Of a stretch of 64,000 nucleotides of DNA, positions 1 through 64,000 are shown piece after piece; position 1 is the stretch's first letter; every line of letters begins with the position of its first letter. The stretch comes from Moraxella caprae DSM 19149. Its GTDB lineage: Bacteria; Pseudomonadota; Gammaproteobacteria; Pseudomonadales; Moraxellaceae. A program made the position numbers and the translations under genes. The stretch covers positions 1-64,000 of the forward strand of contig NZ_AUGF01000010.1 in NCBI RefSeq assembly GCF_000426885.1, given 5' to 3'. The notes under the pieces are model-generated. The model saw only the letters and a list, made by a program, of their open reading frames with translations. It was not told the origin of the DNA and searched no databases.

Positions 1-30
1 CCCATGTGAGAGTAGGTCATCGTCAGCACC
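1..30 (+). rRNA. rrf: 5S ribosomal RNA, 3' end (partial)
   Basis: The first 30 bases match the conserved 3' end of gammaproteobacterial 5S rRNA (CCATGTGAGAGTAGGTCATC). A strong intrinsic terminator follows within ten bases. The rest of the rRNA operon lies left of the window. The exact 3' end is uncertain by a few bases. Confidence 0.85.
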
Positions 31-38
31 TTATTTAG

Positions 39-67
39 CCCCCTCTGTCATTGATAGAGGGGGTTTT
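39..67 (+). terminator. Intrinsic terminator of the rRNA operon
   Basis: Perfect 8-bp stem CCCCCTCT / AGAGGGGG with a short loop followed by TTTT. It lies directly after the 5S rRNA end, as expected for an rrn operon. Confidence 0.9.
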
Positions 68-158
68 GGTTTTTAAAATCGTTGAATTTGTGTATAATAG
101 CTGACTTAACTTTACTTATATTTATGTGAGTAACTTGCTTGTGCGTAGGGTGATATTA

Positions 159-281
159 ATGGGTGGGCAAAAGGCGTTCACGTTGATTGAGTTGATGGTG
201 GTCGTGGTTGTGATTGGTGTGATTGGTATGATTGCTTATCCTAGTGTGATGCGGGTTTTGCGGGGGATGGAAGATGATTGA
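159..281 (+). pseudogene. Type IV prepilin-like N-terminal remnant (40 codons)
   Basis: This short reading frame encodes a 40-residue peptide starting MGGQKAFTLIELMVVVVVIG, the hallmark prepilin leader and hydrophobic N-terminal helix of type IV pilins and pseudopilins. The peptidase site would be A|FTLIE, with Ala where Gly is usual. A Shine-Dalgarno-like AGGG at 147-150 precedes the ATG, and a TATAAT lies at 93-98. The reading stops after about 40 residues, where minor pilins (FimT/GspH class) run 130-180, so most of the globular domain is missing. The stop overlaps the start of the next gene by 8 bases. It is probably a decayed minor pilin gene. A functional micro-pilin cannot be excluded. 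Confidence 0.6.
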
Positions 282-1086
282 TGAACGCAAAAATAAATAT
301 CTGATTATCGGACAGGGCGACATCGGTCAGGCAGTTGCCGAAATGTTATCCCGAGCAGGGCATGATGTGGTGGGATTAGCACGCACTGCCAAGAGTTATG
401 ATGAGCCTGTACAATTTTGGCAAAAAGACGCAAGAATGCTCACTCAAGATGAACTTGCCCTATTTAGCCATATCGCCATTATCATCACACCAAATCGTGA
501 GATGACCGATAGAGTACAAGCCTATCGTGAGAGTTATTTGGCAGTGTGTGAGCATATCGCAGGACTTAATCTGCCAAACCTCCACTGTGTGCTATTTGTC
601 TCGTCCACGTCAGTATATGGCGAAAATGGAGGTGAGTGGGTGGATATTGATACGCCAACACACCCCAGTACGGATACCGCCTGCGTGCTGTTGCAAGCTG
701 AGCAAGTGTTACAGCACACCTTTGGCGAGCGGTGTGCGATAGTCAGACCGTCTGGTATTTATCATGAAAAGAGTGTGCGAATGAAACGCCTTGCCCAGTC
801 TGCCCATATCGATGGCGTACCGTCCGCCCATTATACCAATCGTATTCATCGTGATGATTTGACACAGGTGATTTGTCAGGTATTAACTCTGAGTGCCGTC
901 AAGCCTGTGTATTTGGTAAGTGATTGTAAGCCTGTTACCAGTTTTGAAGTGATAAACTTTTTGTGTCAAAAATATGAGTATCTCTCGCCAAAGATTATTC
1001 ACACTACGCCCACAGGCAAACGCATTCGAGGTAATGTGGATGATTGGCTTGTTTTTAAAGATTATCAGATGGGTTATGGGTGTTAG
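274..1086 (+). CDS. SDR-family NAD(P)-binding epimerase/dehydratase-like protein
   Basis: A 270-residue protein with an N-terminal Rossmann fold: LIIGQGDIGQAVAEML (about residues 10-25) carries the GxGxxG dinucleotide loop. VSSTSVYGENGG (about residues 109-120) resembles the Ser/Tyr region of extended short-chain dehydrogenases. The profile fits the atypical SDR group that includes E. coli YeeZ, whose substrates are unknown. The gene overlaps the upstream prepilin remnant by 8 bases and ends just before a hairpin terminator. The enzymatic reaction cannot be assigned. Confidence 0.75.
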   Translation: MIDERKNKYLIIGQGDIGQAVAEMLSRAGHDVVGLARTAKSYDEPVQFWQKDARMLTQDELALFSHIAIIITPNREMTDRVQAYRESYLAVCEHIAGLNLPNLHCVLFVSSTSVYGENGGEWVDIDTPTHPSTDTACVLLQAEQVLQHTFGERCAIVRPSGIYHEKSVRMKRLAQSAHIDGVPSAHYTNRIHRDDLTQVICQVLTLSAVKPVYLVSDCKPVTSFEVINFLCQKYEYLSPKIIHTTPTGKRIRGNVDDWLVFKDYQMGYGC

Positions 1087-1104
1087 TTAATTGATGGGGT
1101 GTAT

Positions 1105-1134
1105 AAAAAGGAGTGAATGTTATCACTCCTTTTT
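1105..1134. terminator. Bidirectional intrinsic terminator
   Basis: AAAAGGAGTGA, a short loop, then TCACTCCTTTTTT. The stem has an A-run on one side and a T-run on the other, so it can serve both the SDR gene on the plus strand and mltB, which ends at 1150 on the minus strand. Confidence 0.85.
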
Positions 1135-1149
1135 TGTGGTTCTATGATA

Positions 1150-2610
1150 TCAATGGCTATTAACAGGCACTAAGCTCGTCGTCCCATCAGAATTTTGTAT
1201 GCGACGATAAACGACACCGCCATGAGAAACATTGCCATAAGAACTTTGACTAACCGACCCCCGAGAGATACTAAATGATGAGTTTGGGTTTTGGGGCAGG
1301 TTTAGGCTGTCTTGGCGGATTTGTACTGTGCCTGTTTGATTGCCGTAATTCACACTTTGTGTGGGGCTGGACACGGGCGGATAGGTTGGGCTGACATTGC
1401 CAGTATTGCCCATGATGAGACGATAGAACTTTTGCCCTGCACGTCCGTCAGCAGGCACGCCCATTTTACGCTGATAATCCCTGATGGCAATGCGAGTGTT
1501 GTCACCGATAATGCCATCAACATTACCAATGTTATAGCCGTTATTAATGAGTGCTTGCTGAATTTCTTTGGCTTCGCGACGACTGATGCCAGGGTCATCG
1601 GTCGGCCAAGGGGTGGCAAAATTAACATTGGTGTCGTTATTTTCAATCAAGGTAGAAAGATGAGCGATGGCAAGGGCATAGTTTTCAGAAGCATTGTAAG
1701 AATAGAACGTATCAAAGTTCTTACCCACTAAGAAAGCCGGCCCTTGTCGCCCAGCAGGTAGCAGTAGTCCTGCTGATGCTATGTTGTTCGGTAGGGGGCG
1801 ACCGTCGGGTAGGGTGATGCCCATGTTTTGCCAATGACTGATGGATTTTTTGTTGGTGCGACCACTTGACCCTGAATAGCCATTTAGTTTGACTTCATAA
1901 CCCCAAGGCTCGCCAGTGCGATAGCCTTTTTTGGCAAGAAAGTTGGCGGTACTCGCCAAAGCGTCCGCCTTGGAATTGACAAGGTCTTTACGTCCGTCGT
2001 TGTCAAAATCTACCGCCAACTCCAAAAAGGTGCTAGGCATGAACTGAGTCTGACCAAATGCTCCTGCCCATGAGCCTGTCATGTCCTGTGGGCGAATGTC
2101 GCCATTTTGGACGATGCGTAAGGCACTGGCATATTCGCCACGAAAATATGATTGGCGACGGTCAAAGCAAGACAACGTGGCAAGGCTGGTAAACAAATCC
2201 TTTTTCCCAAGGGTCTGCCCAAAATTACTCTCAACACCCCACACGCCAAGCACATGTTCGGGCTTGACCCCGTAGCGGTTTTCAATGCGTCTTAGTACGT
2301 CCGCCATCTCGTGTTTGGCACGCAGACCATCCGCCACACGCTCGCTATCAACCAGTGAGGCGTGATAGTCCCATGCGTCTTTTTTGAATTCAGGCTGATA
2401 GTTGAGTGAGCGAATCACCGTTGGGTCAGGGCTACTCGGTCGGTACTGCTCAAAGGTGCTGGCGACACCACGAAAGTTACTGTTGTTTTTTAGGGTGTTT
2501 AGACATTGGTCAAAATGGCTTTGGGATAGGGTGGGTAGGTCGTTGGCATGAGCAGTGCTGATGGTTGTCAAAGCAATAATGCTAAGTGCTAGGGGTTTAA
2601 AATAGGTCAT
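1150..2610 (-). CDS. mltB: Membrane-type lytic murein transglycosylase B
   Basis: Peptidoglycan-cleaving periplasmic enzyme of 486 residues. It has an N-terminal signal peptide (MTYFKPLALSIIALTTISTAHA), an SLT_2/MltB transglycosylase domain, and a C-terminal peptidoglycan-binding domain (GNVDGIIGDNTRIAIRDYQ). In the MltB domain, VLGVWGVESNFG contains the catalytic Glu and GAFGQTQFMPSTF the conserved loop. I chose the ATG at 2610 because it starts exactly at the signal peptide and has GGA upstream; longer frames to 2685 run into a repeat element. No lipobox Cys is visible, so it is probably soluble periplasmic. The exact paralogue name is uncertain. Confidence 0.88.
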   Translation of the reverse strand: MTYFKPLALSIIALTTISTAHANDLPTLSQSHFDQCLNTLKNNSNFRGVASTFEQYRPSSPDPTVIRSLNYQPEFKKDAWDYHASLVDSERVADGLRAKHEMADVLRRIENRYGVKPEHVLGVWGVESNFGQTLGKKDLFTSLATLSCFDRRQSYFRGEYASALRIVQNGDIRPQDMTGSWAGAFGQTQFMPSTFLELAVDFDNDGRKDLVNSKADALASTANFLAKKGYRTGEPWGYEVKLNGYSGSSGRTNKKSISHWQNMGITLPDGRPLPNNIASAGLLLPAGRQGPAFLVGKNFDTFYSYNASENYALAIAHLSTLIENNDTNVNFATPWPTDDPGISRREAKEIQQALINNGYNIGNVDGIIGDNTRIAIRDYQRKMGVPADGRAGQKFYRLIMGNTGNVSPTYPPVSSPTQSVNYGNQTGTVQIRQDSLNLPQNPNSSFSISRGSVSQSSYGNVSHGGVVYRRIQNSDGTTSLVPVNSH

Positions 2611-2645
2611 AGGAGTATCCGATAAATTTTGGGTCTGGAAGTTGT

Positions 2646-2912
2646 TAGGGCGTGTTGAACATTGATAGAATTGTTTTAAAATCAAGATGAAAATTTGACA
2701 ATCTTAATCAATTTTTGCATGAAAAATGGCTATCCGACCACTTAATCGTGTAAATTTTCAAGATTTTACCTTAATTTCTTTAAATTAAGTGGTCGAATTA
2801 TTTTTCATCGTCAAAATCCTTGTTGGTATTTCAATATCAACTGCGGATTTTTCCTTGAAAAATGGGCGATTTTTTCATTTTTCATTGTAAATACCGAAGT
2901 TCAACACGCCCC
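2646..2912. repeat. Palindrome-ended repeat (TAGGGCGTG family), long copy with nested insert
   Basis: Starts TAGGGCGTGTTGAAC and ends GTTCAACACGCCCC, giving 13-14 bp terminal inverted repeats. The interior shares blocks such as TTTTTGCATGAAAAATGGCTA with the copies at 30762-30970 and 62831-63041. No coding potential. About 60 bases longer than the other long copies because of an insertion at 2735-2795. Confidence 0.85.
2735..2795. repeat. Nested 61-bp inverted-repeat insert
   Basis: Perfect 12-bp terminal inverted repeats CGACCACTTAAT (2735-2746) and ATTAAGTGGTCG (2784-2795) flank about 37 A+T-rich bases. The two sister copies of the surrounding element run straight through this point without it, so it looks like a second small element inserted into the first. 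Confidence 0.75.
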
Positions 2913-3224
2913 AGACATCTTTATGAGATAAACTAAAAATAAACCCTTGTACTTATAAATACTGGGGTTGAAATTTTAAAAAATCCGCAAAAATTGGGGT
3001 TTGAAAAGAAATCTATTTTAAAAAACTAATTAAAAACAAATATAATACGACATTATCCTATCATAACCGATTTTGTCATGATAAAAAAGTGCTTTTTGGT
3101 AACTGGGATTACTTACTCTTTGTGGTTTATTTTTATGTTGAAAAATATCGCCATTTTGTGATTTTCATTACATATACCAAAGGTAGGCAAGCCCTAAAAA
3201 TTAATCATCAATGGGTGACACCCC
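2913..3224. other. A+T-rich intergenic region without a convincing gene
   Basis: About 310 bases between the repeat and the DUF2382 gene. A TATAAT occurs at 3041-3046 on the plus strand without a clear -35 element. A 67-codon frame at 3089-3292 lacks a ribosome-binding site and overlaps the end of the real minus-strand gene, so I do not call it. Confidence 0.5.
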
Positions 3225-3686
3225 TTAAGATGACTTGTCCAAAAACTCATCGCCTGTTACCACAAGCTCTTCATGTTGCACAGTGCCGCTGATCGTTTTG
3301 CTGATATTTTGGCTGTATTTGTGTAGGTTGATCTCTTCGGCGACATGAGTCTCTTTGCTTAGCTTTGCTACTTCTTTGCTGATTAAAATCTCCACAGGCT
3401 CGCTCATGGGCGTGCCATTCATGAGTACAGTGGCAGGCGTGTCATCATCTGCCATGACTGTATCTGCCAGTGCCATTAAATTATCATTGACAATCCGAAT
3501 GCTAAGATACTCTTCGGTCAGCTCCACAGGAACATTGACCGTCTTAGTGCGGACGACTTTTTCAAGGATAACTTTGCCTACTTGCATTTTTTGGGTATCA
3601 ACAACCAACCGCTCAGCGAGTAACTCTAGGGTTTGTGGATTATCAAATGTGGTGACGTCATCACGCTTATCTTTAGGGTTTGACAT
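3225..3686 (-). CDS. DUF2382 domain protein (YsnF/AvaK family), short form
   Basis: A 153-residue soluble protein that is essentially one DUF2382 domain. Two characteristic half-repeats are visible: LELLAERLVVDTQKMQVGKV near residue 20 and VAKLSKETHVAEEINLHKYS near residue 107. The family is linked to stress response in general, but its activity is unknown. AAGGA six bases upstream supports the start at 3686. It lies about 216 bases downstream of a larger relative on the same strand (3903-4751), so the pair probably arose by duplication. It lacks the PRC-barrel domain of its neighbour. Confidence 0.8.
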   Translation of the reverse strand: MSNPKDKRDDVTTFDNPQTLELLAERLVVDTQKMQVGKVILEKVVRTKTVNVPVELTEEYLSIRIVNDNLMALADTVMADDDTPATVLMNGTPMSEPVEILISKEVAKLSKETHVAEEINLHKYSQNISKTISGTVQHEELVVTGDEFLDKSS

Positions 3687-3860
3687 ACATTGTCCTTAAT
3701 TTTAACAAATTTGTAGATTTTTAAGTTTTGGTTTAAAAGTTGAAAATTGGGCATGGTGGTTATTCTAATACATGTCAATTTAGCAAAGATAAATTTAAAA
3801 AATTCATTGAATAAACATGAATTTAACCATCAAAACACCAATCAATAACGCCAAAACCCA

Positions 3861-3890
3861 AAAAAGCCAGAGCATTGCCCTGACTTTTTG
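3861..3890 (-). terminator. Intrinsic terminator after the PRC-barrel/DUF2382 gene
   Basis: On the minus strand: AAAAAGTCAGGGC, loop AAT, GCTCTGGCTTTTTT. The stem pairs throughout, using G-U pairs, and ends in a T-run about 12 bases after the stop codon. Confidence 0.85.
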
Positions 3891-3902
3891 GCGGTGGTCG
3901 GA

Positions 3903-4751
3903 TTACAGACCACGAGCACGGCGAACTTCGTCGGCGGTAATGCCTTCATAGTTAACCACGTTGCCTTCACGATCAACTATGTTACCTAGGTCGTCCACGT
4001 TTAGCTCTTCACGCTGAATGGTTTCCAAAATGGTCTCGGTGCGAGTGCCAGTGGTCTTGCCTAGCGTTACTTCTTCGGTAACAAAGGTGTCTTTGCTCAC
4101 ATTAGCACGCTCTGCTTCTAGCTCAACGCTTACGGTGGCAACCCCAGCATCATCACCGATACGACGGTCAGTTGGGCGGTTTACGGCAGTACGCTCGATA
4201 TGGGCGTGCTCTTCTTGTAGCTCAACTTCAACACGTTGCTCCTCGCTTACCACACGTTTACCAATACTTGCCACGCCAGAGACGATACGGTCTTTATTCA
4301 CAGACAGACGCTCTTCGAGCAACTCTAGAGTGTTGGGTGCGGTGTAGTGGTTTTCGGTCAGCTCAACACGGCTCTCGGCAGGCAGTGTCTCGGCAGCGAA
4401 AAACTCACGGTCTTTGGCATATTGTTCTTGGTAGTTATAGACATAATCACGGTCGTAGGCTTCCATAACTTCTGCTTGGTCTTTGGTTAGGCTATCAAAG
4501 TACACATCATCGCCAACAATGCGAGATAGACCCGCTGGGATAAGCACTTCTTTTGAGCTGAACCAACCGCCTACATCAACGATAAGATAACGCACACGTC
4601 CTGTTTCTACTTCTACAAGGGCATCTTCTACTTTACCGATTTTCTCTTCGCCAAGGCCATAAGCGGTTTTCCCTGCTGGGTTGTAGTAGTCTGCACCCAA
4701 TACTTCACGCTCGGTGGCTTCAATGTCTTGTAAACGAACTAAACGGCTCAT
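3903..4751 (-). CDS. PRC-barrel and DUF2382 domain protein
   Basis: A 282-residue protein. The N-terminal 100 residues form a PRC-barrel-like domain (KIGKVEDALVEVETGRVRYLIVDVGGWF). A linker leads to a DUF2382 domain from about residue 140, with the paired motifs LELLEERLSVNKDRIVSG and ANVSKDTFVTEEVTLGK. This architecture is common in stress-associated bacterial proteins of unknown biochemical role. The start has a good ribosome-binding region (AGGAGA) just upstream. It lies upstream of the shorter DUF2382 gene on the same strand, but a terminator separates them. Confidence 0.88.
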   Translation of the reverse strand: MSRLVRLQDIEATEREVLGADYYNPAGKTAYGLGEEKIGKVEDALVEVETGRVRYLIVDVGGWFSSKEVLIPAGLSRIVGDDVYFDSLTKDQAEVMEAYDRDYVYNYQEQYAKDREFFAAETLPAESRVELTENHYTAPNTLELLEERLSVNKDRIVSGVASIGKRVVSEEQRVEVELQEEHAHIERTAVNRPTDRRIGDDAGVATVSVELEAERANVSKDTFVTEEVTLGKTTGTRTETILETIQREELNVDDLGNIVDREGNVVNYEGITADEVRRARGL

Positions 4752-5087
4752 ATGTTTCTCCTAAGTGATATTAATAAATGCCTTATGGCAACTTACAAGT
4801 GCTTCATGTGCTTGACTTGATGGGTGTATTGTAGGGATGTTTTGACATGAAAAATAGGATAAGTTGGTAAAAAATAGGGGTTTTTCACGTGTGTTTGGTT
4901 CGCCAAATGTAAGACTTGGTAACTTTATGTAAACTGTAAAAAATTGTGTTGTCTTGTGTTATGGCTGGGTAATTTTTCATTAAATGGTCATTCAATTTTC
5001 ATAAAAAAAATGGTAGATTATTTTTTAAATTATCTTAATATAGATGAAAATTAACATAAATTATTGATTTTTATAAAAATAAAATAA
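4752..5087. other. Intergenic region, no gene seen
   Basis: A+T-rich spacer of about 335 bases between the divergent PRC-barrel gene and a palindrome-ended repeat. It presumably holds the minus-strand promoter of the PRC-barrel gene, but no clear -35/-10 pair stands out. Confidence 0.4.
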
Positions 5088-5219
5088 TTAGGGCGTGCCT
5101 GCCTTTGGTATTTGCAATGAAAAGTGAGAAAATTAGCCATTTTTCATGCAAAAATGGATTAAGGTGTTAAATTTTCATCTTGCTTTGTAAAAATGTTATT
5201 AATGGCAGGCACGCCCTAA
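5088..5219. repeat. Palindrome-ended repeat (TAGGGCGTG family), short 132-bp copy
   Basis: Perfect 16-bp terminal inverted repeats TTAGGGCGTGCCTGCC and GGCAGGCACGCCCTAA. The interior is in reverse orientation relative to the other long copies: ATTTGCAATGAAAA and TTTTTCATGCAAAAATGG are reverse complements of their blocks. It lies just upstream of rbfA. Confidence 0.88.
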
Positions 5220-5339
5220 TCATATCAATAAAAATACCGATGATGAGTGCATTGACATTAAAAATCGCCAAATTCCCAAAAATCGGCTATACTAACCCCA
5301 TCAATAACCACCAAAAACCAAACAACAAGAGAGAAAACC

Positions 5340-5753
5340 ATGAGCCAACGCTTACAACGCCTAGCCGACCAGATTCAGCGTACCTTGTCGGTGCTTATCC
5401 GTGATGAGATTAACGACCCACGCCTGACGGGATTTGTTACCATTTCTAGCGTAAAAGTTAGCCCCGATTTGGGTTATGCTGATGTTTATGTCACCATTTT
5501 GGAGCCGTCCAAAAACGGCGATACGGACGGTGGCATGAACATTGATGCTCACCGTGAGAGCCTGCAAGTGTTAAAAAACGCATCAGGCTTTTTGCGTACC
5601 GAGCTGTCCGCCACCATGAAAACCCGCACCACGCCACGCCTACGTTTTCATTATGATGAAGTTACCGCTCACGGCAACCACATGATGAATCTGGTGAATG
5701 AAGCCATGAAAAAAACGGGCGAGAGCAGTACCAATGACGTGGATAACAGCTAA
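5340..5753 (+). CDS. rbfA: 30S ribosome-binding factor A
   Basis: A 137-residue KH-like protein that binds immature 30S subunits near the 5' helix of 16S rRNA and is needed for maturation and cold adaptation. The family signature is clear: RLADQIQRTLSVLIRDEINDP at the N-terminus and VKVSPDLGYADVYVTIL. The stop overlaps the truB start by one base (TAATG), so the two are translationally coupled. The usual nusA-infB partners are not upstream; a repeat and a stress gene are there instead. Confidence 0.95.
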   Translation: MSQRLQRLADQIQRTLSVLIRDEINDPRLTGFVTISSVKVSPDLGYADVYVTILEPSKNGDTDGGMNIDAHRESLQVLKNASGFLRTELSATMKTRTTPRLRFHYDEVTAHGNHMMNLVNEAMKKTGESSTNDVDNS

Positions 5754-6676
5754 TGGCAAAAAAGATTGTCTCTGGGGTGTTACTCTTAGATAAGCCAAGC
5801 GGTATCAGTTCGCATTCGGCTCTTGCCCAAGCCAAACGCCTGTTTATGTCATCAGATTTTGACAGCAAAAAAGCAGGTCATACAGGCACGCTTGACCCCA
5901 TGGCGACAGGGCTTTTGCCGATTTGTTTAGGGGATGCGACCAAATTTAGTTCTTTTGGGCTAGACGCCGATAAGGGCTACACCGCCATTATCAAACTTGG
6001 CGAGCAGACCGACACAGGCGACAAAGAAGGGCAAATCATCGCCCAAAAAAATGTGCCAACCTTTGACGAGCAGGGGCTTGATGAATTGGCTTGCGATTTA
6101 TTGGGCGAACAACAACAAACCCCGCCCATGTACTCCGCCCTAAAAAAAGACGGCAAAAAACTCTACGAATACGCCCGAGATGGCATTGAGATAGAGCGAG
6201 CTCCACGCCCCATTGTCATTCATCATTTGGCTTTAAATAAATTAAGCAATGATGAAATCGCCCTTGATGTCATCTGCTCCAAAGGCACTTATGTGCGAGT
6301 GCTGGGCGAGACGGTAGCCGAGCGTCTTGGCACGGTGGGGCATTTGACCGCTTTGCACCGCACCAGTACGGGCGGATTTGACGTGGCAGATGCCATCAGT
6401 CTTGATGATTTGGCGGATTTGTCATTTGATGAGCGATTTGGCAAGCTATTACCCGTTGATGTATTGCTTAATCATTTACCTATTGTTAAACTCACCACAG
6501 ACGAAACGGCACGCATTAAAATGGGGCAACGGCTAAATATCAAAGACCGCCTTGATGATGTAAGCTTTACTGATGATACCGCACAAATTCGGCTATATCA
6601 TGATGACGACTTTTTAGGGCTTGGGCAAGTGGCGATGAGTGGGCGACTGCAACCTGTCAAAGTGGTGCAGGGCTGA
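5753..6676 (+). CDS. truB: tRNA pseudouridine(55) synthase
   Basis: A 307-residue enzyme that converts U55 to pseudouridine in the T-loop of tRNAs. The catalytic motif KAGHTGTLDPMATGLLPICLG contains the catalytic Asp in GTLDP. LDKPSGISSHSAL and the SKGTYVRVLGE motif are also present. It is coupled to rbfA by a one-base overlap, the common rbfA-truB arrangement. The C-terminal part is the usual PUA-like region but is weakly conserved here. Confidence 0.96.
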   Translation: MAKKIVSGVLLLDKPSGISSHSALAQAKRLFMSSDFDSKKAGHTGTLDPMATGLLPICLGDATKFSSFGLDADKGYTAIIKLGEQTDTGDKEGQIIAQKNVPTFDEQGLDELACDLLGEQQQTPPMYSALKKDGKKLYEYARDGIEIERAPRPIVIHHLALNKLSNDEIALDVICSKGTYVRVLGETVAERLGTVGHLTALHRTSTGGFDVADAISLDDLADLSFDERFGKLLPVDVLLNHLPIVKLTTDETARIKMGQRLNIKDRLDDVSFTDDTAQIRLYHDDDFLGLGQVAMSGRLQPVKVVQG

Positions 6677-6820
6677 TTTGTGGCGTTTTTGTAATGGATA
6701 AAGATTTTTACTTGCTTAAATGACAAAAGCTGTTACAATTAACTTGCTTTGTGATTTGGCAATATGCCCTATCAACACGCCCTATCATAAAGTGTGTTTT
6801 TAACTTTTAAGGAACGTATG

Positions 6821-7447
6821 ATGAAAAAACTACTTTTAGCTACCCTATTGGCAAGCACTTCAACATTGGCAATGGCTCAAATCGGTACTGACGGTCTGTA
6901 TGTACAGGGTAATGTTGGCGTATCAAAACTAGAAGCCAAAGTAGATGGCGAAAAACTCAAAGACAACGGCGCTGGTTATACTGTTGCAGTTGGTAAAGAC
7001 ATGGGGGCGGTACGTTATCAAGCAGATTACACCAACTTTGGTAAAATCAAAGAAAATGGCTCAGAAGGCGAGCGTGGCACTGCTAGCTATGCAGAGTGGA
7101 AAGGTACGATGAAAGCACAGTCATTGGGTCTATCTGCCATTTATGATTTTAACACCACGGCAGGGCTAACCCCTTATGCAGGCGTGCGTGTCGGCATTAA
7201 TCAGCTAAAAGCTGATTACCATGATGTATCTACTGCAATATCAGCAACGGGTCAGTTGACAGATATCACTGATAATTCATCAGTGAAAAAAACCAAAGTA
7301 GGTGCAGGTGTGCTTGCAGGTGTGCAATATGCCTTTAACCCACAAATGGCATTAGATGTGGGCGTAGAATACAACCACTTAGGCAAAGTTGATGATACAA
7401 AAATGAATCAATACGGTGCCAAAGTCGGTCTGCGTTATAATTTCTAA
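6821..7447 (+). CDS. Outer-membrane beta-barrel protein
   Basis: A 208-residue exported protein with a clear signal peptide, MKKLLLATLLASTSTLAMA, cleaved before QIG. Alternating hydrophobic strands follow, including AGYTVAVGKDMGAVRYQADYT and a C-terminal VGLRYNF ending in aromatic Phe, as outer-membrane barrels do. It fits the 8-strand opacity/OmpA-like porin class. I prefer the ATG at 6821, seven bases after AGGA; the adjacent ATG at 6818 is possible. A related but distinct barrel is at 52324-52878. Function is unknown; adhesin or serum-resistance roles are only guesses. Confidence 0.82.
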   Translation: MKKLLLATLLASTSTLAMAQIGTDGLYVQGNVGVSKLEAKVDGEKLKDNGAGYTVAVGKDMGAVRYQADYTNFGKIKENGSEGERGTASYAEWKGTMKAQSLGLSAIYDFNTTAGLTPYAGVRVGINQLKADYHDVSTAISATGQLTDITDNSSVKKTKVGAGVLAGVQYAFNPQMALDVGVEYNHLGKVDDTKMNQYGAKVGLRYNF

Positions 7448-7534
7448 TCTGTTTAAGATTGGCAAAATCCCTTGTTCTCCACGCAGGGGATTTTGATTTT
7501 TAGGGTGTGTCCTAATGCTTTTTTAAAATTTTTA

Positions 7535-7543
7535 TGCTATAAT
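7535..7543 (+). promoter_or_regulatory. Extended -10 promoter of rpsO
   Basis: TGCTATAAT, a consensus extended -10 element, lies about 100 bases before the rpsO start. No good -35 hexamer is seen, which is tolerable for an extended -10 promoter. Confidence 0.7.
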
Positions 7544-7552
7544 GGCAAAATT

Positions 7553-7607
7553 GCCCTATCTATGGGGATAGGGCTTAGGCAAACCTTAGCAATGCAATGT
7601 TTGCCTG
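7553..7607 (+). promoter_or_regulatory. Structured rpsO leader
   Basis: Two hairpins can form in the transcribed leader: GCCCTATC / GGATAGGGC, then AGGCAAAC / GTTTGCCT. Many rpsO leaders bind S15 for feedback control, so this is a candidate autoregulatory site. The family class is not determined. Confidence 0.5.
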
Positions 7608-7641
7608 TATGTATCCGCATTGCGTATTTTAAGGATTAGTT

Positions 7642-7908
7642 ATGCTAACCAACCAACAACGTTTCGATATCATCGCCAAATTCAAACGTGGCGAAAACGA
7701 CACTGGCAGCCCAGAAGTGCAAGTGGCTCTATTGACCGCTCGTATCAACGACCTACAAGACCACTTCAAAGCCCACAAAGCTGACCATCACAGTCGCCGT
7801 GGTCTTATCCGTATGGTAAACCAACGCCGTAAATTGCTAGACTACCTAAAAGGCAAAGATCTAGACCGCTACACCGCTCTTATCGGTGAGCTTGGACTAC
7901 GCCGTTAA
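7642..7908 (+). CDS. rpsO: 30S ribosomal protein S15
   Basis: An 88-residue primary 16S rRNA-binding protein, the standard length. The S15 signature from [19 protein letters not shown]-like residues ([18 protein letters not shown]) and [12 protein letters not shown] is obvious. AAGGA lies eight bases before the ATG. It has its own extended -10 promoter, a structured leader and an intrinsic terminator. It precedes pnp, as in most gammaproteobacteria. Confidence 0.97.
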
Positions 7909-7934
7909 TTTCAAATTAGGCTGTCTAATTTTGT

Positions 7935-7966
7935 CAAAAACGGTGTGCGTTTGCGTGCCGTTTTTG
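7935..7966 (+). terminator. Intrinsic terminator between rpsO and pnp
   Basis: AAAAACGG...CCGTTTTT stem with G+C-rich core and T-run, about 30 bases after the rpsO stop. Some read-through into pnp is usual in this gene pair. Confidence 0.88.
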
Positions 7967-8055
7967 TTGTTTTAAGTTTATAAATTGTTGATTAAGGGTG
8001 AGATTTAGAACTCTAAGAGATATTTTTTGTATTTTTAAATGAAATTAGTGGGACA

Positions 8056-8080
8056 TAGGGCGTGTTCAACACGCCCCTAC
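8056..8080. repeat. Collapsed TAGGGCGTG palindrome (ends only)
   Basis: TAGGGCGTGTTCAACACGCCC followed by CTAC: the left and right ends of the repeat family abut with no interior. This is what precise internal deletion or the minimal unit of the family would look like. It lies in the rpsO-pnp spacer. Confidence 0.7.
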
Positions 8081-8194
8081 AAAATCTGTGATTTTATGAT
8101 AAAAATGTAAGGTTAAAAATACCATTATTAAAAACATCTCTTAGGGCTTTAAATCATCTTATCAATGAAAAACCCAATCATGTAAGGAAAACCT

Positions 8195-10285
8195 ATGTTT
8201 AATATCATTCGTCAAGAATTTCAATATGGCAATCAGCAAGTTGTCCTAGAAACAGGGCGTGTCGCTCGCCAAGCCAACAGCGTGCTTGTGCATATGGGCG
8301 ATGTGTCGGTACTGGTGGCGGTTGTGGTGCGTCCCGAAGCTGTGGCAGGGCAAAACTTTTTCCCACTCACCGTAAACTACCAAGAAAAAATGTACGCTTC
8401 GGGTAAAATCCCAGGGGGCTATGGCAAGCGTGAAGGTCGTGCGTCAGAATTTGAAACTTTGACTTCTCGTCTGATTGACCGTCCAATCCGTCCGCTATTC
8501 CCAGAAGGGTATTTTAACGAAATCCAAGTAACGGCAACGGTTATCTCATCGGGCAAAACCCAAGATGCCGACATTGCAGCGATGATTGGTGCGTCTGCGG
8601 CGTTGGCAATCTCCCCTGCCCCATTTAGCGGCCCTATCGGAGCAGCTCGTGTGGGCTTTATCGGTAATGAATATATCCTAAATCCAAGCCTTGCCCAGAT
8701 GAAAGACAGCTCGCTTGACCTAGTGGTGGCCGGTACCAAATCTGCCGTGCTGATGGTAGAATCCGAAGCGGACGAACTCTCCGAAGACCAAATGCTCGGT
8801 GCGGTGCTGTACGGACACGCCCAACAGCAGATTGTCATTGATAACATCAATGCCTTTGCCCAAGCTGTTGGCAATGCCAAAGCCGAATTTGTCGCCCCTA
8901 CGATTAACGAAGAGCTAAACAATCAGCTTAAAGAGCAGTTCACCGCCAAGGTGAGCGAGGCGTACACCATCACTGTTAAGCAAGATCGCTATGCACGTCT
9001 AGACGAACTAAAAGATGAAGCATTGGCTCTAGCAGGCGATGAGACAGCAGAAGACTATGCCGACAAAGTCGCTCAAATCAAAGAGCTGTTTGAAACCCTA
9101 AAATACCGCACCGTGCGTGATAATATCCTATCAGGCAAGCCCCGTATTGATGGACGTGATTTGGAGACCGTGCGAGCACTCGATATCCAAGTGGGCGTGT
9201 TGCCTTATACGCATGGTTCTGCCCTGTTTACCCGTGGCGAGACCCAAGCTCTTGTAACCACCACGCTAGGCACTAGCCGTGATGTGAACTTGGTGGATAC
9301 GCTGTCAGGCACCAAGCAAGACCACTTTATGCTACATTATAATTTCCCACATTATTCGGTGGGCGAGACAGGTCGTGAAGGTGGCCCAAAACGCCGTGAA
9401 ATCGGGCATGGTCGTCTGGCTCGCCGTGGCGTGCAAGCGGTATTGCCTAAGGCGGAGCGTTTCCCTTATACCATTCGTGTGGTGTCGGACATTACCGAGT
9501 CTAATGGTTCAAGCTCTATGGCGAGCGTGTGCGGTGCGTCGTTGTCGCTTATGGATGCAGGCGTGCCACTAAAAGCCCCTGTGGCAGGTATCGCGATGGG
9601 TCTCGTTAAAGAAGGCGAGAGATTCGCGGTATTGTCAGACATTCTAGGTGATGAAGACCATTTGGGCGACATGGACTTTAAAGTGGCAGGTTCGGTCAAT
9701 GGTATCACCGCCCTACAAATGGATATTAAGATTGAAGGCATTACCGCCGACATCATGGAGCAAGCTCTAAAACAAGCGCATGCAGGGCGTATCCACATTC
9801 TAAATGCCATGAACGAAGTGATCGCCACGTCTCGCACCGAGATTAACGCTCATGCTCCAAACTATGCCACCATTGAGATTAACCCTGAAAAAATCCGTGA
9901 TGTGATTGGTAAAGGCGGTGCAACCATTCGTGCCTTGACCGAAGAGACAGGGGCGACTGTGGACATTGACGACAACGGTACAATTCGTATCTTTGGCGAA
10001 TCTAAAGCATCTACCCGTGCCGCCATTGCCAAAATCGAAGCCATCACCGCCGAAGTGGAAGTGGGTACGGTCTATACAGGGACGGTGGCTCGCATTGTGG
10101 AGTTTGGGGCGTTTGTTACCATTTTACCGGGTACGGACGGCTTGGTGCATATCAGCCAAATCTCTGATGAGCGTGTTGAGAATGTAACCGACCACCTAAA
10201 AGAAGGTCAAACTGTTAAAGTTCAAGTCCAAGACATCGACAATCGTGGACGCATCAAGCTGACGATGAAAGGCATTGAGCAGTAA
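8195..10285 (+). CDS. pnp: Polyribonucleotide nucleotidyltransferase (PNPase)
   Basis: A 696-residue 3'-5' phosphorolytic exoribonuclease, the core of RNA decay and a degradosome partner of RNase E. It has two RNase PH domains, a KH domain ([20 protein letters not shown], about residue 554) and a C-terminal S1 domain ([18 protein letters not shown]). Length is normal for the family. AAGGA before the ATG supports the start. A strong terminator follows directly, after which the base composition changes sharply. Confidence 0.98.
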
Positions 10286-10300
10286 TTGCTTGACTGGTGT

Positions 10301-10327
10301 AAAACCGCTCCAAATGGGGCGGTTTTT
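10301..10327 (+). terminator. Intrinsic terminator of pnp
   Basis: AAAACCGCTCC, loop AAAT, GGGGCGGTTTTT: 10-11 bp stem with a T-run, 15 bases after the pnp stop. It insulates the downstream reverse-transcriptase island. Confidence 0.92.
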
Positions 10328-10417
10328 GTAAATGAACTCTCTTGGTCAGAAAAAAATATAAGACTTTTATTAATGATGAATGCATAGGGTGTTCTTAAGT
10401 AATAATCGGAGTTTACA

Positions 10418-11647
10418 GTGTTGGATCAATCAATTAATCTTGACAGCTTAAAGTTTGTATTAAATGATTATGAGAAAAACTTCTTATTTAAGGACTATTT
10501 TCAGCATGGTGAAGATGAGATATTATTGGAACTAATCAATGATTATAGAACAAATACACCAATAAGAGCGCCAATTAAAGGAAGTTTAAAGGGAAAATCT
10601 GTTTATAGTTACTATAACCTGCGAGAATATCTATTTCAAAAAAGATTTATAACTTCTTTTAAATCCATCAATAAAATATCTCAACAAAATCGCAACGAGA
10701 TCGTTTTATCTATTATGGCATTAATACAAGAGCACAAGCCTTATAATATTCTAAGATTGGATATTAAGAGTTTTTATGAATCGATAGATAGAACTAATTT
10801 ATTAGATAAAATTAAAAGGGATAAAATTTACTCTTTTGACACGGTAAAGATTTTAGAAAGTTTTTTTGAGTGTTTTGAAAGAGAGGGAATTTATGGGTTG
10901 CCAAGAGGTTTGCCCATGAGTGCTATTTTGGCAGAATATTATATGAGAAATTTTGACAAAGCATGTAAGAGAATGGATGGTGTATTTTTTTATGCTAGAT
11001 TTGTTGATGATATTATTATTTTTACTACAAATCAAGACTTGAAAGAATGTGATTTGCAAGATAAATTGCCAGAAGGCTTACAATTTAATACTAAAAAAAG
11101 CAAAATTATTAAATTTTATATTAATAATAATGCTACACCCATAAAAGAATATTTTTCATATTTAGGTTACCAGTTTTATATTGATTATACAAAAAAAGAG
11201 GTTAATTTTTATGTAGATATTGCACCAGAAAAAATCAAGAAAATAAAGACAAGAATAGTTAAGTCTTTTTTAGATTACAATAGAAATAAAAATTTTATTT
11301 TATTGTTAAAGAGAATAAAATTTTTAACAAATAATTATTTTATTTATAATAAAAATCGCGATACCAAAATCAAAAGTGGTATTTACTACAATTATAAATA
11401 TATAACCATTGAAAAAATAGATGAAGGTAGATTAAGCCTTTATGACTTAGATAAATTTTTACAATCCATCATTTTTAGCATAAAATTACAAAAGGATATT
11501 CTTGGCTGTGAGCATTTGTTATCTAATGATAAAAAAGTGCAGCTATCCAAGTATAAGTTTATTAACGGTTTTAAGGATAAAAAATTTCAAAAATTCTCTC
11601 GAAATCCAAAAGAATTTAAGCAAATCAATCGTTGTTGGAGTTATTAA
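10418..11647 (+). CDS. drt3a: Antiviral reverse transcriptase Drt3a (DRT3 system)
   Basis: A 409-residue reverse transcriptase. The polymerase core is visible: motif A ILRLDIKSFYESID (Asp115), motif B YGLPRGLPMSAILAEYY (about 159-175), motif C FYARFVDDIIIF (catalytic FVDD at 195-198), and LQFNTKKSKI as motif D. No maturase, endonuclease or integrase domain follows, which argues against a group II intron. The size, and a second and larger RT directly downstream, match Drt3a (UG3-type) of defence-associated reverse transcriptase type 3. From memory of recent reports, Drt3a copies an ACACAC template in a partner RNA to make poly(GT). The start is GTG, with CGGAG six bases upstream. It is far more A+T-rich than the flanking genes, suggesting transfer. 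Subtype assignment rests on architecture, not on a search. Confidence 0.86.
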   Translation: MLDQSINLDSLKFVLNDYEKNFLFKDYFQHGEDEILLELINDYRTNTPIRAPIKGSLKGKSVYSYYNLREYLFQKRFITSFKSINKISQQNRNEIVLSIMALIQEHKPYNILRLDIKSFYESIDRTNLLDKIKRDKIYSFDTVKILESFFECFEREGIYGLPRGLPMSAILAEYYMRNFDKACKRMDGVFFYARFVDDIIIFTTNQDLKECDLQDKLPEGLQFNTKKSKIIKFYINNNATPIKEYFSYLGYQFYIDYTKKEVNFYVDIAPEKIKKIKTRIVKSFLDYNRNKNFILLLKRIKFLTNNYFIYNKNRDTKIKSGIYYNYKYITIEKIDEGRLSLYDLDKFLQSIIFSIKLQKDILGCEHLLSNDKKVQLSKYKFINGFKDKKFQKFSRNPKEFKQINRCWSY

Positions 11648-11648
11648 A

Positions 11649-13670
11649 ATGAGTAAATCAAAAAAGAGTAAAATATTACTTTCTTCGGATGATTTTTATA
11701 GAGTTCTAATTACAGATACTCAGCCTTATCATATGCCTATTATTTTTAATAATTATGGTTTGTATAATGCGATAGATAAAAGCAAAAAATCAATTGATTT
11801 TTATGAGATTTTTATTAAAGACTTGGGATTGACCAATGTAAATTCTAGTGATTTTTTAAATAATAAATATACCATACCATTTGAGTATCAAATTTCAAAA
11901 AATATACATTCTTTTCGCTCGTTAAAATTAATTCATCCACTTGATCAACTTAGATTTGTTGATTTTTATAGAAAATTTTATACTATCATTTTATATAATT
12001 GTGGTCGTAGTGAGTTTTCCTTGCGTTATCCAAGCAAGGTAAACAGTGCTGTTTTTCGATTAAAAAATGATGATATTTATCAAAAATTAATGAGTGAGGA
12101 TGATTTGGATGAATGTCAATCAAATGAGCATAAAGTAGATATTGAAAATAACAATCAAGAATTTGCATCATCATTTTTTTCATATAAAAAGTTTGAGTTT
12201 AATTACAAATTTTATGACTCTGTTGATTTTTTGCGACTGGAGAAAAAATTTGTTTATTTAGTTATGCTAGATGTTGCTCATTGTTTTGATTCTATTTATA
12301 CACATAGCATCTCTTGGGCAATTAAAGGCAAGAAATATATAAAAGATAACCTAAATAAACCAAAAGAAAATTCTTTTGAGGATGGTTTTGACAATTTAAT
12401 GCAATCTATAAATTACAATGAGACAAATGGTATTGTGATAGGTGCTGAGTTTTCTAGAATATTTGCCGAATTAATTTTTCAAAGAATTGACTTTGAAATC
12501 CAAAAAGAACTAGAGAAAAAGTATCAAATAAAACATAATGAGCATTATGCCATAAGAAGATATGTTGATGATTATTGCATATTTTTCAAAGAAAAGGAGG
12601 ATGAAGATAAAATTTTGGAGGTAATTTCTAATAAATTAAAGTCTTATAATTTATCTCTAAATATGGCTAAGACAAAGTATTTCCAAAGACCATTTATTAC
12701 TCAAAGAAGTCGTAATATTGCAGAGATTCGCCGTTTTTTATTATCTAAAATGAGTGAAATTATTTATTTAAAAAATGATGAAAATGGTAAGTGTTATTTT
12801 TTAGATGGAAATAAATTAAAGAATCCACAGCATAGAGCCAATGAATTTATTAGAGAAATAAAAAGTTATTGGAATATCAATGATGATTTGAACTCTGGGT
12901 TTTCTGGGTATGTCATAAAAGCATTTTTATCCCAAATTTTGAAATTTATACGCTATAGCGATAGTATTTTAAATGATGAGAAAAATAACTGCAATCCTGT
13001 TATAAATTTTCTCTTATTTATGTTTGAGGTATCATTATATTGTTTTACAATAGATCCAAATGTCAGTAATTCAATTGAGTTTTCAAAAATTGTTATTTTT
13101 ATTGATAGATTGATTGGAAACAATCAACTTTTATCTAATTATCAAGAGCGATTTAGGTATACCGCTAGAAATTCATTGTTAGAACTTTTGGATAATGAGT
13201 TGTCCAATCAAAAAGCAACATTGATAGAAAGATTGAATATTTTATTGACTTACTGTGAAATATCAGAAAGTGAAATTGAGAATGATAATGTCAAGAAATA
13301 TTTATTTGGTATAAATGGTGATGAATATAATTATTTTAGTCTCATTGTTGCATTATTTATATTTAAAAACAAAGATTACTATCATTTGCCTAAAAATGAA
13401 GTTGTTAATAAGATTAAGGATAAGATTGCCGAAAATCCGATAAAAGCTCATTCTGAAACTTTTCATTTATATCTTGATTGTATGAGTTGTCCATATCTAA
13501 ACGACAATGAAAAAATAGAAATAACAAAGATATTTTTACCAACATTAAATTGCAACGACAATGCACAAAAAATTGTAAGTAAGTTAAAGAAATACAGCTG
13601 GTTTGTTGATTGGAAGAATATTGATTTTTTAAGATATTTAAAGAAAAAGCAATTGAGAAATGCTTACTGA
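11649..13670 (+). CDS. drt3b: Antiviral reverse transcriptase Drt3b (DRT3 system)
   Basis: A 673-residue second reverse transcriptase. Motif A is VMLDVAHCFDSIYTHS (Asp208), the motif B region is GIVIGAEFSRIFAELIF, and motif C is RRYVDDYCIFF with catalytic YVDD at 305-308. SLNMAKTKYFQRPF follows as motif D. About 200 residues precede the polymerase core and about 300 helical, charged residues follow it; I recognise no other domain there. It starts one base after the drt3a stop, at an ATG with GGAG eight bases upstream. A longer in-frame GTG start at 11502 would overlap drt3a and is rejected. The pairing fits Drt3b (UG8-type), reported (from memory) to make the complementary poly(AC) strand without a nucleic-acid template. 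Its 3' end carries the promoter for the RNA gene downstream. Confidence 0.86.
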   Translation: MSKSKKSKILLSSDDFYRVLITDTQPYHMPIIFNNYGLYNAIDKSKKSIDFYEIFIKDLGLTNVNSSDFLNNKYTIPFEYQISKNIHSFRSLKLIHPLDQLRFVDFYRKFYTIILYNCGRSEFSLRYPSKVNSAVFRLKNDDIYQKLMSEDDLDECQSNEHKVDIENNNQEFASSFFSYKKFEFNYKFYDSVDFLRLEKKFVYLVMLDVAHCFDSIYTHSISWAIKGKKYIKDNLNKPKENSFEDGFDNLMQSINYNETNGIVIGAEFSRIFAELIFQRIDFEIQKELEKKYQIKHNEHYAIRRYVDDYCIFFKEKEDEDKILEVISNKLKSYNLSLNMAKTKYFQRPFITQRSRNIAEIRRFLLSKMSEIIYLKNDENGKCYFLDGNKLKNPQHRANEFIREIKSYWNINDDLNSGFSGYVIKAFLSQILKFIRYSDSILNDEKNNCNPVINFLLFMFEVSLYCFTIDPNVSNSIEFSKIVIFIDRLIGNNQLLSNYQERFRYTARNSLLELLDNELSNQKATLIERLNILLTYCEISESEIENDNVKKYLFGINGDEYNYFSLIVALFIFKNKDYYHLPKNEVVNKIKDKIAENPIKAHSETFHLYLDCMSCPYLNDNEKIEITKIFLPTLNCNDNAQKIVSKLKKYSWFVDWKNIDFLRYLKKKQLRNAY

Positions 13671-13681
13671 TATGCTATAAT
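13653..13681 (+). promoter_or_regulatory. Promoter of the DRT3 non-coding RNA, inside the drt3b 3' end
   Basis: TTGAGA at 13653-13658, a 17-base spacer, then TATAAT at 13676-13681 preceded by TGC (extended -10). This is a near-consensus sigma-70 promoter overlapping the last codons and stop of drt3b. The predicted transcription start is about 13685-13688, exactly where the RNA helix begins. Confidence 0.85.
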
Positions 13682-13684
13682 ACC

Positions 13685-13829
13685 AATGTCTTATCTACTG
13701 ATATTCTATCTCTTAGCGATACTAATGGTGCTTTCAGAGCTCATAGTGTCACTAAAAGCAATACTTGTTTAATTTCAAGAGTGCTATGCACACACACCAT
13801 AATATAGTAGGTAAGACATTTTATTTTTT
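13685..13829 (+). ncRNA. DRT3-associated structured RNA with CACACACAC template tract
   Basis: Untranslated segment directly after drt3b. AATGTCTTATCTACT (13685-13699) pairs with AGTAGGTAAGACATT (13806-13820) as 15 continuous pairs including one G-U. After one bulged base, ATATT (13701-13705) pairs with AATAT (13801-13805). Inside, CATAG and CACT (13742-13753, with a TGT bulge) pair with AGTGCTATG (13780-13788). CACACACAC (13789-13797) sits unpaired between the inner helix and the closing helix. A U-rich run (TTTTATTTTTT) follows the closing helix and can terminate transcription. The position, size and ACACAC tract match the partner RNA expected for DRT3, in which the tract templates poly(GT) synthesis. 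Ends are predicted, not measured. Confidence 0.82.
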
Positions 13830-13861
13830 AATTATTGATAAATTGTATTTTATACAAAAAA

Positions 13862-14470
13862 TTAATTTGTAATATTTCTCAAATTCCCTCTTGTCTGACT
13901 CTCCAACCTATCATAAAAATAATCCGTCAAATAAACCCTATCTTTTTGATAAAATCCCTTTAATACCGCCTTTCTTTTAAAATGATAAATCAGTCCATTT
14001 ACCCACGCATATTCTTGCCTGATTTGATGATTATATTCATCAAATCTATCAAGATCACTTCCCAATATCGCCAAATCAATATCCAATAAATAATCCAAAT
14101 CTGCCTTATCATCGCCCGTTAAAGGATTGATATGGTCTTTGGTGGCAAGAATATAACGCTCAGTAATACCAATATCTGTATCGGATAATATGCCTTGTAA
14201 TTCATCTTTCATCATGACCGAACTGTCATATTCATTGGTGGGGCTTTTGGGATTATAAATTACGTCATGATAAAAAAGGGCAATGGCAACCAAATCGGGA
14301 CGATATAAATTATCTTTTATTTCATCAAACCACATAAAACATTCAGATAAATGGGTGAGATTATGATAATGACGGTGGGGCTGTTGGTAGTGGGTGATGA
14401 GATTGTCAAAAAGGGTTTGATGACCGTGAGAAAATATAAACTGCCAATGAGAATTTAGATAATTTATCAT
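13862..14470 (-). CDS. HD-domain phosphohydrolase-like protein
   Basis: A 202-residue predicted metal-dependent protein of the HD superfamily (the COG4339 type, unknown substrate). RHYHNLTHL (about 33-41) and ALFYHDVIY with His68-Asp69 supply the metal ligands. IDLAILG near residue 132 gives a further acidic position. I chose the ATG at 14470; GTG 14479 and TTG 14482 are in frame upstream. The gene is A+T-rich but less so than the DRT3 island. It ends about 33 bases beyond the RNA gene, convergent with it. Any link to the defence island is unproven. Confidence 0.72.
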   Translation of the reverse strand: MINYLNSHWQFIFSHGHQTLFDNLITHYQQPHRHYHNLTHLSECFMWFDEIKDNLYRPDLVAIALFYHDVIYNPKSPTNEYDSSVMMKDELQGILSDTDIGITERYILATKDHINPLTGDDKADLDYLLDIDLAILGSDLDRFDEYNHQIRQEYAWVNGLIYHFKRKAVLKGFYQKDRVYLTDYFYDRLESQTRGNLRNITN

Positions 14471-14481
14471 ATCATACACCA

Positions 14482-14516
14482 AAAACTAAGCCGTTTGATG
14501 AAGCAAACGACTTAGT
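14482..14516 (-). terminator. Intrinsic terminator of the heme oxygenase gene
   Basis: On the minus strand: CTAAGTCGTTTG, loop, CAAACGGCTTAG, TTTTT. It follows the hemO stop by about ten bases. Confidence 0.88.
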
Positions 14517-14525
14517 ATAGCATAA

Positions 14526-15101
14526 TTACGCTTGAGTACCGTACACTTTACGAATCACTCGCTTAAAATAAGCAAAGGCATCATCTGCCCCTTTCATGGC
14601 AGATTGTTTATCATCATCACTTAAAGGCAAGGCATTGATTTTGGCTTTGGTGGCACGCCAATGAGGCATACGTCCGTCTGCATGGGCTGCCAGATGAGAC
14701 GCACCGAATTCATCGGACAGGTCAATTTTGCCTGCTTCTTTGTATAAAATCGCCGCCCCCACGTTCGAGCCCTCCACGCAGTAAAGCCAGCCGATAGCCT
14801 CAGCGTCCGTGAATGTGGGCGTTTCGACATCTTTGCCGAAGGGTTCTACCTGTAAATCCTTCATGTCTGATTTGACACGGTCAAGGCGAGCAAGCTCTGC
14901 CAAACCCTCAATTTGACTTGCTAGTTTTGTGTCATGATAAATGGGGTTTACGGTGCTGTGAAACTCATATTGGGCTTGCAAAAATTTGCGGTAGTTGTCA
15001 TGACTGGCAAAGGGCTCCATACTCATGACAAGGTTGTCCACGGCATCGTGGGTGGTGCGTGAATGCTCTTTTAGGGCTTCGGTTAGGGTAAGTTCGCTCA
15101 T
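14526..15101 (-). CDS. hemO: Biliverdin-producing heme oxygenase
   Basis: A 191-residue cytoplasmic enzyme that opens heme to release iron, CO and biliverdin. RTTHDAVDNLVMSM supplies the proximal His (His18). GWLYCVEGSNVGAAIL (from about residue 104) is the distal helix with the Gly-rich kink above heme. Length and motifs fit the Neisseria HemO/Pseudomonas PigA branch. Its promoter carries a Fur-like box, consistent with iron-starvation control. No heme-uptake receptor is adjacent. Confidence 0.88.
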   Translation of the reverse strand: MSELTLTEALKEHSRTTHDAVDNLVMSMEPFASHDNYRKFLQAQYEFHSTVNPIYHDTKLASQIEGLAELARLDRVKSDMKDLQVEPFGKDVETPTFTDAEAIGWLYCVEGSNVGAAILYKEAGKIDLSDEFGASHLAAHADGRMPHWRATKAKINALPLSDDDKQSAMKGADDAFAYFKRVIRKVYGTQA

Positions 15102-15149
15102 AAATCACCTGTGTGAAACACATGTTAAAAACATATTAAAAACCGATAT

Positions 15150-15200
15150 AAGATAACCTATTTTTATCAATTTGTAAATAAAAAAATAATAATCATTTAT
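15150..15200 (-). promoter_or_regulatory. hemO promoter with Fur-like box
   Basis: Read on the minus strand: TTTACA (15173-15178), 17 bases, TATCTT (15150-15155). Just upstream, 15182-15200 matches the 19-base Fur consensus at 13 positions, with an uninterrupted ATAATCATT core. This suggests iron-dependent repression of hemO. Direct binding is not shown. Confidence 0.6.
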
Positions 15201-15297
15201 GTTTACAAACATGCCTTATTTATGCTATGCTGTATCGCCCTATAAAGGTGGGTGATTTTTATTTTCAATATTTTAAATCTCGCCCTGATCGCCAAAG

Positions 15298-15306
15298 TGC
15301 TATAAT
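15298..15306 (+). promoter_or_regulatory. Extended -10 promoter of the DUF454 gene
   Basis: TGCTATAAT about 80 bases before the ATG at 15385; no clear -35. It is the same extended -10 form seen before rpsO and the DUF294-type gene. Confidence 0.6.
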
Positions 15307-15384
15307 AGGGCTTTTATGGCAAGATGAGCCTGCCTACCGTCTTGTCGATAGCAGGTACAAGCCTGCCTTGATTGTTGTATTGCC

Positions 15385-15834
15385 ATGTCCGACCACACTG
15401 ACCCTGATTATACCGACCCCGACCATACCCCATCATCACAACTGCCCAAACACGACCTGCATCAGAATGTCTTACTGCGTTGGGCGTTTTTTATCATGGG
15501 GTTTATTTTTGTGGGGCTTGGGATTTTGGGGGCGATACTACCCGGTATGCCGACCACGGTGTTTATCCTGCTGGCAGGTTACTGCTGGGCGAAAAGCTCT
15601 CGGCAGTTTCATGACTGGCTCATCAGGCACAAGATTTTTGGTAAAATGCTCATCGATTGGGAAGAGCGACGTGCCATGCCACGCTTTGCCAAATATTTGG
15701 CGTGGGGCATGATGACGGCATCCAGTGCGTTTTTGTTTTGGCGACTGCCTGCCGATAAGCTGTGGGTGGCGGTGCTGACAAGCATACTTTGTCTGGCGAC
15801 CGCCATTTGGATGTATCGCTTGCCTGACGCTTAG
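15385..15834 (+). CDS. DUF454 (YbaN-type) inner-membrane protein
   Basis: A 149-residue membrane protein. A polar N-terminal 30 residues rich in Asp/Pro/Thr precede the conserved core, with helices at about 35-60 (GFIFVGLGILGAILPGMPTT) and two more near the C-terminus (WGMMTASSAFLFW, AVLTSILCLATAIW). The GAILPGMPTTVFILLA motif followed by FHDWLIRHKIFG is diagnostic of the family. The role is unknown; such genes often lie near heme or iron genes, and this one is divergent from hemO. An alternative frame from 15227 has no family match. Confidence 0.85.
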   Translation: MSDHTDPDYTDPDHTPSSQLPKHDLHQNVLLRWAFFIMGFIFVGLGILGAILPGMPTTVFILLAGYCWAKSSRQFHDWLIRHKIFGKMLIDWEERRAMPRFAKYLAWGMMTASSAFLFWRLPADKLWVAVLTSILCLATAIWMYRLPDA

Positions 15835-15866
15835 TATGCCTGACGCCCTGTCCTGTGGTTATTTTA

Positions 15867-15875
15867 TGCTATAAT
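15867..15875 (+). promoter_or_regulatory. Extended -10 promoter of the cNMP/CBS/nucleotidyltransferase gene
   Basis: TGCTATAAT about 33 bases before the ATG at 15908. The -35 region (TGTCCT) is poor. Confidence 0.6.
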
Positions 15876-15907
15876 GTTTACCAACCAGAAAGCACGGATA
15901 AGCCATC

Positions 15908-17713
15908 ATGGACAGATTTAATTTCAACTTCGCCCCCTACAACACCCTAAACCCCGCCGAACAAAAACTTTTGCAAAAACACCTGCAAATCGTCTTTTTT
16001 GACGACAACGTCCCGATTATCACTGCAGGCGAGCCGATGGACGCTCTGTATGTCGTCATCAAAGGTATGGTCAAAGAACTTGGCGATGATGGCGACGTGG
16101 TGGCTTTGTACCGCACCAATGACAGCTTTGAGGCTCGTGCTATGTTTGAGGCAACTTCCGCCCACAGCTTTATTTCTGCCGAGCAGTCTTTGGTGTATGC
16201 CATTCCTAAGTCTTTGATTTTACAATTAGTTGGCTCAAATGCCCGCTTTGGGGCATACTTTTATACGGGCATTGCCGAACGCTTTAACAGCCTTGCCCCC
16301 CAAGAAAATCAAGAAATTTCAGGACTGTTTCACGCCAAAGTCGCTGACGCTTACCACCACAGCACCCTAAGCGTTGATGGTGGGCTGACCCTTGCCGAAC
16401 TTGCTCGCCTGATGCGTGATAACAAAAGCAAATCGGTGCTGGTCAATTATGACAACAAAATCGGACTGATTACCGAATCGGTATTTCGTGATGTCATCGC
16501 AGGTGGGGCAAGGACGGACGACCCGATTCACACCTATGCCAATTTTGACATTGTGGGCATTGATGGCGAAGATTTTTTGTTCAATGCCCTGCTTATGATG
16601 ATGAGTCGCCGTATTCAACGCCTTGCTGTCAAGGACAATGGACGCATTGTCGGACTGCTTGAACAAATGGACATTTTGGCGTATCTGTCCAGCCACAGTC
16701 ATTTGGTTGCCGAACGCCTACACCGTGCCGATACTTTGTCTGAGCTTGCTCAAATCGCCCAGCAAATGACCGATTCGGTGTCGTCCCTGCAAGCAGGCGG
16801 TATGAGTGCCCTGCAGCTTGCCAAACTCATGCAGGTGCTAAATGGGCAACTGTTTGAAAAGGCGTGGGGGCTGATTGCACCGCCTGACATGGTCGCCAAG
16901 ACGTGCCTTATTGTCATGGGGTCTGAGGGGCGTGGCGAGCAGGTATTAAAAACCGACCAAGACAACGCCCTAATCGCCGATGATGATGTGGACATGACCG
17001 CCTTACATGAATATGCCGTAAAGTTCTCGGACACGCTTGCCAAGTTTGGCTATCCGCCCTGTGCAGGCGGGATTATGGTGTCCAATGCCAAATGGTGCCA
17101 GACGGTGAGCGACTTCAAACGCACGGTCGCCCATTGGTGCAAAAGTGCCGATGGCGAGAGTCTGATGGATATGGCGATATTTTTGGATGCACGGACGGTG
17201 GCAGGCAAGGCGGATTTGCTTGATGAAGTCAAACACCATCTGAACGCCCATTTGGATAAAGACGTGGGCATGCAGATGAATTTTGCACGTGCGATCATGC
17301 AGTTTGACGAACACAATCGGGGCTTTTTTGCCAAGATTTTGGGTAAGGGTGAAACACACAAAATGGACATCAAAAAAATGGGGTTATTCCCTGTGGTGCA
17401 TGGCGTGCGTGCGTTGGCATTAAAGGCAAGGATAGACGAGACAAGCACTTTTGAGCGACTTCTTGCCCTAAAAAATCAAGGCGTTATCAGCGAACAACTT
17501 GCCAAAGACACGGCAGATGCGTTGGCGTATTTGATGAATTTACGCCTAAAAGCGGGGCTGTTTTATGTGCGAAATGGCGAGCCGATTAGCCCCAATCAGG
17601 TGGATACCGAGCTACTTTCTACCTTGGAGCGTGATTTGTTAAAAGATGCGTTGGCAGTGGTCAAACGCTTTAAACATGAAGTCAAATCGCAGTTTGGACT
17701 GCATAATGTGTGA
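15908..17713 (+). CDS. cNMP-binding, CBS and DUF294 nucleotidyltransferase protein
   Basis: A 601-residue cytoplasmic signalling-type protein. Residues about 15-130 form a cyclic-nucleotide-binding fold (VPIITAGEPMDALYVVIKG). About 155-260 hold two CBS repeats. From about 330 comes the DUF294 nucleotidyltransferase core, GSEGRGEQVLKTDQDNALI (residues 338 onward), with the Gly-Ser and Asp-x-Asp features of GlnD/polymerase-beta-like transferases. A C-terminal helical substrate-binding domain follows. The same architecture is found in many proteobacteria, often beside an exonuclease-like gene, which is absent here. The substrate is unknown. Confidence 0.88.
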   Translation: MDRFNFNFAPYNTLNPAEQKLLQKHLQIVFFDDNVPIITAGEPMDALYVVIKGMVKELGDDGDVVALYRTNDSFEARAMFEATSAHSFISAEQSLVYAIPKSLILQLVGSNARFGAYFYTGIAERFNSLAPQENQEISGLFHAKVADAYHHSTLSVDGGLTLAELARLMRDNKSKSVLVNYDNKIGLITESVFRDVIAGGARTDDPIHTYANFDIVGIDGEDFLFNALLMMMSRRIQRLAVKDNGRIVGLLEQMDILAYLSSHSHLVAERLHRADTLSELAQIAQQMTDSVSSLQAGGMSALQLAKLMQVLNGQLFEKAWGLIAPPDMVAKTCLIVMGSEGRGEQVLKTDQDNALIADDDVDMTALHEYAVKFSDTLAKFGYPPCAGGIMVSNAKWCQTVSDFKRTVAHWCKSADGESLMDMAIFLDARTVAGKADLLDEVKHHLNAHLDKDVGMQMNFARAIMQFDEHNRGFFAKILGKGETHKMDIKKMGLFPVVHGVRALALKARIDETSTFERLLALKNQGVISEQLAKDTADALAYLMNLRLKAGLFYVRNGEPISPNQVDTELLSTLERDLLKDALAVVKRFKHEVKSQFGLHNV

Positions 17714-17752
17714 TGATAAATTGACACAAGCGCTCATCTAAATACAACACAC

Positions 17753-17787
17753 AGGCAGGGCGGGCTATTATCCGTCCTAACCATGCC
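17753..17787. terminator. Possible hairpin between convergent genes
   Basis: AGGCAGGGCGG pairs imperfectly with CCGTCCT...TGCCT, followed by TTT. It lies between the convergent DUF294-type gene and the lipoprotein gene. Weak: the T-run is short. Confidence 0.4.
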
Positions 17788-17808
17788 TTTAAAATAACAT
17801 CTTTAACA

Positions 17809-18396
17809 TCATTTTTTGGGCTGTATTACCACCGGCAACACCAAACCACGCCCGAACTCATCGGCAAAGACATAATCAAACTTATCCGCCACGACATCAG
17901 GGGTGGTCGTGATGACGAGCGTCATGTCTGCCCCATCGGTGAGCTGATGGGCGATGTATTTGCCGTCTCTTAATTGGTCTAGGATTTTGCTTAGCACTTC
18001 GGGGCTTGCCATGGCGATGACCATGCTGTGTTGGGCTTGTTTGTCCGTGATGTTATAGGCTTTGGCGTAGTTTTTGACCGCCATGCTGTCAAGGGCGAGC
18101 GGATATTCATACGTTGCCGTGTCTGCCTTAGGTGAGTCGGTGAGAATGTGGGTCTTGTCAAGGGCGATTTTGCCATCAGCGGTGGTTAGTGGCTGTACAT
18201 CAGGCAAGGCGGACGGGTCGGATGTGCTAAGCTCGCTGGCAAGGGCTTGTAGGTCGTGGGGGTTCTCGGGGGTGGACGGCTTGCTCGGTTGCTCGACAGG
18301 CGACTGACTTGTGGCAGGGGCAAAGTTATGCTCGGTGGCGGATTTGTCGCAGGCACACAGGGTAAGCATGGCGACCAAAAGGGGGATGTATTTCAT
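17809..18396 (-). CDS. Putative lipoprotein of unknown function
   Basis: A 195-residue protein beginning MKYIPLLVAMLTLCACDKS. Cys16 in LCAC fits a lipobox for signal peptidase II. A Pro/Ser/Thr-rich linker (residues 20-60) is followed by a compact domain (DSMAVKNYAKAYNITDKQAQHS...). Asp after the lipidated Cys would favour inner-membrane retention by the E. coli rule. I do not recognise the domain. It follows the short HTH remnant on the same strand by eight bases. Confidence 0.7.
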   Translation of the reverse strand: MKYIPLLVAMLTLCACDKSATEHNFAPATSQSPVEQPSKPSTPENPHDLQALASELSTSDPSALPDVQPLTTADGKIALDKTHILTDSPKADTATYEYPLALDSMAVKNYAKAYNITDKQAQHSMVIAMASPEVLSKILDQLRDGKYIAHQLTDGADMTLVITTTPDVVADKFDYVFADEFGRGLVLPVVIQPKK

Positions 18397-18404
18397 GATA
18401 ATCC

Positions 18405-18566
18405 TTAGTGGTTAAAGCGGTTTGTCTTGGTGGGGTCAACTGATAGACTGCTCACGGTAGCAGGTGTTGTGCCTGTATGCTCGGCAAGGGTTTTAAGCGG
18501 TAGAGTGCGGTCGTCTTGGAGTAGGTTTAGCAGGGTTTTGTCGGTGTCATCTGTGTTTTGAGTCAT
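18405..18566 (-). pseudogene. Truncated Lrp/AsnC-type helix-turn-helix remnant
   Basis: A 53-codon frame whose residues 10-36 (LLNLLQDDRTLPLKTLAEH, then TGTTPATVS) look like the N-terminal winged helix of Lrp/AsnC regulators. The recognition helix is cut off and replaced by an unrelated tail (SLSVDPTKTNRFNH). The ligand-binding RAM domain is absent, and neither other frame restores it. The frame is open further upstream to 18680, but that part looks non-coding. It could instead be a small stand-alone HTH protein. Confidence 0.5.
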
Positions 18567-18705
18567 GATTGGCAAGCAAAATTTTGGGTAAATTTTATCA
18601 AAACCAGTCAATATTTGCAAAAATTCGTCATGATGATAAAGTTTAAAAATTTTATCAAAAAACCTTTTATAATACATCATCTTTTACCAGCACACCAACC
18701 AAGTC

Positions 18706-19620
18706 ATGAACCTTGTCCTACCACGCCAATTTGCCCCACCCAAAAACACCTTTGCCTTAGGCGTAATTCTTGCCATTTTGTCCAATGTCATGTTTGCGAT
18801 GGTCTATGCTTATGGCAAGTGGCTACCGCCTTTGACAGGGACGGCGGTGTTTTTGTGGCGAATGGTCATGATGTGGGGGTGTTTGGTGGCACTCATCAGC
18901 GTGCTTGGCAAATGGGGATTTGTGTTGGGCGGATTGTCTCGGGTCAAGGGGATTCGGGGTTGGGTGTGGCTACTCGCCCCCACGCCAATTTTCGCCAGTC
19001 AGTTGTGGCTGTTTATCTATGCACCCCTAAACGGTCATGGCGTGGCGGTGTCTATGGGCTATTTCTTGTTTCCGCTGGTGATGGTGCTGGTTGGCTTTGT
19101 CATGGGTGAGAGACTGACTCGTTTGCAGTGGCTGGCGGTGGCGTGTGCAGGCGTGGGCGTGTGCATGGAGATTATGCGGACAGGGCAGGTCAGCTGGGCG
19201 ACGTTTTGGGTGTGTTTGACTTATCCGATTTTTTATGTGATGAGACGGCGACAAAATATCCCTGCCTTGACGGGGCTGTTTGTGGATTTGAGCATCATCG
19301 CCCCCATTTGCCTTGTGGCGTTGTGTTTTCATGCGTCTGCGATGTCGGCGGTCATCGGCTCGCCCGTGATGATATTAAAAGTCATTGGCTTGGGGCTTAT
19401 CAGCGTGTTATCACAACAGGCGAACCTAGAAGCCAACCGCTTATTGCCCACGTCCTTGTTTGGATTGCTTGGTTATCTTGAACCTGCATTGCTGTTTATC
19501 CTTGCCATTACGGTGCTCGGCGGGGTGTTTGAATGGCAGATGCTGACAAGTTTTGGGCTGATTTGGGTGGGGATTATTTGTTTGTTGACACAGGGTGTGG
19601 CGAAGCGGTGGGGGCGGTAA
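18706..19620 (+). CDS. rarD: EamA/RarD-type drug-metabolite transporter
   Basis: A 304-residue inner-membrane protein with about ten hydrophobic helices in the DMT superfamily. The N-terminal GVILAILSNVMFAMVYAYGK and the C-terminal repeat FGLLGYLEPALLFILAIT match the RarD branch. The substrate is unknown; the name RarD is by similarity only. No good ribosome-binding site precedes the ATG. Upstream lies the divergent HTH remnant. Confidence 0.78.
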   Translation: MNLVLPRQFAPPKNTFALGVILAILSNVMFAMVYAYGKWLPPLTGTAVFLWRMVMMWGCLVALISVLGKWGFVLGGLSRVKGIRGWVWLLAPTPIFASQLWLFIYAPLNGHGVAVSMGYFLFPLVMVLVGFVMGERLTRLQWLAVACAGVGVCMEIMRTGQVSWATFWVCLTYPIFYVMRRRQNIPALTGLFVDLSIIAPICLVALCFHASAMSAVIGSPVMILKVIGLGLISVLSQQANLEANRLLPTSLFGLLGYLEPALLFILAITVLGGVFEWQMLTSFGLIWVGIICLLTQGVAKRWGR

Positions 19621-19627
19621 CATCAGG

Positions 19628-20920
19628 CTAAACGTGTTTAATCAGTACCTTGGAATTTCGCCCATTTTGCCATTGTTTAAACCGCTCACAAGGTAGCTCG
19701 TTTGGGGTGGTTTCGCCAAATCCATGTTCAATAAACCAATGCAAGGTGCGTGTGGTCAGGGCAAACAGACGGGATTTGCCCCTGCGTTTGGCACTTTGTT
19801 CGGCAAATTTTAAAAGGTTCGCCCCACGCTCGCCACTGCGATAGTCGCCATGCATGGCAACGCTGGCAATCTCCACGCTCTCATCGTCTAACTCATGCAT
19901 GGCGATACAGCCGATGATTTTGCCGTCTCGCTCCATAACACTAAACTCATCTATCATCTCTTCTAGGCGTTCACGACTGCGAGCAACCAAAATACCCTGC
20001 TCTTCTAGGGGGCGAATGATTGCCATGATACCGATGATGTCAAGGGCGGTGGCTTGCCTGATGTGGTCGTAGTTGCTTTGGCTTATCATCGTGCCACGCC
20101 CGTCTGTGGTGAACAGCTCGCCCAACAAGGCATCATCTTTGTCAAAGTCGATAAGCTGAACACGCCCCACACCATGCTGGCAGGCGTGAATGGCGTGCGT
20201 GAGTATGGGGGCGAGCGTGGATGTTTCGATAAGCTCGTGAGCTTCTGTGGCGGTGAGTTCTTTGATGAGCGAGCCGTGCGAGTCGGTCAGGCTTTTGTCT
20301 AAGATGATGAGTTTGTCCGCCACCAGCGATGTGGCGATGTGCGTGGCGACATCTAAGGCATCAAGATTAAACAAATCACCCGTTGCCGAAAAGCCGATGG
20401 AGTTGGCGATGACGATGTGATGATTGTCAAGGCTGTGTTTGATGGCTTTGGTGTCGATACGGCGGACTTCGCCCGTCTGCATAAAGTCCACGCCGTGACG
20501 TACGCCAAAGGGCTTGGCATTGACAAAGTTGCCTGTTACTGTACTGATTTTTGCCCCAAATAAGGGAGTGTTGGCAAGCCCTTTGGAAAACTCGCCTTGG
20601 ATTTTTAGGGTGAGCTGTCCGACCACCGCCAAAATGGTCGGCATGGCAGATGTGGGGGTAACACGCACGCCATGGCAAAAAGGTGTGTCATCGGACAGTC
20701 TCGCCTGTGCTAGGGCATCATTTATCTGCACCCTTGCCCCATGCACCAGCACCAAGCGAATACCCAAACTGTGCAGTAGTGCCAAATCCTGCACCAGCGT
20801 GGCAAAGCTGTCATGGGCGAGTGATTTACCAGTCATCATGACGACAAAGGTCTTGCCCCTGTGGGTATTGATGTAGGGCAAGGAGTGGCGAAACCAGTGG
20901 ATGGGGTTTGGGTGGGTCAT
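19628..20920 (-). CDS. argA: Amino-acid N-acetyltransferase (N-acetylglutamate synthase)
   Basis: A 430-residue enzyme acetylating glutamate, the first step of arginine synthesis. The N-terminal amino-acid-kinase-like domain (LVLVHGARVQIND, DKLIILDKSL) serves arginine feedback. The C-terminal GNAT domain (about 285-430) has IGIMAIIRPLEEQGILVARS and the acetyl-CoA loop YRSGERGANLLKFAE. Length and domain order are normal for ArgA. It is convergent with rarD, separated by seven bases. Confidence 0.94.
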   Translation of the reverse strand: MTHPNPIHWFRHSLPYINTHRGKTFVVMMTGKSLAHDSFATLVQDLALLHSLGIRLVLVHGARVQINDALAQARLSDDTPFCHGVRVTPTSAMPTILAVVGQLTLKIQGEFSKGLANTPLFGAKISTVTGNFVNAKPFGVRHGVDFMQTGEVRRIDTKAIKHSLDNHHIVIANSIGFSATGDLFNLDALDVATHIATSLVADKLIILDKSLTDSHGSLIKELTATEAHELIETSTLAPILTHAIHACQHGVGRVQLIDFDKDDALLGELFTTDGRGTMISQSNYDHIRQATALDIIGIMAIIRPLEEQGILVARSRERLEEMIDEFSVMERDGKIIGCIAMHELDDESVEIASVAMHGDYRSGERGANLLKFAEQSAKRRGKSRLFALTTRTLHWFIEHGFGETTPNELPCERFKQWQNGRNSKVLIKHV

Positions 20921-21163
20921 GGCGTGCTATGATGGTGTTTTTGATGAATTTTATCATAAAATCAGCAAAACTCATCAAATTATTGTCTCATGACTTGTCT
21001 TTTGTGCCCTTTTTTATCGTGCCGTCTTTTGTTATGTCTTGCCATTTAGCCAAAATTTGGCAGAAAGTTACCATAAATAAACGCACGCTTAACGCACGCA
21101 ACAGCTTTTCATGCTATCATGGGCGACATTTATTTTTACCATAGAGTTAATGAAGGAATGATT

Positions 21164-21898
21164 ATGCCTATCCAAATGTTGCGTGGCGGTGTTGCCGTGT
21201 TGTCCTTGACCGCCTTGTCGGTTGCCGTGTCAGCCCATGCCATGCTACCCACCCCGACCGAGACCACAGAGTCAGTCCCAAACCAAGCCAGTACAGGCGA
21301 GATTAGCTATACCGCCAACCCCCAAGCCAATCGGAATACCCCAACGCTAAACACCCCAACGGCAGGCAGGGTGGTCACGGTCGCCCCGCAAAGTACCCCC
21401 ATTTATAACCCATTGGGTCAAAACCCTGCCCCTGCCGTGATTCCGATGGCGGTTAGCCCCTTGCAAGCCCCTGCTCAAACCCAAGCTCCCCAACGCCAAG
21501 GCTCATCAGCAGGGATTCAAAGCGTGGTGAATGCGTTCATTGTGCAAAACATCAACGGTCAAGAAACACTAACCCCCATTAATGCCGGTACGCCCGTCAA
21601 ATCAGGCGACATCTTAGAATATCAAGGTCTATTCACCAACAACAGCTCGGAGCGAGTGCGTTCGATGGACGTTACCCTAAGTATTGCCGATGGTTTGGCG
21701 TTGGTTGGTGGCATCCACCCCAGATTCCCCCATGCAACCATTGATGGCAGTCGCTTTGTCCGCTCGCCCATCCGTGCCAATGTCGGCGGACAAGTCCAAG
21801 AGTTGCCCCTGTCGGATTATAAAGCCCTAAGATGGACGCTAGAAGACATCGGTCTTGGTGGTACGAGCGTGGTTAAATACCGTGCCAAGGTAAAATAA
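21164..21898 (+). CDS. Exported DUF11-like repeat-domain protein
   Basis: A 244-residue protein with signal peptide MPIQMLRGGVAVLSLTALSV ending near SAHA. A Pro/Thr/Gln-rich low-complexity region spans about 30-125. The C-terminal domain resembles DUF11-type repeats: GDILEYQGLFTNNSSERVRS is the typical entry, then VTLSIADGLALV. Such domains occur in bacterial surface proteins, and their role is unclear. The start at 21164 has AAGGA six bases upstream; the ATG at 21158 is too close to it. Confidence 0.7.
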   Translation: MPIQMLRGGVAVLSLTALSVAVSAHAMLPTPTETTESVPNQASTGEISYTANPQANRNTPTLNTPTAGRVVTVAPQSTPIYNPLGQNPAPAVIPMAVSPLQAPAQTQAPQRQGSSAGIQSVVNAFIVQNINGQETLTPINAGTPVKSGDILEYQGLFTNNSSERVRSMDVTLSIADGLALVGGIHPRFPHATIDGSRFVRSPIRANVGGQVQELPLSDYKALRWTLEDIGLGGTSVVKYRAKVK

Positions 21899-21927
21899 AC
21901 CACAAACAAATACATTTCTAAAACCTT

Positions 21928-21955
21928 AAAATGACGGCCTTGGGTCGTCATTTTT
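21928..21955 (+). terminator. Intrinsic terminator
   Basis: AAAATGACGGCC, TTG, GGTCGTCATTTTT: 12-bp stem (one G-U) with a T-run, about 30 bases after the stop of the exported protein gene. Confidence 0.9.
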
Positions 21956-22155
21956 GTGTGTGTTTGTTTTTAAAAATCATGGCTTAAAAAGTGTGATGTT
22001 AAAAAATGGTTTTAAAAAGATGGTTTTTACAAGACCATTTTTAAAAGTTATGTCGTATCAGCGAGACAAAGCTGTTTTTACTGCTGTTTTGATAAAAGTT
22101 GCTTTTTATAAAAAATGCCTTTAATATAAGTCCATCACTCACATTAAGGATTGCC

Positions 22156-23433
22156 ATGACCGACCTTAGCACCTACATGAATGACGTGGGCGTGCGTGCC
22201 AAAACCGCTTCTGCCACACTTGCCCGTGCCGACACCAAAACCAAAAACCACGCCCTAACCTGTATCAAATCGGCTCTCATCGCCCAAAAAGATGAGATTT
22301 TATCCGCCAATGAGATAGACATACAAAACGGCAAGGATAAAGGGCTAGATAGTGCCTTACTTGACCGCCTTATTATCAGTGATAAAGTGTTTAATGGTAT
22401 ATTAAGCTCGCTTGATGACGTGATAAATCTTGCCGACCCTATTGGCGAGATGAGCGAGATGACCTACCGTCCCAGTGGCATACAGCTTGGCAAAATGCGA
22501 GTACCGCTTGGCGTGATTGGTATGATTTATGAAAGTCGTCCCAACGTTACCATAGAAGCAGGGAGTCTTGCCATCAAATCAGGCAACGCCATTATCCTGC
22601 GTGGCGGTTCAGAAGCCTTTCACTCCAACCAAGTCCTAGCCCATGCGGTGCATATAGGTTTGGAGCAGGCAGGACTACCGACCGACTCGGTGCAAGTGCT
22701 AACCACGACCGACCGTAATGCGGTGGATAAGCTCATCGCTATGGTGGGCGTGGTGGACGTGATTATCCCACGGGGCGGGCGGGGACTGATAGAGCGTATC
22801 GCCAATAACGCCCGTGTGCCAGTCATCAAGCACCTAGACGGCAACTGCCACACTTATGTGGACAGTCTGACGGACATGGACATGGCGGTCAAGGTGTGCG
22901 TCAATGCCAAGACTTCTCGCTACTCGCCCTGTAATGTCATGGAGACTTTGCTCGTTCATGCGGACATTGCTAATACCGCCTTGCCACAGATTGCCCAAGC
23001 GATGCATGGCGTGGATGATGCCATGATATTTAGGGTGTGCGACAAATCTAAAGAGATTTTGGCAAATACTGGCGTAAACATAGAGCCTGCCACCGATGAT
23101 GATTGGTACACCGAATACCTTGCCCCCATGCTGGCGGTAAAAGTCGTGGACGACCTAGACCACGCTATCGCCCATATCAATCACTACGGCTCGCACCATA
23201 CGGACGTGATCATCACAAACAGCTATGAGAACAGTGGGCGATTTATCCGTGAAGTGGATTCAAGCTCGGTCATGGTCAATGCGTCTAGCCGTTTTGCGGA
23301 CGGATTTGAGTATGGACTGGGGGCGGAGATTGGTATCTCAACAGACAAAATCCACGCTCGGGGTCCTGTGGGACTACATGGGCTGACTTCCCAAAAATGG
23401 GTGGTGTTTGGACATGGAGAGATTCGTTCGTGA
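22156..23433 (+). CDS. proA: Glutamate-5-semialdehyde dehydrogenase (gamma-glutamyl phosphate reductase)
   Basis: A 425-residue enzyme of proline synthesis, reducing gamma-glutamyl phosphate with [25 protein letters not shown] and [10 protein letters not shown] are the cofactor-domain motifs. [16 protein letters not shown] carries the catalytic Cys. The start at 22156 has AAGGA six bases upstream; the longer frame to 22099 is rejected. The proB partner is not adjacent. The 200-base upstream spacer contains a T/A-rich hairpin near 22013-22048. Confidence 0.96.
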
Positions 23434-23469
23434 TTGAAATTTGTTGTTTTAAGGTATATTGCCAAGCAA

Positions 23470-24270
23470 TCACTCACACAACGCCCGCCAAATCTCATCT
23501 ATCCCATGTATGCCCGTCATACCAAGCCCAATCCCACCTTGGGGTGTGGCAGGTTCTCGCAGGTTAATGCGAATCAGACGTGGGGCGAACTGCTCGCCAA
23601 AGCGTCTAACCGTCGGGATTGCTGTTCCTGCTCCAATCTCGATGACAACAGGATTTTGGTGGGTTGTCAAAAACTTGTGCAGGCGGATTTCTTGTTTGTC
23701 TGTGCGATGAGATTGCCAAGCAAAATCGCCAAACATCAAGATATTAGGACGAGCCAACCCGCCACAATCAGGGCAAGTGGGTAGCTCCCCAAGCCACTCG
23801 CATTTGTCATTGTCAATCACAGGCGTTAAGTCGTCCGCCGTCCAAATTTTATCAGAGCAGGGTATGACACATTGCAAATGATGAATAGAGCCGTGGCATT
23901 CATAAATTCTGTCAGCGTCAAACCCTGCCTTGACAAATTGCCCGTCCACATTGCTGGTAAAGACAAAATAAGGCAAATCAAGGCGGTCAGCAAGTGCCAA
24001 TAACTCACTAAAGCCTGCGTGGGGCGTGGTGGCTTTGTACAGTGCCAAACGGTGTCCATAAAACCCCCAAGCAAGGCGTGGATTTTGGGCGAAGGCTTGG
24101 GGGTTGGCGATGGTGGTAAAGTCCATCTGCCGTCTGCCAAGCTCGGGATAGGCTTGCCACATTCCGTTATTGCCCCGAAAATCAGGCAAGCCAGAATCCA
24201 CACCCATGCCTGCTCCTGCGGTGATGAGTAGGCTATCGGCGGAGTGGATTAGGGTTTTGATGGTCGGCAT
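23470..24270 (-). CDS. Sir2-family NAD-dependent protein deacylase (sirtuin)
   Basis: A 266-residue sirtuin. GAGMGVDSGLPDFRG (about 18-32) binds NAD. TSNVDGQFVKAGF carries the Asn-x-Asp loop, and YECHGSIHHLQC contains the catalytic His. Four Cys (CVIPC and CPDC) make the zinc site. GAGTAIPTVR fits the C-terminal NAD contacts. It would remove acyl groups from lysines; the target is unknown. A broken frame on the same strand overlaps its start by about 22 bases. Confidence 0.9.
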   Translation of the reverse strand: MPTIKTLIHSADSLLITAGAGMGVDSGLPDFRGNNGMWQAYPELGRRQMDFTTIANPQAFAQNPRLAWGFYGHRLALYKATTPHAGFSELLALADRLDLPYFVFTSNVDGQFVKAGFDADRIYECHGSIHHLQCVIPCSDKIWTADDLTPVIDNDKCEWLGELPTCPDCGGLARPNILMFGDFAWQSHRTDKQEIRLHKFLTTHQNPVVIEIGAGTAIPTVRRFGEQFAPRLIRINLREPATPQGGIGLGMTGIHGIDEIWRALCE

Positions 24271-24557
24271 TTTTCATTCTCTTTTATGGTAAAAAATTCA
24301 TCAATCAACACGCCATTTTTATCCAAATACAAGCGATAATCCGCCACAGCTAAATTTTGATAAGTGATTTGACATTGCACTAAAATTAGCGGTTCTGAGT
24401 GTAATATAGTGTTGATACAATTATTATCAATTTGCCAATGTTTTGCTATTTTGTCAAATTCATAAGGAAATTCTTTTAAAAACCATTCATTATTGCTATT
24501 TTGTTTAAAGAAATGGGTTAAATGGGTGTTGGCAAGGGTTAATAATTGGGTTTGGTT
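24249..24557 (-). pseudogene. Start-less coding remnant upstream of the sirtuin gene
   Basis: On the minus strand a stop-free stretch of about 102 codons reads TLANTHLTHFFKQNSNNEWF..., continues to DYRLYLDKNGVLIDEFFTIK and ends CRPSKP. The composition is protein-like, but there is no ATG, GTG or TTG in the first two thirds; the frame begins directly after a stop. It is probably the C-terminal part of a gene that lost its start. I do not recognise the family. It overlaps the sirtuin start. Confidence 0.55.
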
Positions 24558-24590
24558 TCATTTTGCAATTAAAAAAATGGTTGGTGGTAA

Positions 24591-24607
24591 GGTGCGTATT
24601 ACGCACC
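24591..24607. repeat. Short palindrome GGTGCGTATTACGCACC
   Basis: Perfect 8-bp arms around one base. A related degenerate copy, GGTGCGTGATACGCATC, occurs at about 57550. It lies just downstream (minus strand) of the hypothetical gene at 24615, without a T-run, so it is listed as a repeat and not a terminator. Confidence 0.6.
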
Positions 24608-24614
24608 AGTTTTA

Positions 24615-25142
24615 CTACCTACTTTCTCGCACCCATAAAAAATGAATATTTTCATCTTTATCTATCCAGAATATCAGTTTGGATAATCCGTCAATCGGGT
24701 CTTGTACTTGGTCTAAAATAGAACTTCTAAATTTTTCTCGGTTTAAGTCAAAGGTGTAAATTTTATCAACTTCATTTAGTTTTTCTAGTTGCTGATTTAA
24801 GATTTGTTGTAACAAATGATGATTGTTGGTTTGATTTTCTGAACTTTGAATTTCTTGAATGGCTTCATTGATATAATTGCTTAATTTTAATGGATAACCT
24901 TCCTTAAATCTATAAAAATCAAACCAAGTGGGTGATGATTGTAAAAAGTTTTCACAAGATTTAAGAATAAGATAAATGTTGGTTTCTAAATCAAAACGAT
25001 AGCAATTCATTTGGCAATAGACAATGTAGCCACTATCGTTATAATTTGTTATCTCATTGGAGCAATATATTTTTAAAAAACTTTCTGAAAGATGGAGTTC
25101 TGGTTTCTTAAAATGCTGAGAAACTTTTGTAACATCAATCAT
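24615..25142 (-). CDS. Hypothetical protein (175 residues)
   Basis: Starts MIDVTKVSQHFKKPELHLSE with AGGAAT upstream, which decides the start over the longer frame to 25205. Acidic/aromatic, A+T-rich, with no signal peptide or membrane helix. CSNEITNYNDSGYIVYCQ and IFWIDKDENIHFLW are the most distinctive segments. It resembles small immunity-type or cargo proteins in style only. I do not recognise the family. It lies downstream of gatB beyond a terminator. Confidence 0.6.
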   Translation of the reverse strand: MIDVTKVSQHFKKPELHLSESFLKIYCSNEITNYNDSGYIVYCQMNCYRFDLETNIYLILKSCENFLQSSPTWFDFYRFKEGYPLKLSNYINEAIQEIQSSENQTNNHHLLQQILNQQLEKLNEVDKIYTFDLNREKFRSSILDQVQDPIDGLSKLIFWIDKDENIHFLWVRESR

Positions 25143-25159
25143 CGTTATTCCTATAAATA

Positions 25160-25191
25160 AAACCCCAAACACCAACCGATATTTGGGGTTT
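25160..25191 (-). terminator. Intrinsic terminator of gatB
   Basis: On the minus strand: AAACCCCAAA, 12-base loop, TTTGGGGTTTTATTT. Ten-bp perfect stem a few bases after the gatB stop. Confidence 0.85.
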
Positions 25192-25197
25192 ATTATC

Positions 25198-26667
25198 CTA
25201 CCCAATCAACCTCTTCAAAAGCTCATTTACCTGAGCTGGATTTGCCTTACCACGACTGGCTTTCATGACTTGTCCGACCAGTCCATTAAAGGCTTTTTCT
25301 TTTCCGCCTTTATATTCGTCCACCATTGCTTGATTATTAGCAAGCACTTCTTTAATAATGGCTTCAATCGCCCCTGTGTCGGTTTCTTGTTTTAAGCCTT
25401 TCTCGGCGATAATCTCATCGGCAGATTTGTCGGACTCCCACAGATAGCCAAACACTTCTTTGGCGATTTTACCGCTAATGGTATTATCCAAAATGCGAGC
25501 AATCAGCCCCGCCAAGCGTTCGGCAGAGATTGGTGATTTGTCAATGGTCAGCTCGTTTTTATTGAGTGAGCCTGACAGCTCGCCCATGACCCAGTTTGCT
25601 CCGATTTTGGCGTTATTTTTGCCAATGATTTCAACCACTTGCAAGAAATAATCCGACAGCTCACGGCTACCATTTAGCACGTTGGCATCATAAGCGGTCA
25701 AGCCAAATTCATTGGCAAATCGCTCTTTACGCACGCTCGGTAGCTCTGGCATGTCGGCACGCACTTTGGCAAGCGTCTCATCAGAGATAACAACAGGCAA
25801 CAGGTCGGGGTCGGGGAAGTAGCGGTAATCGTTGGCTTCTTCTTTGGTACGCATGGCACGGGTTTCGTCTTTTTCGGGGTCGTATAGGCGTGTGGCTTGC
25901 ACGACTTTACCGCCGTCTTCGATGACGTCAATTTGCCGTTCAATTTCACTTTTTATAGCTCGCTCAATAAAGCGGAACGAGTTTAGGTTTTTGAGCTCAC
26001 AGCGAGTGCCAAAGGGCGTGTTTAGCTTGTGTACAGACACGTTGATGTCGGCACGAAAAGAGCCTTCTGCCATAATCGCGTCCGAGATGCCAAGCCAAGT
26101 AACCAGCTCATGAATGGTCTTGACGTAAGCAACCGCTTCGCCCACCGAACGCATATCAGGCTCAGAGACGATTTCGATGAGTGGCGTACCAGCACGGTTC
26201 AAATCCACGCCCGTCATCTGCGGTACAGCGTCATGCACCGATTTGCCAGCGTCTTCTTCTAGGTGGGCTCGTGTGATACCGATACGTTTGGTGTATTCGT
26301 CTTTTTGCCCTGCGTTTACAAGGATGTCAATGTAGCCACGTCCGACAATGGGGTTTGCCATTTGCGTGATTTGATAGCCTTTGGGTAGGTCGGGGTAGAA
26401 GTAGTTTTTGCGGTCAAAGGTGTTGTATGTGCCAAGCTCGGCATTGACACCCATGCCAAATTTTAAGGCACGCTCAATCACGCCTTCATTTAACACAGGC
26501 AACGCCCCTGGAAAGCCCAAATCCACTATGGTGGCTTGGGTGTTTGGCTCTTGTCCAAAGGCGGTGGGGGCGTTTGAAAAGATTTTGCTGTCGGTGTTTA
26601 ATTGGCAATGAATTTCAATACCAATCACGACTTCATAGCCGTCAATTAGGGGGGCTTGTTGGGTCAT
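25198..26667 (-). CDS. gatB: Asp-tRNA(Asn)/Glu-tRNA(Gln) amidotransferase subunit B
   Basis: A 489-residue tRNA-binding subunit of the GatCAB amidotransferase, which phosphorylates mischarged Glu-tRNA(Gln) or Asp-tRNA(Asn). [11 protein letters not shown], the [14 protein letters not shown] motif, and the C-terminal YqeY-like domain ([21 protein letters not shown]) are present. It is on the same strand as gatC and gatA, but a PIN toxin-antitoxin pair has been placed between gatA and gatB. Confidence 0.97.
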
Positions 26668-26682
26668 AGGGTTTCCTTGGAT

Positions 26683-27105
26683 TTAAATCATTAAAATGGT
26701 TACGTCATCATATTGCTTGATTTTATCATCAGCCGTCATTAGGATGAACCGTTCGGTTTTGGCTTGGGCGATGAGCATTCTATCAAAAGGGTCTTTATGG
26801 ATAAATGGCAAACGCCCAACTTCACTGCTGTGCGTGCCGTTTATGGTTAATTCTTGATAGTCTTCTTGCAAAAGCGTTTGATGTAATAAATCAGGGTCAA
26901 TCAATTCATCATCTTTTACTTTACCGCTACTAAGTTTAATGGCAACTTCCCAAATACTGGCAGAACTAAACCATAATTCATTATTTGGATTGGTAATAAT
27001 GTCTTTGGCATTTGGATTGGTAATAATGTCTTTGGCTTGCTTACTCAGTTTGGGGCTATTTTGCAATGCCCATAATAAAATGTGCGTGCCTAATAAATAT
27101 CTCAT
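26683..27105 (-). CDS. PIN-domain (VapC-type) toxin, probably inactive
   Basis: A 140-residue PIN-domain protein, normally a metal-dependent RNase. Downstream motifs are intact: SIWEVAIKLSSGK, DPFDRMLIAQAK and LMTADDKIKQYD carry the Glu and two Asp of the active site. The N-terminus reads MRYLLGTHILLWAL where the family has LLDTH, so the first catalytic Asp is Gly (codon GGC, one base from GAC). A perfect 27-bp tandem duplication (26983-27036) adds nine residues, KDIITNPNA repeated. Both changes suggest a dead toxin. It overlaps the antitoxin gene by four bases. Confidence 0.85.
   Translation of the reverse strand: MRYLLGTHILLWALQNSPKLSKQAKDIITNPNAKDIITNPNNELWFSSASIWEVAIKLSSGKVKDDELIDPDLLHQTLLQEDYQELTINGTHSSEVGRLPFIHKDPFDRMLIAQAKTERFILMTADDKIKQYDDVTILMI
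26983..27036. repeat. Perfect 27-bp tandem duplication inside the PIN toxin gene
   Basis: Two identical 27-base units, 26983-27009 and 27010-27036, beginning ATTTGGATTGGTAATAATGT. In frame, it duplicates nine residues. Confidence 0.95.
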
Positions 27106-27338
27106 ACATCAAAATCCGTGATTTCAATGTCATCAAAATTATCAGGCACTTTAATATGGGATAATGCACCCAAACGGTAAGGGCGATTGTTTGGCGAAAT
27201 TGGCGTATCCATTGTTTTATTTAATAAAAAATAAGGCTCGGAAATTTTTTGAAAAAACTCCGCCAAATTATCTTTGCCCACTTGGTTCATTAACTTTTGA
27301 TAATAAACATCATCAAATTGTAAAGTAACAGTTTGCAT
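27102..27338 (-). CDS. Antitoxin of the PIN toxin pair
   Basis: A 78-residue acidic protein starting MQTVTLQFDDVYYQKLMNQV, whose C-terminus (LGALSHIKVPDNFDDIEITD) fits the toxin-neutralising tail of antitoxins paired with PIN proteins. It precedes and overlaps the toxin gene by four bases (ATGA), the usual order. AAGGAGT lies upstream of the start. DNA-binding ability is unclear; the N-terminal half does not show an obvious AbrB or ribbon-helix-helix fold. Confidence 0.72.
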   Translation of the reverse strand: MQTVTLQFDDVYYQKLMNQVGKDNLAEFFQKISEPYFLLNKTMDTPISPNNRPYRLGALSHIKVPDNFDDIEITDFDV

Positions 27339-27393
27339 GATTACTCCTTTATCATTAGCATAAGACAGTTTTGCCTTATGCTAATTTATCTGA

Positions 27394-28872
27394 TTATTTG
27401 GCAATGCTTGATAACTCTTTATGAAACTCGGTATTCGCCTGATAAATATGAGCGGTTTTTAATAGTTCACTTTCCGCCCAATGCTTGCCAATGAGTTGCA
27501 AGCCCACAGGCAAGCCGTTCGCTTGTCCCACAGGGTGCGATAGGGCGGGCAGACCTGCCAAGTTTACGCCAATGGTATATACGTCAAGCAGATAAATGCT
27601 GGCAGGGTCAAGGCTTTCGCCCAATTTATAGGCAACCGTTGGGGCGGTGGGGCTTGCGATGATGTCGCATTTTTCAAACGCCTTTTTAAAGTCGTCCACG
27701 ATAAGACGGCGAACCTTTTGGGCTTTGGTATAATAAGCGTCAAAATACCCTGCCGATAGGGCGTACGTTCCCATGATGATACGGCGTTGCACTTCTGTCC
27801 CGAAACCTTCGGAGCGTGAACGGGTGTATAGGTCATGCAAATCTTTGGGGTTTTCACAGCGATAGCCAAAAAGCACGCCGTCATAGCGAGACAGGTTTGA
27901 GCTGGCTTCGGCAGGGGCGAGCAGATAATAAGTGGCAAGCGTTACGGCAGGGTCGGTAATGTCCACTTCCACGATTTGGGCCCCCAGCTCTTCATATTTG
28001 GCTAGGGCGGTGCGAATGGATTTTTCTACTTCGTTGTCAAGACCTGCCCCAAAATACGCCTTTGCCACGCCGATTTTTTTGCCTGCTAGGGGTTTGCCGT
28101 CTGTGTCGGTTGCCAAAATGTCCGCCACATAATCTTCGGTGGGGCGGTTGATAGACGTTGCGTCTTTGGGGTCGTGTCCTGTCATCGGGGAAAGCAGGTA
28201 GGCACAGTCTAGGGCGGATTTGCCAAAAGTGCCTGCTTGGTCAAGGCTTGACGCATAAGCAATCATGCCATAGCGAGACACGCGCCCATAGGTAGGCTTA
28301 ATGCCCGTGATACCACAAAAGCTCGCTGGTTGGCGAATAGAACCGCCCGTATCTGAGCCTGTCGCCACAGGCACAAAACCGCTTGCCACCGCTGCTGCTG
28401 ACCCACCAGACGACCCCCCTGGCACACGAGCGGTATCCCAAGGGTTGTGTACCGCCCCAAAATACGAGCTTTCGTTGTCCGAACCCATGGCAAATTCGTC
28501 CATGTTGAGCTTGCCTAGACTGATAAATCCTGCATTGGCGACATTTTCCACCACGGTTGCGTCATAAGGCGAGACGAAATTGGATAGGATTTTTGAGCCT
28601 GCCGATGTCAGCACGCCTTTGGTGCATAGGTTGTCTTTATGAGCCATTGGCACGCCAAGCAGGGGGCGAGCGTCGCCTTCGGCACGCAGTTTGTCGGCAA
28701 GTTCGGCGTGTTTTAGGGCGTTGTCAAAATCTTTGGTGATAAAGCTGTTGATTTGCCTGTCTAGGCTATCAATGCGACTGGCAAAATGTTTGACCAGTTC
28801 TTGACTGCTAAATTGTTTGTTTTTTAAGCCGTCTGCTAATTCATGGACGGATAGGTGGTGTAGGTCTGTCAT
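27394..28872 (-). CDS. gatA: Asp-tRNA(Asn)/Glu-tRNA(Gln) amidotransferase subunit A
   Basis: A 492-residue amidase subunit that releases ammonia from glutamine for GatB. The Ser-cisSer-Lys triad is visible: Lys79 in [11 protein letters not shown], Ser154 in [13 protein letters not shown], and Ser178 in [13 protein letters not shown]. Length is normal. Between gatC and gatA lies a short spacer with a palindromic repeat. Confidence 0.97.
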
Positions 28873-28924
28873 AAAATGCCTTTTTCGTGTGTCATTTTCA
28901 AGATTTTAATATTGGGTATTGTGG

Positions 28925-28943
28925 GGGCGAATCACATTCGCCC
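28925..28943. repeat. Short palindrome GGGCGAATCACATTCGCCC
   Basis: Perfect 8-bp arms around CAC, in the gatC-gatA spacer. G+C-rich arms with flanking G and TATC resemble small dispersed intergenic palindromes. No T-run follows on the minus strand at a terminator distance. Confidence 0.65.
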
Positions 28944-29003
28944 TATCGGTTTTTTGGGCATTGTTTAAAATACATCTTAATTTAACAATGCCAAATTTTG
29001 ATA

Positions 29004-29291
29004 TTATTCAATCACCTGTGGCACAAGATACAACCCATCTTGTACCGCAGGGGCAACCGTCTGAAAGCCGTCTCGGTCAATGTCAGTATTGGCGACATCG
29101 GCACGCAACTCGGTGCAAGCTTCGTGAATGTTGGCAAGGGGCTTGATGTCATCGGTATCGACATCGGACAAGACATTCATCATGAGAAGGATTTTGTCAA
29201 GGCTACCTGCGTAGCTTTGAGCGGTGGTGTCGTCAATGGCAAGACGAGATAGGTTAGCACAATTTTGCACATCTTGGGCGGTGATTGTCAT
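29004..29291 (-). CDS. gatC: Asp-tRNA(Asn)/Glu-tRNA(Gln) amidotransferase subunit C
   Basis: A 95-residue GatC that stabilises the GatA-GatB interface. The family pattern VQNCANLSRLAIDDTTAQSY, LDKILLMMNVLSDVDTDDIK and a Pro-rich C-terminus fit. It is first in the gatC-gatA-(TA)-gatB cluster and divergent from mreB. Confidence 0.93.
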   Translation of the reverse strand: MTITAQDVQNCANLSRLAIDDTTAQSYAGSLDKILLMMNVLSDVDTDDIKPLANIHEACTELRADVANTDIDRDGFQTVAPAVQDGLYLVPQVIE

Positions 29292-30689
<1,398 letters not shown>

Positions 30690-30761
30690 ATCCACGAAAT
30701 CATGAGCTGTGTTCACGCACCGCTTTTTGTGTTTTGGGCTTGTGAAATTATTTGTTCATAA

Positions 30762-30970
30762 GTAGGACGTGTTGAACATTGATAACATTCTTATAGATAT
30801 GGCAAAATTTGACAAATTCAACCAATTTTTGCATGAAAAATGGCTAAATCTTGTTTTTCATCGTCAAAAACTTGTCTGATAGAATAACTATCAGCCTCAA
30901 GTTTTTTCCTTGAAAAACGTGCGATTTTTCTCATTTTTCATTGCAAATACCAATATTCAACACGCCCTAC
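30762..30970. repeat. Palindrome-ended repeat (TAGGGCGTG family) between mreB and mreC
   Basis: Begins GTAGGACGTGTTGAA and ends TTCAACACGCCCTAC, with one mismatch between the ends. The interior closely matches the copy at 62831-63041: CAATTTTTGCATGAAAAATG, then a hairpin CTGATAG...CTATCAG. The right end lies 17 bases before the mreC start, so the mreC ribosome-binding site directly abuts the element. Confidence 0.9.
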
Positions 30971-30987
30971 ATAAAAAAGGTCTGGCA

Positions 30988-31839
30988 ATGCTCCCAAGTA
31001 TATTTTCACAAAAACCTGTATTTGCACGCATGACGGTTGCGTTTTTGGTGCTTGCCTTGATTTTTATGTTGCTTGACAGCAAAAACCCCCAATGGTTTGA
31101 TGGTATTCGTCGCCTAAGTCATGCATCCATGCAACCCATTTATCAGGCGTCCCTAGGGCCGTCTTATGCCATGGAATATGCCAGCCATGCCATCCACACC
31201 AAAGAAGCCTTGCGTCGTGAGAATATCCGCTTGCAAACCGAGCTACTCCAAGCCCGTGCCAAGCTCCAAACCCAAGATTATCTACTCGCCCAAAACGCCC
31301 GTCTAAAAGGCGTACTCAGCACCACGCAGTCCAGCGAACATCATCTACTGCTGGCACGCATTATCGGCACGGATTCCAATCCCCTAAAACAAGTGGTGGT
31401 GATTAACAAAGGCACCAATGATGGCGTGCAAATCGGGCAGACGGTCATCGATGAGCATGGCATCATCGGACAGGTGCTAAACGTCTACCCAAATACATCT
31501 CGCCTACTACTCATCACCGATGAACAGCAGTCGGTGGCGGTCGTGGTGGCACGCACAGGACAACGTGCGATGGTCTCGGGTGGGGGTAAGCCTGATAGCC
31601 TAAGCCTAGATTATATCTTTAAGACTGCCGATGTTAAAGTGGGCGATGAGCTTATCTCGTCAGGGCTTGGTGAGCGTTTCCCTGCGGGCTATAAAGTGGG
31701 GGAAGTCTCGGACATTGACACCACTCGCACTGATAATTTTGCCGACATTCGTGTCAATCCCGCCGCTGATTTTCTAAACAGCAGTTATGTGCTGATTTTA
31801 CAGCCCAAAGATAGCCCTGCCCCAAAAAAGAACAGCTAA
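30988..31839 (+). CDS. mreC: Rod-shape-determining protein MreC
   Basis: A 283-residue bitopic inner-membrane protein. One N-terminal helix (MTVAFLVLALIFMLL) is followed by a coiled coil (about 60-105) and periplasmic beta domains (VVVINKGTNDGVQIGQTVID). AAAAAGG seven bases upstream fixes the ATG at 30988. Without this start, the frame would run into the repeat element. It is part of mreBCD. Confidence 0.94.
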   Translation: MLPSIFSQKPVFARMTVAFLVLALIFMLLDSKNPQWFDGIRRLSHASMQPIYQASLGPSYAMEYASHAIHTKEALRRENIRLQTELLQARAKLQTQDYLLAQNARLKGVLSTTQSSEHHLLLARIIGTDSNPLKQVVVINKGTNDGVQIGQTVIDEHGIIGQVLNVYPNTSRLLLITDEQQSVAVVVARTGQRAMVSGGGKPDSLSLDYIFKTADVKVGDELISSGLGERFPAGYKVGEVSDIDTTRTDNFADIRVNPAADFLNSSYVLILQPKDSPAPKKNS

Positions 31840-31870
31840 TCACGCCATATAGGACTCATAAAGCCCACTT

Positions 31871-32359
31871 ATGAACTCAAAACCCTTTTTAATCATCGGT
31901 ATCATCATCAGCTTCGTGGTGGCATCCATGCTGAGTGTCTACCCTTTGGGGCATGACATGGCAAGTGTTCGCCCCATGTTTTTGGCGATGGTGCTTGCCT
32001 TTTGGGTGATGTATCGCTCGCCCATGATGGGGGTGTGGGTGGTATTTTTGGTGGGACTGGTCTCGGATTTGCTCTTGGGTACGCATTTGGGGCATCAGGC
32101 ATTTAGTGCGGTGCTTATGGCGTTTGTCATACGGGTACTACTGCTGTATGCCAAAGAGCTTGCCCTGTCGCAGGCGTGGGTATTGGGGGCGATTGCTCTG
32201 AGCGTTTATCAGGTGTCGCTGTGGATATTGCAGGCATTTTCTCATGCTCAGTTTGTGTGGACAGGCATGGGGTCGCTCATGAGTAGCATTGTGCTGTTTC
32301 CTGTGATGTGGTATCCGCTGTACTGGATAAACCGCCAACTAAAAGAGCGAGCCTACTGA
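31871..32359 (+). CDS. mreD: Rod-shape-determining protein MreD
   Basis: A 162-residue inner-membrane protein with about five or six helices. GVWVVFLVGLVSDLLLGTHLG is the characteristic MreD segment. It overlaps the following maf gene by one base (TGATG), so the two are translationally coupled. Confidence 0.92.
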   Translation: MNSKPFLIIGIIISFVVASMLSVYPLGHDMASVRPMFLAMVLAFWVMYRSPMMGVWVVFLVGLVSDLLLGTHLGHQAFSAVLMAFVIRVLLLYAKELALSQAWVLGAIALSVYQVSLWILQAFSHAQFVWTGMGSLMSSIVLFPVMWYPLYWINRQLKERAY

Positions 32360-32946
32360 TGATACCCCTTATCCTAGCGTCCACATCGCCCAGACGACAT
32401 GAGTTATTGACGCAGTTGCAGATTCCCTTTACGGTCAAATCGGTGGAGATTGACGAGCGTTTTTATCCCCACGAAAGCCCCCGCGACTACATCATGCGTA
32501 TGGTTAAGACCAAAGCGGGCAGGGCATGTATGGACGTGTCATCAGCTATCGTTATCACGGCAGATACCATTGGTGTGGCAGATGATGAGATTTTAACCAA
32601 ACCTGCCGATAAAGCCCATGCTTTTGCCATGTGGGATAAATTATCAGGTGGTACGCACGAGATTTGGACGGCGGTGTGTGCCAGCATCGTCAAAGATGGG
32701 CAAATCATTTTTCAAAAAATCATCAAAGTTGTCACCCAAGTAGAATTCATCAAATTATCTAACAGCCACAAAGAGCAATATTGGGCAACGGGCGAACCTG
32801 CCGACAAAGCAGGGGCGTACGCCATTCAAGGCGGAGCAATGGCGTGGGTACGAGCCATCAACGGCAGTTATACCAACGTGGTGGGCTTGCCCCTTGCCGA
32901 GACGGCAGAGCTGATTGATGACTGTCTGCAAATATTGGTAGAGTGA
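32359..32946 (+). CDS. maf: Maf-family nucleoside triphosphate pyrophosphatase
   Basis: A 195-residue house-cleaning pyrophosphatase acting on dTTP/UTP or modified nucleotides. LASTSPRRHELL, the VITADTIGVADDEILTKP motif and GAYAIQGGAMAW are diagnostic. The start at 32359 is fixed by the one-base overlap with mreD. The order mreD-maf-rng is typical of gammaproteobacteria. Confidence 0.95.
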   Translation: MIPLILASTSPRRHELLTQLQIPFTVKSVEIDERFYPHESPRDYIMRMVKTKAGRACMDVSSAIVITADTIGVADDEILTKPADKAHAFAMWDKLSGGTHEIWTAVCASIVKDGQIIFQKIIKVVTQVEFIKLSNSHKEQYWATGEPADKAGAYAIQGGAMAWVRAINGSYTNVVGLPLAETAELIDDCLQILVE

Positions 32947-33094
32947 TGGCGTATTAATGACGATAAAATCAGCCCACTAGCATAGCCAAGTGACTTCCTT
33001 CTAATTTACCCAATCAGCGTTCAATCAGTCTACCAAGCCAGCTTATCTTAAACCAACTTGCCCTAACTTAATTCATCTAGCCCACACCATCTTT

Positions 33095-34753
33095 ATGTCA
33101 AAACACGCCCTAATCAACGCCACGCCCTTTGAGACTCGCCTTGTTATCGTTGATGACGGTAAGCTTGATGAGGTGTTTATTGAGCGGGTACAGGCACGCA
33201 GTTTGGTGGGAGATGTCTATTTGGGGACGGTGGTGCGGGTACTGCCTGCCATGGGGTCTGTGTTTATTGACATCGGGCGTGAGCGTTCGGCATTTTTGCA
33301 CCAAAGCGACATCATGCTACCGACTCGCCCATCATCCCAAGATGATGTTGCCACGCCCACACTCATCACGACATTGCCCATGGCTCATCAGGCAAGAGAT
33401 AAAAGCCCCACGCAGTCCCAGTCTAGACCCAAGCTTAAGCCTGACAAGCCCAAACTTGACCCCAAACTTCTGCCCAAGCTCCTACCCAAAGTTGGCGAAC
33501 GAATTGTCGTCCAAGTCACCAAAGATGAGTTTGGCACCAAAGGGGTGCGTGTGACCATGCACATCGCATTGGCAGGGCGGTATTTGGTCTATCTGCCCAC
33601 ATCGCCACAGTCGGTCGGTGTGTCTACTCGCATCGGCACAAAGGCTTATCGTACCAAGCTAAAAGCTCATTTGACGACCCTACTTAGCCAATCATCGCAT
33701 GCAGGTGGGCTCATCGCTCGTAGTGCGTGCGAGCAGGCATTTGGTAATGATGAGACATGGGCAGACATGGGCGAGCGTACGCAGGCAGAGCTTGACCATC
33801 TAGGTGCATTGTGGGCGGACATCAGCCAAGTACGCACACAGGCAAGCCTGCACAAAGCCAAGCACGCCTTGCTCCACCAAGAGCTACCTTTGGCCGAGCG
33901 TGCCTTGCGTGACATTATCACTGACGATATCCAAAGCGTGTGGATTGACGATAGGGCGACTTATGAGCAGGTACGGCATGCCAGTTGCACACTCATGCCG
34001 TCCATCACATCTGCCATTTATCATCATGATAAGCTGACCCCACTGTTTGCCCAGTCTGTGCCTGATGAGCGTCGCTCGTCTACGCCTAACATTGAGACTC
34101 AGCTGACACACGCCTTGTTGCGGCATTGCCCGTTGCCATCGGGCGGTTATCTCATCATTGAGCATACCGAAGCGATGACGACCATCGATGTCAATACAGG
34201 CTCGTATGTAGGGCAGGGCAAGGCAGGCGTGGACGTGGCATATGAAACCAACAAAGAAGCGGTGACTGCCATCGCTCGTGAGTTAAAAGTGCGTAACATT
34301 GGCGGTATTATTATCCTAGATTTTATTGACATGGACAAATCCGCCCATCGGCAAACAGTGCTAGACATGCTCGCCCATGCATTAAAAGCCGACCCTGCCA
34401 CGACCAACATTACTCAAATCAGCGAATTGGGCTTGGTTGAGATGACTCGTAAACGCACCAGCCCCAGTCTGTCTGATGAGCTGCGTGAGCCTTGCCCTGT
34501 CTGTCATGGCACAGGCAAAATCAAAAGCGTGCAGACGGTGGCATTTGAGATTCTAAGGTCACTCATGGGTCAGTTGGCAAACAGCACTTCTTTTAAAAGG
34601 CCTAATGTGACGATAAAAGTCAGTCAGTTGGTGGCGGACTATTTGTCATCACATCAGGATTTATTAAATTTACAAAAATTAACAAATACATCCATTCATT
34701 TATCCATAAATACATCTTATCATCAAGAGCAATATGCGATTTTGGTGGAGTAA
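33095..34753 (+). CDS. rng: Ribonuclease G
   Basis: A 552-residue endoribonuclease for 16S rRNA 5' processing and mRNA decay. The N-terminal S1 domain (VGDVYLGTVVRVLPAMGSVF) is interrupted by a Lys/Pro-rich insert at about 105-130. The catalytic core has TTIDVNTGSYVG and IIILDFIDM with the metal-binding Asp. CPVCHGTGKIKS is the zinc-link motif. It is somewhat longer than E. coli RNase G because of the insert. A 150-base spacer upstream shows no promoter I trust. Confidence 0.95.
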   Translation: MSKHALINATPFETRLVIVDDGKLDEVFIERVQARSLVGDVYLGTVVRVLPAMGSVFIDIGRERSAFLHQSDIMLPTRPSSQDDVATPTLITTLPMAHQARDKSPTQSQSRPKLKPDKPKLDPKLLPKLLPKVGERIVVQVTKDEFGTKGVRVTMHIALAGRYLVYLPTSPQSVGVSTRIGTKAYRTKLKAHLTTLLSQSSHAGGLIARSACEQAFGNDETWADMGERTQAELDHLGALWADISQVRTQASLHKAKHALLHQELPLAERALRDIITDDIQSVWIDDRATYEQVRHASCTLMPSITSAIYHHDKLTPLFAQSVPDERRSSTPNIETQLTHALLRHCPLPSGGYLIIEHTEAMTTIDVNTGSYVGQGKAGVDVAYETNKEAVTAIARELKVRNIGGIIILDFIDMDKSAHRQTVLDMLAHALKADPATTNITQISELGLVEMTRKRTSPSLSDELREPCPVCHGTGKIKSVQTVAFEILRSLMGQLANSTSFKRPNVTIKVSQLVADYLSSHQDLLNLQKLTNTSIHLSINTSYHQEQYAILVE

Positions 34754-34889
34754 AAATGGTTTTTTACCAATAAATCTGCCTAAAAATCAATCAATTTATT
34801 AAAATTGTAACATTTTGTGAATTTGATGAATTTTAGGGCAAAGACAGGCAAATTTAGCCACTTTTTTATCCAAAAATAAAGCATGGCTC

Positions 34890-34917
34890 TTGCTTTATTT
34901 GATTTTTCGTGTATAAT
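34890..34917 (+). promoter_or_regulatory. Promoter of the S10 ribosomal operon
   Basis: TTGCTT (34890-34895), 16 bases, TATAAT (34912-34917) preceded by GTG. It lies about 315 bases before rpsJ and gives a long leader. Confidence 0.75.
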
Positions 34918-35088
34918 ACGCACACTTTTCTTGTTTAGCGTTGCATTTAAGCAAAAGTCTGTTTTTGACTACATTTGGCTTAGATGAGTGATTATCTTCG
35001 GATAGATTACAAGTAGTGAGTAAGGCTTGCCCCAAAGCGAATCAACGCCACAGCCGAAGCATCGATTTTGGCACTATAAACAACAGCT

Positions 35089-35158
35089 CTGTTGCCAGCA
35101 TTCATGTCTGGCGGACAGGGATTGTATTATTTTGTCCAAAGCGGTTCTAGGACAAAAT
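35089..35158 (+). promoter_or_regulatory. S10-operon leader with two hairpins
   Basis: CTGTTGCCAG (35089-35098) pairs with CTGGCGGACAG (35108-35118). ATTTTGTCC (35129-35137) pairs perfectly with GGACAAAAT (35150-35158), followed by TTTAAT. In many proteobacteria L4 binds the S10 leader and causes attenuation; the second hairpin is a candidate attenuator. L4 control here is an inference. Confidence 0.5.
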
Positions 35159-35231
35159 TTAATCAAAATAACATGACTGAAATCCAAGCGATGGAAGTTT
35201 TATAAAGCACTTAATTTAGGAGCTTGTTGGC

Positions 35232-35543
35232 ATGGCTAACCAGAGAATCCGTATCCGACTAAAATCTTTCGACCATCGTCTGATTGACCAGTCGGCACAA
35301 GAGATTGTCGATACCGCAAAGCGTACAGGTGCACAAGTTTGTGGTCCTGTTCCCTTGCCGACTCGTATTGAGCGGTTCAACGTATTGACATCACCACACG
35401 TCAACAAAGACGCTCGTGACCAGTATGAAATTCGCACCCACAAACGCATGATTGACATCGTTCAACCTACTGACAAAACAGTAGACGCATTGATGAAGTT
35501 AGATTTGGCGGCCGGTGTTGATGTTCAAATCGCCCTAGGCTAA
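35232..35543 (+). CDS. rpsJ: 30S ribosomal protein S10
   Basis: 103 residues, standard length. [20 protein letters not shown] and [20 protein letters not shown] are the S10 signature. It is first gene of the S10 operon, also the NusE antitermination factor. AGGAG lies before the ATG. Confidence 0.98.
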
Positions 35544-35587
35544 GAACAACTGGTTTAATATAAACGATTATAAGTAAGAGGTCTAAA

Positions 35588-36226
35588 ATGGCGATTGGTT
35601 TAGTCGGTATTAAGCGTGGTATGACCCGAATCTTCACTGAGGCAGGTGCATCTATTCCTGTAACAGTGGTTGAGGTTAACGCAAACCGTATCTCACAAAT
35701 CAAGACAGTAGACACTGACGGTTATGACGCAATTCAAGTCACTACAGGTGAGCGTCGTGAAAGCCGTGTAACTGCTGCACAAAAAGGACACTTCGCAAAA
35801 GCTGGCGTTGCCGCTGGCCGTGGTGTTTGGGAATTTAGAGCTGACGCAAGCGAACTTGAAGGTCGTGAAGTTGGTGGCGATATTTTGGTGGATTTATTTG
35901 AAGTTGGTCAGTTGGTTGATGTTACTGGTCAGTCTAAGGGTAAAGGCTTCCAAGGTGGCGTAAAACGCCATAATTTCCGCACTCAGGACGCCACACACGG
36001 TAACTCTGTGTCGCATCGTGTACTTGGTTCTACCGGTCAGAACCAAACACCGGGTAAAGTATTCAAAGGCAAAAAAATGCCAGGTCAAATGGGTAACAAA
36101 CGTGTTACTGTTCAAGGCCTTGAAATTGTGTCTATTGATACCGAAAAAGGTGTACTGGTCATCAAAGGTGCCTTGCCTGGTGCTAATGGTGGCGATGTTA
36201 TCGTACGTCCGTCAGTCAAAGCCTAG
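35588..36226 (+). CDS. rplC: 50S ribosomal protein L3
   Basis: 212 residues. [18 protein letters not shown] at the start and the extended loop [20 protein letters not shown] near the peptidyl-transferase centre are conserved. The central Gln of this loop is the PrmB methylation site in enterics. GAGG lies upstream of the ATG. Confidence 0.98.
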
Positions 36227-36240
36227 TTGAGGGGATTAAC

Positions 36241-36843
36241 GTGAATTTAAAAACTGTTACAGGTGCGGCGGTTGAACTATCAGAAACGACATTTGGTCGT
36301 GAGTTCAATGAAGCCCTAGTACACCAAGTCGTAACTGCTTACCTAGCTGGTGCTCGTCAAGGTACTCGTGCACAAAAAACTCGTGGCGAAGTATCTGGTG
36401 GCGGTAAAAAACCATGGCGTCAAAAAGGTACTGGTCGTGCCCGTGCGGGTTCTATCCGTGGACCAATTTGGGTAGGTGGTGGTCGTGCATTTGCCGCCAA
36501 ACCACAAGACTGGTCTCAAAAAGTAAACCGCAAAATGTATCGTGGTGCCATGCAATGCATCCTAGCAGAGCTTGTGCGCCAAGAGCGTTTGGTTTTGGTG
36601 GACTCTATCAGTGTTGATAGCCCAAAAACCAAAGGTTTGGTTGCTAAACTTGCCGAGCTAAATGCCCCACGCGCATTGATTGTTACTCACGAAGTTGATG
36701 AGAATCTATACTTGGCAGCTCGCAACATTCCATACGTGAATGTGCTAGGTACTCGTGAAGTTGACCCAGTTAGCTTGGTTTCTTTCGACAAAGTTATCAT
36801 GACGGTTGAAGCCGCCAAGCAATTTGAGGAGACACTAGCATGA
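36241..36843 (+). CDS. rplD: 50S ribosomal protein L4
   Basis: 200 residues with a GTG start, preceded by [26 protein letters not shown] and [15 protein letters not shown] form the exit-tunnel loop. L4 is the likely autoregulator of this operon. It overlaps rplW by four bases. Confidence 0.98.
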
Positions 36844-37169
36844 GTAACGCAAGACTATATCAAGTACTAAAAGCCCCTGTTTTTTCTGAAAAATCTCAAC
36901 GTTTGGGTGATAGCCTAGGTGTTCAAGTTTTCAAAGTGGACAGCAGTGCAACCAAGCGTGAAATCAAACAAGCCGTTGAGCTTATGTTTGAAGGTGTTGA
37001 AGTTGTCAAAGTAAACACGCTAAATACCAAAGGTAAAACCAAGCGTTTTGGTCGTGTTGTTGGCAAGCGTTCAGACGTGAAAAAAGCGTATGTAACACTA
37101 AAAGCGGGTTCAGACGTACAAATCGGTGCTGGTGAAGAAGCCACTGGCGAAACAGCGACTAACGAATAA
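36840..37169 (+). CDS. rplW: 50S ribosomal protein L23
   Basis: 109 residues, slightly longer than enteric L23. [16 protein letters not shown] and [20 protein letters not shown] are conserved. It is an exit-tunnel protein and docking site for SRP and trigger factor. Coupled to rplD by an ATGA overlap. The last 15 residues ([14 protein letters not shown]) form an extra acidic tail. Confidence 0.97.
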
Positions 37170-37180
37170 GGATCATAACC

Positions 37181-38008
37181 ATGCCTATCGTAAAAGCAAA
37201 ACCAACCTCACCAGGTCGCCGCTTTGTTGAAAAAGTTGTGCATCCACACCTTTATAAAGGTCGTCCTTATGCACCGCTTGTTGAATCAAAAGCAAAAACT
37301 GGTGGTCGTAATAACAACGGTCGTATCACTACTCGTCATATCGGTGGTGGTCACAAGCAACATTATCGTCTAATTGACTTCAAACGCAACAAAGACGGCA
37401 TCATTGCAACTGTTGAGCGTATTGAATATGACCCTAACCGTACTGCACACATTGCCCTACTAAAATATGCAGACGGTGAGCGTCGTTATATCATTGCACC
37501 TAAAAAATTGGCAGTAGGTGATCAGGTTCAATCTGGTGAGGGTTCTCCTATCCGTCCAGGTAACTGCTTGCCACTTAAAAATATCCCAGTGGGTACCGTT
37601 ATTCACAACATCGAACTAAAAATTGGCAAAGGTGCACAACTTGCACGTTCTGCTGGTGCAGCGGTTCAACTGCTTGGTCGTGACGGTGCTTATGTGATTG
37701 TTCGTTTACGTTCGGGTGAGACCCGTCGTATTCACGCAAATTGCCGTGCGGTTATTGGTGAAGTTTCTAACACTGAAAATAACCTAAAATCACTTGGTAA
37801 AGCAGGTGCAGCACGCTGGCGTGGCGTTCGTCCTACCGTTCGTGGTACGGCAATGAACCCGATTGATCACCCACACGGTGGTGGTGAAGGACGTAACTTT
37901 GGTAAACACCCAACCAGTCCTTGGGGTCAGAAAGCTAAGGGTCTTAAGACTCGTTCTAACAAGCGTACTGACAGTATGATTATCCGTCGCCGTCGTGCCA
38001 AGAAATAA
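37181..38008 (+). CDS. rplB: 50S ribosomal protein L2
   Basis: 275 residues. [20 protein letters not shown] and the C-terminal [18 protein letters not shown] near the peptidyl-transferase centre are diagnostic. GGATCATAACC precedes the ATG. Confidence 0.98.
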
Positions 38009-38020
38009 AGGAAGAGTTTT

Positions 38021-38296
38021 ATGCCTCGTTCGTTAAAAAAAGGCCCGTTTATTGACGCACATCTGTTTTCTAAGGTAGAAAACGCCCTAGAAACAAACAG
38101 CCGTAAGCCAATCAAAACTTGGTCTCGTCGTTCCATGATTCTACCACAAATGGTCGGTTTGACCATTTCTGTTCACAACGGTCGTACCCATGTACCTGTT
38201 ATCGTGAGTGAGCAAATGGTTGGTCATAAACTTGGTGAATTCGCCCCAACCCGTTCATATCGTGGTCATGGCGTTGACAAAAAATCTAAGAGATAA
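38021..38296 (+). CDS. rpsS: 30S ribosomal protein S19
   Basis: 91 residues. [15 protein letters not shown] and [19 protein letters not shown] are canonical. It sits in the 30S head near S13. GGAAGAG precedes the ATG. Confidence 0.98.
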
Positions 38297-38305
38297 GGTG
38301 CTACC

Positions 38306-38635
38306 ATGGAAGTAACTGCAAAATTACGTGGTGCCGCCATTTCGGCACAAAAAGTAAGATTGGTTGCGGACGAAGTTCGTGGTAAATCAATCGAGCGTGC
38401 TTTAGACATTTTGACATTTAGCAACAAAAAAGGTGCTAAACTTGTTAAAAAATGCCTACAATCAGCAATTGCAAACGCTGAACACAACAATGGTCTAGAC
38501 ATTGACACACTGCGTGTTTCTACCATCTATGTGGATGAAGGTATTACTTTGAAGCGTATTATGCCCCGTGCCAAGGGTCGTGCTGACCGTATCAGCAAAC
38601 GCACTTGCCACATCACTGTTAAAGTAGGAGCATAA
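38306..38635 (+). CDS. rplV: 50S ribosomal protein L22
   Basis: 109 residues. [20 protein letters not shown] and the beta-hairpin end [20 protein letters not shown] (exit-tunnel loop, macrolide-resistance hot spot) are intact. Confidence 0.98.
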
Positions 38636-38637
38636 TC

Positions 38638-39363
38638 ATGGGTCAAAAAGTACATCCAATTGGTATTCGTTTGGGCGTTATCAAAAAGCACAACGCTAAC
38701 TGGTACGCAAATCCAAAGCAATACTCTGAATACTTGCTAAATGACTTCAAAGTGCGTGATTTTCTACGCAATAAATTAAAAGAAGCCATGGTAAGCAACA
38801 TCAGCATCGAGCGTCCTACGGGTGCCGCTAAGATTACCATTCACTCAGCACGTCCTGGTGTGATTATTGGTAAACAAGGTGCTGACATTGAAGCACTTCA
38901 AAAAGACCTAACCAAGCTTATGGGCGTTCCTGCTCAGGTAAATATCCAAGAGATTACTCAGCCTGATCTAGACGCACGTTTGGTTGCTGTTGGTATTGCC
39001 AGACAGCTTGAAGGTCGTGTGATGTTCCGTCGTGCGATGAAACGTGCCGTGCAAAACAGCATGCGTGCTGGTGCTGGCGGTATCAAAGTTGAGTTGTCAG
39101 GTCGTCTAGGTGGTGCTGAGATTGCTCGTACTGAGTGGTATCGTGAAGGTCGTGTGCCACTACACACATTGCGTGCTGACATTGATTATGCAGAAGTTCG
39201 TGCAGAGACCACTTACGGTACTATAGGTGTGAAAGTTTGGATTTTCCGTGGTGAAATTCTAGACGGCATGAACAGCGTTTACAATCCAGTTGCAGAAGAG
39301 AAGACTCGTGCACCAAAACGCCGTGGTCGTACCAGCAACCGTCGCAATTCAGACAAGGGGTAA
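38638..39363 (+). CDS. rpsC: 30S ribosomal protein S3
   Basis: 241 residues with a KH domain ([20 protein letters not shown]). The basic C-terminal tail ([17 protein letters not shown]) is typical. It lines the mRNA entry channel and precedes rplP by three bases. Confidence 0.98.
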
Positions 39364-39366
39364 GCC

Positions 39367-39780
39367 ATGTTACAACCAAAACGTACCAAATTCCGCAAAA
39401 TGCACAAAGGTCGTAACACAGGCCTTGCCCAACGTGGTAACACCGTTGCATTTGGTGAGATTGGTCTAAAATCTATCGGTCGTGGTCGCATGACTGCTCG
39501 TCAAATTGAAGCAGCTCGTCGTACCATTACTCGTCGCATCAAGCGTGGCGGTAAAATTTGGATTCGTGTATTCCCAGACAAACCAATTACCGAAAAACCA
39601 TTGGAAGTTCGTATGGGTAAAGGTAAAGGTCCAGTTGAGTACTGGGTAGCCGAAATCAAGCCGGGTAAAATGCTATACGAAATCCAAGGTGTGAGCGAAG
39701 AGCTTGCGCGTGAAGCCTTGACATTGGCTTCTGCTAAGCTACCTTTCAAAACCACCATTGTTAAACGGACGGTAATGTAA
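39367..39780 (+). CDS. rplP: 50S ribosomal protein L16
   Basis: 137 residues. [20 protein letters not shown] and [20 protein letters not shown] are diagnostic. It organises the A-site tRNA. Its stop overlaps the rpmC start by one base (TAATG). Confidence 0.98.
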
Positions 39781-39977
39781 TGAAAACAAGCGAATTACGT
39801 GAAAAATCAGTAGAAGAGCTGGCTACATTGCTTGACGAAAAGCAACTTGACGCATTTCGCCTACGCATGGCAAAAGCAACAGGTCAGCTAGGTAACACTC
39901 ACGAAGTTAAAGCAAATCGTCGCACGATTGCAAAAATCTTGACTTTGCTTAACGAAAAACAAAGAGGCGACGCATGA
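39780..39977 (+). CDS. rpmC: 50S ribosomal protein L29
   Basis: 65 residues. [20 protein letters not shown] and the C-terminal [15 protein letters not shown] are typical. Overlaps rplP by one base and rpsQ by four. Confidence 0.97.
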
Positions 39978-40246
39978 GCGAGAATAACCAAACTCAAGAA
40001 GTCGGTGTTGTGACTGGTAAAGTTATCAGCAACAAAATGGACAAGTCTATCACTGTCCTTGTTGAACGCCAAATTCGTCACCCAATGTATGGCAAGCAAG
40101 TTCGTCGTTCTACTAAGCTTAAAGCTCACGATGAAAACAACGTTTGTCAAGAAGGTGATATCGTTCGTATCAAAGAAACACGTCCTATCTCAAAGACTAA
40201 AACTTGGACTTTGGTAGACGTGGTTGAAACTGCGGTAAAAATTTAA
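39974..40246 (+). CDS. rpsQ: 30S ribosomal protein S17
   Basis: 90 residues, OB-fold 16S-binding protein. [20 protein letters not shown] and [18 protein letters not shown] are diagnostic. It is the last gene of the S10 operon; a new promoter follows. Confidence 0.97.
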
Positions 40247-40252
40247 AGTTAT

Positions 40253-40281
40253 TTGCATTAAAAGTCATTTGCTAGTATAAT
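40253..40281 (+). promoter_or_regulatory. Promoter of the spc operon (before rplN)
   Basis: TTGCAT (40253-40258), exactly 17 bases, TATAAT (40276-40281): four of six and six of six consensus matches. It lies just after the rpsQ stop. Confidence 0.85.
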
Positions 40282-40303
40282 GAACGTCTTTATTGGCGTT
40301 CAT
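40280..40303 (+). promoter_or_regulatory. Leader hairpin upstream of rplN
   Basis: ATGAACG (40280-40286) pairs with CGTTCAT (40297-40303). It lies at or just after the predicted transcription start, with no T-run. Its role is unknown. Confidence 0.4.
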
Positions 40304-40377
40304 CTACCAAATTTGTGCAAAATAGCATAAATTGGAGCGAATGGCTTTTATTGTATTATTATTTATGGAGTAATGCG

Positions 40378-40746
40378 ATGATTCAGACTGAAACAATGCT
40401 GGAAGTTGCAGATAACAGTGGTGCAAGACGTGTACAGTGCATTAAAGTACTGGGTGGCTCGCATCGTCGTTATGCATCAGTTGGCGATATTATTAAGGTA
40501 ACAGTAAAAGAAGCCATTCCTCGTGGTCGTGTTAAAAAAGGCGACGTGATGAATGCGGTTGTTGTACGTACCAAAAAAGGGGTACGTCGTCCAGACGGCT
40601 CTGTACTACGTTTTGATGATAATGCGGCAGTTATTCTAAACAATAACAAAGCACCTATCGCAACTCGTATTTTTGGACCTGTTACCCGTGAATTACGTGG
40701 TGAGCAATTCATGAAAATTGTTTCACTAGCACCAGAAGTACTGTAA
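40378..40746 (+). CDS. rplN: 50S ribosomal protein L14
   Basis: 122 residues. [20 protein letters not shown] and [16 protein letters not shown] are diagnostic. GGAG seven bases upstream fixes this ATG; the longer frame to 40315 is rejected. First gene of the spc operon. Confidence 0.98.
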
Positions 40747-40764
40747 ACTTTTAGAGGCTATCCT

Positions 40765-41082
40765 ATGGCAAAGTTACGCAAAGGCGATACCGTGGTTGTG
40801 ATTGCTGGCAAAGATAAAGGCAAGCAAGGCACAATTTTGGCGGTTAAAGCAGACCGTGTAAAAGTTGAAGGCATTAACATTGTAACCAAACACCAAAAAC
40901 CTAACCAAATGCTAGGTAAAGAAGGTGGCATCGTTAAGCAAGAAGCATTTCTACACATTTCAAACGTTGCGATTTATAACGCAGCAACCCAAAAAGCAGA
41001 TCGTGTTGCTTACCAAGTAAACGAAGAGGGCAAAAAAGTCCGTATCTATCGTTCTACTGGTGAAGTAGTGGCGACTGCATAA
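40765..41082 (+). CDS. rplX: 50S ribosomal protein L24
   Basis: 105 residues with a KOW motif ([20 protein letters not shown]). It initiates 50S assembly and sits at the tunnel exit. Preceded by AGAGG. Confidence 0.98.
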
Positions 41083-41102
41083 GATACTAAGGGTATATAG
41101 TA

Positions 41103-41639
41103 ATGGCAAGATTAAAATCTTTATACAATGATAAGCTAAAGCAACAAATCAAAGATGAGCTTGGCTTAGAAAATGTCATGCAAGTGCCAAAAATCACCAA
41201 AATCACTCTAAACATGGGTGTTGGTGGTGCAGCACAAGATAAAAAACTACTTGAAGGTGCCTTGGCAGACATGACTGTCATTGCTGGTCAAAAACCAGTT
41301 GTTACCAAAGCACGCAAATCAGTGGCAGGCTTTAAAATTCGTGAAGAGTGGCCGATTGGCTGTAAAGTTACCCTTCGTGGCGACCAAATGTACGAATTCT
41401 TAGACCGCTTAATTGCCATTGCGATTCCTCGTATTCGTGACTTCCGTGGTTTTTCTGCAAAAGCATTTGATGGTCGTGGTAACTACTCGCTAGGTATCAA
41501 AGAACAAATCGTTTTCCCTGAAGTTGATTTTGATAAAATTGACCGTATTCGTGGTCTTGACATCACTATCACAACGACTGCTGCTAATGACGACCAAGGT
41601 CGTGCATTGCTAAAAGCATTCGGTTTCCCATTTAGATAA
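41103..41639 (+). CDS. rplE: 50S ribosomal protein L5
   Basis: 178 residues. [20 protein letters not shown] and [20 protein letters not shown] are conserved. It binds 5S rRNA in the central protuberance. Confidence 0.98.
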
Positions 41640-41649
41640 GGTAAACGTT

Positions 41650-41955
41650 ATGGCTAAGAAAAGCATGATTAATCGCGAATTAAAACGCGAAAAAACAGTT
41701 GCTAAGTACGCCGAGAAGCGTGCACAGCTAAAAGCAGTCATCAGTGATGTAAATGCCAGTGATGAAGAGCGTTTAGACGCAATGCTTGCTCTACAAGCAT
41801 TGCCACGTAACTCATCACCAGTTCGTTTGCGTAATCGCTGTGGCTTGACTGGTCGTCCACACGGCTATTTCCGTAAATTTGGTCTATCACGCAACAAGTT
41901 GCGTGAGCGTGTAATGCAAGGTGATGTACCTGGCGTTCGTAAAGCTAGCTGGTAA
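41650..41955 (+). CDS. rpsN: 30S ribosomal protein S14
   Basis: 101 residues, the long zinc-free form. [20 protein letters not shown] and [14 protein letters not shown] are diagnostic; the CxxC pairs of the short zinc form are absent. Confidence 0.98.
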
Positions 41956-41966
41956 GGAGTATCGCA

Positions 41967-42365
41967 ATGAGTATGCAAGATCCAGTTGCTGATATGCTAA
42001 CCCGCATTCGCAACGCACAATCAAGAAATAAGCCAAGTGTAGAAATGCCTGCTTCTAAGCTACGTAAATCAATTGCTGATTTATTGGTTGCTGAAGGCTA
42101 TCTAACTTCTGCTGAAGTTGTTGACGGCGAAAACAACAAAAAAGTTCTAAACATTGAACTAAAATACTACCAAGGCAAAGGCGTCATCGCTGAACTTAAG
42201 CGTTATAGCCGTCCTGGTCTACGCCAATATCGTGGTAAAGATGAACTGCCAAGCGTTCAAAAAGGCTTGGGCGTTGCCATCATCTCTACCAGCAAAGGCA
42301 TCATGAGCGACCGTGCAGCACGTGCAGCTGGCATCGGCGGTGAAGTTATCGCTTTGGTTGCCTAA
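41967..42365 (+). CDS. rpsH: 30S ribosomal protein S8
   Basis: 132 residues. [20 protein letters not shown] and [20 protein letters not shown] are diagnostic. In E. coli S8 represses spc-operon translation. Unusually, a terminator and a fresh promoter follow. Confidence 0.98.
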
Positions 42366-42404
42366 TCACTTTATTTGTTATTTTTATTTAAAGTGATAAA
42401 AATA

Positions 42405-42434
42405 AAAATCCTTAGTTTACTCTAAGGATTTTTT
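42405..42434 (+). terminator. Internal terminator between rpsH and rplF
   Basis: AAAATCCTTAG (42405-42415) and CTAAGGATTTT (42422-42432) form a perfect 11-bp stem around TTTACT, followed by a short T-run. It divides the spc operon. Confidence 0.88.
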
Positions 42435-42444
42435 GTGTTATAAT
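42416..42444 (+). promoter_or_regulatory. Internal promoter for rplF onward
   Basis: TTTACT (42416-42421), 17 bases, TGTTATAAT (extended -10, TATAAT at 42439-42444). The -35 is exactly the loop of the terminator hairpin, so stop and restart signals overlap. Confidence 0.78.
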
Positions 42445-42549
42445 ACCCTGATTTCTTAACCAATTTAAATTATCTTGGATAGTGAGAATTGGTTGCTATT
42501 CGTTGCCATCAATTATTGATGGTTGTTTTTATCATTAAAGGAAATTCCT

Positions 42550-43083
42550 ATGTCTCGTGTGGCTAAAGCCCCAGTAACGCTACCTGCAGGTACCAGCGTT
42601 ACTTTGAACGGTCAGCAGGTTGAAGTTAAAGGCAAGAACGGTTCTTTGTCTTTACGCCTGCATGATTTGGTCGAGCTAAAGCAAGAAGATAACGTGGTTA
42701 TTCTTGCTCCTGTTAAAGACACCAAAGAAGCGTGGATGCACACAGGTACTGTGCGTGCATTGTTGAACAACATGGTTCAAGGTGTGAGTGAAGGTTTTGA
42801 GCGTCGTTTGCAACTTATCGGTGTTGGTTACCGTGCCCAAGTTGCTGGCAACGTGGTAAACCTTAACCTAGGTTTCTCTCACCCGATTGCTTATAATCTT
42901 CCTGAAGGTGTGACTGCCGAAAGTCCAAGCCAAACTGAAATCGTTCTAAAATCAAACGACAAACAAAAATTGGGTCAAGCAGCAGCTAAGATTCGTAGCT
43001 TCCGTCCACCAGAGCCTTATAAAGGTAAAGGTGTTCGTTATAGCGATGAAGTGGTTCTTCGTAAAGAAGCTAAGAAAAAATAA
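42550..43083 (+). CDS. rplF: 50S ribosomal protein L6
   Basis: 177 residues. [20 protein letters not shown] and the C-terminal [19 protein letters not shown] are diagnostic. AAAGGA upstream fixes this ATG over the longer frame from 42523. Confidence 0.98.
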
Positions 43084-43098
43084 GTAAGGTGAGCAAAC

Positions 43099-43449
43099 AT
43101 GTTGGATAAAAAATCAGCTCGTCTTCGCCGAGCAAAAAAAACCCGTGCCCATATTCGTCAATTAGGTGCTAACCGTTTGACCGTTACTCGCACGCCACGT
43201 CACATCTATGCCCAAATCATCGCCCCAACAGGTGGTGTGGTTTTGGCTCAAGCATCAACCCTTGACTCAACCCTTCGCTCAGGTGCGACTGGTAATGTTG
43301 AAGCAGCAAAAGCTGTGGGTGCATTGATTGCAGAGCGTGCAAAAGCTGCGGGTATTACTAAGGTTGCATTTGACCGTAGTGGTTTTAAATATCATGGCCG
43401 TGTTAAAGCATTAGCTGACGCTGCTCGTGAAAACGGATTGGAGTTCTAA
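43099..43449 (+). CDS. rplR: 50S ribosomal protein L18
   Basis: 116 residues. [20 protein letters not shown] and [20 protein letters not shown] are diagnostic. It delivers 5S rRNA to the 50S subunit. Confidence 0.98.
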
Positions 43450-43451
43450 TC

Positions 43452-43949
43452 ATGGCAAAAGTTGAACAAACTGACGGTTTGGTAGAAAAATTAGTTGCCG
43501 TTGACCGTGTGGCAAAAGTTGTAAAAGGCGGTCGTATCTTCTCCTTCACTGCATTGACAGTGGTTGGTGATGGTAATGGTCGTGTTGGTTTTGGTCGTGG
43601 CAAGGCTCGTGAAGTGCCTGCTGCCATCCAAAAAGCACTAGAAGCCGCTAAGCGTAACATGATTACTGTTGAGCTTGCTGGCACAACACTACAACACCCT
43701 ATTAATGCTCGTCACGGTGCATCAAAAGTATACATGCAACCTGCATCAGAAGGTACTGGCGTTATTGCTGGTGGTGCAATGCGTGCTGTGCTAGAAGTTG
43801 CTGGCGTTCAAGACGTATTGGCAAAATGCTATGGTTCTACCAATGCTGCCAACGTGGTCTATGCAACCTTTAAAGGTCTGCGTGACATGGTTTCACCAGA
43901 GCAAGTTGCTGCTAAACGTGGCAAGTCTGTTGAAGAAATTTTGGGCTAA
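43452..43949 (+). CDS. rpsE: 30S ribosomal protein S5
   Basis: 165 residues with the dsRNA-binding-like N-domain ([20 protein letters not shown]) and [20 protein letters not shown]. It affects decoding fidelity and spectinomycin sensitivity. Confidence 0.98.
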
Positions 43950-43964
43950 GAGTAGGTGAGTGTT

Positions 43965-44144
43965 ATGAAAACAATGAAAATTACTCAAACTAAGTCTAGC
44001 TCACACCGTTTGGCAAGCCATAAAGCCTGCCTAAAAGGTTTGGGACTACGTCGCATCGGTCATACCGTAGAAGTAGAAGATACACCATCTACTCGTGGTA
44101 TGGTAAATCGTGTGTATTACATGGTTAAAGTGGAGGAAGCGTAA
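43965..44144 (+). CDS. rpmD: 50S ribosomal protein L30
   Basis: 59 residues from ATG 43965, starting [20 protein letters not shown], the usual length. An in-frame GTG at 43956 would add three residues and is less likely. AGGTGA lies upstream. Overlaps rplO by one base. Confidence 0.95.
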
Positions 44145-44584
44145 TGGGTCTTCGTTTAAATGAACTTGCCCCAGCAGTGGGTGCAAAAAAGACTGCCCAA
44201 CGTCGTGGTCGTGGTATCGGTTCAGGTCTAGGTAAGACTGGTGGCCGTGGTATCAAGGGTCAAACTTCACGTTCAGGCTCAAGCATTCCAGTGGGCTTTG
44301 AAGGCGGTCAAATGCCTATCTATCGCCGTTTGCCAAAATTTGGTTTTACCAGCCAACTAGCCTTGACAACAGCTGAAGTGCGTTTGTCAGAGCTTAACAA
44401 AATTGAAGGCAATGAGGTAACACTTGAAACGCTAAAAGCTGCTAATATCATCCGTGGTGACATGAAGCGTGCTCGTATTATCCTATCAGGCAAGATTAGC
44501 CGTGCTTTAACCTTTAAAGGCGTAAAAGTTACTAAAGGTGCAAAAGAAGCCATCGTTGCCGCTGGTGGTAGCGTCGAGGAGTAA
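44144..44584 (+). CDS. rplO: 50S ribosomal protein L15
   Basis: 146 residues. [20 protein letters not shown] and [17 protein letters not shown] are diagnostic. Start overlaps the rpmD stop by one base (TAATG). Confidence 0.98.
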
Positions 44585-44587
44585 TCC

Positions 44588-45910
44588 ATGTCTAAATCAA
44601 CGCCTAAATCAGGCATTCCATTAAATCCATTGGCTTTTATTCGTAAGTACGATGAGCTATGGCATCGCATGTTATTTTTGCTTGGGGCGTTGGTTGTCTA
44701 TCGTTTAGGTTCGCACATTCCTGTACCAGGCATGAATCCTATTCGTCTTGCTCAATTTTTTGATGGCAGTCAAAACACCTTTTTAGGCATGTTTAACATG
44801 TTCTCAGGCGGTGCTTTGGAGCGTATGTCCATCATGGCACTGGGTATCATGCCTTATATCTCGGCATCCATTGTGGTGCAGATGATGTCAGCGGTGATAC
44901 CTTCGCTTGATGCCCTAAAAAAAGAAGGTGAATCTGGTCGGCGTATTTTAAATAAATACACGAGACAAGGCACACTGGCTTTGGCATTTGTGCAAGCGGT
45001 TGGTATGTCAGCAGGTCTTGTTGCAGGTGGTTTGACATTAAGCTCTGGTTTGACTTTCATGATTCCTGCGGTAACTTCATTGGTCGCAGGAGCGATGTTC
45101 TTGATGTGGCTTGGTGAGCAGATTACTGAGCGTGGCATTGGCAACGGCATATCCATGCTTATTTTTGCCAGCATCGTATCAAGTGCCCCTGGCATGATTG
45201 CAGGTGCATTTAGTCAAGACATGAACTTAATGGTTGTCCTTATCTTTGCTTTATTGGGTTTGGCAGTGACGGCTGGCATTGTTTATATTGAACGTGCCCA
45301 ACGTCGTGTGCCTGTTAATTATGCTCAAAAACAGCAAGAAGGGCGTAAAGTTTATGCTCAGCAACAATCACATTTGCCATTAAAGCTCAATATGGCAGGG
45401 GTGATTCCAGCGATTTTTGCTAGCTCATTGCTGATGTTGCCTGCAAGTTTGGGGCAATGGGCAGGTTCTTCGACGAATCCAACCACACTGCAAAATATCA
45501 TGCAGAACATTTCACTCATCTTACAACCAGGCAGTCCTTTGTACTTATTACTGTTTGGCGTGCTAATCATCTTTTTCTGTTATTTTTATACAGCATTGAT
45601 GTTTAACCCAGGTGAGGTGGCAGAGAATTTAAAGCGTAGTGGTGCTTATATTCCTGGTATACGCCCAGGACAGCAAACGAAACGATATTTGGATTTTGTC
45701 CTAAATCGCCTAACGTTTATTGGTGCGATGTATATGGCGATCATTTGCCTAATGCCAATGGTAATTCAAACGTCATTTGGCGTGCCTTTTCAGTTGGGTG
45801 GTGCATCTTTATTGATTATGGTGGTTGTACTTATGGACTTCATTGCACAGGTGCAAGCACATCTGATGACCCATCAATACCATGATCAAACTTTAATCCA
45901 GTCTAAATGA
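44588..45910 (+). CDS. secY: Preprotein translocase subunit SecY
   Basis: A 440-residue ten-helix inner-membrane channel of the Sec translocon. [15 protein letters not shown], the plug region near [15 protein letters not shown], and the C5 loop [16 protein letters not shown] are diagnostic. It sits between rplO and rpmJ, as in other proteobacteria. Confidence 0.98.
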
Positions 45911-45924
45911 CATTAGGAGTAGAC

Positions 45925-46041
45925 ATGAAAGTTCAAGCGTCTGTTAAAAAAATCTGTGGCAGTTGCAAAATCGTACGCCGTAAAGGTAAAGTACTCGTTA
46001 TTTGCAGTTCAGAGCCACGTCATAAGCAACGTCAAGGTTAA
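45925..46041 (+). CDS. rpmJ: 50S ribosomal protein L36
   Basis: 38 residues: [20 protein letters not shown] onward. Cys11, Cys14, Cys27 and His33 form the zinc site of the C+ form. TTAGGAG lies about eight bases before the ATG. It follows secY by 14 bases. Confidence 0.97.
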
Positions 46042-46068
46042 TTTTACAAATTAATACTTGCAATTTTG

Positions 46069-46120
46069 TAGCGGATATTGTATCATCCGCTAATTGCCAT
46101 GCTGTTATCTAGGATAGCAG
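46069..46120 (+). promoter_or_regulatory. Leader of the alpha operon with two hairpins
   Basis: TAGCGGAT pairs perfectly with ATCCGCTA (46069-46092), and CTGTTATC pairs with GATAGCAG (about 46102-46120). In enterics S4 binds a pseudoknot just before rpsM, so this is a candidate S4 control region. No T-run supports termination. Confidence 0.45.
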
Positions 46121-46169
46121 TAGAGTAAAACAGCAAATGCCTAGCATTTGTGCTAACGGAGAGAAATCA

Positions 46170-46526
46170 ATGGCTCGTATTGCCGGTGTAAACATTCCGG
46201 ACAACAAACACGCTGTGATTTCGCTAACTTACATTTTTGGTATTGGTCGCACTACTGCTAAGAAAATCTTGGCAACCGTAGGTATCAGCGAGACCACCAA
46301 AATTGGTCAGTTAGATGATTCACAACTGGATGCTGTTCGTGCAGAAGTTGCAAATTACGCTACCGAAGGTGACCTTCGTCGCGAAATTTCAATGAACATC
46401 AAGCGTTTGGTCGATTTGGGTTGCTACCGTGGTCTTCGTCACCGCCGTGGTCTTCCAGTTCGTGGTCAACGCACTAAAACTAACGCGCGTACCCGTAAAG
46501 GTCCTCGCAAAGCAATTAAAAAGTAA
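46170..46526 (+). CDS. rpsM: 30S ribosomal protein S13
   Basis: 118 residues from ATG 46170. [20 protein letters not shown] and the basic tail [18 protein letters not shown] are diagnostic. CGGAGAG upstream fixes the start. First gene of the alpha operon. Confidence 0.98.
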
Positions 46527-46546
46527 CTAATTTAGGAAGCTAAAAG

Positions 46547-46939
46547 ATGGCAAAAGACACTCGTAGCCGCAAAAAAGTGGCACGTCGTTCGGTATCTGAA
46601 GGTATCGCCCATATTCATGCGTCTTTTAATAACACCATTGTAACCATTACCGATCGTCAGGGTAATGCATTGGCTTGGGCCACCTCAGGTGGACAAGGCT
46701 TCCGTGGTTCACGTAAATCAACGCCTTTTGCTGCACAGGTTGCTGCTGAAGTTGCTGGTAAAACAGCACAAGAAACCTATGGTGTTAAAAACGTTGATGT
46801 CTTGGTTAAAGGTCCAGGACCAGGTCGTGAGTCTGCGGTTCGTGCATTAGGTGCATTGGGTTATAAAATTAACAGCATCAGCGATGTAACCCCAATTCCA
46901 CACAACGGCTGCCGCCCGCCTAAGAAACGCCGCGTTTAA
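46547..46939 (+). CDS. rpsK: 30S ribosomal protein S11
   Basis: 130 residues. [20 protein letters not shown] and ITPIPHNG-like end [17 protein letters not shown] are diagnostic. It forms part of the 30S platform. Confidence 0.98.
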
Positions 46940-46950
46940 GGAGATAACTC

Positions 46951-47592
46951 ATGGCCCGTTATATTGGTCCAAAACTAAAATTGTCTCGCCGTGAAGGTAC
47001 TGACCTGCAACTCAAATCAGGTGTAAAAGCTTACGACGTTAAGACAAAAAAATCAGGTCGCGTACCTGGTCAGCATGGCAATAGCCAAAATAAAGCCTCT
47101 GAATACGCCCTACAACTTCGCGAGAAGCAAAAAGTAAAACGTATGTATGGTGTGCTTGAGCGTCAATTCTCAAACTACTATAAAGAAGCTGCTCGTATGC
47201 GTGGCGCTACTGGTGAAAACCTACTTGGTATGCTAGAACGCCGTTTGGATAACGTTGTTTATCGTATGGGCTTTGGTGCTACTCGTGCAGAAGCACGTCA
47301 GTTGGTAAGCCACCGTGCAATCCTGCTAAAAAAAGCAGGTCGTGATGAGTTTGTTCGTGTGAACATTCCTTCAATCCAAGTTCAAGACGGTGATGTGATT
47401 GCTGTGCATGAGAAGTCAAAAGAACAACTTCGTATTAAAAACGCAGTAGAGCTTGCGACTCAACGTGGCATTCCAGAATGGCTAGAAGTTGATCACAGCA
47501 AACTACAAGGTACGTTCAAAACTGCACCAGATCGCAGTGACCTACCTGCTGAAATTAACGAAAGCTTGATTGTAGAACTATATTCTAAATAA
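46951..47592 (+). CDS. rpsD: 30S ribosomal protein S4
   Basis: 213 residues, a few longer than in E. coli. [37 protein letters not shown] and the S4 RNA-binding domain [20 protein letters not shown] are clear. The N-terminal zinc Cys cluster is absent (C- form). Likely autoregulator of this operon. Confidence 0.98.
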
Positions 47593-47614
47593 TCCGAACT
47601 AATCGAGGTGACTT

Positions 47615-48619
47615 ATGACAAATGTAACTGAGTTTCTAACACCGTCTGCAATTAATGTAGATACGGTTAATGAAACGACTGCTAAGGTCACGCTCGAGCC
47701 GTTAGAACGTGGCTTTGGGCATACATTAGGTAATGCTCTTCGTCGCATTCTTTTATCTTCGTTGTCTGGTGCTGCCGTGATTGAAGCTGAAATTGAAGGC
47801 GTTGATCATGAGTATTCAACACTAGAGGGTTTACAAGAGGATGTACTAGATTTGCTTTTGAACCTAAAAGGTTTGGCAATCATCTTACATGACCAAAACG
47901 AAGCTTATTTAACATTGGATAAAAAGGGTGCAGGTGTTGTAACTGCTGCTGACCTTGAGTTGCCACATAATGTTGAGATTGCCAACCCTGAATTGGTACT
48001 TGGTACACTAAGTGAACGTGGGCATTTAAAAATGCGTTTGCGTGTGGTAATGGGTCGTGGCTATGAGCCTGCCAATCAACGTCGTGAAGATGCCAATTCT
48101 AAAGCGATTGGGTGTTTAAAACTTGATGCAAGTTTTAGCCCTATTTTGCGTGTGGCTTATGACGTTGAAAATGCTCGTGTTGAGCAACGTACCGACCTTG
48201 ATAAGCTCATCATTGAGCTTGAAACTAATGGCACGATTGACCCTGAAGAGGCGATTCGTAAGGCGGCTACGATTTTGCAACAACAAATTGCAATCTTCGT
48301 TGATTTAGAAGCCGAAGAAGCCCCTGAACCAGTTAAAGAAAAAGAAGAGATTGACCCTGTGCTATTACGCCCAGTGGACGACCTTGAACTAACGGTTCGT
48401 TCAGCAAACTGCTTGAAAGCTGAAAACATTTACTACATCGGTGATTTGGTGCAACGTTCTGAAACTGAACTTCTAAAAACACCAAATTTAGGTAAGAAAT
48501 CATTGACTGAAATCAAAGACGTACTTGCGTCAAAAGGTTTGGAGTTGGGCATGCGTTTAGAGACCTGGCCACCAAGCGATTTGCGAGTTGATGACCGTTT
48601 TTCTTACCGTAGCCGTTAA
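47615..48619 (+). CDS. rpoA: RNA polymerase subunit alpha
   Basis: 334 residues. The N-terminal domain for assembly ([20 protein letters not shown]) is joined by an acidic linker ([20 protein letters not shown], about 235-255) to the C-terminal domain. That domain carries [20 protein letters not shown] and [19 protein letters not shown] for UP-element and activator contact. Confidence 0.99.
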
Positions 48620-48637
48620 TTTTAAAGGATACTGACC

Positions 48638-48997
48638 ATGCGACATCGTAATAGCGGAGTCAAGCTGGGTCGCACCAGCAGCCATCGTAAGGCTATGTTC
48701 CAAAACATGACCAATTCATTGATTGAACATGAGCTAATTAAAACTACGTTGGTAAAAGCAAAAGAGCTACGTCGTGTAGCAGAGCCACTCATCACTCTGG
48801 CAAAAGAAGACAGCGTTGCAAACCGTCGTCTTGCTTTTAACCGTACTCGTAACAAGGCAACCGTTGGTAAGCTTTTCAATGAGCTAGGACCACGTTACAA
48901 GACTCGTCCAGGTGGTTATTTGCGTATCATCAAATGCGGTTATCGTGATGGTGATAATGCACCAATGGCTTATGTAGAATTGGTTGACCGCCCATAA
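48638..48997 (+). CDS. rplQ: 50S ribosomal protein L17
   Basis: 119 residues. [20 protein letters not shown] and [20 protein letters not shown] are diagnostic. It ends the alpha operon; an intrinsic terminator follows. Confidence 0.98.
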
Positions 48998-49013
48998 TAG
49001 TCAATACTTCTAC

Positions 49014-49047
49014 AAAAACCAAATCTTTTTTAAGGTTTGGTTTTTTT
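49014..49047 (+). terminator. Terminator of the S10-spc-alpha superoperon
   Basis: AAAAACCAAATCTT pairs with AAGGTTTGGTTTTT around TTTT, followed by further T. A 14-bp stem with one G-U pair. Confidence 0.92.
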
Positions 49048-49127
49048 GTTGCATAAATTTTGGTTTGTTGGTGCTTCTGGCAAATAAAAATACGATTGGT
49101 GTTAAATTATAGCTAAAAACTTTAAAA

Positions 49128-49231
49128 TTAGGGTGAGTCTGTTTTTGTTATTTCCCATGCAAAAATTGATTAAATCATCAAATTTTTATCATATCTGTAA
49201 AGATGCCATCAATGATGAGTACGCCTTGTTA
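49128..49231. repeat. Degenerate TAGGGCGTG-family repeat
   Basis: Starts TTAGGGTGAGTCTG and ends near GAGTACGCCTTGTTAA, both decayed versions of the family ends. The interior CCATGCAAAAATTGATTAA and ATGCCATCAATGATG align with the copy at 5088-5219, with an internal deletion. The boundary is approximate. Confidence 0.6.
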
Positions 49232-49581
49232 ATTTGTACTGTATTAAATTTAGTTTGAGTAAGTGGTTATGTCAAACTTTCTATTAAACATAGTAGAGTG
49301 AGAACTTTGTAAAATGGGTCTTATTTTAAACACTTGTTGTTTTGTGGGATGTGGTACAATTACCCTGTGCGGTAATTAGGAAAAACATTTTAAAGCAGTA
49401 ATAATCTGTGCTACAATAATACCGCTTTTAGCAAATGGTCTGCCAACTTTGCAATAATACTTGCGTCACACCCACTCATAGTACTATTTGTACAACTTCG
49501 TTCGTCTCGTTTGTCTTATTGTAAATTTGTTTGACCATAAAAACAGCCAGCTTTTTAGCGAGCCAATCACAAGGAATTCAC
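49232..49581 (+). promoter_or_regulatory. Upstream region of the class I fumarase gene
   Basis: About 350 bases. TGCTACAAT at 49409-49417 is the best -10 (extended form). A hairpin AATTACC / GGTAATT spans 49358-49377. Another TACAAT lies at 49355. No coding frame is credible. Confidence 0.45.
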
Positions 49582-51108
49582 ATGACTGTCATCAAAAAAG
49601 ACGACTTTATCGCCTCCATCGCAGACGCATTTCAGTACATCAGCTACTATCACCCCACCGATTATATCGAAGCCCTAGCCGAAGCCTTAGAGCGTGAAGA
49701 AAACCCCGCCGCCAAAGACGCCATGACCCAAATTTTGGTAAACAGCCGTATGTGTGCCGAAGGCAAACGTCCGATTTGCCAAGATACAGGGATTGCAACA
49801 GTGTTCCTAAAAGTCGGCATGAACGTAACGTGGGACAGTGACATGAGCGTGGCGGACATGGTCAACGAAGGCGTTCGCCGTGCCTACAATCACCCTGATA
49901 ACACCCTGCGAGCCAGCGTACTTGCCGACCCTGCAGGCAAACGAGTGAACACCAAAGACAATACCCCTGCCGTCATTCATATGGAAATCGTGGCAGGCGA
50001 CAAGGTAGAAGTTACCTGTGCCGCCAAAGGGGGCGGTAGCGAGAACAAATCCAAACTTGCCATGCTAAACCCGTCTGACAGTATCGTGGATTGGGTGTTA
50101 AAGAGCATTCCTGAAATGGGTGCAGGGTGGTGTCCACCGGGGATCTTGGGCATTGGTATCGGTGGCACGCCTGAAAAAGCAACCCTTTTGGCAAAAGAGA
50201 GTCTCATGAGCCATATTGATATTCATGAGCTAAAAGCCAAAGCCGAAAGCGGAGCAGAGCTTTCTACCACAGAGAGTCTACGCCTTGAACTCTTTGAAAA
50301 GGTAAACGCACTTGGCATTGGGGCACAGGGCTTGGGCGGATTGACCACCGTGCTTGATGTCAAAATCCTAGACTATCCAACGCACGCAGCCAGTAAACCT
50401 GTGGCGATGATTCCTAACTGTGCTGCCACTCGCCATGTGGAATTTGAACTTGACGGCACAGGGGCGGTAAACCTAGAACCGCCAAGCATGGACGTGTATC
50501 CTGATATTACTTATAGCCCCGACAGTGGCAAGCGTGTCAATGTGGATACCCTAACCAAAGAAGAAGTGGCGACATGGCAAACAGGCGATGTGCTATTATT
50601 AAACGGCAAAATCTACACAGGGCGAGATGCTGCTCACAAACGCATGACTGACATGCTAAATAATGGCGAAACCTTGCCAGTAGATTTTACCAATAAACTC
50701 ATCTACTACGTTGGACCTGTTGATCCTGTGCGTGATGAAGTGGTGGGGCCAGCAGGACCGACAACTGCCACTCGTATGGATAAATTTACCCGTCAAATGC
50801 TAGAACAAACAGGTCTTTTGGGTATGATTGGTAAATCCGAGCGTGGCAAAATCGCCTGTGAAGCCATCGCCGACAACAAAGCAGTGTATCTCATGGCGGT
50901 GGGCGGTTCGGCATATTTGGTCTCAAAAGCCATCAAAAACGCCAAAGTGGTTGCCTTTCCTGAGCTTGGCATGGAGGCGATTTATGAATTTGAAGTCAAG
51001 GACATGCCCGTAACGGTGGCGGTGGATAGCAATGGTGTATCGGTACACGCCACCGCCCCAAAAATCTGGCAAGCCAAAATCGGTAAAATCCCTGTGGTGG
51101 AAGGCTAA
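49582..51108 (+). CDS. fumA: Fumarate hydratase, class I (iron-sulphur type)
   Basis: A 508-residue TCA-cycle enzyme interconverting fumarate and malate with a 4Fe-4S cluster. The alpha region has KRPICQDTGIATVFLKVGMN, VTCAAKGGGSENKS and GWCPPGILGIGIGG; PNCAATRH follows. The beta region has GRDAAHKRM, VGPAGPTTATRMDKF and GMIGKSERG. The candidate cluster Cys residues lie in PICQDTG, PNCAATRH and KIACEA/GWCPPG. The start at 49582 has AAGGAATTCAC upstream. The gene symbol follows E. coli usage; this is the one-chain class I form. Confidence 0.94.
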   Translation: MTVIKKDDFIASIADAFQYISYYHPTDYIEALAEALEREENPAAKDAMTQILVNSRMCAEGKRPICQDTGIATVFLKVGMNVTWDSDMSVADMVNEGVRRAYNHPDNTLRASVLADPAGKRVNTKDNTPAVIHMEIVAGDKVEVTCAAKGGGSENKSKLAMLNPSDSIVDWVLKSIPEMGAGWCPPGILGIGIGGTPEKATLLAKESLMSHIDIHELKAKAESGAELSTTESLRLELFEKVNALGIGAQGLGGLTTVLDVKILDYPTHAASKPVAMIPNCAATRHVEFELDGTGAVNLEPPSMDVYPDITYSPDSGKRVNVDTLTKEEVATWQTGDVLLLNGKIYTGRDAAHKRMTDMLNNGETLPVDFTNKLIYYVGPVDPVRDEVVGPAGPTTATRMDKFTRQMLEQTGLLGMIGKSERGKIACEAIADNKAVYLMAVGGSAYLVSKAIKNAKVVAFPELGMEAIYEFEVKDMPVTVAVDSNGVSVHATAPKIWQAKIGKIPVVEG

Positions 51109-51138
51109 ACGTCCAAATGTTCGGTCAATAAACCACAG

Positions 51139-51174
51139 CACACACCTCAAGCAAGGTCTTTGGGGTGTGTTTTT
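51139..51174 (+). terminator. Intrinsic terminator of the fumarase gene
   Basis: ACACACCTCAA pairs with TTTGGGGTGTGT (one G-U, small bulge), followed by TTTTT. It lies about 30 bases after the stop, close to the end of convergent gph. Confidence 0.85.
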
Positions 51175-51179
51175 GTGAG

Positions 51180-51830
51180 TTATAAAAGAGATGTAACCAA
51201 ATCGCCAAAATTATCAAACACCTCATCAGGGCGACTGTCGGCAATCGGCTCGCCATAGTTATAGCCATAGGTTAGGGCAAGCGTGGTTATCCCTGCGTTT
51301 TGTCCTGCTAAGATGTCATTTTTGGAGTCGCCCACCATGACCGCTTGCGATTTGTCCATGCCAAGCGTATCACAAATGTGCAAAAGCGGAGCGGGGTCTG
51401 GCTTTTTAGTAGGCAAACTGTCGCCCCCAATGACACAGGCGAATTTGTCCGTCCAGCCCATGTTATTTAAAATGTCGGGCAAAAATTGGGCGGGCTTATT
51501 GGTGCAAAGAGCCAGTGTAAAGCCTTGTGTTATAAGGCAGTTTAATCCGTCCGTTACCCCATTGTACTCCACCGTTTTGCCTTGACAAGTGGCGTATTCT
51601 TTTAAAAATATCTCATGGGCGTGGTGCAAATTGTCAAGTGATAGCTCCGCCCACACTAATGCCCGCTCCACGAGTTTCACCGAGCCATTACCCACCCATG
51701 TCCGTGCGTTGTCGGTGCCAGCAGGGGATTTGTCAAAATGAGCAAGCATTTTGTCCACGCCATCCGCCAAATCAGGCACGCTGTCAATGAGTGTGCCATC
51801 CAAATCAAAAATGATGAGTGATTTTGTCAT
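51180..51830 (-). CDS. gph: Phosphoglycolate phosphatase (HAD family)
   Basis: A 216-residue HAD phosphatase. IFDLDGTLIDSVPDL is the nucleophile motif, ALCTNKP motif II, and VGDSKNDILAGQNAG motif IV. It removes 2-phosphoglycolate produced during DNA repair. Family members overlap in substrate, so the name is probable rather than certain. AGGCAAATTT precedes the ATG. Confidence 0.85.
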   Translation of the reverse strand: MTKSLIIFDLDGTLIDSVPDLADGVDKMLAHFDKSPAGTDNARTWVGNGSVKLVERALVWAELSLDNLHHAHEIFLKEYATCQGKTVEYNGVTDGLNCLITQGFTLALCTNKPAQFLPDILNNMGWTDKFACVIGGDSLPTKKPDPAPLLHICDTLGMDKSQAVMVGDSKNDILAGQNAGITTLALTYGYNYGEPIADSRPDEVFDNFGDLVTSLL

Positions 51831-52323
51831 AAATTTGCCTATTTTTAAAATTTACCAAAAGATTTAACTTAGATTTTATCAAAAAGTTTGTAACATTGAC
51901 CAAGAAATCATGAAAATTTGGCGTAAATTGTAACAATTTATGTAAAACTTACCCATTTTTACCAAAAATCGCCAGAATTTTTGATGATTTTAAAAATTTT
52001 TGGGGAAAATTTGCTGAAATTTTCAAAAATTTTAAAAAGATTGAACTGATTTTGGGTGTTTTTGATGATAAATAAGAATGTTTTTGGCAAAATAACGCAA
52101 TATTTGGGCATGGATTGTGATAAAAGTAACAAAATATTGCAAAATTGGGCAGATGTAAAAGGGGGTAGGGCGAAATTTTGCAAAACTTTACATTTGACAC
52201 CACAAATACGCACAGTTTTTAAGAAATATTTTGTTACTATACACACATCGGCACTGATGACGAACCATCAGATGACGAAATAATAAACAAACTCGGTGCT
52301 TGCACTACAATTGGAGAGAAACC
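51831..52323. other. A+T-rich intergenic region before the small barrel gene
   Basis: Nearly 500 bases with many near-repeats of CAAAAATTTT and TTTTTGG. TTGACA at 52194-52199 and TACTAT at 52235-52240 are suggestive but are not spaced as one promoter. Minus-strand frames here are low complexity and I do not call them. Confidence 0.4.
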
Positions 52324-52878
52324 ATGAAAACATTAAACAAAGCCCTACTAGCTCTTGGTGCGTCATCACTATTGGCAATGAGTGCTACTGCTGCTGTAAG
52401 CTACGGTGCAAATAGCGTGGGTCAGCCTTATGTGGGCGTAAAAGTAGGTCAATTTGACGTTGATAACGCTCGTGGTCATAAAGGTGACTTGACTGCTTAT
52501 GGCGTATATGGTGGTTATAACTTCGACCAAAACGTCGGTGTTGAGCTAGAATACCAAGGTGCTGACAGCGAAAAATATAACCATAATGGCAATGATTACG
52601 AACTAAAAGCGAAGACTTATGGTGCGTATGGTAATTATCGTTACCACTTCAACAACTCACCAGTCTATGCCAAAGGTAAATTGGGTCTGTCTAAAACAGA
52701 AGTTGAAAACAAAACAACCAACAGCAACCTATATTCTAGCGAAACAGACAAAACGTCAATCGCTGGTGGCGTGGGTCTGGGTTTCCAACCAACCGCTAAC
52801 TTCGGTATCGAAGCAGGTTATAACTACCTAAACTCTGATGCCAACATGTGGGGCGTAGGTGCTCACCTAGCATTCTAA
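52324..52878 (+). CDS. Outer-membrane beta-barrel protein
   Basis: A 184-residue exported barrel. The signal peptide runs MKTLNKALLALGASSLLAMS to about SATAA. Amphipathic strands follow: LTAYGVYGGYNFDQNVGVEL, TYGAYGNYRYHF and NFGIEAGYNYLNSDANMWGV. The chain ends HLAF with terminal Phe, the assembly signal. It fits the OmpA-like transmembrane/opacity class, without a peptidoglycan-binding domain. GGAGAGAAACC precedes the ATG. Role unknown. Confidence 0.85.
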   Translation: MKTLNKALLALGASSLLAMSATAAVSYGANSVGQPYVGVKVGQFDVDNARGHKGDLTAYGVYGGYNFDQNVGVELEYQGADSEKYNHNGNDYELKAKTYGAYGNYRYHFNNSPVYAKGKLGLSKTEVENKTTNSNLYSSETDKTSIAGGVGLGFQPTANFGIEAGYNYLNSDANMWGVGAHLAF

Positions 52879-52898
52879 TTTTGGCACTCCATGGCATG

Positions 52899-52931
52899 AA
52901 CAACCGTAGAGCGATTTACGGTTGTTTTTTT
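52899..52931 (+). terminator. Intrinsic terminator of the small barrel gene
   Basis: AACAACCGTA, eight-base loop, TACGGTTGTT then TTTTT. Ten-bp stem. Confidence 0.93.
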
Positions 52932-53012
52932 GTCGTTCAAAGTATTGTAAGCTCAATTATGGCAAATTAACCCCAATTTGCACCAATGCAAATATGAAAA
53001 ATGTCTTTGTGG

Positions 53013-53031
53013 GGGCGTGCTTTCCACGCCC
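53013..53031. repeat. Short palindrome GGGCGTGCTTTCCACGCCC
   Basis: Seven-bp arms around five bases, sharing the GGGCGTG / CACGCCC ends of the larger repeat family. Possibly another collapsed copy. No T-run. Confidence 0.55.
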
Positions 53032-53133
53032 TTTGATGGTGTATTTGAGGTGAACCGATTATAAAATGTCGTCGTTCATAAAAATGGGGCAAATCATCGC
53101 CCCGAATATTTTTTATCTTTGTATTTTTGCTTG

Positions 53134-54489
53134 TTAGGGTGATTTTATCGTTGCTGTTGCCACGACATTGCCATGCTCTCTCATCTCAAGCACAAGCCCA
53201 TTATCATCATCGCTAAGCACATGCCAGTCGCCCACGCCTTTGGGCAGACCATTGGCGGTGACGCTGATGCATTTATTTTTTAGGCGAATCATCGGTGGGG
53301 TGTGTTTGTAGATGGTGCCCTGTCCGTCTTGTTGGATGATTTGCCCTGCAATGACGCTCGCCTGTGAGCGGTGGGGGGCGACATAGCGACAAGGCATGCC
53401 ATCAATGCTGATACAGTCGCCTAGGGCGTAGATGTCAGGCACGCTCGTTTGTAGGGTTTGGGGATTGACGGCGATGCCTGTGTGCTTGTTAAAGGTCAGA
53501 TTGGCACGCAAGGGCAGGCGTTCGTGAACGTGAAGCCCTGTGGCGACGATGATTTCATCGACCAGTAAGAGGCTGACCGTCTCGTTGTCGCAGTCAAATA
53601 AATCAATCTCATAGCCGTGTGCGGTGGCATTTACACCTTTGACCATGCTATGACCGAGCCAATTTACCCCAAGGGCTACAATGGCGTTTAAAATCCGCTC
53701 ACCTGCCATGGCAGGCAGTAGGGCGGATAAGGGTCGGGGGTGTACGTCAATGAGACTGACCTTATGACCTGCCTTTATCAAGTCTTCGCTAAGCTCAGTG
53801 CCAATCATGCCTGCCCCGATGATGGCGACGTGCTTGGGGGTGGTTAGGCGGGATTTGAGTTCGTCAAACCGCTCCAAATGATTGACGTGCCATGCCATCT
53901 CTTTGGCGATGGTGGGCGGATAGGCAGGGCTAGCACCGATGGCGAGAATGAGTTTGTCATAATATACCGTGCCACGGGTGGTGTGCAGGCTCTGGGTGTG
54001 GGTGTCAATGTTGGTAACGTAGGTGTTGGCAAGCAGACGTACGTTGTTATCAAGGGCAGACTGACTGCCCGTGGCACGCACCAGTTCGGCTCGTCCTTTG
54101 TTTTGGGATAGGGCGACCGACAGCATGGGCTTGTGATAACGGTCGGCGTCATCGGCACTGATGAGTGTGATGAGCAAGTCCTTGTCCAAAGCACGCAAAG
54201 CGTCTACCATCGCCCAACCTGCAAGACCCGCCCCAACGATGACCACGCCACGCTCGGTGCGGTCAAAGACAACGGCAGGGGCGATGTGGCTTGTCTCTTC
54301 ATAAGGCTCAAAGTCGCTTTTGCGTACGCCACACAGCGGACATTGCCAGTCATCGGGAATGTCTTCAAAACGAGTGCCAGCAGGCAAGCCGTCTTCGGGG
54401 TCACCCAGTTCTTCATCATAGATATAGCCACAGGCAAGGCAGATGAATTTACGCCATGCACCACGACCATCGGTGGGGGAAGTTGTCAT
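53134..54489 (-). CDS. Rubredoxin / rubredoxin-NAD(+) reductase fusion
   Basis: A 451-residue two-domain redox protein. Residues about 14-64 form a rubredoxin: CLACGYIYD and [11 protein letters not shown] bind one iron through four Cys. From about residue 80 comes a FAD/NAD oxidoreductase: [13 protein letters not shown] (FAD), [18 protein letters not shown] (NAD) and DIYALGDC (FAD). The family passes electrons from NADH through FAD to rubredoxin, for alkane hydroxylases or oxygen/ROS reduction. Related bacteria usually carry the two as separate genes. It follows an acyl-CoA dehydrogenase-like gene on the same strand by 18 bases. Confidence 0.9.
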
Positions 54490-54507
54490 GATTACCTTTT
54501 TATAAAT

Positions 54508-55626
54508 TTAAATAAAATACTCAATCGGACGAACTTTGGGTTCATCCATCAGCTGATGAGACAGATAACGCAAATGCTTGATGGCAGGCGTGACAATCGC
54601 CACAAACTGAGCTTCACGCAGACGACGTTGGGGGTGGGCAGTCATCAGATAGCCTTTTGCTCCTTGGTGAAGCATGGCAGATTGGGTGGCTTTTAGGGTC
54701 AGCATTGCCCCTTGTTCACGCACGTTTAGCACGTCTAAGAAAAACTCTTTGTCGCTGTTAAAGGGATCTTTGCCAAGGCTTAGGGTTTTGGCGACCAGAT
54801 TGTCAAGCTCCAAGGTTAGACTGCCTGCTTGGTCTTCTAAAAAGGCGTTGGAGACCGCCGTGCCTTCTTTGATGTCGTCAATGGCTCCCATGATAATCCC
54901 TGCTCCGATACCAAGTTGCATGAGCACAAATGCCGAGCGAATACGGGCGATGAATGCTTTGCAGGGCAAGGCAATGATGTCATCGGCACTGATGGGGTAG
55001 TCGGTCAGCTCAATACGTAGCGTGCTAGACCCTTCCATGCCACTAAATGCAGGGCAAGGGTGCAGTTGCCACGAACTTTGGCGTGCTTTATCAAACTGCA
55101 AAAGGAAAAACACTTCATCGTCCGTGCCATCTATCTGTGCCACGGCACCGCAGTATTGACCGTCTTTGATGTGGCTAATCCACGGCAGGATACCGCTAAC
55201 TTTGTAGCCGCTACCGTCCTTTTTAGCGACAAATTTCATGCTCTCGATGTTTGCCCATGTCTTCATCGGGTTGGACAGTGCCGTACCGCCAAAGGTGTGG
55301 GCAAGGGCGTGGTTGTCCAAAAATTCGCCCTTTAACAGGCTGTTGTCCGATTGGTCAATATACAGCCCCATCACTTGATGACACCACGTCAAAAAAGCGG
55401 TCGTGCCACACACTCGCCCCACGTTGGCATTGGCAAGGATTGCCAAATCAAAGCGGTTGCCGTGGGCGTTTAGGTGTGGGGCGAACAGTCCTGCCTTGCC
55501 CAGCTCAGCCATCTCAGCTAGGGGGTAATAACCCTTATCGATGTCGATGACTTTGGGGGCGATGTGTGTGTTGGCAAGTGTGGTGATGTTGTCTAAAAAG
55601 GCAGTTTGGTCGGTAAAGTGAAACAT
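54508..55626 (-). CDS. Acyl-CoA dehydrogenase-like protein
   Basis: A 372-residue flavin-dehydrogenase-fold protein. The N-terminal part has MAELGKAGLFAPHLNAHGN; the middle beta domain has SGILPWISHIKDGQYCGAVA; the C-terminal helical domain has KATQSAMLHQGAKGYLMTAH. I start it at ATG 55626; the longer frame runs into pabB. The catalytic Glu of classical enzymes is not obvious, so a role as flavin mono-oxygenase or acyl-ACP dehydrogenase is possible. It is placed directly upstream of the rubredoxin fusion, which could supply or take electrons. Confidence 0.75.
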   Translation of the reverse strand: MFHFTDQTAFLDNITTLANTHIAPKVIDIDKGYYPLAEMAELGKAGLFAPHLNAHGNRFDLAILANANVGRVCGTTAFLTWCHQVMGLYIDQSDNSLLKGEFLDNHALAHTFGGTALSNPMKTWANIESMKFVAKKDGSGYKVSGILPWISHIKDGQYCGAVAQIDGTDDEVFFLLQFDKARQSSWQLHPCPAFSGMEGSSTLRIELTDYPISADDIIALPCKAFIARIRSAFVLMQLGIGAGIIMGAIDDIKEGTAVSNAFLEDQAGSLTLELDNLVAKTLSLGKDPFNSDKEFFLDVLNVREQGAMLTLKATQSAMLHQGAKGYLMTAHPQRRLREAQFVAIVTPAIKHLRYLSHQLMDEPKVRPIEYFI

Positions 55627-55735
55627 GAAAAGGCTCTTATGTCGTTTTGGAATAAGTGGTATTATAAAATGAAAGAACGGGCTTATTATTTTCCGATTTG
55701 GCATAAGTATAGCATATTTGGGAACATGGGTGCAT

Positions 55736-57091
55736 TTATTCACACTCGCCATGTATCATCTGCAATATATTCCCCACTTTATCCAAACATTCTTGGTATT
55801 CACTCTCCATATCCGATTTTATGGTAATACCGCCTCCTGCCCAAAGTTCTGTTTTTTGCCATTTTTGCAACGTGCGAATGAGTACATTCCAATTACCCGT
55901 ACCGTCAAAATTCATATAGCCCATGGTTCCGCAATACGCCCCACGGGGGGAGATTTCTAATTCATGGATAATCTCGCACGCCCGTTTTTTGGGTGTGCCT
56001 GTGATTGACCCTGCTGGCAAACTGCCAAATAAGACTTCTAGGCTATGTACGTCTTTTAATTGGGCGGTAATGGTGCTGACCATATGATGTACATTTTTAA
56101 AACTTTCAATGGCAAAGCGTTTGGGTGTTTTTACCGTGCCGATTTTGGCATATTTGCCCAAGTCATTACGCAGTAAATCCACAATCATTAAATTTTCGCT
56201 AATGTCTTTTTCGCTGTTTTTGAGTTCATTTTTTAATTCATTGTCTATATCAATATCATCATGGCGTGGGCGTGTGCCTTTTATGGGTTTTGTGATGATA
56301 TGGATATTATTTTCTATTTTATGAAATTCAAAAAACAATTCAGGCGATACTGATAAAATTTCAAATTCTCCTAATTTTAAATACCCTGCAAATGGGGCAT
56401 TGATTTTATCTTGAAAATATGACAAATAACTGGCTAAATTAGCCAAATCCGCTTGCCATTTTTGGGTCAGGTTAATTTGATAAGTATCGCCTGCCTTGAT
56501 ATATTCTTGGGTTTGGTTAAAGGTGTGATTGTAATCTTGCTTTTGCCATGATGATATAAATTGGGCGGATGTTGGTTTTGGTGATTTTTTATTTAATAAA
56601 TCAGCCAAACTATTTTTTATTTCATCAAAAATATCTTTATCAGCATTTATGCCAATCAAGTCAAATCCATGCTCGCACGGCTTAATATAAATATCATAAT
56701 GCCCAAAATAAGCACAAGGCTGGTTGGGCTTGATAGCGATGTTAGGATTTAATTCATGAGCTGATAGGTCATAACCGATAAAGCCCATTAAGCCGTGGGT
56801 GTATTCGTCTTTTTGGCTAGGGCAATCCAAGTTTTTGCCATAGGCGATGAGTTCATTTTGCCAATCGCTGTAAGTGGTGGCGTAGGCGGTAGTTTGCCCT
56901 GTGTGGCGGTCAAAGCGGTGGGCGGTAAATGTGCCGTCAAATTCAATCTGCCAAGCGGTTTTTGGGCAAATGGCAATCACGGGGCGATGATTGTTGTTTA
57001 AAAAACACACCCGCCAATCGGGGTGGTGCGTGGCAATCAAGGCGGTAAGCTCGCTTGGACTGTGGGTGGTGGTAAAGTGGTGTGTGAGCAT
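55736..57091 (-). CDS. pabB: Aminodeoxychorismate synthase component I
   Basis: A 451-residue chorismate-using enzyme of folate synthesis. KPIKGTRPRHD, ENLMIVDLLRNDLGKYA, PAGSITGTPKKRACEII and AGGGITIKSDMESEYQECL are the active-site motifs of this family. PIKGT (with the active-site Lys) points to PabB rather than TrpE. No pabA or pabC is adjacent. Confidence 0.92.
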   Translation of the reverse strand: MLTHHFTTTHSPSELTALIATHHPDWRVCFLNNNHRPVIAICPKTAWQIEFDGTFTAHRFDRHTGQTTAYATTYSDWQNELIAYGKNLDCPSQKDEYTHGLMGFIGYDLSAHELNPNIAIKPNQPCAYFGHYDIYIKPCEHGFDLIGINADKDIFDEIKNSLADLLNKKSPKPTSAQFISSWQKQDYNHTFNQTQEYIKAGDTYQINLTQKWQADLANLASYLSYFQDKINAPFAGYLKLGEFEILSVSPELFFEFHKIENNIHIITKPIKGTRPRHDDIDIDNELKNELKNSEKDISENLMIVDLLRNDLGKYAKIGTVKTPKRFAIESFKNVHHMVSTITAQLKDVHSLEVLFGSLPAGSITGTPKKRACEIIHELEISPRGAYCGTMGYMNFDGTGNWNVLIRTLQKWQKTELWAGGGITIKSDMESEYQECLDKVGNILQMIHGECE

Positions 57092-57156
57092 TTTTAAAAT
57101 GATAAAGAAAAAAGGCGAATTGTAAGGGAAAATGGAAAAAAGGGAAAGGGTTAAAT

Positions 57157-57375
57157 TTATGCCAAATCATTCAATCCACAGCTTTTGTCATCAATACAAT
57201 CAAGTTTTTCTCGCTCTTGGGGTGGCTCATTATCCCTATCTTCTACGGCACAAATAAAATCATCGTCAAAATTGGCAAATAATTCAAACAACTCATCACC
57301 TAACCTTTTGGTAAGGGTGGGTGGTTGTAACCCTGAATTGTTATTTTTATTCCTAAAAATTTCTGTCTTTTTCAT
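57157..57375 (-). pseudogene. Degenerate VapB-type antitoxin, orphan
   Basis: A 72-codon frame. MKKTEIFRNKNN at the start resembles VapB/VagC antitoxins, but the QAVRLPKEFRF-type DNA-binding core is missing. The C-terminal part (FELFANFDDDFICAVEDRDN then PPQEREKLD) fits the toxin-binding tail. No ribosome-binding site is seen and no PIN toxin is adjacent. The frame is open to 57519 but that part is repeat DNA. Probably a remnant with an internal deletion. Confidence 0.5.
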
Positions 57376-57415
57376 TTTTGGTCTAGTAAGGTGCTTTGAA
57401 ATTTGATAGTAATCC

Positions 57416-57526
57416 AAAAAGTATGCCAAACTAGGTTTTCCGTTCGCCCTGAGCCTGCCTGCGGGTAGGAAAACCGTTAGGTTTCCCAAGCTCGCCACGA
57501 ACGGTTTTCTTTGTAGCATACTTTTT
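57416..57526. repeat. 111-bp inverted-repeat element
   Basis: Perfect 11-bp ends AAAAAGTATGC (57416-57426) and GCATACTTTTT (57516-57526). CCGTTCG (57440-57446) and CGAACGG (57498-57504) form an inner pair. The G+C-rich interior differs from the A+T-rich surroundings. It resembles a small non-autonomous palindromic element, unrelated to the TAGGGCGTG family. Confidence 0.75.
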
Positions 57527-57638
57527 GAACCAAAGCCTGAAATTTTAATGGTGCGTGATACGCATCTTACTTAAACACTCATTTTATGGTAATTTTAAAA
57601 ACCCTTTGGTTTCTTATTACCCCAAACCATATTAACAC

Positions 57639-57669
57639 AAAAAAGCCCGTCATCACAACGGACTTTTTT
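57639..57669 (-). terminator. Intrinsic terminator of fabB
   Basis: On the minus strand: AAAAAAGTCCGT, loop, ACGGGCTTTTTT (one G-U), a few bases after the fabB stop. Confidence 0.9.
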
Positions 57670-57676
57670 AAGTTTA

Positions 57677-58909
57677 TTAACCTTCAAACTTTTTCACCAC
57701 CAACGCCGAATTTGTCCCACCAAAACCAAAGCTGTTACTCATTGCTGAGTTAATCTTGGTTTGGCGTGTAGTCTCAACAATGTCAAAAGGCTTGGCTCTT
57801 TCGTCCATGTCGGTGATGTTAATGCTTGGGGCGATAAAGTCGTTATTCATCATCAGCACGCAATAAATCAGCTCTTGCACGCCTACCGCTCCCAAGCTAT
57901 GCCCTGTCATGGATTTGGTGGAGCTAATGGGCGGGGTTTTGTCCGCACCGCCAAACACCTCTGCAATGGCGTGTAGTTCCGTGATGTCGCCAAGCGGAGT
58001 TGATGTGCCGTGCGAATTGACATAATCCACCGTGTCAAGCCCTGCCTGCGATAGGGCGATTTGCATACAGCGAGTTGCCCCTTCTCCGCTTGGGGCGACC
58101 ATTTCCGCTCCGTCTGATGCTGCCCCATAGCCCACGATTTCCGCTAGGATTGTCGCTCCACGAGCCTGTGCGTGTTCTAAGCTCTCAACAACCACCATAC
58201 CGCCACCACCTGCAATGACAAAGCCGTCTCGGGTGCTATCATAAGGGCGACTTGCAGTTGTGGGGGTGTCGTTGTAGCTCGTACTCATCGCCCCCATGGC
58301 ATCAAACATGCACGACTGTGTCCAATGCTCACTCTCCCCGCCCCCTGCGATGACCATGTCCGCCTTGCCAAGCTGGATAAGCTCCATGGCATGACCGACA
58401 CAGTGGCTAGACGTGGCACAAGCGGACGACAACGAATAGCTAATGCCCTTAATCTTTAACCCTGTGGCAAGCGTGGCGGACACCGTGCTACTCATGATTT
58501 TTGGTACTGCCATGGCTCCCACGCCACGCAGTCCCTTGGCTTTCATGTTATCCACTGAGCCTACCACGTCTGCCGTGCTTGCTCCGCCTGAGCCCGCCAC
58601 AACCGACACACGCACGTTATCCGCCACATCATCAAGGGTGAGACCTGCGTTATCTATGGCAGACAAGGCAGACACATAGGCGTAAAGGCTTGCGTCCGAC
58701 ATAAAGCGTTTTAATTTGCGGTCAATGCCTGATACGTCAAGTGTGCTTTGGTCAATCGAGCCTGACACGCACGATTTAAAGCCATTGTCGGCATAGCTTT
58801 GGTTAAAGATAATGCCCGATTTGCCGTTTTTTAGGCTGTCGGTAACGGTAGCTAAGTCATTGCCGATATTTGAGACAATGCCCATGCCTGTGATGACGAC
58901 TCTTTTCAT
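57677..58909 (-). CDS. fabB: Beta-ketoacyl-ACP synthase I
   Basis: A 410-residue elongating condensing enzyme of fatty-acid synthesis, needed for unsaturated fatty acids. The catalytic Cys164 lies in SLSSACATSSHC. The two His lie in VNSHGTSTPLGD and TKSMTGHSLGAVG. The C-terminal FGFGGTNSALV is the Gly-rich loop. FabB rather than FabF is favoured by the overall motif spelling and length. GGAAAATATTT precedes the ATG. No fabA neighbour is seen. Confidence 0.92.
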   Translation of the reverse strand: MKRVVITGMGIVSNIGNDLATVTDSLKNGKSGIIFNQSYADNGFKSCVSGSIDQSTLDVSGIDRKLKRFMSDASLYAYVSALSAIDNAGLTLDDVADNVRVSVVAGSGGASTADVVGSVDNMKAKGLRGVGAMAVPKIMSSTVSATLATGLKIKGISYSLSSACATSSHCVGHAMELIQLGKADMVIAGGGESEHWTQSCMFDAMGAMSTSYNDTPTTASRPYDSTRDGFVIAGGGGMVVVESLEHAQARGATILAEIVGYGAASDGAEMVAPSGEGATRCMQIALSQAGLDTVDYVNSHGTSTPLGDITELHAIAEVFGGADKTPPISSTKSMTGHSLGAVGVQELIYCVLMMNNDFIAPSINITDMDERAKPFDIVETTRQTKINSAMSNSFGFGGTNSALVVKKFEG

Positions 58910-59037
58910 AAATATTTTCCAAAAAAGTTTGCTAAAAGTTTACAAATGTAATGATGATATTGTAACAAATTATGACCTAAAAAGGTAAAATTTTCAATCA
59001 AATTTATCGTGCCATACAAAAGAGCATAAAAAGCACA

Positions 59038-59066
59038 TAAAAAACGGCGACCACAGCCACCGTTTT
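59038..59066 (-). terminator. Intrinsic terminator of ssb
   Basis: On the minus strand: AAAACGGTGGC, loop, GTCGCCGTTTTTT. It lies about 18 bases after the ssb stop. Confidence 0.82.
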
Positions 59067-59083
59067 ATTGTCAATAAATATAA

Positions 59084-59836
59084 TTAAAAAGGCATGTCAT
59101 CGTCTGCCACGCCACTGGCTGATGGCGGGGTTACCGCTTTGGGGGCGGGTTTGTCGCCCATGAATGGATTGGCTCCATTTTGAGCGGGGGCGTTATTGTC
59201 TTGACCGCCCTGATTGGCATTTTGGTTCATGCCTTGATTGGCGTGCTGTGGGGCTTGACCGAAGCCTTGATTGGGGTTGTTATTTTGGTAACTTGGGGTG
59301 TTTTGCCCAAAGCCATTTTGGGACTGGTTATTAAAGCCGTTTTGATAGCCACCTTGTTGCGGTGCATTGCTACCAAAGCCGTTATTGCCCTGATAACCGC
59401 CCCCGTTACCCCATTGGTTATTTTGTTGGTTGTTGTAGCCACCGCCAAAGTTGCGGTTGTTGTAGCCCTGATTGCCCTGCCAGTCGCCGCCGCCATTGTT
59501 GTCACGTCTGTCAAGCATTTGCATTTGATTGGCTCGTACTTCGGTGCTATAACGCTCTATGCCTTGTTGGTCAGTGTATTTCCTAGTGTGCAGACTGCCT
59601 TCGATATACACGAGTGACCCTTTGCGTAGGTACTGGGCGGCAATCTCGCCTAGGCGGTTAAATAGGCTGATACGGTGCCATTCGGTCTGCTCTTTTTGCT
59701 CGCCTGTGTTTTTGTCTGTCCAGCGGTCAGAAGTCGCCACGTTAATACTGGTCAGGCTACCGCCATTTTGGAATTGACGTACTTCTGGATCTTGACCCAA
59801 ACGACCAACGATAATTACTTTATTAACACTTGCCAT
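59084..59836 (-). CDS. ssb: Single-stranded DNA-binding protein
   Basis: A 250-residue SSB. The OB fold spans about 1-112 ([40 protein letters not shown]). A long disordered linker of about 125 residues is rich in Gly, Gln and Asn. The tip DDDMPF recruits repair and replication proteins. It is clearly longer than E. coli SSB (178), all of it in the linker. Confidence 0.98.
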
Positions 59837-60016
59837 GATGGTTACTCAACTTTTGATGTTTAAAAATAATGATTTGATTCAATAAATTTGTTTTAAATAA
59901 ACGGTTAAATTCACATATTTAGCGTGACGATATTTTCACTAAATGGGTTTACTTTTTCGGTTTGTCTTTTGGCATGCCGTCGCTTTTATTTGTGCATTGT
60001 ATTGCCATTATCTTAA

Positions 60017-60051
60017 TTAAAAATAAGTCAGAATAAGATATCCTGACTTAT
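60017..60051 (-). terminator. Intrinsic terminator of the H-NS-like gene
   Basis: On the minus strand: ATAAGTCAG, loop, CTGACTTATTTTTAA. Nine-bp stem, about 45 bases after the stop. Confidence 0.8.
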
Positions 60052-60094
60052 CTATTTGCAGTCAAGGTGATAATCTCTTACCTTGTTTTACTGC

Positions 60095-60412
60095 TTAGTT
60101 TACTTTGTAGTCTTCTAGTTTTTTGCCTTTGGCTAGGGCTTCTTCTAACCAACCTGGCTTACGACCACGACCTGCCCAAACGTTTTTTGGGTTTTGTGGG
60201 TCACGGTAAGCAACAGATGCTTCTTTGTGAGCTTTTTTGCCTACTTTTAGAATCTCATCGATGGTGGTGCCGTTTTCTTTGGCGATTTGTTTAAATTGCA
60301 AGTAAGCATCTTTTAGACCTTGGGCTTGCTTTTGCTTGATTTTGGCTTGGGCATCTTTGGTAAGTGCTTCTAGCTGTTCTACGCTAAGTGCGTCAATATT
60401 TACATTAGACAT
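60095..60412 (-). CDS. H-NS family nucleoid-associated protein
   Basis: A 105-residue DNA-binding protein. An N-terminal coiled coil (SVEQLEALTKDAQAKIKQKQ, about 10-30) mediates oligomerisation. The C-terminal AT-hook-like domain DPQNPKNVWAGRGRKPGW carries the GRGRKP minor-groove motif, followed by LEEALAKGKKLEDYKV. It may silence A+T-rich foreign DNA such as the DRT3 island. AGAGGAAATACC precedes the ATG. Confidence 0.92.
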   Translation of the reverse strand: MSNVNIDALSVEQLEALTKDAQAKIKQKQAQGLKDAYLQFKQIAKENGTTIDEILKVGKKAHKEASVAYRDPQNPKNVWAGRGRKPGWLEEALAKGKKLEDYKVN

Positions 60413-60620
60413 GGTATTTCCTCTTTAAAATAACCGTGAGAATAATCAAAGGTAAATCCATCAATGTGCATACATCAATACATCCGATGATTATTGGTGG
60501 TGCCAGTTGGGATATTTTAGGTTTATTAAAAATAAATTTAAAATATCGCTATTTAAAAAGATAAAAACGCTGATTTTTATCGTGTGATTATATTAACACA
60601 TTTTATTTTAAAAATACAAA

Positions 60621-61691
60621 TCATTTATTCGCCTTTTTGGAGTTTTTTAACACTTTTTTATCAGTTTTGACAAATTGGGCATGATCGATATTATCAATGA
60701 CCGCCTTATCAGGACTGTGGTATTCATTAAGTAAAGACGTGGAATGATAAGGCACTAAGGCAGACGGCACAACCGATTTGGCGGCGTCAATATGCTTAAT
60801 AGAATCATCAAAAAAGATATGCGGAGCAAATGTTTTTAATACCCTTGTTTTTTCAATACCGCCCAAGAAAAACGCCAAATCCACATCCACACCCCATTCT
60901 CTTAATGTCTTAATGGCACGCATGTCGGCAGGGGCGTTACGAGCGGTCACAAGGGCGATACGAATCGGATTGTGGGTGCTGTCTAGGGTGTCGTGGGGCA
61001 GGCTCTTTTGTAGGGCGGAGAGCTTGATTAAAAAGTCGGCATAAGGACCTTTGTCGATGGGTAAATCCGTCATGCTCTCTTCGCGATGATGAAAGGCTTG
61101 TAGCCCCTCTTGTTTGAACACCAGCTCGCCTGAGTCGTCAAACAGCACCGCATCCCCATCAAAGGCAATGCGAAGCTGTTCGGTGTCCAGCTCCAATATC
61201 TCCACAGGCGTGGCATCCAGCACCGCACAGGCACACAGGCGAGCATCGGTGACGGCTTGGGCATCATCGACGTTGGTCGTCAAAAACAAATCCACATCAA
61301 AATCATCAATATAATCCGCCACACTCGCCCCCGAGATGAATGCCGAGCGAGTAATGCCCAAACCATGCGTGCGTATGGCGTTTAGCACTTGTATGCCTAG
61401 GTCGGGGGTGGATTTTGAGACGATGACGACTTCGACAAAAGGCGACTCATCGTGGTAGTCTTTGGGCGGTTGGTATTTGTTTAGGTTTAGCAGGGCTTCG
61501 ATGAGTGGGTAGCCTGTCCCTTTTTGTAATGGCTCGTTTTCGACCGATTTCATGTAGTCGCTAAACCGAGCAGATGCGGTGGCTTTGTCTTCTGCCAAAA
61601 AGCGTTTTAACATCTCATCATGCTCTTTTAGGTCAAATAATGCCGTCGCTGAGATTGCCACGATGAGTGTGTTTGAAAAATTAACCGCCAT
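60621..61691 (-). CDS. Cytosolic 5'-nucleotidase (NT5C1-like)
   Basis: A 356-residue protein of the 5'-nucleotidase family, bacterial homologues of cytosolic 5'-nucleotidase 1. RIAFDGDAVLFDDSGE is the nucleophile loop (DGDAVLF). DVDLAFFLGGIEKTRVLKTF and PHIFFDDSIKH supply the distal acidic residues. It would dephosphorylate nucleoside monophosphates. GGACTTTATC precedes the ATG. Confidence 0.88.
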   Translation of the reverse strand: MAVNFSNTLIVAISATALFDLKEHDEMLKRFLAEDKATASARFSDYMKSVENEPLQKGTGYPLIEALLNLNKYQPPKDYHDESPFVEVVIVSKSTPDLGIQVLNAIRTHGLGITRSAFISGASVADYIDDFDVDLFLTTNVDDAQAVTDARLCACAVLDATPVEILELDTEQLRIAFDGDAVLFDDSGELVFKQEGLQAFHHREESMTDLPIDKGPYADFLIKLSALQKSLPHDTLDSTHNPIRIALVTARNAPADMRAIKTLREWGVDVDLAFFLGGIEKTRVLKTFAPHIFFDDSIKHIDAAKSVVPSALVPYHSTSLLNEYHSPDKAVIDNIDHAQFVKTDKKVLKNSKKANK

Positions 61692-61977
61692 GATAAAGTC
61701 CTAGTTTTAAATAAATGTAAGGCGTGGTTTTAAAATTTATTTATGATGATTAAATGGTTATTAACAGGGATATAAAAATCGGTGGGTAAATTTTGCCTTT
61801 GTTAATGTGGTTAATTTGGTTTTTGTGGATTTTAAATATGAAAAACCTTACCAAAACATCATTTATCTATCATGTTTATCTATCATGCCCAATCTTAATC
61901 CATCAAAACAACCATTTTAAATCACAACAACAAAACACTCACACCAAAAGCAAAAACCCATCCACAGGACAGGCTTT

Positions 61978-62369
61978 TCACCAAATCATCTTTATGGCAA
62001 AATAAAATAACTGCAAACAGCAAACCAGCGACAAACCCCACACCACCGAGCGAAATGTCGCCAGATTCATGGCATATGCCACGCCATGCCATTCACCACG
62101 TTTTGGGGGACAAAACAGTACATGGCGACCAGCACCGCCCCGATAAAGATAGGCAGACTCTCAAAGCTATTGGCTTGCACGGCATTTAGGCGAGCCGATA
62201 GCCCTGTGGTCTGTGCTAGGAACGCTCGTGGGTTGTGGTTGTCGCTTTTAAAGTCAAATCCGCCAGCCATCTTTGCCAAAAACGCAAAGACAAAGGGCAA
62301 CACGCAAGCGACCATGAGCGCCACAATCGCATAATGCGTGCCGTTCGGCACGTGCAAAATCCAGTTCAT
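61978..62369 (-). pseudogene. Frameshifted MAPEG-family membrane protein
   Basis: The first frame (62369 to 62067) encodes 100 residues of a MAPEG protein, with GTHYAIVALMVACVLPFVFA, the NPRAFLAQTTGLSARLNAVQ loop and IFIGAVLVAMYCFVP. It then stops at GMAWHMP. A second minus frame continues the family: VAYAMNLATFRSVVWGLSLV, ending at 61978. The match resumes after a loss of several codons and a change of frame, so a small deletion has broken the gene. It follows osmC by two bases. The intact family includes glutathione-linked and unknown-function membrane proteins. Confidence 0.75.
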
Positions 62370-62371
62370 GT

Positions 62372-62794
62372 CTACGCTGTCGCCACAATCTCAAAATCAT
62401 GGGTGATGTTCACCCCGCCATCGGCGAGCATTTTTGATGCTGAGCAGTATTTATCTGCTGACAGTTCAATGGCTTTGGCGACTTGCGATTCTTTGATGTT
62501 CTCGCCTGCGACGATAAAATGCAGATGAATGTCGGTAAATACCGCAGGCACGCTGTCGGCACGGCGGGCGGACACTTCACAGCGAACATCGTTAATGGCT
62601 TGGCGGGATTTTTTTAAAATGCTCACCACATCATAACTGGCACAACCGCCCAACCCCATTAGGATAAGCTCCATCGGTCTTGCCCCAAGCTCTTGGGCTG
62701 AGTCAATGATGACTTTATGTCCCGAACCGCTCACGGTCTCAAAATTAATCGCTTCGTTATTTAGCCATGTTACACTGGCACTCATGTCGCTCAT
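62372..62794 (-). CDS. OsmC-family peroxide-detoxification-like protein
   Basis: A 140-residue OsmC/Ohr-like protein. The two redox-type Cys are in LMGLGGCASYDVVSILKK (about residue 51) and SADKYCSASKML (about residue 117). The spelling fits the YhfA branch of the family rather than true Ohr. AAGGTAATCCC precedes the ATG. Two bases separate its stop from the broken MAPEG gene. Confidence 0.88.
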   Translation of the reverse strand: MSDMSASVTWLNNEAINFETVSGSGHKVIIDSAQELGARPMELILMGLGGCASYDVVSILKKSRQAINDVRCEVSARRADSVPAVFTDIHLHFIVAGENIKESQVAKAIELSADKYCSASKMLADGGVNITHDFEIVATA

Positions 62795-62830
62795 GGGATT
62801 ACCTTTTTTGATAAATTTTAATAAACATAA

Positions 62831-63041
62831 TTAGGGCGTGCCTACCATTGATAACATTTTTATAAAATAAGATGAGAACTTGACAATTTCAACCAATTTT
62901 TGCATGAAAAATGGCTAAATCTTGTGGCTCGAAGTCAAAAACTTGTCTGATAGAATAACTATCAACCTCAAGTTTTTTCCTTGAAAAACGTGCGATTTTT
63001 CTCATTTTTCATTGCAAATACAAAAGGCAGGCACGCCCTAA
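62831..63041. repeat. Palindrome-ended repeat (TAGGGCGTG family), 211-bp copy
   Basis: Ends TTAGGGCGTGCCT and AGGCACGCCCTAA. The interior matches the mreB-mreC copy almost throughout: CAACCAATTTTTGCATGAAA, the CTGATAG/CTATCAG hairpin, and GTTTTTTCCTTGAAAAACG. No coding potential. Confidence 0.9.
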
Positions 63042-63319
63042 ACATAATGGGTATTGTAGCACAAAATGACAAAGCGGTAAATTTTTGAGCGTTAAAGGTT
63101 GGGTTTGGTTTTTGTGCATTTTGGCAACAATGACGATGATGAATGGGGGTAATTTTGCCAACAAATACGCCCAAAATCGGCATTTATTGCCATTATTTAC
63201 CATTTGCAACATTTTTAAGCAAAATAATGTTACACTTTTTGGCAAAAATTTGGTTTAATAGACAGCAATAATTTGCCAAAATTTTGGCGTTCTTTAAATT
63301 TATTACATTAAGGTTAGTC
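63042..63319. other. Intergenic region before rppH, no gene seen
   Basis: About 280 A+T-rich bases with repeated TTTGGCAAAAATTT-like motifs, presumably holding the rppH promoter. No clear -35/-10 pair is seen. Confidence 0.4.
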
Positions 63320-63811
63320 ATGATTGATTCAGACGGCTTTCGAGCCAATGTCGGTATCATCTTGGCAAATACAGAAGGGCAAGTGCTTTGGACAAAACGA
63401 ATCGGACACGACAGCTGGCAATTTCCACAAGGTGGGATTGACAGGGGTGAAACACCGTTTGATGCGATGTACCGTGAATTGTATGAAGAAGTGGGCTTAT
63501 GTCCGCACCACGTGGAAGTGCTGGGGGTAACACATGATTGGCTTCGTTACCGCCTGCCTAAGCGTTATGTGCGACTGGGGCAAGAACCACTCTGTATCGG
63601 GCAAAAACAAAAATGGTTTTTGCTACGCTTAGATGAAAAAAACACCGACTTTATCCGCTTTGACACTGCAACCCCTGAGTTTGACGAATGGGCGTGGGTG
63701 AGTTACTGGTATCCTTTGGGGCAGGTTGTGCCGTTTAAACGGGGCGTGTACCAAAAGGCATTGTTAGAACTTGCCGAGCGGTTACCCCTAAAAAAGGGGC
63801 TAAGGCTTTGA
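63320..63811 (+). CDS. rppH: RNA pyrophosphohydrolase
   Basis: A 163-residue Nudix hydrolase that removes pyrophosphate from mRNA 5' ends and triggers RNase E decay. The Nudix box runs [20 protein letters not shown] then VGL (residues 38-60). DSWQFPQGG and the C-terminal [20 protein letters not shown] are RppH-specific. The start at 63320 has TTAAGG seven bases upstream; the longer frame is rejected. Confidence 0.95.
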
Positions 63812-63837
63812 TAAGGCTGTGATATAAGTTAAGTCAC

Positions 63838-63872
63838 AAAAACAAGTCATGATGGTCATGGCTTGTTTTTTT
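63838..63872 (+). terminator. Intrinsic terminator of rppH
   Basis: AAAACAAGTCATG, loop, CATGGCTTGTTTTTTT. Thirteen-bp stem with one G-U pair. Confidence 0.93.
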
Positions 63873-63886
63873 ATGCAAAAAACAAA

Positions 63887-63913
63887 AAACCTGCACAAGG
63901 GCAGGCTTTTTGG
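63887..63913 (-). terminator. Terminator of the minus-strand gene at the window end
   Basis: On the minus strand: AAAAAGCCTGCCC, loop, GTGCAGGTTTTTTG. It lies about a dozen bases past the stop at 63926. Confidence 0.82.
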
Positions 63914-63925
63914 GTGTGTTTGACA

Positions 63926-64000
63926 TTATAGATGTTTATTTAGCAATTCAACAAACTCTGATTTAGGACGGCTACCAACCACAGTATCGACTTTCTCGCC
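63926..64000 (-). CDS. Thioredoxin-like protein, C-terminal end (partial)
   Basis: Only the last 24 codons lie in the window: GEKVDTVVGSRPKSEFVELL then NKHL. The pattern DTVVGxRPKSxF...L is that of the final strand and helix of thioredoxins. The active-site CGPC would lie outside the window, so the call is provisional. Confidence 0.65.
   Translation of the reverse strand, partial: GEKVDTVVGSRPKSEFVELLNKHL

What the first reader, a model, noticed from the sequence alone, without database searches (positions are those of the whole stretch)
13685..13829. Structured RNA gene beside drt3b with an unpaired CACACACAC tract
Seen: a 15-pair helix (13685-13699 with 13806-13820) plus five more pairs closes a domain of about 100 bases. 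A second helix (13742-13753 with 13780-13788) ends exactly where CACACACAC (13789-13797) begins, so the tract is held single-stranded between two helices. Established (from memory of recent DRT3 work): Drt3a copies an ACACAC tract in a partner RNA to give poly(GT), and Drt3b makes the poly(AC) strand without a nucleic-acid template. Inferred: this is the template RNA. Such RNAs are rarely annotated and this one sits in a region that would normally be left blank.
Basis: partly seen in the sequence, partly recalled or inferred. Interest (0 to 1): 0.95.

Follow-up and report, generated by a model that had tools for sequence, protein, structure and literature searches.

The report
Template RNA of a DRT3 defence system
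Just after a pair of bacterial anti-phage enzymes lies the small folded RNA that one of them most likely copies into repetitive DNA; the system is of a known kind, but its second enzyme has an unusual residue at the spot thought to choose adenine.

Summary
The finding is largely right. Window 10418-13670 encodes an intact Drt3a/Drt3b pair, and the DNA just after drt3b encodes a DRT3-type noncoding RNA. Its 20-pair closing helix is predicted with confidence, and the equivalent helix covaries in relatives. ACACAC or CACACA lies within 300 nt after drt3b, same strand, in 105 of 110 distinct full-length DRT3 loci (10.8 expected by shuffling). Published E. coli work shows that Drt3a copies this tract into poly(dTdG), while Drt3b makes poly(dCdA) without a nucleic-acid template.

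A short hairpin (13781-13784 with 13788-13791) probably takes the first CAC of the tract, leaving ACACAC 13792-13797 as template.

Added: (1) a near-consensus promoter (TTGAGA-17-TGcTATAAT, 13653-13681) overlaps the last drt3b codons, and its register is conserved outside Bacteroidota; (2) a same-genus genome lacks drt3a, drt3b and the RNA at this site; (3) the Drt3b residue equivalent to E22, the proposed adenine gate, is His28; in the other 109 it is Glu (79) or Asp (30).

It is a DRT3 member by homology. Its products are untested, and His28 leaves the poly(dCdA) product uncertain.

The parts
10330..13870 (.). DRT3 cassette (drt3a, drt3b, RNA), inserted after the pnp terminator; replaced by 21 bp in a same-genus genome
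   Evidence: BLASTN against L146: window 8130-10329 matches 4188-6387 (93.7%), window 13871-15200 matches 6409-7728 (91.8%); GC 0.20-0.29 inside for the 500-bp bins from 10500 to 13999, against 0.42-0.52 in the bins 8000-10499
10418..11647 (+). drt3a, 409 aa, RNA-templated reverse transcriptase (UG3)
   Evidence: NF041747 375.8 bits, cut-off 200; PADLOC Drt3a 1e-109; PDB 9z6y_A E 4.4e-43; D115, D197 and D198 each present in 105 of 105 aligned Drt3a
11649..13670 (+). drt3b, 673 aa, protein-primed and protein-templated reverse transcriptase (UG8)
   Evidence: NF041748 628 bits, cut-off 350; PADLOC Drt3b 5.1e-183; PDB 9z6y_H 4.1e-91 and 26cz_A 8.9e-89
11730..11732 (+). Codon CAT of Drt3b His28, equivalent to E22 (adenine gate) of EcoDRT3b
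   Evidence: Column holds E 79, D 30, H 1 of 110; numbering checked on L102, whose Drt3b is the EcoDRT3b of PDB 26cz
13653..13658 (+). -35 element TTGAGA of the RNA promoter, inside the Leu-Arg codons of the drt3b C-terminus
   Evidence: 11 of 12 consensus matches with extended -10, best of 27 sites in 10280-13950; TTG codon conserved in 54 of 59 Leu codons
13676..13681 (+). -10 element TATAAT, 17-nt spacer, TG upstream
   Evidence: TAnnnT in the same register in 32 of 63 non-Bacteroidota loci
13688..13829 (+). DRT3 noncoding RNA; the ends are inferred (G13688 lies 7 nt after the -10; T-rich run 13821-13829 follows the closing helix)
   Evidence: Inference; transcript not measured
13685..13705 (+). 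5' arm of the closing helix P1
   Evidence: Pairs with 13801-13820; homologous helix covaries and own arms pair better than swapped arms
13801..13820 (+). 3' arm of the closing helix P1
13713..13755 (+). Hairpin inside P1 (18 pairs in three stretches plus a short stem)
   Evidence: Mean pair probability 0.93-0.94; conservation not tested
13764..13779 (+). Small hairpin CUUG/CAAG
   Evidence: Mean pair probability 0.78; conservation not tested
13781..13791 (+). Hairpin GUGC-UAU-GCAC directly 5' of the template (at the place of stem-loop 4)
   Evidence: P about 0.78; -2.3 kcal/mol on its own; hairpins flush with ACACAC are commoner than in shuffles
13792..13797 (+). ACACAC template, 3' part of the CACACACAC tract 13789-13797
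   Evidence: Unpaired with P 0.93 or more; ACACAC conserved

Best explanation
The feature is the template RNA of a DRT3 anti-phage system. It is probably transcribed from its own sigma-70-type promoter that overlaps the last codons of drt3b (shown as sequence, inferred as function). P1 closes the RNA; a hairpin directly 5' of ACACAC 13792-13797 marks the template's 5' edge. By homology, Drt3a copies ACACAC over and over into poly(dTdG), resetting before it enters the hairpin. Drt3b, primed on Tyr673, adds C and A in turn from its own active site, and the strands anneal to dsDNA that stops phage growth when RecBCD is blocked. Sequence, fold, conservation, the gene pair and the host's recBC and greA were computed here; the chemistry and the defence are taken from the E. 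coli work and are inferred for this copy. The step least sure here is the adenine choice, because E22 is His28.
For: Gene identity. Tract: 105 of 110 distinct full-length loci; 106 if 420 nt are searched. P1: own arms -27.2 kcal/mol on average against -18.36 +/- 0.44 for 10,000 permutations of the 3' arms over 74 loci, none as good; the window's own arm ranks first of 74. In a subgroup of 16 loci without the window, 94.9% of cells pair, 10 of 11 pairs change on both sides, slid versions reach 48.3% at most. Promoter. Drt3a precedes drt3b in 107 of 110 loci; in the other three the drt3b match begins 4, 389 and 769 bases from the contig end. Cassette limits. Measured relatives: L102 Drt3b is identical to PDB 26cz over 287 aligned residues, L101 is 99.5% identical to 9z6y over 188, and both have the tract. 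L101 and the window share TCAAGAG-N(4-5)-ATGCACACAC around the template. recB, recC and greA relatives in the genome. Literature: PMC13174585 (abstract, passages, sections 6, 7, 10); PMC13314766 (passages).
Against: No transcript, binding or product data for this copy. A covariance model from the 16-locus subgroup does not find the RNA in the whole window with default filters; with filters off in 3.7 kb it is the best hit but weak (12.2 bits, E 0.029), and the model finds 8 of 90 other loci at E up to 1. Taken singly many loci have no clear P1: z beyond 2 in 61 of 106, beyond 3 in 35. The permutation does not remove shared base composition of the two arms. The template hairpin of the window is weak (-2.3 kcal/mol). 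5 of 110 loci lack the tract within 300 nt. Number of promoter-like sites in the region is at chance (27 against 28.5). His28 departs from the E/D gate.
Confidence: 0.94

Rival explanations
1. The structure is only the 3' untranslated region and transcription end of the drt3 mRNA, protecting or terminating it; the AC tract has no template role.
For: P1 is followed by a T-rich run (13821-13829), so it could end the operon transcript (sequence).
Against: A terminator needs no ACACAC tract, yet the tract is there in 105 of 110 loci. A promoter register overlapping drt3b directly before P1 is conserved. P1 spans about 100 nt of loop and the terminator scan finds none in 10280-13950. In E. coli, mutating the tract abolishes defence and poly(dTdG) (PMC13174585, passages).
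Confidence: 0.04
2. A degenerate DRT3 system: the RNA is still recognisable but Drt3b His28 has lost the adenine gate, so no dsDNA is made and the cassette is inactive.
For: E22A and E22K have almost no activity in E. coli DRT3b (PMC13174585 section 7); no other of 110 homologues has His there.
Against: Both reading frames are intact, and all other gate, catalytic and priming residues are kept. At columns conserved in 85% or more of homologues Drt3b departs at 2, against a median of 4. Promoter, P1 and tract are intact. His could still accept a hydrogen bond from the adenine amino group (inference).
Confidence: 0.2
3. Chance: a structured stretch beside drt3b that happens to hold a CA tract.
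For: The 9-mer and 6-mer counts in the window are at chance.
Against: Fold z -4.42, tract conservation, covariation, promoter register.
Confidence: 0.01

Closest known systems
EcoDRT3 (PMC13174585; Drt3b = PDB 26cz; here locus L102, an E. coli system)
   Same: Gene order drt3a-drt3b-RNA on one strand; ACACAC after drt3b (position 132 after the last sense codon in L102, 122 for the longer tract in the window); closing helix; catalytic, priming (Y666 = Y673), R241 (= R270) and R71 (= R90) residues.
   Different: Drt3b about 35% identical; E22 is His28 here; the RNA differs in sequence.
E. coli DRT3 of PDB 9z6y/9z6z (reported as Deng et al. 2026 in PMC13314766; here close to loci L099-L101)
   Same: Same two proteins; around the template L101 and the window share TCAAGAG-N(4-5)-ATGCACACAC.
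   Different: P1 sequence differs; Glu at the gate in L099-L101 (only the window departs from E/D). Deng et al. itself was not available and not read.
DRT9 and DRT10 (class 2 UG RTs with template RNA)
   Same: An RT copies a short template in a partner RNA into tandem-repeat DNA (PMC13174585, passages; PMC12632851, abstract start in a search listing).
   Different: No second, protein-templated RT; other template sequences. Not tested here beyond family searches.

Membership tests
DRT3 defence system | Drt3a (UG3) reverse transcriptase | tested here: met
   NF041747 375.8 bits over cut-off 200; 9z6y_A
DRT3 defence system | Drt3b (UG8) reverse transcriptase directly downstream of Drt3a | tested here: met
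   NF041748 628 bits over cut-off 350; drt3a stop ends at 11647, drt3b starts at 11649
DRT3 defence system | Noncoding RNA downstream of drt3b with an ACACAC template in a loop | tested here: met
   By sequence and predicted fold: tract 13789-13797, ACACAC 13792-13797 unpaired; same layout in relatives. RNA itself not observed
DRT3 defence system | Similarity of the RNA to a covariance model of DRT3 RNAs | tested here: inconclusive
   Own model R1 of one subgroup: not found in 64 kb with default filters, weak best hit with filters off (12.2 bits, E 0.029, 3.7 kb). The published model was not available; Rfam has no hit
DRT3 defence system | Catalytic aspartates of both RTs | tested here: met
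   Drt3a D115, D197, D198 (105 of 105); Drt3b D208, D307 (110 of 110)
Drt3b protein-templated poly(dCdA) synthesis | Priming tyrosine Y666 | tested here: met
   Y673; 110 of 110
Drt3b protein-templated poly(dCdA) synthesis | R241 (cytosine switch) and R71 | tested here: met
   R270 (110 of 110) and R90 (107 of 110)
Drt3b protein-templated poly(dCdA) synthesis | E22 (adenine gate), Asp tolerated | tested here: not met
   His28; the other 109 are Glu 79 and Asp 30. This lowers the claim about the Drt3b product, not the homology-based membership in DRT3
[quoted passage not shown] phage defence | not testable with these tools
   Needs an experiment
DRT3 defence system | Host RecBCD and GreA (context reported for E. 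coli) | tested here: met
   recB-like 494 bits (below curated cut-off 696), recC-like 227.8 bits (below 582.9), adjacent 704-aa ORF taken as recD by its place and ATPase motif (recalled, no family search); greA 189.2 bits over cut-off 139

The most novel reading that the evidence does not exclude
This Drt3b is a natural variant of the protein template: with histidine in place of Glu/Asp at the adenine gate it may choose nucleotides differently (a relaxed or changed repeat), while its partner RNA still dictates poly(dTdG). It would be a natural test of whether single residues set the sequence that a protein-templated polymerase writes.
Probability: 0.25. Interest if true: 0.8.

Novelty: new member of a known kind. 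Interest (0 to 1): 0.5.

Why it matters
It adds a divergent, unannotated DRT3 RNA outside the studied E. coli systems and fixes its likely limits, template and promoter, so a clone with the whole unit (10330-13870) can be planned. The conserved overlap of the RNA promoter with the drt3b C-terminal codons was not mentioned in the main text of the preprint read here (term search for 'promoter' and 'transcription start'), and a library search for Drt3b + ncRNA + promoter gave that preprint and one review. It gives a way to find the start of such RNAs in other genomes. His28 offers a natural change at one of the residues proposed to act as a protein template.

Tried and rejected
The long 9-nt tract as a longer template: set aside, since its first CAC probably belongs to the hairpin.

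MAFFT alignment of 68 diverse RNAs gave no RNAalifold structure (energy 0.0 with three settings); with 19 chosen by shared P1 motifs the window's P1 was misregistered. Hence the permutation test and a 16-row alignment without the window (A2). A2 is a chosen subgroup: from the 19 I left out the window, L095, L100 and L120 and added L108.

Covariance model R1: weak for the window, 8 of 90 other loci at E up to 1. First scans with the single protein found no relatives in genome contigs or viral contigs; the alignment A1 did. Only the best 80 of 478 genome relatives were kept, so the survey is not complete.

Rows dropped: of 130 loci and the window, L001 and L005 (copies of the window) were left out; 114 Drt3b were full length and 110 distinct. 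Not counted: L007, L015, L107, L115, L117, L121, L122 (partial or broken Drt3b) and L123-L130 (distant RTs). Six of the partial ones could be read at the gate and have E (L007, L015, L122) or D (L107, L115, L117). The 74-locus set is <70% Drt3b identity with the tract 90 nt or more from the last sense codon; 10 loci with a nearer tract were left out. A first promoter scan over 74 loci gave 25 with p up to 0.05, against 13 in a control stretch upstream.

Full report
Observation. The stretch 13671-13835 folds at -41.9 kcal/mol against -26.25 +/- 3.54 for 200 shuffles. The second helix is not supported: its pairs have probability 0.0 and forcing them costs 11.4 kcal/mol. The best fold has hairpins 13713-13755, 13764-13779 and 13781-13791; the last takes the first CAC of CACACACAC and leaves ACACAC 13792-13797 unpaired. 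The tract alone is at chance level in the window.

The genes. 10418-11647 is Drt3a and 11649-13670 is Drt3b by NCBIfam equivalogs over their cut-offs, by PADLOC and by solved E. coli structures (9z6y, 26cz). Drt3a has its catalytic aspartates (105 of 105 aligned). The cassette is AT-rich (GC 0.20-0.29 in the 500-bp bins from 10500 to 13999). In a genome of the same genus (L146) the sequence matches up to window 10329 and resumes at 13871, with 21 bp between, so the acquired unit is drt3a, drt3b and the RNA. Two other genus members with the same downstream gene, L147 and L148, were also compared: L148 matches both flanks with about 320 bp of other sequence between; for L147 only the downstream side matched. 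DRT3b was found in 7 of 348 genomes of the family, among genus members only here, in 2 of 369 of the class and 2 of 398 of the phylum, this genome included. From the relatives (an Acinetobacter and a Psychrobacter record carry the same Drt3b as two of the family's genomes) the family is Moraxellaceae; the genus is probably Moraxella (inference).

Comparison set. From family, class and phylum searches, plasmids, GTDB genomes (best 80 of 478) and viral contigs (32), 114 full-length Drt3b were obtained, 110 of them distinct, the window included. All 110 have at least 250 nt downstream.

Tract. ACACAC or CACACA occurs within 300 nt on the coding strand in 105 of 110, against 10.8 expected and 6 on the other strand. 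Of the five exceptions L059 has CACACAC at 369; L040, L057, L067 and L080 have none in 420 nt (shorter CA stretches are visible in L067 and L080). In 10 of 106 loci the tract lies within 71 nt of the last sense codon, a different layout.

P1. Searching each locus for its best helix between the two sides of the tract gives z over 2 in 61 of 106 and over 3 in 35. Over 74 loci under 70% Drt3b identity, own arms average -27.2 kcal/mol; 10,000 permutations of 3' arms average -18.36 +/- 0.44, none as good; the own arm is best of 74 in 19 loci and in the top three in 36; the window's is best. Base composition shared by the two arms may add to this. The cleaner test is a 16-locus subgroup (window not included): 11 pairs, 94.9% of cells paired, 10 pairs with changes on both sides, 63 such cells against 19.1 in shuffles, and 36.6-48.3% paired when slid by 1 to 3 columns. 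A covariance model of this subgroup does not find the window's RNA in 64 kb with default filters and gives it only 12.2 bits (E 0.029, best hit) in 3.7 kb without filters: the window's RNA is a distant member of the layout, not of that subgroup. A hairpin flush with ACACAC below -3 kcal/mol occurs in 53% of 74 loci against 13% of shuffles; the window's is -2.3. In L101, whose Drt3b is 99.5% identical to 9z6y over 188 residues, the template context TCAAGAG-N(5)-ATGCACACAC parallels TCAAGAG-N(4)-ATGCACACAC in the window.

Promoter. TTGAGA-17-TATAAT with extended TG at 13653-13681 is the best of 27 promoter-like sites in 10280-13950, whose number is at chance (28.5 expected). Its place is informative: -35 lies in codons Leu-Arg of the C-terminal tail that carries the priming tyrosine, and G13688, 7 nt after the -10, lies in P1. 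Among 63 non-Bacteroidota loci (74-locus set) the codon at this place is Leu in 59 and TTG in 54, 9.9 expected from the genes' own Leu usage (binomial p 2.7e-36, treating loci as independent); at 15 other conserved Leu columns TTG is at most 26%. TAnnnT begins 8 nt after the Tyr codon in 32 of 63; the next best offset has 13. In 11 Bacteroidota loci the numbers are 1 and 0, as expected if their RNA polymerase reads other signals (recalled). I read this as a conserved promoter for the RNA that overlaps the drt3b coding end; no transcript data were seen. The preprint's main text has 'promoter' twice, both about pBAD, and 'transcription start' not at all.

Gate residue. PMC13174585 section 7 names E22 as adenine gate, R241 as cytosine switch, R71 as stacking residue and Y666 as primer. 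L102 Drt3b is identical to the 26cz chain over 287 residues and gives the same numbering. In the window these are His28, Arg270, Arg90 and Tyr673. The E22 column holds E 79, D 30, H 1 of 110, and E or D in six partial genes. The paper reports E22D partly active, E22A and E22K almost inactive; 'histidine' does not occur in its main text. The window's Drt3b is otherwise conservative (2 departures at columns conserved in 85% or more, median 4), which argues against a decaying gene. An assembly error cannot be excluded.

Host context. RecB- and RecC-like proteins (both below curated cut-offs), a likely RecD (by place and motif only) and GreA are in the genome, so the E. coli model (RecBCD keeps the product low, GreA needed; PMC13174585) could apply.

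Mechanism and novelty. Most likely this RNA is the Drt3a template. That is known for E. coli DRT3; the window adds a divergent member. New here, as far as go, are the promoter register and the His28 variant. Papers: PMC13174585 (abstract, passages, sections 6, 7, 10), PMC13314766 (passages), PMC13213688 and PMC12632851 (search listing only); Deng et al. 2026 was not read.

Noticed in passing
window 11730-11732 (Drt3b His28): The adenine-gate position of Drt3b is His, against Glu (79) or Asp (30) in the 109 other distinct full-length homologues.
   Followed up: partly
window 13653-13681 and the same register in other DRT3 loci: A sigma-70-type promoter overlaps the last codons of drt3b; the Leu codon is TTG in 54 of 59 non-Bacteroidota loci.
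   Followed up: yes
L010, L016, L017, L088, L089, L091, L113, L114, L118, L119: In 10 of 106 DRT3 loci the CA tract lies 28-71 nt after the last sense codon instead of 100 nt or more; several have GGCTGT-N-GCAGCC before it. Possibly a second class of DRT3 RNA.
   Followed up: no
L040, L057 (Snodgrassella), L067, L080: Full-length Drt3b but no ACACAC within 420 nt downstream: degenerate, displaced or different template.
   Followed up: no
window 10330-13870 against L146 6388-6408: Clean presence/absence of the DRT3 cassette directly after the pnp terminator; a related genus member (L148) has about 320 bp of other sequence there.
   Followed up: partly
L015, L107, L115, L117: Broken Drt3b genes (reading frame split over two ORFs) on a plasmid and in viral contigs.
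   Followed up: no
window 29979-29987, - strand: A second CACACACAC, not near an RT gene that I looked at; expected by chance.
   Followed up: no
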